NCBI GenBank assembly: GCA_016875225.1
Contig: VGRW01000031.1
Coordinates: forward strand, 1 to 36,761
Direction of reading: 5' to 3'
Length of the DNA stretch: 36,761 nucleotides
Source of the DNA: Deltaproteobacteria bacterium
GTDB taxonomy: Bacteria > Myxococcota_A > UBA9160 > SZUA-336
Position 1 is the first letter of the stretch. Every line of letters begins with the position of its first letter. The notes beneath the pieces were generated by a model that was given only the letters and a program-made list of their open reading frames with translations, was not told where the DNA came from and made no database searches. A program made the position numbers and the translations under genes. Of the stretch, positions 1-36,761 are shown in pieces.

Positions 1-1556
1 CCCTGCTCCGCTGTGCTGCGCGGCGCGGGCAGGATCAGCCGCGCCGGATCTGGCTCGCTCTCGATCCCGGCCTCCTTGCGCGCGCGCTCGATCGCGGCTC
101 GCAGACCGCCGACCTCGTCGACGAGCTTGCGCGCGAAGGCGTCGCTTCCGAGCCAGACGCGCCCGCGTCCGAGCGCGTCCACGGCTTCGGTCGAGAGCTC
201 GCGTCCCGTCGACACGCGGCCGAGGAACTCGCGGTAGCTCGCCTCGATGAAGCTGTCGGTGCGCGCCTGCTGCTCGGGGGTGAACGGGCGATCGCCGCCG
301 ATCACGCCAGAGTACGGGCCGCGCTCGATCAGCTCGGTCCCGATCTCGAGCTTCCGGTACAGGCCGGAGAAGGACGGCCGCAGCAGGAACACGCCGATCG
401 ACCCCGTGAGCGTCGCCGGCTCGGCCACGATCGCGGTCGCGCCGCTGGCGACGTAGTACCCGCCCGAGGCGGCGTAGTCGGCCATCGAGACCACGATCGG
501 CTTCTTCGCGCGCACGCGGGAGACCGCCCGCCAGACCTTGTCGGACGGCTGCGCCCCGCCGCCCGGGGAGTTGATCCGCAGCACGACGGCCCGGATCTCG
601 TCGTTCTTCGCGGCGTCGTCGAGCGACTCGACCGTCTCGTCCGCGGCGAAGACCCGGCTCATGCTGCGCCCACGCTCCTCGACGATGGTGCCCTCGCCGA
701 AGACGAGCGCGATCGTCGGGCCGGTGCGGAGTCCCAGGGAGCGGGCGTCCACGCGCACGTAGTCGTCCGATTCGAGCTCGCTTGCGCCCTGCAGGTCCGC
801 TTTCGCCAGCACCTCGTCGCGCGACGCGATTCCGTCCGCGAGCCTGGCCGCGACCAGCTCGTCGGGGGTCCCGGGGGCGGCCTCGATCTGGGCCCGCACG
901 CTCGCGGCGTCGACTCCGCGGCCCGCGGCGATTCCCTCGACGATCTGCGCGAAGATCCCGTCGAGAAGCGCGTCGGTCATCTCGCGCGCCTTCGGGCTCA
1001 TCTCGCGCGCGGCGAACTGCTCGACGGCCGACTTGTACTCGCCGACGCGCGCGACCTGCCACTCCACGCCGATCTTCTCGAAGAAGCCGCCGAGGTGCAG
1101 GTACTGGCCGGCGATCCCGGCGAGCGGAGCGAGCGACGCCGGCTCTACGTAGACCCGCTCCGCAGCCGACGCGAGGTAGAGCTCACGCGTCGCGTTCAGG
1201 CTGGTCTCGTCGACCAGCGCGATCACCCGCTTGCCCGCGCTGCGGACTCGCGCGAGCGCGTCGCGCAGCTCCTGGATTCGCGCGTAGCCGAGCGAGAGCG
1301 GCCGAATGTGCACCAGCACCGCCTGCACGCGCGAATCCGCGGCCGCCATGTCGAGCAGCAGCAGCAGCGTTGGAAGCGCCGGCCCTCGCGCCTGCAACCT
1401 GGCGAGCAGATCGCTGGGCGGCGCCTCCTCGAGATCGCCGCCGAGCTCGAGCACGAGCACGGAATTCTCGGCCACCTGCGTGCGCGCCGACCAGAGCGCT
1501 GCGCCGATCATCGCCGCGACCGCGAGCGACAGGATCCAGATGATCGGTCGCCGCAT
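1..1556 (-). CDS. sppA: Signal peptide peptidase SppA (67K type), 3' end cut by the window
   Basis: Membrane-anchored serine protease that degrades cleaved signal peptides in the inner membrane. 518 residues are visible and the frame is open through base 1, so the C-terminus lies outside the window. One N-terminal membrane segment (about residues 5-22) is followed by two tandem crotonase-like halves, as in the E. coli 67 kDa form. The Ser/Lys dyad is visible: K175 in VGEYKSAVEQF of the first half and S364 in DYAASGGYY of the second. The ATG at 1556 is chosen because it starts the membrane anchor and has AAGGGG about 7 nt upstream. A TTGGTC-N18-TAGACT promoter-like pair lies upstream. The PEP-CTERM gene precedes it on the same strand, 116 bp away. 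Family assignment is secure. Confidence 0.93.
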   Translation of the reverse strand, partial: MRRPIIWILSLAVAAMIGAALWSARTQVAENSVLVLELGGDLEEAPPSDLLARLQARGPALPTLLLLLDMAAADSRVQAVLVHIRPLSLGYARIQELRDALARVRSAGKRVIALVDETSLNATRELYLASAAERVYVEPASLAPLAGIAGQYLHLGGFFEKIGVEWQVARVGEYKSAVEQFAAREMSPKAREMTDALLDGIFAQIVEGIAAGRGVDAASVRAQIEAAPGTPDELVAARLADGIASRDEVLAKADLQGASELESDDYVRVDARSLGLRTGPTIALVFGEGTIVEERGRSMSRVFAADETVESLDDAAKNDEIRAVVLRINSPGGGAQPSDKVWRAVSRVRAKKPIVVSMADYAASGGYYVASGATAIVAEPATLTGSIGVFLLRPSFSGLYRKLEIGTELIERGPYSGVIGGDRPFTPEQQARTDSFIEASYREFLGRVSTGRELSTEAVDALGRGRVWLGSDAFARKLVDEVGGLRAAIERARKEAGIESEPDPARLILPAPRSTAEQ

Positions 1557-1610
1557 GAATCCCCTTCGACCGCGGCACGACTCCGGAGGATCCGGGAGCG
1601 TGGTGGTCCG

Positions 1611-1640
1611 AGTCTAGCGGGCGGCCATCGGCCGGACCAA
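1611..1640 (-). promoter_or_regulatory. Candidate sigma70 promoter for sppA
   Basis: On the minus strand TTGGTC (1640-1635) is followed by an 18-nt spacer and TAGACT (1616-1611), preceded by GC. It lies 54 nt upstream of the sppA ATG, in the 116-bp gap after the PEP-CTERM gene. The -10 is the same hexamer found upstream of several other genes here. The -35 is weak, so this is a suggestion from sequence only. The rest of the gap holds a short AGCTCG/CGAGCT inverted repeat and no convincing terminator. Confidence 0.35.
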
Positions 1641-1672
1641 GCCGGGCGATCGAGCTCGAACGAGCTGCGGGG

Positions 1673-2302
1673 TCAGATTCGCTTTCGGCGAACGAACGCG
1701 AGCGCGGCGAGACCGAGTCCGAGCAGGGCGATCGAGGCGGGCTCGGGGACGTTCACGAGGCTCTCGCTCCCGCCGCCCGCAAACCCTTGCACGTGGATCC
1801 CGATCCGCAGTCGGCCGTCCGAGAGCTCCGCGAGCACGTCGGAGAAGGTCTGGATTCCCTGCAGGCTGAACTGGATGCTGAGCGTCTCGCCGGGGTTCAC
1901 GCCGTTGGGCTGAACCGGCGGGTTCGAATCCGCCGAGAAGCCGGCCGTGGTCTGGAACGGCGGCGAGGCGTTGTTCGCGGCTGGCAGGTTCGCGGGAGTC
2001 GCGAGCTGCGAGAAGTCCACGCCGGGGGCGTTGTTCACCAGCGCGATCGCGAGCAGCGACCCGTCGTCGAAGTACACGTCGGTGATCGACGAGGCCGCGG
2101 GGCCGAGGTTCGTGAACGTGAACAGCACCTGGCCGCCGCCCGCGTCGGTCACGTCGACCGCGAGCTGGGCCTCCGCGATCGTGCAGTTCGCCGGCGAGTT
2201 GTTCGAGATGCACCCGAACCCGAGCGTCGCCGCGGCGGAAGGGGTGGCCGACAGAAGAAGCGCCGCACTGAGTCCGAGAATGATCCGACTCGAGAGCTTC
2301 AT
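1673..2302 (-). CDS. PEP-CTERM sorting-domain protein
   Basis: Predicted secreted protein of 209 residues and probable exosortase substrate. A signal peptide covers about residues 1-25 (hydrophobic core, then TPSAAA). A beta-rich, Asn/Gly/Ser-rich body of about 155 residues follows. The C-terminus is a textbook PEP-CTERM tripartite signal: VPEPAS at 185-190, a hydrophobic segment IALLGLGLAALAF, and the basic tail VRRKR. In this family the tail is cleaved by an exosortase in the inner membrane, usually for export coupled to exopolysaccharide. No enzymatic domain is recognised in the body. Two cysteines (C31, C40) could form a disulfide after export. The only exosortase in the window is at 28241-29695, so the substrate is unlinked from its presumed processing enzyme. 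The start is the ATG before the signal peptide, with AGGGA upstream. Confidence 0.92.
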   Translation of the reverse strand: MKLSSRIILGLSAALLLSATPSAAATLGFGCISNNSPANCTIAEAQLAVDVTDAGGGQVLFTFTNLGPAASSITDVYFDDGSLLAIALVNNAPGVDFSQLATPANLPAANNASPPFQTTAGFSADSNPPVQPNGVNPGETLSIQFSLQGIQTFSDVLAELSDGRLRIGIHVQGFAGGGSESLVNVPEPASIALLGLGLAALAFVRRKRI

Positions 2303-2381
2303 GAATTTCGTATCCCTGGAGTGGGCTTCCCTTCCCGCGGCGCAGTGTGAGGGAAATTGGCAACGAGAGTCCGGATTTTTC

Positions 2382-3599
2382 TTACGGCGATCGCGCGGAA
2401 ACCACCCGGAAGAGCGAGATCTCTCGCGCGCAGTTCAGGCGAACGGGCGGGCCGGCAACGCCAAGTCCTCGATTTACATAGAGAATTGATCCGGTCCCGG
2501 GGTCGCGGAACACCCCCCGGGTCCAGCGCGAGATCAGCCTCGACACGTTGTGGTGGTGGCCGGGGCGGGGCAGGGCGATCTGGCCGCCGTGGGTATGTCC
2601 CGCCAGGGCGAGCGGGAAACCGAGCCGGGCCGCCTGCCCGAACCAGCTCGGCCGGTGGATGAGGAGCAGGCGGGCGAGGTCGCCCGGGATCTCGGCGGCC
2701 AGGCGCTCGAGAGCCTCGTGCGTGCCGTCGCGCTCGTTCCAGCCGTGCCCTGGATCCTCGACCCCGGCGAGCGCGAGCGCTCCGCCAGAGAGCTCGATGC
2801 GCACCCAGTCGTTGCGCAGCAATCGGATGCGCGTCCACGTTTTGAGCCCGAGCGCGACGGCGTCCGCGCCGGTGTAGGTGTCGTGATTGCCGAGCACGGC
2901 GAACACGCCGAGCGGGGCGTCGAGCTCGGCGAGCTCGCGACAGCCCTCTTCGATGTAGCTCGGATCGAAGTCGAAGATGTCGCCGGTGATCACGATCAGA
3001 TCCGGCTCGAGCCGGTTCACGCGCGCGAGCAGCCGGCGCAGCAGCGGCGCGCGAAGCTGCATGCCGATGTGCAGATCGGAGATCTGCGCTACGCGCAGCC
3101 CCGACAGGGCGTCGGGCAGACCGCGAAGCGGCAGGTCCAGACGCTCGACCTCGACGCGGCGCTGTCCCACGAGCCAGCCCCAGAACATCGACCCGAAGCC
3201 GAGCGCGAGCGCAGCGCCGCCGACGACCACGAGGAGCGCCTCGGCGCCCGGCCGGTGCAGCAGCGCGATCGGCGCGAAGAGCGCGAATCCGAGCGCGAGG
3301 GGCGGCCCGCTGATCAGCGCGCCGAGGCTGCTGACCAGCCAGAGCCGCCCCAGGCGATAGCCGCCGGCGGTGCTTCTCGCGAGCCGCGGCAGCAGCGCGA
3401 GCGTCGCGACGTTCAGCACCGCGAGCGCGACGACCAGCGCCGCGCCCGCCGCGAGTCCGAGGCTCCGACCGCTCGCGGCGCGAAGGCACCACTCCACGAT
3501 CAGCGCCTCGGAGCCCGCGAGCAGGAACAGCGCCGAGTAGCGCGCGTTGCGCAGCACCGAGCCGAGCGCGCGTCGCATCACGTCCGCGGCCATCGCCAT
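2382..3599 (-). CDS. Membrane-anchored calcineurin-like metallophosphoesterase (YkuE/YaeI type)
   Basis: 405 residues. The first ~145 contain about four hydrophobic membrane segments (roughly residues 20-40, 45-70, 85-112 and 118-145). A calcineurin-type phosphoesterase domain then faces one side of the membrane. All family metal-site motifs are present: DLH at 175-177 in ISDLHIG, GDIFD at 206-210, GNHD at 237-240, H315, and GHTHGGQ at 334-340. Relatives include YaeI/LpxG- and YkuE-type enzymes acting on lipid or nucleotide phosphoesters; the substrate cannot be read from the sequence. It lies 31 bp downstream of leuA on the same strand and may be read through from it. The 79-bp gap after it carries the 5' region of the PEP-CTERM gene and shows no clear terminator. 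Confidence 0.87.
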   Translation of the reverse strand: MAMAADVMRRALGSVLRNARYSALFLLAGSEALIVEWCLRAASGRSLGLAAGAALVVALAVLNVATLALLPRLARSTAGGYRLGRLWLVSSLGALISGPPLALGFALFAPIALLHRPGAEALLVVVGGAALALGFGSMFWGWLVGQRRVEVERLDLPLRGLPDALSGLRVAQISDLHIGMQLRAPLLRRLLARVNRLEPDLIVITGDIFDFDPSYIEEGCRELAELDAPLGVFAVLGNHDTYTGADAVALGLKTWTRIRLLRNDWVRIELSGGALALAGVEDPGHGWNERDGTHEALERLAAEIPGDLARLLLIHRPSWFGQAARLGFPLALAGHTHGGQIALPRPGHHHNVSRLISRWTRGVFRDPGTGSILYVNRGLGVAGPPVRLNCAREISLFRVVSARSP

Positions 3600-3630
3600 T
3601 CCGCCGAGGGTCCCGGATCGCCCGCAGGGT

Positions 3631-4839
3631 TCAAGCGCGCGCCGCCCGCGCGCCCGTATCCGGCTCGCGGCAGAGCGCGGCCAGCTCCTCGTCGGCGATC
3701 TCGCTCCGGCCGTCCGCGAGCTCCTGGAAGCGGGCGAAGGCGCGCTCTAGCGCGGCCTCCGAGGGCGCGATCCCCAGCGCGCGCACGCGCGACGCGAAGC
3801 CCGCGCGGCCCGAGAGCTTGCCGAGCACGATCTGCGTGCCGACGGGATGCCCGATCTCGGCCGGATCGACCGCCTCGTACGTCTCGCGGCATTTCAGCAC
3901 CCCGTCCTGGTGGATGCCGGACGCGTGGCGGAAGGCGTTTCCGCCGACGATCGCCTTGTTCGGCGGCACCGCGAATCCCGAGCGGCGCGCGACCGCCTGA
4001 GAGACCGCCCAGATCCCGCGCGTGTCCACGCCGGTCTCGACGCCGAGCGCCTCGCCGTGCACGCGCAGCGCCATCACGACCTCCTCGAAAGCGGTGTTGC
4101 CCGCTCGCTCGCCCAGCCCGTTCACGGCGACCTCCACCTGGCGCGCGCCGGCCGAAATCGCGGCCAGCGAGTTCGCGGTGGCCATTCCCAGGTCGTCCTG
4201 GCCGTGGAAGGACAGGGTCACGCCGCCCACCTCGGGAACGCGCGCCTGCAGCTCGCGGAACATCGCGGCGACCTGATCGGGCCGCGCACACCCGACGGTG
4301 TCGGGGAGATTGATCGTGGTGGCACCCGCCCCGATCGCCACGCGCACCAGCCGGGCGATCAGCTCCGGGTCCGAGCGCGTCGCGTCCATGCAGCTCCACT
4401 CGACGTCGTCGGTGTAGCCGCGTGCCCGCTCGACCGCCGCGCGCGCCATTTCGACGACCTCGTCCGCGCCGCGGTGCAGCTGGTGCGCGAGGTGGATCTC
4501 GGAGCTCGACAGGAACACGTGGATGCGCGGGCTTCGCGCGCCGCGCAGCGCGAGCCAGCTGCGGTCGACCTCGGCCGGGATCGCGCGCGAAAGACCGCAG
4601 ACGCGCGCGCGTCTCACGCACTCCGCGACGGCGCGCACCGCCTCGTGCTCGCCGGCCGACGATCCCGGAAAGCCGGCCTCGATCACGTCGACGCCCATTC
4701 CATCGAGGAGCGTCGCGATCTCGACCTTCGCGGCCTTCGAGAAGCAGACGCCCGCCGCCTGCTCGCCGTCGCGGAGCGTCGTGTCGAAGACGACGACGCG
4801 CTCGCGACCCGTTTGGTTGGAAGAATTCACGCCCTGCAT
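3631..4839 (-). CDS. leuA: 2-isopropylmalate synthase, short form lacking the C-terminal regulatory domain
   Basis: Condenses acetyl-CoA with 2-oxoisovalerate, the committed step to leucine. The alpha-isopropylmalate/homocitrate synthase barrel is complete at its start: DTTLRDGEQ at 19-27, then [25 protein letters not shown] near 239-249, and [13 protein letters not shown] at 304-316, which is typical of LeuA. The protein has 402 residues against about 510-530 for feedback-inhibited LeuA, and the C-terminal allosteric domain is missing. The metal motif, usually HxH before D(D/N)LG, reads H212-G-Q214-D-D-L-G, so the second His is Gln. Homocitrate or citramalate synthase were considered; the leucine attenuator directly upstream favours LeuA. 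The start ATG has a strong AGGAGGT 4 nt upstream. The enzyme subtype is less certain than the family. Confidence 0.85.
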
Positions 4840-4906
4840 GCTGACCTCCTCGGAGCGTCTCGGCCGCCGGGCCGGCGAAGGAGGTCGCGGGAGCTTCCCG
4901 CGGGCG

Positions 4907-4941
4907 AAAAAAAACCCCTCCGGCCGGCGCGGCGGGAGAGG
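4907..4941 (-). terminator. Rho-independent attenuator terminator upstream of leuA
   Basis: On the minus strand a GC-rich stem runs from CCTCTCCCGCCG (4941-4930), loop CGC, to CGGCCGGAGGGG (4926-4915). It pairs 11 of 12 positions, one of them G-U, with one C-C mismatch. It is followed by eight consecutive T (4914-4907). It ends 67 nt before the leuA ATG and after the leader peptide stop, so it would end transcription before leuA unless disrupted. Confidence 0.9.
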
Positions 4942-4968
4942 TCCGATTCCTTGCGACTGGTCTGGTGC

Positions 4969-5049
4969 TCAGCCTCTGAGCACCAGGTGGACCCCGCCCG
5001 CCCTGGTAAGGCCGAGAAGAAGCAGCGCGGTTTGGGTCCGGCGAATCAC
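4969..5049 (-). CDS. leuL: leu leader peptide (26 residues, four consecutive Leu codons)
   Basis: Short reading frame GTG to TGA, too small for standard gene callers. It encodes (M)IRRTQTALLLLGLTRAGG followed by VHLVLRG. Codons 9-12 are CTG CTT CTT CTC (5025-5014) and another Leu, CTT, follows Gly at 5010-5008. The arrangement resembles the enterobacterial LeuL pattern (Leu run, then a Gly/Arg-rich tail). An in-frame TAA 12 nt upstream means the GTG is the only start available before the Leu run. No Shine-Dalgarno sequence is seen. The candidate promoter's -10 ends only 9 nt before the GTG, so translation may be leaderless. Its role is to sense charged leucyl-tRNA, not to make a functional product. 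Confidence 0.82.
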   Translation of the reverse strand: MIRRTQTALLLLGLTRAGGVHLVLRG

Positions 5050-5058
5050 GATGCCGCG

Positions 5059-5087
5059 ACGTTACGTGCGCGCTCCGCACGCGTCAA
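5059..5087 (-). promoter_or_regulatory. Candidate sigma70 promoter for the leu leader
   Basis: Minus strand: TTGACG (5087-5082), a 17-nt spacer, then TAACGT (5064-5059), directly after the acetyltransferase stop. The -35 matches consensus at 5 of 6 positions. The spacer itself is an inverted repeat, CGTGCG-N5-CGCACG, which could be an operator. The predicted transcription start would fall within a few bases of the leader GTG. Confidence 0.5.
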
Positions 5088-5095
5088 GGCGACGC

Positions 5096-6055
5096 TCAGA
5101 AGCGATCGGAGGGCCAGTAGGTGACCAGCGGGCCGCCGACGAGCGTCGCGAGTAGCGCGGAATCGGGGCAATCCTCGGGCGCGCCGGCGATCCGAACGAG
5201 CGTCGACCGATCGAGCACCCGCCACATCGGCGAGGGATCCTCGTCGGGGGCGATCGAGAATCCGAGCGCGTGGAGCGCATCGCCGAGCTCGGAGTCCCGA
5301 ACCAGCGGCACCGGGAGCCGCCGGTCGGGTGACGCGAACGCCGCGAGCAGGTGTGCGAGCGCCGCGGCACCGCCCGCGCCGCGCGCGTACTCGATCACGC
5401 GCGACCTCCCGCCGAACGCCGCGGCGCGCGCGTAGGCGAGGATCTCGCCCTCGCGTTCGCCAACGCGGAAGTCCTCGTCGGGAGTTCCGGCCGTGCGCAG
5501 CTGGCCCTCCCAGTAGCGCCGATCGCGCACGGTCGGACCCGACAGCGGCTCGGTGTAGGCATCGTAGAGCGCGGCCAGGCGCGGCAGGTCGTCCGGTCGG
5601 AACGCGCGCAGGCGCACGCCCTCCGGCGCTTCCGGCCTGCGCCCGACCGGCGCGAGCTTGAAGTAGCGAAGCGAGATCTGCTGCCAGCCGAGCCGCTCGT
5701 AGAAGCCGAAGCGCCCCGTGAAGAGCAGGGAGAGCGCCATGCCCCGGGCGCGCATGAGCGGGATCGCCTCGCGCAGAAGCTCCGACGCGAGGCCCCTTCC
5801 GCGCGCGGATTCGTGGGTCGCGACGCTGCCGATCCCACCGAGCAGGACGCGTTCGCCCCGCAGGCGGATCGGCTTCGCGAAGATCTGCACGCACGAGAGC
5901 GGTCGGCCCGCGTCGACGGCTAGCAGCAGGTCGGAGTACGAGAAGGCCGGGTCGAAGTCCATGTAGCGCTCGAAGAGCTCGCGGACCGAAAAGGCGTGCT
6001 CCAGCAGGTCGAGCACCGCTTCGCGATCTTCGGCCCGCATTTCGCGGATCTCCAC
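5096..6055 (-). CDS. GNAT-family N-acetyltransferase (Eis-like, two-lobed)
   Basis: 319 residues. Transfers an acetyl group from acetyl-CoA to an unknown amine. The N-terminal GNAT fold is clear: MEIREMRAEDREAV opening strand, then GGIGSVATHESARGRGLASELL carrying the acetyl-CoA pyrophosphate loop (R-G-R-G-L-A) near residue 85, then GFYERLGW. A second GNAT-like half begins near residue 150 (VRLRAFRPDDLPRLAALYDAY), as in Eis-type acetyltransferases. The GTG at 6055 is chosen over the internal ATG at 6040 because it restores the usual first strand and has GAGG about 9 nt upstream. It begins 10 bp after the dehydrogenase stop, so the two form an operon. The leu promoter lies immediately beyond its stop. 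Substrate unknown. Confidence 0.82.
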   Translation of the reverse strand: MEIREMRAEDREAVLDLLEHAFSVRELFERYMDFDPAFSYSDLLLAVDAGRPLSCVQIFAKPIRLRGERVLLGGIGSVATHESARGRGLASELLREAIPLMRARGMALSLLFTGRFGFYERLGWQQISLRYFKLAPVGRRPEAPEGVRLRAFRPDDLPRLAALYDAYTEPLSGPTVRDRRYWEGQLRTAGTPDEDFRVGEREGEILAYARAAAFGGRSRVIEYARGAGGAAALAHLLAAFASPDRRLPVPLVRDSELGDALHALGFSIAPDEDPSPMWRVLDRSTLVRIAGAPEDCPDSALLATLVGGPLVTYWPSDRF

Positions 6056-6065
6056 GTGCCGGGCC

Positions 6066-7085
6066 TCAGGCGATCGCGCGGGCGAGCGCGTCGCGGATGC
6101 ACGCGGTGAACGCGGCGGTCCCGAGCGTCCCGCCGACGTCGCGCGTGGTCCGGCCGCTCGCGATCGCGCCGAGGATCGCCCCGCGAAGCCGGCTTGCGAG
6201 CTCGAAGTGCCGCGCATGCTCGAGCAGAAGCGCAAGCGCCAGCAGGGCCGCGGTCGGATTGCACACCCCGCTTCCCGCGATGTCGGGCGCGGTCCCGCCG
6301 GCGGGGTCGAAGATCGCCACGTCGATCTCGCCCGATTTCGCGAACGAGTAGTTGCCGCTGGCGCCAAGCCCCATGCTGCCGATCAGCCCGCAGGCCATGT
6401 CGGAGAGGAAGTCGCCGTACTCGTTCAGCGTCAGCACCACCGAGAACTCGCGCGGCCGCAGGCAGATCTTCGCCAGCAGCGCGTCGAAGAGCTCGACGCG
6501 ATGGGGAACGTCGGGGAATTCGGCCGCGACCTCGCGCACGATCGCCTCGAAGAACCCGTCCGTCGCGCGCTGGATCGTGTGCTTCGAGGACGACGTTACC
6601 GACAGACCGTGTTGCCGCGCGAGCCGGAACGCGAAGCGCGCGGCCTCTGTGCACGGCCTGCGCTCGATGATCCGCAGCGAGACCGCGACGTCCTGGCCGA
6701 TCCGCTGTCCGGGGTCGTCGTACGTGCCGCCCGTCGCGACGCGCACGATCTCGAGCGCCACCGTCTCCTTGAAGCTCGAGGCGATGCCCGGAATCGAGTG
6801 CACCGGCCGGTGGATCACCGAGAGCCCGAGTCGCGTGCGGAGCACGGCGTTGGGGCTCTCGCCCTCGGTCACCGTCGGGTACTTCAGCCCCAGACGGGTG
6901 CGCGCGAGCGACGCCACGACCTCGTCGTACGCGGCTGCCGCGCCGGCGCGACGCCGTTCCAGCGACAGGTCGATCGGCTCGAAGTCGATCGCGAGCGGCA
7001 GGCACCCGGCGACGCCGTGCACCGACTCGCGCAGCTCCGGCCCGATCCCGTCGCCGAGCAACTCCGTGATCACGAGCGCTTTCAT
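6066..7085 (-). CDS. Isocitrate/isopropylmalate-type dehydrogenase (isocitrate-like substrate loop)
   Basis: 339 residues; NAD(P)-dependent oxidative decarboxylase of a 2-hydroxy acid. Family landmarks: LLGDGIGPE near the N-terminus, an arginine set (VLR, HRP, EIVR), SSKHTIQRATDGFFE in the catalytic Lys region, YGDFLSDMACGLIGSMGLGASGNYSF, and GGTAPDIAGSGVCNPTAALL in the cofactor loop. The substrate loop reads ESPNAVLR, keeping the S-x-N that binds isocitrate in IDH, so isocitrate or a close analogue is more likely than isopropylmalate. Oddities: the cofactor-loop His (usual HGTAP) is Gly, and the usual Asn after the catalytic Lys (K-x-N) is Thr. Because leuA is nearby, leuB remains possible. 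ATG 7085 has GGGAGGG directly upstream. Confidence 0.75.
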   Translation of the reverse strand: MKALVITELLGDGIGPELRESVHGVAGCLPLAIDFEPIDLSLERRRAGAAAAYDEVVASLARTRLGLKYPTVTEGESPNAVLRTRLGLSVIHRPVHSIPGIASSFKETVALEIVRVATGGTYDDPGQRIGQDVAVSLRIIERRPCTEAARFAFRLARQHGLSVTSSSKHTIQRATDGFFEAIVREVAAEFPDVPHRVELFDALLAKICLRPREFSVVLTLNEYGDFLSDMACGLIGSMGLGASGNYSFAKSGEIDVAIFDPAGGTAPDIAGSGVCNPTAALLALALLLEHARHFELASRLRGAILGAIASGRTTRDVGGTLGTAAFTACIRDALARAIA

Positions 7086-7128
7086 GACCCTCCCGAGCGG
7101 ATTGCTAGACTCGCACAAGGAGGTGCGA

Positions 7129-7446
7129 ATGTCCGAGCTTCGCGCGCTGTATCAGCAGGCGTTCGACGCCTTCGTGAAGGGCGATTACGAGCAAGCGGTG
7201 GCCGGCTATCAGCGCGTGATCGAGCGCGACGGCCGGTTCGGCCTCGCGTATCAGGGACTGGCCGAGGTCTACAGCCGGCTGAACCGATTGGACGATGCGA
7301 TCGCGACGATCCGAAAGGCGATCGAGTGCGACCCCGACGAGCCGCTCTTCCACACCAGCCTGTCGCGCTTCCTGCAGCGGCAGGGCCGCATCCCAGAGGC
7401 CGAGGAGGCCTCGGCAGTCGCGGCGCGAATGAGCGCGATCCGCTGA
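7129..7446 (+). CDS. Small tetratricopeptide-repeat protein
   Basis: 105 residues made almost wholly of three TPR units (about residues 5-36, 38-71 and 72-104), recognisable by the A..Y......A...Y...I..D pattern and by GLAEVYSRLNRLDDAIATIRKAIE-type helices split across the second unit. There is no signal peptide, so it is probably cytoplasmic and acts as a protein-interaction module; its partner is unknown. The start ATG is fixed by an ideal AAGGAGGT 5 nt upstream. Only 43 bp separate it from the divergent dehydrogenase start, and TAGACT at 7106-7111 could be its -10. It is first in a closely spaced plus-strand run continuing into the PHP hydrolase 13 bp later. Confidence 0.85.
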   Translation: MSELRALYQQAFDAFVKGDYEQAVAGYQRVIERDGRFGLAYQGLAEVYSRLNRLDDAIATIRKAIECDPDEPLFHTSLSRFLQRQGRIPEAEEASAVAARMSAIR

Positions 7447-7459
7447 CGGAGCGTCGGGC

Positions 7460-8353
7460 GTGAAGGCGCTCGCGCTCGCGGCGTTGGTCGGCGTCATCCA
7501 CGTCCACCACGCGCCGTCGCACGACAGCGACGCCCCGTTCGAAGCCGTGCTCTCGGCCGCCGGCGAGGCCGGGCTCGACTTCGTGGTGCTCACCGATCAC
7601 GCGGATTCGGACTCGCCCGGGCTGCTGCCGGGAAGCGAGCACGCGGGGCTCGCGACCGCGCCGAACGGCCGGAAGGTCCTGATCCTGGTCGGCGCGGAGT
7701 TCGCCTCGCGCGATGGCCACGTGCTCGGGCTCGAGATCGAGCGCGGCGTGCCGGCGATCGGCCGTCCCGGGCGCGAGGTGATCGCCGCGATTCACGAGCA
7801 GGGAGGCTTCGCCGTCGTCGCGCATCCGTTCTCGCACGGCGGTTGGCACGACTGGGACGCGGAGTTCGACGGGCTCGAGGTGCAGAACAACGCCTCGGAC
7901 TTCACCCGGCTCTACGGACCGCTGCTGCCGTTTCGGCTGCTGCGCTTCGGATTCGACCGCAGCGCCCAGCTCGAGGACCTGTGGGTGCGGCCCTCGCGCG
8001 AGCTCGAGGCCTGGGATGGGCTCCTGGTCTCGGGGCGGCGCGTGGTCGGGTTCGCCGGCGCCGACGCGCACAACAACGTCTCTCTGCTCGGCTGGCAGCT
8101 CGACCCGTATCTGCAGATGTTCCGCGGCGTGCAGACGGTCTGTCCCGACGGCGAGCTGGAGCCGCGCGCGGTCTGGGCGCGCCTTCGCTCCGGGAGCTGC
8201 GCGATCCGCTACGGAATCCACGAGGCGCGCGCGGCAGAAGCGACTCTGATCGAGCTGCCTTCCGGTCGAAGCGAGCTCCAGCTCGACGGCGGCACGCGCG
8301 TGCTGGAGCTGCGCAATCCGCCCGCGGAGCCGGGGTTATACTCCGCGCCGTGA
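7460..8353 (+). CDS. PHP-domain metallohydrolase (CehA/McbA-like)
   Basis: 297 residues. Probable metal-dependent phosphoesterase or hydrolase. Metal-binding motifs run in the expected order: [11 protein letters not shown] near residue 14, LTDHAD near 48, GAEF near 77, [10 protein letters not shown] near 117 and GADAHNN near 200. This is the CehA/McbA arrangement. The N-terminal hydrophobic stretch ([10 protein letters not shown]) is short and merges with the first metal motif, so it is probably a core strand and not a signal peptide. The GTG start lies 13 bp after the TPR gene, with CGGAG upstream. Its stop overlaps the start of the threonine aldolase (GTGA), implying translational coupling. 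Substrate unknown. Confidence 0.82.
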
Positions 8354-9363
8354 ATCCGATCGATCTGCGCAGCGACACCGTGACCCGGCCCTGCGCGGCG
8401 ATGCGCGAGGCGATGGCGAGCGCCGAGGTCGGCGACGACGTGTACGGCGAGGATCCGACCGTGAACCGCCTGCAGGAGCTGGCGGCCACGCTGCTTGGGA
8501 AGGAAGCCGCGCTCTTCGTGCCGTCGGGCACGATGGCCAACCAGATCGCGCTCCGCGCGCTCAGCGAATCCGGCGACGCCGCGATCGCCGCGCGCGACGC
8601 GCACATGGTCCTGTACGAGTCCGCAGGCGCCGCCTCGCTCGCGGGCGTGCAGCTGGTCGAGATCGGAAGCGGCGGATCGTTCGGCCCCGAGGAGCTACGC
8701 GCGGCGGTGTACCCCGCCGACGATCACTTCCCGCGCAGCGCGGCGCTTCTGGTCGAAAACACCCACAACCGCTCCGGCGGGCGCGTGTTTCCGTTCGAGC
8801 GCCTGCGGCAGGTCACGGATCTGGCGCGGCAGCTCGGTCTGCGCTGCCACATGGACGGCGCGCGGATCTTCAATGCCGAGGCTGCGAGCGGAATCCCGGC
8901 GGCGCGCTGGGCGGAGTCGTTCGACACGGTGAGCTTCTGCCTCTCGAAAGGACTCGGCGCGCCGGTCGGCTCGCTGCTGCTGGGATCTCGCGAGCTGATC
9001 CGCCGCGCCCACCGCTACCGCAAGCAGCAGGGCGGTGGCATGCGCCAGGCGGGAATCCTGGCCGCCGCGGGAATCTTCGCGTTGGAGCGCAATCGCAAGC
9101 GGCTCGGCGAGGATCACGCCAACGCGCGGCGGCTCGCGGCCGGGCTCGCCGGGATTCCCGGCGTCACCGTGCCCGAGCCGCCGGAGTCGAACATCGTGAT
9201 CTTCCGCCGCGCGGGGGCCGGCGCCTGGAGCGCGGCGCTGCGCGCGCGCGGCGTGCTGGTGAATCCCGTCGCGAGCGATGCGCTGCGCGCCGTGACGCAC
9301 CTCGACGTCGGTTCGAGCGAGATCGACGCTGCACTCGCGATATTGCGAGAGATCCGCGTTTGA
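8350..9363 (+). CDS. ltaE: Low-specificity L-threonine aldolase
   Basis: 337 residues, the usual length. A PLP enzyme that cleaves L-threonine and L-allo-threonine to glycine and acetaldehyde in the cytosol. Diagnostic sequence: [11 protein letters not shown] at the start, [31 protein letters not shown]85 stacking on PLP, HMDGAR with D169, and the Schiff-base lysine K200 in [13 protein letters not shown]. The GTG at 8350 is chosen because the family begins right at IDLRSDT; it overlaps the preceding stop by 4 bases. A good -10-like TATACT at 8337-8342 ends 7 bases before this GTG, so a leaderless internal transcript is possible. Its stop overlaps the next gene's TTG by 4 bases. Confidence 0.95.
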
Positions 9364-9782
9364 GCCCGCGCGCAGGTCTACGCTTCGAGTGCACGCTCTG
9401 CGGCGAGTGCTGCACCGCGCGCGGCGAGTACGCGTACGTGTACCTGAACGCGGACGAAGCCCGAGCTCTCGCCGACGAGCTCGGTCTGGGGCTGGCGGAG
9501 TTCAAGCGCCGCTACACGGAGAAGGACGAGTACGGCTGGACGCAGCTCCGCTTCGAGTCCGAATCGTGCATCTTCCTGGAGCCCGGCACGAAGCGCTGCA
9601 CCGTCTACGCTGCGCGACCGGTCCAGTGCCGGACGTTCCCGTTCTGGCGCGACCTGGTCGAGTCCGGCCGCTGGACCGACGCTGCGCGCAAGCTCTGCCC
9701 CGGAATCGGCCAGGGCCGCGCACACCGGCCCGAAGACGTCGAAGCGCGGATGCTCGAGATGGAGCTCGCCGACGAGACGTGA
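9360..9782 (+). CDS. YkgJ-family cysteine-cluster (CxxCxxCC) protein
   Basis: 140 residues. The N-terminus carries C11-x2-C14-x2-C17-C18, followed by C70, C80, C90 (in [12 protein letters not shown]) and C113, the arrangement of the YkgJ/UPF0153 family. These are thought to bind a metal or an Fe-S cluster; the biochemical role is not established. The TTG start overlaps the threonine aldolase stop (TTGA) and is the only candidate upstream of the first cysteine that gives a normal N-terminus. The tight coupling to ltaE suggests co-expression, but gives no direct functional clue. Soluble, with no signal peptide. Confidence 0.88.
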
Positions 9783-9812
9783 GCGGGCCTCCTGGCTATC
9801 TTCGCCGGAACG

Positions 9813-10421
9813 ATGACGCGACGGCGGACACGGCCCCCCGGCGGGGATTCCTGGAGCCACGTGACCGCGCGCTTGCGCGAGACCGCGAGTCTGCGCGAGG
9901 CGATTCCGAGCGAGCGGCAGCGCGTGCTCGAGCTCGTGCTCGCGCTCGCGGGCCGCGTGAGCGGCCGCCGCGTGCTCGACGTCGGATCCGACTCGAGCGC
10001 TCTCGCGCGCGGGCTCGGCCAGCAAGGCGCTCAGGTCGAGAGCGTCCGCGACCTGCTGGAGCCGGCCTCGCCGTTGCGCGGCCCGTTCGACGTGGTCACG
10101 GCTCTGGATTGCATCGACGACAGCAAGGATCCCGAAGCGGCGCTTCGGGTCCTGGGCAAGCTGCTTCATCCGCGCGGGCGGGTCGTGCTCGCGATCGCGC
10201 ACCCGTGGCGGGCGACGGCGGCGAGTGCGACCCCTCATCCCGCCCTCGCCAGTCTTCCCGCGCTTCTGGCGTCGCTTCGCTCCGCGGGCCTGCGGCTCGT
10301 CGACGCCGCGGAGCCGGTGGCCGACCCCGCGGAGGCGACCGGGGCCCGCGAGCCGCGCCACCTGGTATTGGTCGCGGAGCGCACCGGACGCCGCACGCGC
10401 AACCGCGGAACCAGCCGCTGA
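9813..10421 (+). CDS. Class I SAM-dependent methyltransferase-like protein
   Basis: 202 residues. A single Rossmann-type domain is suggested by RRVLDVGSDSSALARGL (motif I, about residues 52-68), then FDVVTALDCIDDSKDPEAAL and LLHPRGRVVLAIAHPW, which match the acidic-loop and post-II regions of class I methyltransferases. Motif I is D-x-G-S-D-S instead of the usual ExGxGxG, so cofactor binding may be altered or lost. No substrate domain is recognised. The N- and C-terminal tails are short and Arg-rich. It begins 30 bp after the Cys-cluster gene; TATCTT at 9797-9802 is a possible -10 just before the ATG. A degenerate or specialised methyltransferase is the best reading. Confidence 0.7.
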   Translation: MTRRRTRPPGGDSWSHVTARLRETASLREAIPSERQRVLELVLALAGRVSGRRVLDVGSDSSALARGLGQQGAQVESVRDLLEPASPLRGPFDVVTALDCIDDSKDPEAALRVLGKLLHPRGRVVLAIAHPWRATAASATPHPALASLPALLASLRSAGLRLVDAAEPVADPAEATGAREPRHLVLVAERTGRRTRNRGTSR

Positions 10422-10461
10422 TCCGCGGTCCGCGCACGAAATCGACAGGAGGTCCCGAACG

Positions 10462-10971
10462 ATGTCTGAAACGGAGCTGTCGCGCCGCGAACTGCTCGTC
10501 ACGGGCGCGTACGCGCTCGGCACGGCCCTGCTCTGGCCGCGGCTGGGTCGCGCCGAAGATCGGACCGCCTGGCTCGAAGTCGCCAAGAAGAGCCCGCTCG
10601 CCTACATCTCGCCGCTCGCGAAGGACGGGAGCGAGAGCCGCTGCCACGGCGAGGTCTGGTTCTTCCTCGATGCGGGCGACGTCGTGATCGCGACCGGAAC
10701 CAAGACCTGGAAGGCCCGCGCGCTCGCGGCCGGTCGGGATCGCGCGCGCGTCTGGGTCGGCGACTTCGGACCCTACGCGAAGGCGCCCGAGAAGCTCCAG
10801 ACCGCCCCGAGCTTCGTCGCGAAGGCGAGAATCGACGGCGATCGCGCAGTCTTCGGGCGACTGCTAGCGGCGTATGCCACGAAGTACCCCGACGAATGGG
10901 GCAAGTGGAAGCCTCGCTTCGAGTCGAGCTACGCCGACGGCTCGCGGGTGGTGATCCGCTACCAGGCCTAG
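10462..10971 (+). CDS. Tat-exported pyridoxamine-phosphate-oxidase-like (flavin split-barrel) protein
   Basis: 169 residues. The N-terminus SRRELLVTGAYALGTALLW is a twin-arginine signal (SRRxLL), so the folded protein is probably exported to the periplasm with its cofactor. The mature part resembles small split-barrel flavin-binding proteins: LAYISPLAKDGSESRCHGEVWFF split over the first strands, then TKTWKARAL and RARVWVGDFGPY. Heme- or F420-binding relatives share the fold, so the cofactor is uncertain. The start ATG has GGAGG 9 nt upstream. Its TAG stop shares CTAG with the stop of the convergent ComM gene, so the two genes end on top of each other. Confidence 0.65.
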   Translation: MSETELSRRELLVTGAYALGTALLWPRLGRAEDRTAWLEVAKKSPLAYISPLAKDGSESRCHGEVWFFLDAGDVVIATGTKTWKARALAAGRDRARVWVGDFGPYAKAPEKLQTAPSFVAKARIDGDRAVFGRLLAAYATKYPDEWGKWKPRFESSYADGSRVVIRYQA

Positions 10972-12488
10972 CGCGCTCGCGAGGCGTCTCGGTAGCTGAT
11001 CGCCTCGGCGACGTGGCCGACGTCGATCGCGCCGGCTCCCGAGAGGTCCGCGATCGTGCGCGCGACGCGAAGGCAGCGCACGACCGCACGCATCGACAGG
11101 CCCAGCGCCGAGACCGCGCGCTCCAGCAGCGCGCGCGCGTCCGCGCGCAGCGCGCAGTGGCGCGGAAGCGCCGCCGTGGGAAGCTGCGCATTCGTGCTCC
11201 ACGGCTCGCCGCGGTAGCGCTCGAGCTGGAGTCCGCGCGCCGCGCGCACGCGCGCGAGCACCTGCTCGCTGGTCTCGCCGCTGCGGCCCTCGCGGAGCAT
11301 GTCCTTCCACGGAACCGCGGCCAGGGCGACGTGCAGGTCGATCCGGTCGAGCAGCGGTCCCGAAATCTTCGCCCGGTAGCGCGCGACTTCCGGCTCCAGG
11401 CATCTGCACTCTCGAACCGCGGAGCCGCGCCAGCCGCACGGGCACGGGTTCATCGCCGCGACGAGCTGGAATCGCGCGGGCATGCGCGCGCTGGCGTGCG
11501 AGCGCGCGATCCGGATCTCGCCCTCCTCGAGCGGCTGGCGCAGCGCCTCGAGCACGGGCCTGCGAAATTCCGGGAGCTCGTCGAGGAAGAGCACGCCGCG
11601 GTGCGCAAGCGTGATCTCGCCCGGGCGAAGCGGCCGCCCGCCGCCCGCCATTCCCGCGTCGGAGGTGCTGTGGTGCGGCGCGCGAAACGGCGGCCGCTCG
11701 AGCAGCCCCGAGGGACCGAGCGTCCCGGCGGCGCTGTGGATTCGCGTCGCCTCGAGCGCGGCCTCGCTGTCCAGCTCGGGCAGGATTCCCGGCAGGCGGC
11801 GCGCGAGCAGCGTCTTCCCGGCGCCGGGCGGCCCGACCAGAAGCAGGTTGTGCGCGCCGGCGGCGGCGATCTCGAGCGCGCGCTTGGCGCTCTCCTGACC
11901 GTGTATGTCGGAGAGATCGAGCGCGAGCTCCGCGGGCACGTCTCGAGGCGGGGTCGGGCTCGGCGACTCGAGCGCCTCGCCGTCGCGAAGCCAGCGCAGC
12001 ACCGAGCCGAGATCTCCCGCGCCGAGCGCCGCGAGTCGTGGCCAGAGCGACGCCTCGAACAGATTTCCGCTCGGCACGATCACGTCGCGGATCACGCTCC
12101 CCTCCGCGGCGCCGAGCATCGCGAGCACGCCTCGAACCGGCCGCAGCCCGCCGTCGAGCCCGAGTTCGCCCAGGAACAGCGACCCGCGCAGGCGTTCTTC
12201 GCAGAGCTCGACGCGCGTTCCCGCGATGCCGACCGCGATCGGGAGGTCGAGCGCCGAGCCGACCTTCGGCAGCCCCGTCGGCGCGAGATTCACGGTCACG
12301 CGGCCGGGAGGGAATTCGAGGCTGGCGTGGCGGAACGCGGCGCGAATCCGATCGCGGCTCTCGTTCACGATGCGATCCGCCTGACCGACGATGTGAAACG
12401 CCGGCAACCCTGCGCCCGCTTCGACTTCGACGGAGACTCTGACGCCGTCGAGAACGTGAAGCGTGGCGCCGAAGACGCGCAAGAGCAT
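10968..12488 (-). CDS. comM: YifB/ComM-family AAA+ ATPase (Mg-chelatase-like)
   Basis: 506 residues, full length. In competent bacteria ComM is a hexameric helicase that promotes branch migration during integration of transformed DNA; in others the function is unknown. Order: an N-terminal Lon-protease-like S5 fold (GLPAFHIVGQADRIVNESR, GSALDLPIAVGI), Walker A GPPGAGKT at 219-226, the HHSTSDAGMAGGG segment, Walker B GVLFLDELPEF, NPCPCGW, then the sensor/lid and Mg-chelatase C-terminal domain. The Cys set NPCPCG...C.C is typical of the family. A 93-bp divergent spacer separates its start from the M28 gene; no strong promoter was identified there. Family assignment is certain, the role in natural transformation is inferred. 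Confidence 0.94.
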   Translation of the reverse strand: MLLRVFGATLHVLDGVRVSVEVEAGAGLPAFHIVGQADRIVNESRDRIRAAFRHASLEFPPGRVTVNLAPTGLPKVGSALDLPIAVGIAGTRVELCEERLRGSLFLGELGLDGGLRPVRGVLAMLGAAEGSVIRDVIVPSGNLFEASLWPRLAALGAGDLGSVLRWLRDGEALESPSPTPPRDVPAELALDLSDIHGQESAKRALEIAAAGAHNLLLVGPPGAGKTLLARRLPGILPELDSEAALEATRIHSAAGTLGPSGLLERPPFRAPHHSTSDAGMAGGGRPLRPGEITLAHRGVLFLDELPEFRRPVLEALRQPLEEGEIRIARSHASARMPARFQLVAAMNPCPCGWRGSAVRECRCLEPEVARYRAKISGPLLDRIDLHVALAAVPWKDMLREGRSGETSEQVLARVRAARGLQLERYRGEPWSTNAQLPTAALPRHCALRADARALLERAVSALGLSMRAVVRCLRVARTIADLSGAGAIDVGHVAEAISYRDASRAR

Positions 12489-12581
12489 TTCGAACCCGCG
12501 CGGGACCGGGGGAAGTGCTTCCTATGGTCGCGCGATCGCGGCAGAAGTGGCGCGGTCGGCCGGGACGGACGGGTGCCGTGT

Positions 12582-13604
12582 ATGCTCGCGAGCTTGGAAC
12601 CGGGCGCGTCTGCAACTCGTGTGCGCGGCGTCGGGCGGCGTCGCGCGACGCTCGCGGCGGCGCTGATCGCCGCCGCGGCGCTCAATTGCGGCGAGCGCGG
12701 AGCCGTCGAGCCGCCGCGGGCCGCGCGCGCGGGCTTCGACGGTACGCGCGCGTTCGCGGATCTCGAGGAGCTGGTGCACATCGGCCCGCGACCGGCGGGC
12801 TCGCCCGGCGCGGCGCGCGCGCGCGAGCTGATCCGCGAACGGCTTCGCCAGGCGGGCTGGGTCGTCGAGGAGCACGCGTTCGAGGCCGGCCCGCCGGGAG
12901 CGAAGCCGCGGCGGATGGTCAATCTGATCGCGCGGCGCGTCGACTCCACCGCGGAGCGCGTCCTTCTGATCACCCATTACGACACGAAGGACATCCCGGG
13001 AATCCGCTTCGTCGGCGCGAACGACGGCGCCTCTGGAACGGCGGTGCTGCTCGAGCTCGCGCGCGTGCTCGCCGCGTACGAGCTGCCGCTGGCGATCGAG
13101 CTGGTCTTCGCCGACGGCGAAGAGGCCTTCGGCGCCTCGATCACTCGACAGGACGGCTTGTACGGAAGCAGCGCGCTCGCCGAGCGCATGCGGGCGGACG
13201 GGAGTCTCGAGCGGGTTCGCAGCGTGATCCTGGTGGACATGGTCGGGGATGCGGACCTGAACCTCGTCGTCGACCAGGGCTCGTCACCGTTGCTGCGCGA
13301 GATCTTCGCGCGCGAGGCGGAGCGGCTGGGGCTCGGCGCGATCATCGATCCGACGGCCGAGATGACGGTGATCGACGACCACACGCCGTTCGCGGCGCTC
13401 GGCGTCGAGCACGTGCTGGCCGTGATCGACTTCCAATTCGGCGGGCGTGTCTCGCCGGGTCGTCTCTGGCACACCGCGGGTGACTCGCTGGAATCGGTCT
13501 CGGCGTCGAGCCTGAATTCCGTCGGCCGAGTGCTGGTCGAAACCGTCCGCGCGGTCTCGGAGCACTGGAGCAAAACGGGCGCGCCTCGTGCGCGGGGCGA
13601 ATAG
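12582..13604 (+). CDS. M28-family zinc enzyme, glutaminyl-peptide cyclotransferase-like
   Basis: 340 residues, exported. The catalytic set matches glutaminyl cyclase (QC): H132-x-D134 in THYDTKDIPG, D148 in VGANDGASGT, E180-E181 in DGEEAF, DGLYGS, D219 in VILVDM, D266 in DDHTPF and W296-H297 in LWHTAGD. These line up with D159/E201/E202/D248/D305/W329/H330 of human QC. QC-type enzymes convert N-terminal Gln to pyroglutamate on exported peptides; an aminopeptidase activity cannot be excluded. The N-terminus has a hydrophobic segment ending ALNCG (C36), a weak lipobox. The ATG at 12582 overlaps a TATGCT -10-like element, so a start at the GTG at 12621, just before the signal peptide, is a reasonable alternative. 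Confidence 0.8.
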   Translation: MLASLEPGASATRVRGVGRRRATLAAALIAAAALNCGERGAVEPPRAARAGFDGTRAFADLEELVHIGPRPAGSPGAARARELIRERLRQAGWVVEEHAFEAGPPGAKPRRMVNLIARRVDSTAERVLLITHYDTKDIPGIRFVGANDGASGTAVLLELARVLAAYELPLAIELVFADGEEAFGASITRQDGLYGSSALAERMRADGSLERVRSVILVDMVGDADLNLVVDQGSSPLLREIFAREAERLGLGAIIDPTAEMTVIDDHTPFAALGVEHVLAVIDFQFGGRVSPGRLWHTAGDSLESVSASSLNSVGRVLVETVRAVSEHWSKTGAPRARGE

Positions 13605-13656
13605 CCGTCCTACACTGCGCAGCAATCTACGCGGATCTCAAGGAAGGAAGACTCGA

Positions 13657-14331
13657 ATGCGCGTTCTGCGAACCATCACGACCGCGGTCTCTCTGGTGTG
13701 CATTGCCGTCACGCTCGGCTGCGCCGAGGGTCAGCTTCTCGACACGAAGACCAAGCAGGGCGCGGTCGTCGGAACGCTCGCGGGCGCCGCTGCGGGCGCG
13801 GCGATCGGCGGCAAGAAGCACCGCGCGGGCGGGGCTTTGATCGGCGCGGCCGGCGGCGCGATCGCAGGTGGCCTGATCGGCAACTACCTCGACAAGCAGG
13901 CCAAGGAGATCGATGCGATTCCGGGCGCCGAGGTCGAGCGGCGCGATGACTCCCTGCTGGTGAATTTCGCGGGTGGAATCCTGTTCGACACGAACTCCTC
14001 CTCTCTCCTGCCGGGCGGCTACGACCGGCTTCGCTCGCTCGCAACGACGCTCAAGAGCTACCCGCAGCAGCGCCTGATCGTGAAGGGCCATACGGACTCG
14101 CAGGGCGACGACCGCTACAACCAGAAGCTCTCGGAGGAGCGCGCCGCCACCGTGCAGACCTTCATCATCTCGGAAGGCGTCCAGGCCGCGCGCATCACGG
14201 CGATCGGGTTCGGCTCGAAGATGCCGGTCGCCACCAACGCGACGGCCGAGGGGCGCCAGCAGAACCGTCGCGTCGAGATCGAGATCCGACCGGACGCCGA
14301 GGTGCTTCAGAGCGGCAGCGCGCCGCAGTAG
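13657..14331 (+). CDS. OmpA-family lipoprotein with glycine-zipper domain
   Basis: 224 residues. A lipoprotein-type signal peptide ends VTLGC with C22 as the probable lipidated residue. Residues ~36-78 are a Gly/Ala-rich zipper (GAVVGTLAGAAAGAAIGG and a second GGALIGAAGGAIAGGLIG block) that can insert in or oligomerise on a membrane. Residues ~105-215 form an OmpA C-terminal domain (ILFDTNSSSLLPGGY, VKGHTDSQGDD, NQKLSEERAATVQTFI, GFGSKMPVATN, NRRVEIEI) that binds peptidoglycan. This resembles YiaD/Pal-type outer-membrane lipoproteins. AAGGAAGG precedes the ATG and TACACT at 13611-13616 is a candidate -10. The vWA gene begins 10 bp after the stop, so the two are probably co-translated. Confidence 0.93.
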   Translation: MRVLRTITTAVSLVCIAVTLGCAEGQLLDTKTKQGAVVGTLAGAAAGAAIGGKKHRAGGALIGAAGGAIAGGLIGNYLDKQAKEIDAIPGAEVERRDDSLLVNFAGGILFDTNSSSLLPGGYDRLRSLATTLKSYPQQRLIVKGHTDSQGDDRYNQKLSEERAATVQTFIISEGVQAARITAIGFGSKMPVATNATAEGRQQNRRVEIEIRPDAEVLQSGSAPQ

Positions 14332-14341
14332 GTCCGACACT

Positions 14342-15646
14342 TTGCGGAGTCGCGCGCAGAGGCCGCTCGCGGCCCTATCGGTCGGTCTCGCGCTCTTCGC
14401 AGCGGGCCTGGCGTACGCCCCGCGCGCGAACGCGCAGGACGCCAATGCCGTCCAGATCGAGATCCGCTCGCCGCTTCCCGGCGAGACGATCCGCAACAAG
14501 ACCGACATGGCGCCGCTCGCGGGGCTCGCGATCGCGGGCGAGCGGCCGACGAGCTTCGACGTGGTCATCGTGCTCGACGTCTCGGGATCGACCGCCTACC
14601 CGAGCGGGATCGACGTGGACGGCGACGGCGTGCTCGGCGAGACGCAGCGCTCTCCAATCTCCTCGCAGCCCGACACGCCCAACACCGACCCGGACGACTC
14701 GGTGCTCGCGGCCGAGGTCTCGGCCTCGAAGGCCCTGCTCGACGGGCTCGATCCCTCGCGCGTTCACGTCGGTGTCGTCTCGTTCTCGGGTGAGGTCGAT
14801 CCGGTGACGCAGCGGCGGCTCGGTCGCGGCGACGACGCCCTGCTCGAGCAGGCGCTGACGCCCGACTACGCCGCGGTCAAGCGCTCGCTCGAAGCGACGC
14901 TGCTCCGCGGGCCGAACGGCGGCACGAACATGCAGGCGGGCGTGAAGCTCGCGCTCCGCGAGCTGGCGGGGCTCCCGGGCTCGGTGTCGCGTCCGCGCGC
15001 GCACGCGAAGAAGGTGATCCTGTTCCTGACGGACGGAAAGCCGTCGCTGCCCTTCGGGCAGGCGAACGTCGAGGACAAGGAAGACATGCTGGCGGCGATC
15101 GACGCCGCGCAGCTGTGCCGGGTCGCGGGCGTGATGTTGAACGTGTACGGGCTCGGCCCTTCCGCGATCGACTATCCGGTCGCGGCGACGGAGATGGCGA
15201 AAGCGACGGGTGGCCTCTACACACCGGTGCGTCGACCCGGCGACATCGTCGCGATGATCTCGGGAGTCTCGTTCGCGAACATCGAGGACGTGGTCGCGGT
15301 GAACCTGACGCTGATGGAATGGGCCGGACCGAACGACGTGCTGCTCTCGCCCGACGGCTCGTTCCAGGGCTTCGTGCCGGTGCGACCCGGCCTGAACCGG
15401 ATCCGCGTCTCGGCGCTCGCTTCCGACGGAAGTCGCGGATCGAAGGAGTTCGACCTCACCTTCGCGCAGCAGGGCATGAGCGATCTGGAGCTCACGGCCG
15501 AGCGGGATCGCATCCGGCAGCGGAACCGCGAAATCCAGCTCCGACTCGAACGCGAGCGTCAGAACGCGTTCCGCAAGCAGGAGCGCGAGCGCGTGCTCGA
15601 GATCGGGATCGAGAAGCCCGAGGACGCGCCGAAGCCCGCGCCCTGA
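14342..15646 (+). CDS. Exported von Willebrand factor A-domain protein
   Basis: 434 residues. The Sec signal peptide ends PRANA at residue 31. The vWA domain (about 70-310) has the MIDAS motif D79-V-S-G-S83, then GGTNMQAG and VILFLTDGKPS. Right after the MIDAS serines an insert carries DVDGDG (91-96), an EF-hand-like calcium loop, in a Pro/Asp-rich segment. A beta-sandwich-like region (about 320-375) and a highly charged helical tail (residues 380-425, many RER/RQR repeats) complete it. Such proteins mediate metal-dependent adhesion or assembly outside the cytoplasm. The TTG start is the only start giving the signal peptide, and it lies 10 bp after the OmpA lipoprotein gene. A convergent hairpin follows. 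Confidence 0.88.
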   Translation: MRSRAQRPLAALSVGLALFAAGLAYAPRANAQDANAVQIEIRSPLPGETIRNKTDMAPLAGLAIAGERPTSFDVVIVLDVSGSTAYPSGIDVDGDGVLGETQRSPISSQPDTPNTDPDDSVLAAEVSASKALLDGLDPSRVHVGVVSFSGEVDPVTQRRLGRGDDALLEQALTPDYAAVKRSLEATLLRGPNGGTNMQAGVKLALRELAGLPGSVSRPRAHAKKVILFLTDGKPSLPFGQANVEDKEDMLAAIDAAQLCRVAGVMLNVYGLGPSAIDYPVAATEMAKATGGLYTPVRRPGDIVAMISGVSFANIEDVVAVNLTLMEWAGPNDVLLSPDGSFQGFVPVRPGLNRIRVSALASDGSRGSKEFDLTFAQQGMSDLELTAERDRIRQRNREIQLRLERERQNAFRKQERERVLEIGIEKPEDAPKPAP

Positions 15647-15648
15647 CC

Positions 15649-15666
15649 CGGGCTCGGTTCAGCCCG
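15649..15666. terminator. Possible bidirectional hairpin between convergent genes
   Basis: CGGGCT (15649-15654), loop CGGTTC, AGCCCG (15661-15666) form a perfect 6-bp stem in the 21-bp gap between the vWA gene and the convergent repeat lipoprotein. There is no T-tract on either side, so factor-independent termination would be weak. Confidence 0.4.
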
Positions 15667-15667
15667 C

Positions 15668-16981
15668 TCAGTTCAGCACGGACGGGTCGGAGACCTCTTT
15701 GCGGATCAGCTTGCCGTTCTCGTAGAAGGACGTGACGTCCACCGATCCGTCGCCGTTCTTGTCCTCTTCCCGGCGCACGATCACGACCTTCGCCGGGTCG
15801 CTGCCCTCGAAGAACTCCCAGACGTCCGTCTTGCCGTCCTGGTTCTTGTCGCGTTCGATTCGGGTCGGCACGCCGCTCGCGTCGAAGTAGGTGCGCGCGT
15901 CCATCACGCCATCGAGGTTCGCGTCCTCGATCTCGACGTTCCGCGCGCCCGAGACGTACTCGACCCGCCGGTCCACCTTGGCGTCGCCGTTCGTGTCGTG
16001 CTCTTCGTACACCAGAATGCCCGCCTGGTACTGGTAGAAGCCGTCGCGACTGCCGTCGAAGTTCCGGTCCACCTCGACGCGCGACGCGCTGTCGCCGCCC
16101 TCGTAGAGGATCCAGCGGTCGGGCTTGCCGTCCTGGTTGGTGTCCTCCTCGCGCGAGGCGAGGCGTCCGTCGGGCAGGTACGCGTTCACGGCGTCGAGCG
16201 TGCCGTCGTAGTCGGTGTCCTCGGAGCGGGAGACGGTCTGGCCGGACTTCGGATCGATCACGATCTCGATCTCCGAGCGCCCGTCGCGGTCGGCGTCGAG
16301 CGTCTTCACGATGCGCTCCTGCTTGCCGGTCTTCTCGGTCTTGGTCTCGAAGATCGAATCGGGGATGTCTCGCTGACAAGGTCGCGTGGGAGCGGCGGTC
16401 GGGTCGCTGGGATTCACGGCTCCGGCGCAATCGCGCGCCTCGTCCTCGAGCGCGGTGTTCAGCTCTTCCTGTTTGTTGATCGCCGCCAGCAGCTCTTCCT
16501 GGCGCTTCAGCTCGGCCTCGATCTCGGCCTCGAGATCCTTCTGCTTCTCGAGCTCCTCCTCGACTTCGCTCTCCATCTTGTCGTCCGCGTCGCGGTCGCG
16601 CGGCTCCGATGGCGCCGAGCGTCGACCTGACTCGAAGGGCACGTCTCCGGTGATGACCCCGTAGAGCCCGAAGGTCGCGGCGCCCAGCAGGGCGCCGACG
16701 CCGGCGCCGACCTGCGCGCCGATCAAGGTGCCGATGATCATCGACTCGAGTCCGGCCTCCGCGCGGCGGGCGATGCCGTTCTGCCGCCGCCTCTGGGCCA
16801 CCGCCTTGGGCGGCTTCTTGGCCTCTTCGGCCGGGGCGCTCGCATCGCTCTCGCTCGTGCTCGCGGCGGGCTCCGACGCTGGCTCCGGCGCCGGAGGGGT
16901 CGACGTGGCGCAAGCGAGCGAGAGACACAGCACCGCGACGAGCAGCACGCTTGCGGCATTTCGATCTCGGCTGCGTTTCAT
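15668..16981 (-). CDS. Lipoprotein with glycine zipper, coiled coil and eight Asp-rich (DxNxDG) repeats
   Basis: 437 residues. Signal peptide with lipobox LSLAC (C24). Domain order: Pro/Ala/Glu-rich linker (25-60), a glycine-zipper hydrophobic segment (81-110), a charged coiled coil (about 134-182, KQEEL-type heptads), a Cys pair (C185, C202), then eight repeats of about 25 residues from 229 to ~430. Each repeat has a calcium-loop-like core D-x-[ND]-x-D-G-x-x-D followed by an aromatic and usually a Gly turn (for example DTNQDGKPDRW, DKNQDGKTDVW). The fifth repeat has Ala for Gly (DTNGDAKVD). The repeats resemble thrombospondin type 3 or EF-hand loops and suggest a Ca-stiffened surface rod. 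No enzyme domain is visible. It converges on the OmpA/vWA pair. Function unknown. Confidence 0.85.
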   Translation of the reverse strand: MKRSRDRNAASVLLVAVLCLSLACATSTPPAPEPASEPAASTSESDASAPAEEAKKPPKAVAQRRRQNGIARRAEAGLESMIIGTLIGAQVGAGVGALLGAATFGLYGVITGDVPFESGRRSAPSEPRDRDADDKMESEVEEELEKQKDLEAEIEAELKRQEELLAAINKQEELNTALEDEARDCAGAVNPSDPTAAPTRPCQRDIPDSIFETKTEKTGKQERIVKTLDADRDGRSEIEIVIDPKSGQTVSRSEDTDYDGTLDAVNAYLPDGRLASREEDTNQDGKPDRWILYEGGDSASRVEVDRNFDGSRDGFYQYQAGILVYEEHDTNGDAKVDRRVEYVSGARNVEIEDANLDGVMDARTYFDASGVPTRIERDKNQDGKTDVWEFFEGSDPAKVVIVRREEDKNGDGSVDVTSFYENGKLIRKEVSDPSVLN

Positions 16982-17152
16982 CTCTGCTCTTCTCGGGGAC
17001 CGGACGGTCCCCCGGCCTGACCCTGCGTCGCAAGGCGACGATAACGGATTCTACTCCGACCTCGCCTCCCGCCGACGGGCCGCTTCGAACCCTGCGCCTT
17101 CGTCCCGGAATCGGCGGCAGGACTTGCGCGCTTGAGAGCGCCGCAGGCTCGG

Positions 17153-17180
17153 TTGACAAGGGTGACGCGCTGCGTAAAGT
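17153..17180 (+). promoter_or_regulatory. Sigma70-type promoter upstream of the patatin gene
   Basis: TTGACA (17153-17158), a perfect -35, a 16-nt spacer, and TAAAGT (17175-17180). It sits in the 328-bp divergent gap (16982-17309), the longest non-coding stretch in the window. The rest of that gap holds a 41-codon upstream ORF (17194-17319) and no other feature I can support. A promoter for the divergent repeat lipoprotein must lie there too but was not identified. Confidence 0.6.
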
Positions 17181-17309
17181 CCGGCGCAGTCGCATGTCTG
17201 CGTGTTACCTCGATCCGGTGCGGCTCGAGTTCCCGTTCTGGAGGGCCGATCTCCCCGGAATGGAGGGTGCCGACGCTTCGGGCGGGGTTCGGGACCGTGG
17301 GGGCCGCGG

Positions 17310-18626
17310 GTGGGCCTGACCCTGATCCAGCGCAGCTCCGGTCTTCGCCCCCCCAAGAACCCGAAGATCGCGCTCGTTCTCGCGGGCGGGGCGGTCTCGG
17401 GCGGCGCTTTCAAGGTCGGAGGGCTGAAGGCGCTCGACGAGTTCCTGGTCGGGCGCAAGGTCAACGAGCTCGACACCTACATCGGGCTCTCCGCGGGCGC
17501 CTTCCTCGCGACCTCCCTGGCCGCCGGGATCACCCCCGACGAGATGATCGAGGCGCTCGAGGGCACCTCGCGGCGGATCGACCAGCTGCGGCCGATCGAC
17601 TTCTACAGCCCGAACATCGGTGAGGTCATCGGTCGTGCGACCGTCTTCGGCGCCCGGCTGGCGGGCTACCTGCCCGGGCTGCTGCTCGATCTGCTCTCCG
17701 TGCTGCCCGATCTGCCGGAGCGCCTCGGGCCGTACCTGCGCCGGCTGCTCGAAGAGCCGACCTACACCCACCTGGAAGCGTTCCTGATGGAGGTCTACGA
17801 GGAGATCTCGCCCAAACGGCAGTTTCCTCCGCTAGGCGCCCTGTTGCCGTCCGGCGCGTTCGACAACGCGCCGCTCGAGCGCTGGCTGGCGACCAACATG
17901 GCCAAGGTCGGCGTGCCGAACTACTTCGCCGACTTCTACCGGGAGACCGGCCGCAAGCTCTACATCACCGCGACGAACCTCGACAACGCGGAGCGCGTGG
18001 TCTTCGGTCCCGAGAACGACCACGGGCTCACGATCTCGGAGGGGGTGCAGGCGTCGAGCGCGCTTCCGGGGTTCTTCAAGCCGGCGCGTTTCAACGGCGT
18101 GGACTACGTCGACGGAGGCGTGCGGCGGACCGCGAACATCGACGTCGCGGTGGAGCAGGGGGCGGACCTGATCATCTGCTACAACCCGTTCCGGCCCTTC
18201 CTGAACAACCCGCACGCGAGCGGCCGGGTCGGGAGCCGGTTTCTCGCCGACCGCGGGCTGCAGACCGTGATCAATCAGGTCCTGCGCACGATGCTCCACA
18301 CCCGGCTGGCGATGGGCCTGCGCCCCTACATGCACGACGAGCAGTTTCGCGGCGACATCGTGGTGATCGAGGCGCGCGAGACCGACGAGAAGTTCTTCGA
18401 CCTGAACCCGCTCGAGTTCTGGCGCCGGGCGGATGCGGTCAAGCACGGCCTCGAGTCCGTGCGCAAGACCCTGCTCGACTCCGCCGACGTGCTCCAGCCG
18501 ATCTTCGCGCGCTATGGCCTCGAGTTCCGCCCGCCCTCGGACTCCGCCCGGCCTGCCAGCGCCGGGTCGGCGGCCCGCCCGGGCGCGCCAAACCTGCGCG
18601 TGGTTTCGAACAGCACCCCGGCCTAG
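17310..18626 (+). CDS. Patatin-like phospholipase
   Basis: 438 residues; a serine lipid acyl hydrolase. The catalytic dyad and oxyanion loop are clear: GGAVSGGAFKVGGL (about 26-39), GLSAG with Ser61, and D268-G-G in YVDGGVRRTANID. The central region (about 85-165) is an extended helical insert rich in Leu/Pro that may dock on membranes. The C-terminal ~35 residues are Ala/Pro/Ser-rich and probably disordered. No signal peptide, so cytoplasmic or exported by a non-Sec route. The start is uncertain: GTG 17310 is preferred because conserved sequence begins soon after it and it overlaps the stop of a 41-codon upstream ORF. A longer TTG start at 17202 is possible but would add unlikely Arg/Gly-rich sequence. 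A good promoter lies at 17153-17180. Confidence 0.88.
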   Translation: MGLTLIQRSSGLRPPKNPKIALVLAGGAVSGGAFKVGGLKALDEFLVGRKVNELDTYIGLSAGAFLATSLAAGITPDEMIEALEGTSRRIDQLRPIDFYSPNIGEVIGRATVFGARLAGYLPGLLLDLLSVLPDLPERLGPYLRRLLEEPTYTHLEAFLMEVYEEISPKRQFPPLGALLPSGAFDNAPLERWLATNMAKVGVPNYFADFYRETGRKLYITATNLDNAERVVFGPENDHGLTISEGVQASSALPGFFKPARFNGVDYVDGGVRRTANIDVAVEQGADLIICYNPFRPFLNNPHASGRVGSRFLADRGLQTVINQVLRTMLHTRLAMGLRPYMHDEQFRGDIVVIEARETDEKFFDLNPLEFWRRADAVKHGLESVRKTLLDSADVLQPIFARYGLEFRPPSDSARPASAGSAARPGAPNLRVVSNSTPA

Positions 18627-18662
18627 GCCGACACCTCCGCGCGGAATCGAGCTGTCCGTGGC

Positions 18663-18691
18663 TTGAGCGGTCGCGCCCCAGATGATACGTT
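18663..18691 (+). promoter_or_regulatory. Weak candidate promoter for the NRDE-protein gene
   Basis: TTGAGC (18663-18668), a 17-nt spacer and TACGTT (18686-18691) lie in the 153-bp gap before the NRDE gene. A direct repeat CCGCGGA (18704-18710 and 18715-18721), whose units are each near-palindromic, lies just downstream and could be an operator. No clear terminator for the patatin gene was seen in this gap. Confidence 0.28.
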
Positions 18692-18779
18692 GGGCCCGCA
18701 ACACCGCGGAGGATCCGCGGAATTCCCGTTTCGAAGCGGTTCCGATGCGCCGCGAGGCCTCGGCCGAAGGCGTGGATCC

Positions 18780-19535
18780 ATGTGCACGCTGATCCTGTTG
18801 GACCGCGTCGTACCTGAGTTTCCGGTCGTCGTCGCGGCCAATCGGGACGAATTCTTCTCGAGGCCCGCCGCGCCACCGGGCCACTTCGCTCCAGGGAACG
18901 GAACGCTTGCCTTCGTCGCGCCGCAGGATCTCGCGGCGGGCGGAACGTGGATGGGATTGAACTCGAACGGCCTCTTCGTCGGACTCACCAATCGCCCGGT
19001 GGCGGTTCGGGACCCCGCTGCGCGCTCGCGCGGGCTCCTGGTGACGGACGCGCTCGGGCAGCGCTCGGCCGCGGAAGCGGCGACGGCGATCGAACGTGCC
19101 TGCGAGCAGCGGACGACGCCCTTCAACCTGCTGGCGGCGGACGGCCGCGAGACCTGGTTCGCCCGCCTGCAGGGCGACCGCCTCGAGACCCGGTCGCTGT
19201 CGCCCGGGATCCACGTCGTCTGCAATCGCGACCCGGACGACCCGGACTCCGGCAAGGTTCGCCGGATCGAGAGCATGCTCGAAGCTCTCGACCCGACCTC
19301 GGATCTGGAGAAGCTGGTCTGCGCTCTGGCCCGCCTGCTCGGCGCGCATCCGCACGACTCGAATCCACTCGAGAATCCCTGCGTCCATACAGCGGAATAC
19401 GGCACGCGCTCCTCGACCGTGCTCGCGGTCGGTCCGCGGCATCGAACCTGGCGCTACGCCGACGGGGCTCCCTGCCAGACCCGGTACCACGATTTCAGCC
19501 GCCTGCTGGAGGATCTCCCGCGGGCCGTCACGTGA
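18780..19535 (+). CDS. NRDE-family (TANGO2-like) protein
   Basis: 251 residues, the usual bacterial length. It begins MCTLILL with Cys2 exposed, as in this Ntn-hydrolase-like family, and has the eponymous NRDE at 21-24 in AANRDEFFSRP. Further conserved parts are GGTWMGLNSNGLFVGLTNRP and TPFNLLAADG. The eukaryotic homologue TANGO2 has been linked to Golgi organisation and heme/lipid handling; the bacterial activity is not settled. Soluble, with no signal peptide. The ATG is fixed by the conserved MC start. It is followed 13 bp later by a small Cys protein, likely in the same transcript. Confidence 0.9.
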   Translation: MCTLILLDRVVPEFPVVVAANRDEFFSRPAAPPGHFAPGNGTLAFVAPQDLAAGGTWMGLNSNGLFVGLTNRPVAVRDPAARSRGLLVTDALGQRSAAEAATAIERACEQRTTPFNLLAADGRETWFARLQGDRLETRSLSPGIHVVCNRDPDDPDSGKVRRIESMLEALDPTSDLEKLVCALARLLGAHPHDSNPLENPCVHTAEYGTRSSTVLAVGPRHRTWRYADGAPCQTRYHDFSRLLEDLPRAVT

Positions 19536-19548
19536 GGACAAGAGAGAC

Positions 19549-19869
19549 ATGAAGCGAATCGGAAGCAACCTGAGGCCGGCCGACCAGAAGCCGCACCGGA
19601 ACCTGCGCAGCATCATCCGCTATTCGACCAGTGAGAAGCCGGACAACGACTATCCGCGCCGGATCATCTCGCCTCCGCTGCCGGGGGAGTGCTGCACGGA
19701 CGAGAACCGCGAGCTGGTCGGCAACACCCGGGAGATCGACGGTTTCAAGTTCTGCTACAAGATCTGCCGCACCTGCGGGCACGCCGTCCGCTACTTCTAT
19801 CCGGCGATCGCGAGCAACGACGAGGCCGTCTCCAAGTACCGGGCCTCGAACCGCTACATGGCTCAGTGA
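19549..19869 (+). CDS. Small hypothetical protein with a Cys cluster (possible zinc knuckle)
   Basis: 106 residues, not recognised. The N-terminal half is basic and rich in Arg/Pro (IIRYSTSEKPDNDYPRRI). The middle holds C48-C49, C69, C73 and C76 (ECCTDE, then FCYKICRTCGH with H78), arranged so that CC...C-x3-C-x2-C-G-H could ligate a zinc ion. The C-terminus is Tyr-rich (VRYFYP, SKYRASNRYM). No signal peptide or membrane segment. The ATG is chosen because it follows the NRDE stop by 13 bp with AGAGAG upstream. Convergent with the LPS-kinase-like gene 11 bp away. Coding is supported by high-GC codon bias and the short spacing; function is unknown. Confidence 0.72.
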   Translation: MKRIGSNLRPADQKPHRNLRSIIRYSTSEKPDNDYPRRIISPPLPGECCTDENRELVGNTREIDGFKFCYKICRTCGHAVRYFYPAIASNDEAVSKYRASNRYMAQ

Positions 19870-19880
19870 CGCCAGCGGCG

Positions 19881-21020
19881 TCAGGGGTCCAGCTCGAAGG
19901 CCTGGGGGTTGCGAAGCAGCGCGCCGTGCTCGGTGAATAGCCACTGAGGCGGCGCGCTGAAGTGCCCCCAGGGCGCGAGCGCGGCGAGCGAGCGGGCGAC
20001 CAGCTGATCGGCGGGCGAGCGCGGAGTTGCTGCGCCGGGGTCGAGAAGCTCGACGCGGCCGCCCGCGAGGCGAACCGCCCGCAGCGCCGGAAGACCGAGT
20101 CGTTCCAGCTGCAGCGCTCGCAGCCAGCAGCTTCGCGCGGCTTCGGGTGACAGCTCGAGCGCGATCGTCTTCGCTCCCGCGCGCGCGCGCATGACCCAGC
20201 CGTCGCCCTCGACGGCGATGTTGCGCCCCTCGCGAAACGCCGACGCCTCCGCGTGGCGGGCGTCGTGCCGGCGGATGCGCCGGAACTCGGGCCAGATGCG
20301 CTGCCACGCCTCGCGCCGCTGCTCGCGCCCGGCTGCGCCTCCCAGGTACGCGCGAAGCAGGCGCAGGCGATCGCTCCGCGAGACGCCCAGCCCGCGGCGG
20401 TGCAGCTTCGCGAGCTGCGTCCAGCGCGCGGCGCCCAGCGCCCTGCGGCGCACGTCGCAGCGCTCGAAGTCGATCATCACGAGGGCTCCGTCGGGTCGCA
20501 TCAGGAAGTTGTTCGGCGCGAAGTCCTCCTGGTCGACACCCGCGTCGTGCAGCCTTCGCGCAAGCGCGCCGAAGCGCTCGAGCAGGCTGCGCCGCTCGGC
20601 GACGCCGAGCCCACCCGAGCGCAGCAGTTGCACGAGGTCGCGCGCGTCGATCTCGCGGACCACCGAGTAGCTGCGCTCGAGCACGCCCATCCGGCGTTTT
20701 TCCCCGACCGCGGCCGGTCCGGCGACCTCGAAGCCCAGGCGCTCGATCTGCGCCGCGATCGCGTGCTCGCGGCGCGCCTTCGAGCGCAGCAGGAAGTAGC
20801 GCAGTCGCTTGGCTCCTCGCGGGAGCGCGAACACCTTCACGTACAGAGCGGGCTCGGCGCCCGGTGCGTCGACGCGAAAGAAGCGTTTGCGGCCCGTCAG
20901 CTCGCGGGCAAGAATTCCCGGGCCCGCGAGAACGGCTTCGGGATCCGCCATCAGGGCTTCGAGCTTCGGGGTCGCCGGAGCGTACACCCACCAGCGGATG
21001 CTCGTAGCGGCGCGCGGCAT
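19881..21020 (-). CDS. Lipopolysaccharide kinase (Kdo/WaaP)-like protein
   Basis: 379 residues. Protein-kinase-like fold resembling enzymes that phosphorylate Kdo or heptose in the LPS core at the inner membrane. Visible are the nucleotide-binding lysine K62 in LYVKVFALP, a basic stretch LRYFLLRSKARREH, the catalytic region LHDAGVDQEDFAPNNFLM with D166 and N170/N171, and VMIDFERCD with the metal aspartate D184. The usual His two residues before the catalytic Asp (HxD) is Gln. A second region of about 150 residues after the kinase (VEGDGWVMRARAG onwards) is unassigned. ATG 21020 is preferred over GTG 21023, which is in frame. Divergent from folC with only 21 bp between starts. Confidence 0.78.
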   Translation of the reverse strand: MPRAATSIRWWVYAPATPKLEALMADPEAVLAGPGILARELTGRKRFFRVDAPGAEPALYVKVFALPRGAKRLRYFLLRSKARREHAIAAQIERLGFEVAGPAAVGEKRRMGVLERSYSVVREIDARDLVQLLRSGGLGVAERRSLLERFGALARRLHDAGVDQEDFAPNNFLMRPDGALVMIDFERCDVRRRALGAARWTQLAKLHRRGLGVSRSDRLRLLRAYLGGAAGREQRREAWQRIWPEFRRIRRHDARHAEASAFREGRNIAVEGDGWVMRARAGAKTIALELSPEAARSCWLRALQLERLGLPALRAVRLAGGRVELLDPGAATPRSPADQLVARSLAALAPWGHFSAPPQWLFTEHGALLRNPQAFELDP

Positions 21021-21041
21021 CACGGAGTCAGGCTAGCAAAG

Positions 21042-22337
21042 ATGGAGCTCCAGACGCTGCGCGACGCGGAGCGCTATCTCGACGGACTGATCAACCGCGA
21101 GAAGAAGACTCAGTACGACTACGAGCGACTCGGGCTCGCGCCGATCCGCGCGCTGCTGGCGGCGATCGGAAACCCGGAGCGCGGTCTTCGCTGTCTGCAC
21201 GTCGCAGGCTCGAAGGGAAAGGGCACGGTGACGCTCGCCGCCGAGCACCTGCTTCGCGCTGCGGGAAAGAGCGTCGGCGCCTACACCTCGCCGCATCTGG
21301 TCAGCTGGCGCGAGCGCTTCCGCATCGACGGCGCGCCCGTAGGCGAGGCCGAGCTGGTCGCGGCGCTCCGGGCCATGCAGCCGGAGATCGAGCGGCTGCG
21401 CCAGGATCCCGAACTCTGCCCGAGCTTCTTCGACGTGTCGACGGCGCTCGCGCTCGCTCTCTTCCGCGAAGCCGCCGTGGACTTCGCCGCGATCGAGGTC
21501 GGGCTGGGGGGTCGACTCGACTCCACCAACGCCATCGAATCGAGTGTCTCGATCGTGACGACGATCCAGCTCGAGCACACCGACAAGCTCGGAGACACGC
21601 TCGAGGCGATCGCGCGCGAGAAGGCGGGAATCTTCCGAACGGGCGTGCCATCGCTGCACGGAGAGCTCGATCCCGAGGCGTGGGGCGCGATCGCGGCGCA
21701 GAGCATCGCGGTGGGAGCGCCGCTCGAAGCTGTCGCGGCGCTGGACGTGAAGAGCTCGGCGGAGGGTCTGCGCTTCTGCCTGGAGGACGGGCGCGTGGTG
21801 GAGAGCGGCGTGCTGGGCTCCCATCAGGCCGTGAACCTCGCGCTCGGAATTCGCGGAGCGGAGCTCATGCTCGGCCGCGCGCTCGAGCGCGACGAGCTCG
21901 CGCGGCTCGCATCGCTCGAGCTGCCCGCGCGCCTGGAGCGCTTCGGCGACGTGCTCCTCGACAGCGCGCACACGCCGGATTCGGCGCGCGCGCTGCGGCA
22001 GACGCTCGAGACCCTCTGGCCGGGCCGGCGCTTCGCGCTCGTGCTCTGCGTCTCGAAGGACAAGGACGCCGCGGGAATCGTCGCGGAGCTCGCCGATGTG
22101 ACAAGTTTCTGTGTCGCGACGTCGGCCGAGCCGCAGCGCTCGATCGACCCGGAGGAGCTGGCGGCGCTGGCCTGGGCGGTCGGCGTTCCCGACGTCATGG
22201 TCGAGCCGGATCCGCGGCGCGCGCTCGCGCTCGCGCGCGAGCGTCGTGCCTTCGGGGAGGCGATCGCGATCGCGGGGTCGATCTTCCTCGCCGGCGCGCT
22301 CCGGCCGGACTTGCTGGCCGAACGCGCCCGCGACTAG
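21042..22337 (+). CDS. folC: Dihydrofolate synthase / folylpolyglutamate synthase
   Basis: 431 residues. ATP-dependent Mur-ligase-family enzyme adding glutamate to dihydropteroate or tetrahydrofolate in the cytosol. Diagnostic motifs: the P-loop AGSKGKGT at 55-62, TSPHLVSWRERFRIDG just after, FFDVSTALALALF, EVGLGGRLDSTN, QLEHTDKLG and REKAGIF, then the C-terminal ligase half with LLDSAHTPDS (the usual D-x-A-H-N/T-P). No accD or dedA partner is adjacent. The MaoC gene begins 28 bp downstream. ATG 21042 is accepted because the family's N-terminal helix starts right after it (YLDGLIN); no good ribosome site precedes it, so it may be leaderless. Confidence 0.93.
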   Translation: MELQTLRDAERYLDGLINREKKTQYDYERLGLAPIRALLAAIGNPERGLRCLHVAGSKGKGTVTLAAEHLLRAAGKSVGAYTSPHLVSWRERFRIDGAPVGEAELVAALRAMQPEIERLRQDPELCPSFFDVSTALALALFREAAVDFAAIEVGLGGRLDSTNAIESSVSIVTTIQLEHTDKLGDTLEAIAREKAGIFRTGVPSLHGELDPEAWGAIAAQSIAVGAPLEAVAALDVKSSAEGLRFCLEDGRVVESGVLGSHQAVNLALGIRGAELMLGRALERDELARLASLELPARLERFGDVLLDSAHTPDSARALRQTLETLWPGRRFALVLCVSKDKDAAGIVAELADVTSFCVATSAEPQRSIDPEELAALAWAVGVPDVMVEPDPRRALALARERRAFGEAIAIAGSIFLAGALRPDLLAERARD

Positions 22338-22340
22338 ACT
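22311..22340 (+). promoter_or_regulatory. Candidate promoter for the MaoC-type hydratase gene
   Basis: TTGCTG (22311-22316), an 18-nt spacer and TAGACT (22335-22340), overlapping the end of folC (its TAG stop is the start of the -10). It ends 25 nt before the TTG start. Same -10 hexamer as at 1611-1616, 7106-7111 and 36419-36424. Confidence 0.33.
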
Positions 22341-22365
22341 CCGGCCCCGCGCAGGAGGACCCCCC

Positions 22366-23430
22366 TTGGCACTGATCCGCAAGAAAACCGGCAATTTCCT
22401 CGAGGACTTCCGTCTCGGGCAGGTCTTCCGTCACAAAGGCGGTCGCACGCTGACCGAGGGTCTTGCCGCGCACTTCACGGATTTCTCGTTCACGGCCAAT
22501 CCGCTGCACAAGAACCTGCGCTACGCGCGCGCCTACGGCTATCCGTCGCTGCCGATCCCGCCGGGCCTGGTGATGGCGGTCGCGTTCAGCCAGACCGTCG
22601 AGGACGTCTCGGAGAATGCGCGCGCGAACCTCGAGTACATCGACATGCGCTTCGGCTCTGCCGTCTACGCCGGGGACACGATCGAGACCGAGACGACCGT
22701 GCTCGGCGTGAAGAGCTCCGCGAGCCGCCCCGAGCTCGGAGTCGTCCACGTGCAGAGCGTCGCGCGCAAGCAGACCGGCGAGATCGTGCTCGCCTACCAA
22801 CGCAAGGTGCAGGTGTTCCGGCACGATCCGGGCGCTGCGCTCGACGAGGGCGAGGTCGAGGCCGCGCACGTCGACGTGGAGCTCGAGCTGCCCGCGTACG
22901 ACCCGAACGGCGGCCATTCGGAGCTCGCCCACCTGTCGAACGCGGATACCTACTTCGAGGACTTCGTTCCCGGCGACACGATCGAGCACTCGCGTGGACG
23001 CGTGATGACCGACGAGCACATCTTCCTGACGGGAATGCTCGACAACACCTCACAGGTGCACTGCAACCAGACCATGATCGACCGCGACCCGAGCCGATAC
23101 CTGGGCGGGAAGCTGGTCGTCTACGGCGGGATCCCGTTCGCGCTCTGCCTGGGGCTGTCCAGCCCCGACATCTCCGACAACAGCCTCGGCGACGTGGTCT
23201 ACCGGACCGGCCGCCACACCGCGCCGATCTTCTCGGGAGACACGGTCTTCGCGTCGACCGAGATCGTCGGCAAGCGAGACCTCGAGGGGCGCCCCGATCT
23301 CGGCCGACTCGACGTGATCCTGCGCGGCCACAAGTTCGAACGCGGCGGCGCGGAAGAGAAGCGCGTCGAGATCTTCTACCTGGAACGCGCGCTCGCCGTG
23401 AAGCGCCGCTCGCACTACTCGAAGGGCTGA
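22366..23430 (+). CDS. Double-hotdog MaoC-family hydratase (mesaconyl-CoA hydratase-like)
   Basis: 354 residues, two tandem hotdog domains (about 5-155 and 185-354). The opening NFLEDFRLGQVFRHKGGRTLTEG matches enzymes of the mesaconyl-CoA (beta-methylmalyl-CoA) hydratase group, and the second half repeats the pattern (YFEDFVPGDTIEHSRGRVMTDE). Substrate would be a branched C4-C5 enoyl-CoA, as in the ethylmalonyl-CoA or glyoxylate-regenerating routes, but no other gene of those pathways is here, so the exact reaction is inferred loosely. The TTG start is selected because AGGAGG lies about 8 nt upstream and the family N-terminus begins there. Its last 16 bp overlap the convergent ABC transporter gene. 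Confidence 0.82.
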   Translation: MALIRKKTGNFLEDFRLGQVFRHKGGRTLTEGLAAHFTDFSFTANPLHKNLRYARAYGYPSLPIPPGLVMAVAFSQTVEDVSENARANLEYIDMRFGSAVYAGDTIETETTVLGVKSSASRPELGVVHVQSVARKQTGEIVLAYQRKVQVFRHDPGAALDEGEVEAAHVDVELELPAYDPNGGHSELAHLSNADTYFEDFVPGDTIEHSRGRVMTDEHIFLTGMLDNTSQVHCNQTMIDRDPSRYLGGKLVVYGGIPFALCLGLSSPDISDNSLGDVVYRTGRHTAPIFSGDTVFASTEIVGKRDLEGRPDLGRLDVILRGHKFERGGAEEKRVEIFYLERALAVKRRSHYSKG

Positions 23431-25397
23431 TCCGGCAGAGCCGCCGACTGCAGCTCGGCGTAGCGGCGGTACGCGCCACCGGGGATCGCGATCAGCTCGT
23501 CGTGCCGGCCGCGCTCGACGACCTCGCCGCGCGACAGGAACAGGATCTGGTGGCTCGCCCGCACCGTCGAGAGCCGGTGCGCCACGACGAGCACGATCCG
23601 ATCCCGCGCGGCCTCCTCGAGCGCGGCGACCAGACGCCGTTCGGTGTCGGGGTCGAGCGCGGAGGTCGGCTCGTCCAGGATCAGGATCGGCGCGTCGCGA
23701 AGCAGCGCGCGCGCGATCGCGAGCCGCTGCCTCTGTCCGACCGAGAGCCCTGCGCCAGCGCGCCCGAGCCGGGTCGCGAGACCCTCGGGCAGGCGCAGGA
23801 TGAACTCGTCCGCACCGGCGATCCGGAGCGCGCGGCGCAGCTCGGACTCCGACGCGTTTGGATTCGCGAGGCGGAGGTTCTGCTCGATCGTGCCGTCGAA
23901 GAGCGCGGTCTCCTGGAAGACGAACGCGATCTGGTCGCGAAGCGAGCTCCGCGTCACGTCCGAAAGATCGATCCCGTCGATCAGAACGCGCCCGTGCGCG
24001 GGTCGCAGGAAGCGCGGCACGTGGTAGATCGCAGTGGTCTTGCCCGCGCCCGCCGGACCGACGAGCGCGGTGATCTCGCCGAGCCGCGCTTCGAAGGAGA
24101 TGCCGCGAAGCGCGGACGTGCCGTCGGGCCAGGAGAAGTCGACCGACTCGAAGCGCAGGCTCCGCCGCGCCCGCGGCAGGTCGGCCGCGCCGGGCGGGTC
24201 GCGCTCGGGCTCCAGGTCCATCAGGTAGAAGACGCGCTCGAGCCCGGGTGCTGCGGTCTGGAGCGCGAACCAGAGCGAGCCGAGCATCACCGCGAAGACG
24301 CCGATCTGCACGAAGTAGGTGAACAGCACCGAGAAGTCGCCCAGGCTGATCGCGCCGGAGACGACCAGATCGATCGTCTCCAGGAACGCCCAGCGCAGCA
24401 GCGCGATCCCCGGCACGGACGCGGCCAGGATCGCGAGCATCGCCAGGCCGATCATGCCGCGGTGTCGCGCGAACGAGCGGGTGCTGTCCCGGTCGAAGCG
24501 CTCGCGTTCGCGCGCCTCGCCGCCCTGCGTCTGCACCGCGAGGATGTTGGCGACGCCCTCCTCGAGCGATGCGGTGGTGACCGAGCCAGCCTCACGGCTT
24601 CGCGCGCCCTGGCGGCGCAGCAGGCTCGCGAACGGCCAGGTCGCGATGAACGCGATCGGCGCGAACGCGACGGCCGCCAGCGCGAGGCGCGCCTGCCCGA
24701 AGCTGTCCCAGATCGTGAACGCGTAGGCCGCGATCGCCAGCGGCACCAGCGTCGGCACGAGCAGGATCCGGTAGCAGGTCTGCGTGATCGAGGGCGTGTC
24801 GTACATCAGCCGGTAGACCGCGTCGCCGATTCGCGCGTCGTCGAAGAGGTGCAGCGGCAGGCTCTGGATGCGCTCGAAGAGCCGGGATCGGTAGTGATGA
24901 TTGAGGTCCTGCGTGAGGCGCAGCGTCCAGCGGAAGTCGAAGAGCCCGAACAGGCCGCCGGCGAAGCTGAAGCCCGCATTCGCTGCGTTCTCGGTCGCGG
25001 TCGCGGCGTCGACGCCCGACGAGAGCCATGCCTCGGTGCGATCGCGCTCTCCGCCGTCCGAGCCGATCTGTCCGATCGCGAGCAGCAGGAGCGCCTGCGC
25101 GGCGATGGTCCAGATCAGGATCTCCGTGGCCGACGCGCCCTCGAGAACGCGCACGAGCGGGCGCACCAGCAGCGGATAGGACTGGATCCGCTCCGCGAGC
25201 GAAAGATCTCCGATCACGTGGTCGATCAGCAGCTTGATCGGCACCGGGAGCACGAGCATCGGCAGCAGCGACACGGCCGTGAGCGCGAGCTTCGCGGCGA
25301 ATCTGCCCCGCATCGGCGCCGCGTAGCGCAGCGCGCGCGCGAAGATCTCGAGCGTCTCGCGCGACGATCGCCCCTCGCCCGACGGCGCCGCGTTCAC
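23415..25397 (-). CDS. ABC exporter half-transporter (membrane + ATPase), second of a pair
   Basis: 660 residues. An N-terminal six-helix exporter domain (about 25-390), with a predicted loop of charged residues after the second helix, is fused to an ATPase domain (about 400-655): Walker A GPAGAGKT, Q-loop FVFQETALF, signature LSVGQRQR, Walker B LILDEPTSALD and switch VAHRLSTVR. All catalytic residues, including the Walker B Glu and the switch His, are intact. The GTG start overlaps the first subunit's stop (GTGA), so the two are translationally coupled and probably heterodimerise. Substrate (lipid, drug or peptide) cannot be told. Its stop lies inside the convergent MaoC gene. Confidence 0.92.
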   Translation of the reverse strand: MNAAPSGEGRSSRETLEIFARALRYAAPMRGRFAAKLALTAVSLLPMLVLPVPIKLLIDHVIGDLSLAERIQSYPLLVRPLVRVLEGASATEILIWTIAAQALLLLAIGQIGSDGGERDRTEAWLSSGVDAATATENAANAGFSFAGGLFGLFDFRWTLRLTQDLNHHYRSRLFERIQSLPLHLFDDARIGDAVYRLMYDTPSITQTCYRILLVPTLVPLAIAAYAFTIWDSFGQARLALAAVAFAPIAFIATWPFASLLRRQGARSREAGSVTTASLEEGVANILAVQTQGGEARERERFDRDSTRSFARHRGMIGLAMLAILAASVPGIALLRWAFLETIDLVVSGAISLGDFSVLFTYFVQIGVFAVMLGSLWFALQTAAPGLERVFYLMDLEPERDPPGAADLPRARRSLRFESVDFSWPDGTSALRGISFEARLGEITALVGPAGAGKTTAIYHVPRFLRPAHGRVLIDGIDLSDVTRSSLRDQIAFVFQETALFDGTIEQNLRLANPNASESELRRALRIAGADEFILRLPEGLATRLGRAGAGLSVGQRQRLAIARALLRDAPILILDEPTSALDPDTERRLVAALEEAARDRIVLVVAHRLSTVRASHQILFLSRGEVVERGRHDELIAIPGGAYRRYAELQSAALPDQPFE

Positions 25398-27355
25398 GGC
25401 GCGACCCGAGCGTCGATGAGTTCGCTTTCGACGAGCGCGCGGTACGCGCCGTTCGGCCTCGCGATCAGTTCCTCGTGCGTGCCCGACTCCGCGACCCGGC
25501 CGCGCTCGAGATGGACGATCTGATTCGCGAGCCGGACGGTCGAGAGCCGGTGCGTGACCAGGAAGACGCAGCGACCCTTTCCCCACTCCGCGAGATTTCG
25601 CACCAGGCGATGCTCGGTCTCCGCGTCGAGCGAAGCCGTCGGCTCGTCGAGGATCAGGATCGGCGCGTTCTTCAGGACCGCACGCGCGAGATTGATCCGC
25701 TGGCGCTGTCCGGTGGAGAGCTTCGCTCCCCGCTCGCCGAGCAGGGTGTCGTAGCCGTTCGGGAGCGCGGCGATGAAGTCGTCCGCGCAGGCGACGCGCG
25801 CGGCCTCTCGGATCTCCGCGTCGTCGGCGTCGGGCGCCGCGTAGCGGATGTTCTCGCGGACGCTCGCGGCGAAGAGAACGTTCTCCTGAAGCGCGATCGC
25901 GATGTTGCGGCGCAGATTCGCAATGCGCAGCCGGCGCAGATCCACGCCATCGATCTCGATCCGCCCCGCGTCCGGATCGAAGAGGCGAAGCAGCAGCGCC
26001 ATGGCCGTGCTCTTCCCCGATCCGGTCGGTCCGACCAGCGCGGTGATCGCGCCGACTGGCGCGGAGAAGCTGACTCCTTCGAGGGCCGGGCGGTCCGCGC
26101 GGTACGCGAAGCTCACGTCGCGGAACGCGATCCGCTCCCGAAGTGGAGCCAGCGCGATCGCGTCGGGTGCGTCCTTCACCTCGGGCTCGAGGTCGAGCAG
26201 CTCGAAGACGCGATCGAGCCCGACGGCGATGTCCTGCGCGCGTCCCCAGGTGCGGAAGATCCCGACGACGCTCCCCGCGCCCGAGGCGAACAGCCCCTTC
26301 CACGCGTTGTAGATCCCGAGCGTCCAGACGCCGATGCCGGCGCTGGCCAGCCAGGTCTCGAGCGTCGCGAAGCCGCTTCGCGTGACGAGCGACGCGATCC
26401 AGAGCGGTGCGGCTTCGCGGGTGGCGAGCGTCGCCAGGACGCTCGCGGCGAGGATCGCGGATCCGACCACCCAGAATACCGCGACGCCGAACGTCGCGAG
26501 CCGGCCGCGCGCGGCACGCGCGCCCGCGAATGCCTGGCGCGAAGCTGCCTCGAAGCGCTCCTGCTCGAATCCCTCGAGCCCGTACGCCTTGATCACGCGC
26601 ACGGCGCTCAAGCTCTCCTGGATGCGCGAGGTGAGCGCGCTGTTCGTCTCGCGCGCGACGCGGAAATCGGCGCGCAGGCGCCGGGAGAAGAAGAGTCCGA
26701 GCGCGAGAAGCGGCGGCCAGGTGGCGAGCAGCAAGAGCGCGAGGCCCGGCGCGAAGCATGCGGCCACGAGTGTCAGCGTGATTGCCTGCGTGAGCGAGGC
26801 GATCGGCGCGATCACGTAGGACTGGACGACCTGCGTGACCATCGCGCTGTCCTGGTAGGTGCGGTAGATCGCGTCGCCGACCCGACTCTGGTCGTGGAAG
26901 CGGAGCGAGAGCACCTGCAGCCGATCGACGAGCCGGAGCCGCAGCCCCTGATTCACCTTCTGCAGGATCCAGATCCCGTAGTAGCTCGCCGCCATGATCC
27001 CGGCCGCGATCCCGAGCGCGAGGCCCGCGAGCAGCCAGGTCAGGCGTTCCGCGAGCACGCGTCGAAGCTCCGGCGCGAGCGCCTCCACGCGTGTGAAGCC
27101 ATCGACTGGAAGACCCACCGCGAACGCGGCGAGCTCCGAGATCGGCTTGCCCTGCAGCGCGCCGCCCCAGAGTGCAGGTGCGAAGATCAGAAAGCTCGAG
27201 AAGCCGAGCGCCGCCAGCACCGCCATTCCGATCAGCAACACCGCCAGGTGTCGGCGAACTCCTCGCAGCAGCGGCAGACAGCGCCGCACCACGCGGAGCT
27301 GGCCCCAAAGGTCGAGGTCGACGGGCTCAGGTCTCGCGGCTCCGTTCGAGCTCAT
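25394..27355 (-). CDS. ABC exporter half-transporter (membrane + ATPase), first of a pair
   Basis: 653 residues. Type IV exporter membrane domain (helices around 35-60, 105-130, 175-225 and 290-365) followed by an ATPase domain (about 390-645): Walker A GPTGSGKS, Q-loop IALQENVLF, signature LSTGQRQR, Walker B LILDEPTASLD and switch VTHRLSTVR. Catalytic residues are intact, so both halves of the dimer may hydrolyse ATP. The ATG at 27355 is preferred to the in-frame GTG one codon earlier. TACCAT (27370-27365) is a possible -10 nine bases upstream. Divergent from the GNAT gene with only 26 bp between starts. The paired arrangement matches bacterial MsbA-, BmrCD- or LmrCD-like exporters. Confidence 0.92.
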   Translation of the reverse strand: MSSNGAARPEPVDLDLWGQLRVVRRCLPLLRGVRRHLAVLLIGMAVLAALGFSSFLIFAPALWGGALQGKPISELAAFAVGLPVDGFTRVEALAPELRRVLAERLTWLLAGLALGIAAGIMAASYYGIWILQKVNQGLRLRLVDRLQVLSLRFHDQSRVGDAIYRTYQDSAMVTQVVQSYVIAPIASLTQAITLTLVAACFAPGLALLLLATWPPLLALGLFFSRRLRADFRVARETNSALTSRIQESLSAVRVIKAYGLEGFEQERFEAASRQAFAGARAARGRLATFGVAVFWVVGSAILAASVLATLATREAAPLWIASLVTRSGFATLETWLASAGIGVWTLGIYNAWKGLFASGAGSVVGIFRTWGRAQDIAVGLDRVFELLDLEPEVKDAPDAIALAPLRERIAFRDVSFAYRADRPALEGVSFSAPVGAITALVGPTGSGKSTAMALLLRLFDPDAGRIEIDGVDLRRLRIANLRRNIAIALQENVLFAASVRENIRYAAPDADDAEIREAARVACADDFIAALPNGYDTLLGERGAKLSTGQRQRINLARAVLKNAPILILDEPTASLDAETEHRLVRNLAEWGKGRCVFLVTHRLSTVRLANQIVHLERGRVAESGTHEELIARPNGAYRALVESELIDARVAP

Positions 27356-27381
27356 CACCGGCCGATGGTACCCTTACGGCG

Positions 27382-28227
27382 ATGATTCGCCCTTTGACCT
27401 CGGCCGACATGGCAGATGCGCTGGAGCTTCTGCGTGCCCGGCCGCTGCAGAACCTGTTTCTCGAGTACGTCGTCGCCTCCGGCGTGCTCGGCCGCGTGCC
27501 GGGATTCGTCGGTTGGTCTCCGGCGCGCCGCCTCGAGGCGATCGCGATGGTCGGCCCGCTTGGTGGCACCGCCCTCGAGGTGCGCGATGCGAACGCCTTC
27601 GCTCCGCTCGCCGAGGCGATCTCGTGCGCGCCGCTCCAGCCGCGACACCTCGTCGGCAGCGAGGACGTGACCGTGCCGTTCTTTCGCGAGTACGAGCGCT
27701 CTGCCGCGAAGCTTCGCTGGTCCCGACGCGAGGCGGTGTTGGCGCTCGGGAGTCGCGATCTGCGCGCGCCCGGCCCGGCCGGCGGGCGTGGCCGCGTCGA
27801 GACCGCGCGGGAGTCCGACCTCGCCGAGCTCACGGCGAACAGCGCCGAGCAGCACCGCGAGGATCTGGGCGAGGATCGCGAGGCCGCCGACGAATCCGCA
27901 TTCCGGCAGCGCCACGCACAGGACCTGCGCGACGGTCGCTGGTGGGTCTTGCGCGAGCGCGGCCGTATCGTCTTCCAGGTCCACGTCGGCGCCGCGACCC
28001 CGCGGGCTGTGCAGCTCGGCGGGGTGTTCGTCCCCGCCGACTTGCGCGGGCGCGGAATCGCGAAATCCGGTGTTCGCGCGATCTGCGCCAAGCTCCTCGA
28101 GCGCCACGAGCTCGTGACACTGTACTGCGACGAAGACAACGCGGCCGCCCTCCGCGTCTACGAGCAGGTGGGCTTCCGGGTCGAGTTCTTCAACCGCAGC
28201 TATCTGTTCGAGCCGCTGCGTCCCTGA
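27382..28227 (+). CDS. GNAT-family acetyltransferase with an N-terminal extension (DUF4081-like)
   Basis: 281 residues. The C-terminal half (about 140-278) is a GNAT fold: VQLGGVFVPADLRGRGIAKSGV holds the acetyl-CoA loop (R-G-R-G-I-A) and is followed by VTLYCDEDNAAALRVYEQVGF, the classical Asn and Tyr-containing motif B. The N-terminal half (LRARPLQNLFLEYV onward) resembles the DUF4081 domain often fused to such acetyltransferases. Substrate unknown. The start ATG lies 26 bp from the divergent ABC exporter start; a functional link with the exporter is possible but not shown. It converges with the exosortase gene at 13 bp. Confidence 0.85.
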   Translation: MIRPLTSADMADALELLRARPLQNLFLEYVVASGVLGRVPGFVGWSPARRLEAIAMVGPLGGTALEVRDANAFAPLAEAISCAPLQPRHLVGSEDVTVPFFREYERSAAKLRWSRREAVLALGSRDLRAPGPAGGRGRVETARESDLAELTANSAEQHREDLGEDREAADESAFRQRHAQDLRDGRWWVLRERGRIVFQVHVGAATPRAVQLGGVFVPADLRGRGIAKSGVRAICAKLLERHELVTLYCDEDNAAALRVYEQVGFRVEFFNRSYLFEPLRP

Positions 28228-28240
28228 GACACGCGGCCGC

Positions 28241-29695
28241 TCAGCGCTGGCACACCGCGCGGTAGTTCCGCCAGGAGTCGAGCAGGAAGTCGCGAACGCG
28301 CCGCTCGGCCGCCTCGCTCTGTCCGGGGCCGACGTTCGCGCGCACGGCGAACATCGTCATCGGCCGGCCGCCCGTGAACATCTGCCCTGGGGCGGCGCGC
28401 AGCTGCGCCCTCCAGCCGGATTCGACCGGCCGGCCCTCGTAGACCAGAAGCGACGCGATCACGGCGCTCGCCACTCCGGAGCGATCGCTCTCCAGACGCG
28501 AGCGCACGATCGGCAGGCGGCCGTCGTCCGATTCCAGCCATTCGATCGTGTCGCCTCCGGGAGCGATCTCCTGCCACAGGCGGCGCGTGCCGCGGTAATA
28601 GAGCAGCCGCGGCTCGTAGCTTCGGACGACGGCGAACCGCAGCGCGGGCGCGTCGCTGGTTCCGGGCACGACGCCCTCGCGGAACTGCACGGCGTCATAC
28701 TGGACCTTCATGAGCTTCGCGCGTTCGGGATCGACCGCGGCTTCGACGGGGACGAGCGCGGCGGGGTTGGCGCAGTCGTCGCCGCGAAGCAGGGCGTTCG
28801 CGTGCAGGGTCACGGGCACGAGCGCGATCGCGGCCAGGACCGTCAGGGCGACCGAGAAGCGATCCGAGATCTGGACGCGCTGGCCCGACGCGATCGTCGG
28901 CCGCATGGCGTCGCGTCCCGCGATGGCGAGCAGCGCCGCGATCACCACCGCGAAGAGGACGATTCCCGACGCGGGGTGCAGATCGGTGTCGAGGATGTCG
29001 GCGCCGTAGGTCATCGAGAGCAGCACGAGCGCCGTCACCCGGAGCACGTTCACGCCGAGGGCGAGCGGGATCGCGCCGAGCAGGAGCGCGAGTCGGCGCC
29101 CGCGCGAGCGCGAGAAGTGCGCGAGCACCAGCGCCGTGATGAGCGCCGCCTGGATCGTCGCCCAGCCGGAGCAGTTGTCGGCGACCTGCACGGTCAGACC
29201 CGGAACCGAGAGCGTGGTGCCGACGCGCGCGATCGGCGTGCCGAGCAGGGGAACGAGCCAGCTCGTGCCGACGGCCGCGATCGGCCGGAGCACGGAGTAG
29301 ATCGGCGTCAGCATTCCCGTCGGGATCGGGACGATGAAGACCGCTCCCGCGAGTGGAAACGCGAGGTCCCTGGTCCGGCGCGCGCCCAGAAGCAACAGCG
29401 AGAGCCCCGGCAGCGCGAGCACGAACGCGACGACCGAGAGCATCTGCGTCTTGATCGCGGCGTCGAACGCCAGAAGCAATAGCGCCGGCACGATGAACAG
29501 AAAGCCGAGCGCCGAGGCGCGCGGAGACGGATCCGGATCGAGCTTCAGCTGCTCGCGCACCAGATACGCGAGCACGAACGGCATGAACACCGTGTGAACC
29601 TCGCTGAACGCCGAAGACGTGCCGCGGTCGACGAGCCACGCGCCCGTGGGCGCGAAGGCGAGGGCGAACGGCGCGAGCCAGATCCAGCGAAGCAT
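28241..29695 (-). CDS. Exosortase with a C-terminal periplasmic extension
   Basis: 484 residues. Multi-pass membrane transpeptidase-like enzyme that cleaves PEP-CTERM tails. About eight hydrophobic segments span residues 5-265, with the catalytic triad characteristic of the family: C175 in DNCSGW, R219 in VNVLRVTAL and H240 in DLHPASG. One more hydrophobic segment near 281-300 leads into a soluble domain (about 305-484) that resembles the EpsI-type extension found on or beside many exosortases; that match is tentative. No exopolysaccharide genes are near. ATG 29695 has GAGAGGAG upstream. It lies 29 bp after the crotonase stop on the same strand and may share its transcript. Confidence 0.92.
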   Translation of the reverse strand: MLRWIWLAPFALAFAPTGAWLVDRGTSSAFSEVHTVFMPFVLAYLVREQLKLDPDPSPRASALGFLFIVPALLLLAFDAAIKTQMLSVVAFVLALPGLSLLLLGARRTRDLAFPLAGAVFIVPIPTGMLTPIYSVLRPIAAVGTSWLVPLLGTPIARVGTTLSVPGLTVQVADNCSGWATIQAALITALVLAHFSRSRGRRLALLLGAIPLALGVNVLRVTALVLLSMTYGADILDTDLHPASGIVLFAVVIAALLAIAGRDAMRPTIASGQRVQISDRFSVALTVLAAIALVPVTLHANALLRGDDCANPAALVPVEAAVDPERAKLMKVQYDAVQFREGVVPGTSDAPALRFAVVRSYEPRLLYYRGTRRLWQEIAPGGDTIEWLESDDGRLPIVRSRLESDRSGVASAVIASLLVYEGRPVESGWRAQLRAAPGQMFTGGRPMTMFAVRANVGPGQSEAAERRVRDFLLDSWRNYRAVCQR

Positions 29696-29724
29696 GCGCA
29701 CTCCTCTCGAATCGTTCGCCTGAT

Positions 29725-30561
29725 CTAGACGCGCGGGAACTTCGGCGGGCGTCGCTCCAGGAAGGACTGCACACCCTCCTTGAAGTCGGGCCGCGAGAAG
29801 CTCTCGACCATCAGGCTCACCGCCTCGTCGCAGGACGGGCCGAGCTCGCGCGTCAGCTGTTGATAGACCTGCCGCTTCATGACCATCATCGACGCTGGCG
29901 ACGAGCTCGCCGCGAGCTCGCGCACGTAGTCGACGCTCTGCGCCAGCAGCTTCTCGTCCGGAAGCACCCGGTTCACGAGCCCGATGCGCTCCGCCTCGCG
30001 CGCGTCGATCTTGCGGCCCGAGAGCAACAGATCGAGCGCGTGCGCGGATCCGACCAGGCGCGGAAGCGTCCAGGCGAGGCCCCACTCCGCGATCAGCCCG
30101 CGGCGCACGAACGCGGTGGTGAAGGTCGCGCTCTCCGCAGCGAAGCGCAGATCGCAGAACAGCGCGATCGGCATCGCCATTCCCGCGCACGGCCCGTTGA
30201 TCGCAGCGATGATCGGCTTGCGCACCGACATCAGGTACGAGTAGTGCTTGCGGAACGACTCACCCATCGCCGGGTCACCGGGATCTGCCGCCAGCGCCGA
30301 CGCGCCACCGGCGCCCATCCGCTCGCCGCTGCTCAGCGCCTGCAGGCCCTTCAGATCCGCACCCGCGCAGAAGCCGCGCCCGGCGCCGGTGAGCACGATC
30401 CCGACCACGCTCTTGTCCGACTCCGCGCGAGCGATCGCATGGCGCAGCTCGTCGCCCATCCGGTCGGTCCAGGCGTTCAGCCGCTCGGGTCGATTCAGGG
30501 TGATGGTCGCAACCGGGTCTTCGACCGAGTACAGGATCTGCTCGTACACGTCCGTCTCCAT
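29725..30561 (-). CDS. Enoyl-CoA hydratase/isomerase (crotonase) family protein
   Basis: 278 residues. Crotonase fold: ITLNRPERLNAW, the oxyanion-hole segment FCAGADL, NGPCAGMAMPIAL, and the isomerase-type GLIAEWGLAWTLPRLVG. The two glutamates used by classical hydratases (G-G-x-x-E and P-E) are replaced here by Pro in AMPIA and Phe in TAFVRR. The Glu in GLIAEWG (E159) remains, as in a large group of crotonases of unclear reaction. So hydratase activity should not be assumed. It starts 5 bp after the carboxylase pseudogene and is followed by the exosortase. The ATG is the first Met of a normal family N-terminus. Confidence 0.87.
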   Translation of the reverse strand: METDVYEQILYSVEDPVATITLNRPERLNAWTDRMGDELRHAIARAESDKSVVGIVLTGAGRGFCAGADLKGLQALSSGERMGAGGASALAADPGDPAMGESFRKHYSYLMSVRKPIIAAINGPCAGMAMPIALFCDLRFAAESATFTTAFVRRGLIAEWGLAWTLPRLVGSAHALDLLLSGRKIDAREAERIGLVNRVLPDEKLLAQSVDYVRELAASSSPASMMVMKRQVYQQLTRELGPSCDEAVSLMVESFSRPDFKEGVQSFLERRPPKFPRV

Positions 30562-30566
30562 TCTCG

Positions 30567-31859
30567 TCAGGGCCGCATTCCGCGGGCTTTTCTACCGATC
30601 TCTTCGGGCGGCGGACGATACGCCGTCTCCACCCAGTCACAGAGCAGGGGCCGCGTGTCACGCGGGTCGATGATCTCCTCGACGCCGAAGATCTCCGCGG
30701 TGCGAAGCGGCGAGCGCGTCGCGGAGAGCTTCTCCTCGAGCTCGCGGCGCAGGGCGTCCGGATCGGCCGCGGCCTCGAGATCGCGCTTGTAAGCGGCCTC
30801 GACTGCGCCCTCGATCGGAAGCGACGCCCAGTCTCGCCCGCGACGCCGATCAGGAATCCCGGGTTGTCGACGAAGTTCACCACCGGCAGGTGGAACGGGT
30901 CGCACAGGTCGACGAAGCGGACCATCTTGTCCGAGGCCGCACCGTCGATTGCTCCGCCGAGCCAGCGCGGGTCGTTGCCCATCGCGCGGACCGGCCGCCC
31001 GGCCAGGCGCGCAAGGCCCGTGACGGGCGAGCGTCCGAAGCGCGGCGCAACCTCGAAGAAGCTCTCGCGGTCGAGAACCAGCGCCAGGATTCCGCCGCAG
31101 ATCGTGCGGCTCTCTGCGGCTGCGCGGCACGATCTGCAGCAGCGCCTCCTCGCGCCGATCGGGCGGATCGTCGCACTTCTCGACTGGCGGCAGCTCGTGA
31201 ACGGACGCCGGCAGATGGGACAGGGAGCGGCGGACCTGCGCGAACGCCTCGTCCTCGCTTCCGACCTCGTTGTCGACCGCGCCGCTCTGGCGCGTGTGGA
31301 TCGCCGAGCCGCCGAGCGTCTCCTTGTCGACGTCCTGTCCGATCCCGCGCCGCACGATCGGCGGGCCCGCGACGAAGAGCTGCGAGCTGCCCTTCACCGT
31401 CACCGAGAAATGCGAGAAGACCGCGCGCGCCGCTCCGAGCCCCGCCACCGGGCCGAGCGCCGCCGCGACGGCGGGCACGGTCGAGAGCAGCTCGGTCATG
31501 ATCTCCATCGCGGGGTTCGCGGGCACGTAGGTGCGGCGCCTCGTCTCGAGCGACTTCACGCTGCCGCCGCCGCCCGTGCCCTCGACGAGCCTCACGATCG
31601 GCAGCCGCAGCCCCGGCGCCGTGCGCTCGGAGTAGCCGGCTTCGTATCCGACCGCTGCGTCGGCTGCCCCGCCGCGCACGGTGAAGTCGTCGCCGCCGAC
31701 CACGACGCGGCGACCGTCGATCCGCGCGATCCGCGCGATCCGCTCCCGCACCGTGAGCCGCCCGGCCTCGTGCTGGCGCGCGACGCGCTCCGCGCCGCCC
31801 ATCTGCGCCGCAGGCGCCTCGCGGCGGCGCAGCTCTTCGACCTCGGGCTTCCAGCTCAC
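30567..31859 (-). pseudogene. Acyl-CoA carboxylase carboxyltransferase (beta) subunit, decayed
   Basis: Remnant of a propionyl/acetyl/methylcrotonyl-CoA carboxylase beta chain, which normally has about 510-540 residues; only 430 codons remain. Three lesions are visible. (1) Near 31719-31743, RERIAR runs directly into IARIDGRRVVVGGDDFTV; about 35-40 residues usual in the family are absent, at a 9-bp tandem repeat (GATCCGCGC). (2) At 31090-31091 an extra base (CGGCGGAATCCTG where CGG CGG ATC CTG is expected) shifts the frame after DLRR. (3) At about 30831-30838 a deletion removes about 50 residues, including the carboxybiotin oxyanion region, between NPGFLIGVAGE and DWASLPIEG, restoring the first frame. 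No stop interrupts the main frame, so a scrambled protein could still be made. GTG start, weak ribosome site. Confidence 0.78.
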
Positions 31860-31922
31860 GCGGCCAGCATAGCAGCGGGGCCGAGCCCGCGGGCGTAGAG
31901 TCCCCCCGGCAAGGGAGGGCAA

Positions 31923-32777
31923 ATGGACCAGCTCGTGAGCACGCAGTGGCTCGAAGATCACCTTCGCGATGCGGACTTGCGCATCTTCGATGCGACCGTG
32001 CGCTTCGTGCCCGAGGCCGGCGCCCTCCGGGTCTCGAGCGGTCGCGAGGAGTATCTCCTGCGGCACGTGCCGGGCGCGGGGTTCCTGGACCTGCTCTCGG
32101 ACCTGTCCGATCCGGCGAGCCCGCTCCGCTTCACGCGGCCGAGCGCGACGCGCCTCGCCAACGCGTTCTCGCGCGCCGGGATCGGTAGCGAGAGCCGCGT
32201 GGTCGTCTACAGCGCCTCGAGCCCGATGTGGGCCACGCGCGTCTTCTGGCTGCTGCGCGCCGCGGGCCACGCGGCCGTCGCGGTGCTCGACGGCGGCTTC
32301 GCGCGCTGGGTCGAGGAAGGGCGGCCGGTCGATGGCGCGGCCTGCCGCTACGCGCCCGCACAATTCCGCGCCGAGCCGCGCGAGGATCTCTGGGCCGCGA
32401 AGGAGGAGGTGCGCGCGGCGATCGGGGACGCTGGAACTTGCACGATCGACGCGCTGCCGAGCGCCGTGCACCGCGGCGAGGCGGGCCTGGGCTACGCGCG
32501 CCCGGGGCACATCGCGGGAAGCGTGAACGTCCCGTTCGAGAGCCTGCTCGAGCCGCAGACCGGCTGCTTCCGGTCGCGCGAGGAGCTGCGAGCGCGCCTT
32601 CGCGACGCGGGTGCGCTGGAGCGCGCCCGCGCGATCGCGTACTGCGGCGGCGGGATCGCGGCCACGATGGCCGCGCTCGCGCTGGTCCGCGCGGGTCACC
32701 CGAACGTGGCCGTCTACGACGGATCGCTCGACGAGTGGTCGCGCGATCCGGGACTTCCGATGCAGACCGGCGACTGA
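31923..32777 (+). CDS. Two-domain sulfurtransferase (rhodanese / 3-mercaptopyruvate sulfurtransferase type)
   Basis: 284 residues. Transfers sulfane sulfur from thiosulfate or 3-mercaptopyruvate to a thiol acceptor. Two rhodanese domains: an inactive first (about 5-130, ending VAVLDGGFARWVEEG) and an active second with the nucleophile C241 in YCGGGIAAT, preceded by ARPGHIAGSVNVPF. The active loop CGGGIAA is closer to mercaptopyruvate sulfurtransferases (CGSG) than to thiosulfate rhodaneses (CRKG). The start ATG has AAGGGAGGG 4 nt upstream and TAGAGT at 31896-31901 is a possible -10. It diverges from the carboxylase pseudogene across 63 bp and converges on the acetoacetyl-CoA synthetase gene. 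Confidence 0.92.
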   Translation: MDQLVSTQWLEDHLRDADLRIFDATVRFVPEAGALRVSSGREEYLLRHVPGAGFLDLLSDLSDPASPLRFTRPSATRLANAFSRAGIGSESRVVVYSASSPMWATRVFWLLRAAGHAAVAVLDGGFARWVEEGRPVDGAACRYAPAQFRAEPREDLWAAKEEVRAAIGDAGTCTIDALPSAVHRGEAGLGYARPGHIAGSVNVPFESLLEPQTGCFRSREELRARLRDAGALERARAIAYCGGGIAATMAALALVRAGHPNVAVYDGSLDEWSRDPGLPMQTGD

Positions 32778-32779
32778 GG

Positions 32780-32799
32780 CCGGAGCGTCGGGCTCCTGG
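32780..32799. terminator. Weak hairpin between convergent genes
   Basis: GGAGC (32782-32786), loop GTCGG, GCTCC (32792-32796), extendable by two pairs across a one-base bulge, lies in the 22-bp convergent gap between the rhodanese and acetoacetyl-CoA synthetase genes. No T-tract is present, so its activity is uncertain. Confidence 0.3.
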
Positions 32800-34740
<1,941 letters not shown>

Positions 34741-34753
34741 CCGCAGCGCTCGC

Positions 34754-35782
34754 TCAGCGAAGGCCCCGGCGCATCAGCTCCTCGGCGATCTGCACCGCGT
34801 TGGTCGCCGCGCCCTTGCGCAGGTTGTCGCCGACGGCCCACAGCCAGAGGCGGTCGCTGGTCAGGTCGCGCCGGATCCGACCGACGAAGACCTCGTCCCG
34901 GCCGGCCGCGTCGGCCGGCGTCGGGAACACGTTCTTCGACGGGTCGTCCATCACGACCACGCCGGGGAACGCCGCGAGCGCGCGCCGCGCTTCGTCGGGC
35001 GAGATCGGCCGCTCCGTCTCGAGCAGCACCGACATCGAGTGGCCGACCGGGACCGGCACGCGCACGCAGGTCATCGCCACCTCGAACTCGGCGTCGTCGA
35101 GGATCTTGCGCGTCTCGTACAGGAGCTTCACCTCCTCGGTCGAGTAGGCGTCGTCGCGGAAGGTCTCGCACAGCGGCACGACGTTGTTCGCGATCTGTCG
35201 GGCGAACTTCTCGGGCTTCGGCAGCGGCTTGCCGTCCTGCACCGCGCGCTGCTGCGCCTCGAGCTCGTCGAGCCCGGGCGAACCCGCGCCGGTGACCGCC
35301 TGGAAGGTCGTCACCACCGCGCGGCGAAGCTTCGCGAGCCGGCGCAGCGGCTCGAGCGCCATCACGAACGGCATCGTGGTGCAGTTCGGGCTCGCGAGCA
35401 GCCCCTTGTGCTTCTCGACCGCCGCGCCGTTCACCTCGGGCACCACGAGCGGCACTTCCGGGTGCATCCGCCAGGTGCCCGACTTGTCGATCGCGATCCC
35501 GCCGCGCTTGCCGACCTCGGGGCCGAGCGTCTTCGACAGCTCGCCGGTGGCGGCGAAGAACACGAAATCCATGCCCTCGAAGGCGTCGGGCTCCGCGAGT
35601 CCGACCGGCAGCTTCTTGCCCCGGAACTCGACCGTCGTGCCGACCGAGCGCTCGCTGGCGAGCGGCCGCAGCTCGGCGACCGGGAAGTTCCGCGACTCGA
35701 GCACGCGCAGCAGCACTTCGCCGACCGCGCCGGTCGCGCCGACGATCGCGACCTTCCGATTCGAACCACTGGATTTCGACAT
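34754..35782 (-). CDS. asd: Aspartate-semialdehyde dehydrogenase
   Basis: 342 residues, the usual length. NADP-dependent reduction of aspartyl phosphate to the semialdehyde on the way to lysine, threonine, methionine and diaminopimelate. The dinucleotide loop GATGAVG is at 15-21, the nucleophile C134 is in LASPNCTTMPF, and the catalytic His H248 is in RVPVPVGHS. Downstream, SKNVFPTPADA and DLWLWAVGDNLRKGAATNAVQIAE-like segments (split) complete the C-terminal domain. ATG 35782 is chosen because the Rossmann strand begins ten residues later; TACGAT (35797-35792) is a possible -10, nine bases upstream. Divergent from the carbonic-anhydrase-like gene over 55 bp. Confidence 0.95.
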   Translation of the reverse strand: MSKSSGSNRKVAIVGATGAVGEVLLRVLESRNFPVAELRPLASERSVGTTVEFRGKKLPVGLAEPDAFEGMDFVFFAATGELSKTLGPEVGKRGGIAIDKSGTWRMHPEVPLVVPEVNGAAVEKHKGLLASPNCTTMPFVMALEPLRRLAKLRRAVVTTFQAVTGAGSPGLDELEAQQRAVQDGKPLPKPEKFARQIANNVVPLCETFRDDAYSTEEVKLLYETRKILDDAEFEVAMTCVRVPVPVGHSMSVLLETERPISPDEARRALAAFPGVVVMDDPSKNVFPTPADAAGRDEVFVGRIRRDLTSDRLWLWAVGDNLRKGAATNAVQIAEELMRRGLR

Positions 35783-35837
35783 GGGCCCGCCATCGTATCG
35801 CTGGCCGCCGCTTCGCGCCAAGGCTAGAAACCCGGGC

Positions 35838-36410
35838 ATGCAGTCGATCCACGAGAGCGTGTTCCGCGCCCCGGGCGTGCAGATCTACGGCCGCGTGTCG
35901 ATCGCGGAGCACGCGTCGCTCTGGCCCTACGCGGTGATCCGGGCCGAAGCGCAGCAGGTGTGCATCGGACGCTTCAGCAACGTCCAGGACTTCGCGATGA
36001 TCCACGTGGGCTACGACGACGCCACCACGATCGGCGAGTTCTGCTCGATCACCCACCGCGCCACGATCCACGGCGCGACGATTGGCGACCACTGCCTGAT
36101 CGGGATCGGCGCGACGATCATGGATGGCGCGGTGATCGGGAAGGGATCGATCGTGGGCGGCGGGGCGCTCGTGCCCGAGGGGAAGGTCTTTCCCCCGGGC
36201 GTGGTCCTGGTCGGCGTGCCCGCCAGGGTGATCGCGGAGCGCGACTCGTCGCGCGAGAACCGGCTGAACGCCTGGCACTACCAGCGCAACGCGAGCTTCT
36301 ACCTGCGCGGCGAGCAGCGCGCCTGGGACGGCCCCGGGTACCGCGCCTGGCTCGAGGCCAAGCGCGCGGAGGTCGCGTCGGACCTGGATCTCGCGCGTTC
36401 CCCGTCGTAG
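35838..36410 (+). CDS. Gamma-carbonic-anhydrase-like hexapeptide-repeat protein
   Basis: 190 residues. Left-handed beta-helix built of hexapeptide repeats (about residues 12-135), followed by a C-terminal helix. The three zinc-ligand histidines of gamma carbonic anhydrases are present at H56 (MIHVG), H73 and H78 (ITHRATIHG), with the expected 5-residue spacing between the last two. The family forms trimers and includes YrdA, CaiE and PaaY; carbonic anhydrase activity is not universal, so a thioesterase or unknown role is possible. The C-terminal tail (NAWHYQRNASFYLRG onward) is longer than in YrdA. ATG 35838; a TAGAAA element lies 7 bases upstream, suggesting a very short leader. Confidence 0.88.
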   Translation: MQSIHESVFRAPGVQIYGRVSIAEHASLWPYAVIRAEAQQVCIGRFSNVQDFAMIHVGYDDATTIGEFCSITHRATIHGATIGDHCLIGIGATIMDGAVIGKGSIVGGGALVPEGKVFPPGVVLVGVPARVIAERDSSRENRLNAWHYQRNASFYLRGEQRAWDGPGYRAWLEAKRAEVASDLDLARSPS

Positions 36411-36418
36411 AGCCACGC

Positions 36419-36424
36419 TAGACT
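36419..36424 (+). promoter_or_regulatory. -10-like element TAGACT before the last gene
   Basis: GCTAGACT with the hexamer at 36419-36424, 18 nt before the ATG at 36443. No convincing -35 is seen. It is identical to the elements at 1616-1611, 7106-7111 and 22335-22340. Confidence 0.35.
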
Positions 36425-36442
36425 GAGCCTCGGGGGGACGTG

Positions 36443-36761
36443 ATGAGCGCAGGCGATTCCGGAGCGGACCACGCGCGCGAGCTCAGCCCGCTGCGCAAGA
36501 CCACGCGCGCGACCAGCGTCGAGGGGCTCGTCGACGAGCAGCTGCGCCACTTCTCGCTCGACCCTGCGAGCCCGCTCGGGCGCGAGCTCGCCGCGGTCGC
36601 CGGCCACGTCTACCGCGCGAACCAGGCCATGCACGGGCTCTGGGACGAGACCGTGCGCAGGCTCGCCGGACTCGACCGGAGCGACCGGATCGCGTTCTTC
36701 AACGCGAAACGCTTCCTCTGCTTCCAGCTGGCGAAGCTGCTCGACCCGCTGCAGAACCCGA
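36443..36761 (+). CDS. Unrecognised protein, 3' end cut by the window
   Basis: 106 residues are visible and the frame is open at the right edge. It starts MSAGDSGADHARELSPLRK, then a helical, Arg/Leu/Ala-rich segment (SVEGLVDEQLRHFSLDP, GHVYRANQAMHGLWDE, RIAFFNAKRFLCFQLAKLLD). No signal peptide, membrane segment or catalytic motif is recognisable in this part. The ATG is preferred to the in-frame GTG one codon earlier; GGGGGGAC precedes it. Coding is supported by the long open frame, ribosome site and the TAGACT element. No function is assigned. Confidence 0.68.
   Translation, partial: MSAGDSGADHARELSPLRKTTRATSVEGLVDEQLRHFSLDPASPLGRELAAVAGHVYRANQAMHGLWDETVRRLAGLDRSDRIAFFNAKRFLCFQLAKLLDPLQNP

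Follow-up and report, generated by a model that had tools for sequence, protein, structure and literature searches.

The window analysed here, a stretch of 36,761 nucleotides from a Deltaproteobacteria bacterium, very probably carries a classical, ribosome-mediated leucine transcription attenuator ahead of a leuA-type gene. Direct reading of the letters places the whole element at 5049–4907 of the minus strand, in an intergenic region that runs on this strand from the end of a GNAT acetyltransferase gene (5096) to the start of the leuA-type gene (4839).

Leader, arms and promoter of the element

Most of the parts could be read directly in the sequence (Table 1). An earlier note, made from the letters alone, had described a 26-codon GTG leader with leucine codons before leuA, an antiterminator paired at 13 of 14 positions that takes the terminator's 5′ arm, and a terminator paired at 11 of 12 positions and followed by T8; all three descriptions were borne out by direct reading, with one G-U among the pairs of each helix. 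The antiterminator, formed by arm 1 (5002–4989) with arm 2 (4944–4931), and the intrinsic terminator, located between the leader and the structural gene, are mutually exclusive since arm 2 is common to both. To the protector that had been proposed to pair with the antiterminator strand, the minimum free energy (MFE) folds give 13 pairs, in the blocks GGACCC/GGGTCC, CCGC/GCGG and CTG/CAG, instead of 6 bp. The fold of the window's element differs from chance with z = −2.73. A simple promoter/terminator scan of the window picked up neither element.

Table 1. Coordinates of the attenuator parts and of the downstream gene in the window.
Feature	Position	Strand	Basis
−35 box TTGACG	5082..5087	(−)	sequence; conserved in homologous leaders
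−10 box TAACGT, 17 nt from −35, ending 9 nt before GTG	5059..5064	(−)	sequence, homologues, promoter-match clustering
Leader ORF, GTG start at 5049, 26 codons + TGA (4971–4969); peptide VIRRTQTALLLLGLTRAGGVHLVLRG	4969..5049	(−)	orthologous leaders in relatives
Leu control codons 9–12 (CTG CTT CTT CTC, 5025–5014) and 14 (CTT, 5010–5008)	5008..5025	(−)	direct reading
Protector hairpin, 13 pairs, 5039–5023 with 5005–4989, Leu codons in loop	4989..5039	(−)	MFE folds
Arm 1, antiterminator 5′ strand GGCGGGCGGGGTCC	4989..5002	(−)	sequence, alignment of relatives
11-bp hairpin CTGGTGCTCAG-AGG-CTGAGCACCAG, within antiterminator loop, enclosing leader stop (4971–4969)	4962..4986	(−)	fold z = −3.6
Arm 2, common to antiterminator and terminator, GGACCTCTCCCGCC	4931..4944	(−)	sequence, covariation
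Intrinsic terminator hairpin, arm 2 portion ACCTCTCCCGCC (4942–4931) with arm 3 GGCCGGAGGGGT (4925–4914)	4914..4942	(−)	covariation
T8 tract	4907..4914	(−)	direct reading
Shine-Dalgarno AGGAGG of leuA	4845..4850	(−)	direct reading
Short leuA, 402-aa 2-isopropylmalate-synthase-type enzyme	3631..4839	(−)	HMGL-like and HCS_D2 domains matched

Most of the roughly 68 homologous leaders read have TTGACn, a 17-nt spacer and TAnnnn, with the −10 box mostly ending 6–10 nt ahead of the leader start codon; in this reading the start codon and the promoter were picked jointly by score, and a promoter-clustering test is fairer. In that test, strong promoter matches clustered 70–90 nt before arm 1, with none from −60 to +60 around it. 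Because the −10 box usually ends so close to the leader start, the leader is probably leaderless, and in the window transcription would start near A5052, leaving a 5′ UTR of about 3 nt. Streptomyces (PMC8079986) and S. meliloti (PMC7298713) provide known cases of leaderless attenuator peptides.

The gene controlled by the leader would be one of leucine biosynthesis. Its product scores best as a 2-isopropylmalate synthase, yet under the full-length cut-offs, and a domain search of the 402 residues gave no match to the C-terminal regulatory domain. A full-length bacterial LeuA paralogue lies on another contig of the same genome; by eye, no such leader was seen upstream of it, and it seems continuous with the preceding coding region. 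We infer from these sequences that a synthase devoid of the feedback domain, under transcriptional control, may work beside one having that domain. Two further genes of the window were noted on the minus strand: an isocitrate/isopropylmalate-dehydrogenase-family gene (6066–7118) upstream of the acetyltransferase, whose top NCBIfam matches are isocitrate dehydrogenases, each under its cut-off, and a gene for a protein bearing a PEP-CTERM sorting signal (1673–2302).

Conservation and covariation across the class

Wherever the sequence upstream of a short-LeuA orthologue was readable, it held the arms and a leader rich in Leu, with 4–8 Leu among the 12 codons preceding arm 1 in most relatives. 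An RNA model built from the sequences of 25 relatives matched 71 of 91 genomes of the class, a tally that takes in a few genomes with weak, antisense or non-Leu matches (G002, G004, G047 and G090), and 38 of the 43 good-quality ones. Outside the class there were two convincing matches (G296 and G307), both Leu leaders ahead of short LeuA. The relatives that bear names are metagenome-assembled genomes of Deltaproteobacteria/Myxococcales. The leucine run and paired arms, whose absence from close relatives would, according to the earlier note, have spoken against an attenuator, are thus present there and covary, with leuA downstream.

Several weak R1 matches (L203, L204 and L207) looked like chance, and pattern matches at G018:C134, G004:C2 and G006:C48 were seemingly unrelated, having neither a Leu-run leader nor a conserved gene. 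One locus (L197, G004:C132) has the same promoter spacing and arms with a leader, MSRQPGQRVLYMGLKPVITVVMTDGGEVRPA, that contains no Leu run; the 466-aa product of the gene downstream matched no NCBIfam model. At another (L202/L243, G002:C492), the candidate leader MRTGNLDHAKTFEFELSQLESSQGKRTGGVSTPAAGWVLSDFAD stands ahead of the terminator core, which a gene follows. An 11-Mb genome from the phylum has a Leu-run frame close to a G+C-rich terminator (L200, G260:C39), possibly a separate leucine attenuator.

Where the attenuator is not ahead of short LeuA it is usually, judging by the protein start, ahead of a yeast-type 2-isopropylmalate synthase; the one such protein checked passes TIGR00970 with 781.9 bits against a cut-off of 697.4. 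The same attenuator precedes two non-orthologous 2-isopropylmalate synthases, the second in other families, so that regulation follows the reaction. This arrangement supports both leuA types as working leucine enzymes.

The covariation check in relatives, suggested by the earlier note, revealed compensatory changes in both alternative helices. For the antiterminator, 89.4% of cells were paired, with 15 double-change cells against 6.8 in shuffles; for the terminator (25 sequences), the figures were 99.7% and 9 against 2.1, the double changes falling at 3 pairs. Both helices exceeded all 500 shuffles for percent paired, double-change cells and covariation score; the number of pairs and of pair types was not clearly above shuffles for either helix. 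These shuffles are uncorrected for relatedness, and slides of the partner by 1–3 columns, which keep relatedness, also favoured the real register. For 39 leaders that had not gone into the model, the alignment of which had been fitted to the structure, arm 1 paired at 86.1% with its own arm 2 and at 82.6% with the arm 2 of others (0 of 5000 permutations), and A-T/G-C double changes occurred at one pair. The protector helix changes register across the class (68.6% paired), and a single-register protector for the entire class is only partly supported. The T tract, intact in the window, is short or interrupted in many relatives.

That poor T tract in some relatives would fit another explanation, in which a conserved uORF or a protein-binding RNA acts on leuA translation or on termination by Rho, beside an incidental terminator. 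Actinobacterial leuA leader peptides offer a precedent, being similar leaderless Leu-run ORFs without a typical terminator, and S. coelicolor leuA leader mutations behaved unlike classical attenuation (PMC1262725, PMC8079986). However, the pairing of arms 2 and 3 is maintained at 99.7% with double changes, the window has T8, and the mutually exclusive antiterminator covaries, so that we consider this explanation improbable. A Leu-rich frame arising by chance next to an ordinary terminator of the acetyltransferase gene, which ends nearby on the same strand and could be expected to have one, is scarcely credible: the promoter and leader sit between that gene and the terminator, and conservation over most of the class despite differing upstream genes refutes it. 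A generic terminator is likewise ruled out, the core occurring about once per genome: its pattern turned up once in the 3.87-Mb genome, and the reversed control not at all. A riboswitch or T-box sensing leucine or uncharged tRNA directly would also be a structured leader ahead of an amino-acid gene, but it deserves hardly any weight, as no T-box or riboswitch model, the T-box covariance models included, matched the window at gathering or relaxed thresholds, and what is conserved is the codons, the arms and the leader frame.

CTT serves as the last Leu control codon in 61 of the 66 leaders but is rare downstream, at 10% of the Leu codons of the leuA genes sampled there and 1 of 27 in the window's own leuA. 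Codon choice sets attenuator sensitivity (PMC1183508), and the near-invariant CTT allows the selective-charging idea to be tested by comparison beyond the enterobacteria. There may also be a structural reason for CTT.

Ribosome position and the stop-codon hairpin

In the attenuation model that we prefer, transcription would begin almost at the leader GTG. When leucine is plentiful, the ribosome would clear codons 9–14 fast and move over arm 1, or the protector would take arm 1 once the ribosome has passed; with arm 1 unavailable, arms 2 and 3 would pair and transcription would stop at T8, ahead of leuA. When Leu-tRNA is scarce, the ribosome would stall at codons 9–12, covering much of the protector 5′ strand, and the free arm 1 would capture arm 2 as it emerges, preventing the terminator and allowing leuA to be transcribed. 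What the analysis shows is the sequence parts, their conservation, their covariation and the structures compatible with each ribosome position; we infer where transcription starts, that it terminates, how it responds to leucine and what the extra hairpin does.

We folded the RNA with a ribosome, of assumed footprint, placed on one codon after another. For a transcript ending at arm 2, the antiterminator had a probability of about 1 with codons 1–12 in the A site, intermediate at codon 13, and 0–0.21 at codons 14–25. Under this footprint the switch point is thus codon 13, directly after Leu codons 9–12. In the full-length RNA at equilibrium the terminator is still favoured with the ribosome at codons 9–12, and in a ribosome-free transcript that stops at arm 2 the antiterminator wins over the protector. 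These equilibrium folds count against the model, which therefore depends on co-transcriptional timing, with the antiterminator acting kinetically. Such kinetic action is usual for ribosome-mediated attenuation. Also against the model, arm 1 is free once more when a ribosome is parked on the stop codon.

The earlier note had also reported an extra hairpin holding the leader stop codon inside the antiterminator loop; this hairpin exists, with 11 bp rather than 10. Loops folded against their own shuffles gave z = −3.6 for the window, −2.7 for L074 and −2.8 for L075, so each of the three members of the window's family with a short leuA has a strong hairpin, which is weak elsewhere; their hairpin sequences have diverged, yet the stop codon stays at or beside the apical loop. 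Across the class the antiterminator loops averaged z = −0.92 (26 loops), which rules out the hairpin as a class-wide component: it is a lineage- or family-level elaboration. Its stability is about −20 kcal/mol, and a ribosome at the stop codon covers it. In the window's family the hairpin would make the antiterminator loop shorter; a ribosome on the stop codon would open the hairpin and thereby make the antiterminator less favourable.

Tryptophan-codon relatives and known attenuators

The model built on Leu leaders also matched upstream of an MFS transporter of about 390 aa, with E values from 1e-14 to about 6e-6 (L208–L211, L213, L214, L216, L220, L223, L226 and L230–L233, some assigned by eye). 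In these leaders Trp codons lie directly ahead of arm 1, as in ...AWTVWKWKVGGG, ...AWTVWKWKVGGGAPGR and ...LSWWKRAAGEEWPD. Of the 30 MFS orthologues checked, 9 had arm triples and leader Trp by a strict automatic search and about six others by eye; in roughly half nothing was seen. At one locus (L242, G019:C50 133500–137700), an MFS orthologue directly follows a Leu-attenuated short leuA, as in one operon. The shared terminator sequence suggests a common origin of the Leu and Trp attenuators. On balance we lean slightly towards a class-wide family with one RNA chassis (a promoter abutting a leaderless leader and three competing arms that stay near-identical in sequence), in which both the target gene and the sensed amino acid have changed: Leu codons precede the two non-orthologous 2-isopropylmalate synthases, Trp codons the MFS transporter. 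If the Trp reading is true, this otherwise anonymous transporter is predicted to move tryptophan or a related or aromatic compound, a prediction of substrate that can be tested.

None of the Rfam 15 leader models matched the window, Leu_leader being absent from the matches even at E up to 10, and searches of open-access literature turned up no description for this clade. The attenuator therefore adds an RNA family missing from Rfam, for a class known here mainly via metagenome-assembled genomes, and indicates the likely control of its leuA genes.

The enterobacterial leuABCD attenuator (leuL, Rfam Leu_leader) has a Leu-codon leader, the protector/antiterminator/terminator logic and leuA downstream. 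The element described here shares the Leu-codon leader, the competing arms and the downstream leuA, but differs in being probably leaderless, in having a single short leuA and a family-specific stop-codon hairpin, and in its CTT-rich control codons, which are CUA in the enterobacterial leu leader (PMC1183508). The actinobacterial leuA leader or LEU element (PMC1262725; LeuL1 of S. lividans, PMC8079986) likewise has a leaderless Leu-run ORF (MRFGLLLLSCRGEGL) before leuA. That element is described as a pseudoknot or alternative structure with no typical terminator (PMC1262725, PMC8079986), in contrast to the conserved terminator and mutually exclusive antiterminator seen here. The S. meliloti trpL attenuator is also leaderless, its transcript beginning at the leader ATG, but contains Trp codons and precedes a different gene (PMC7298713). 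As far as the libraries searched show, the family is undescribed; its mechanism is already known, and the apparent re-use from Leu to Trp is its most novel part.
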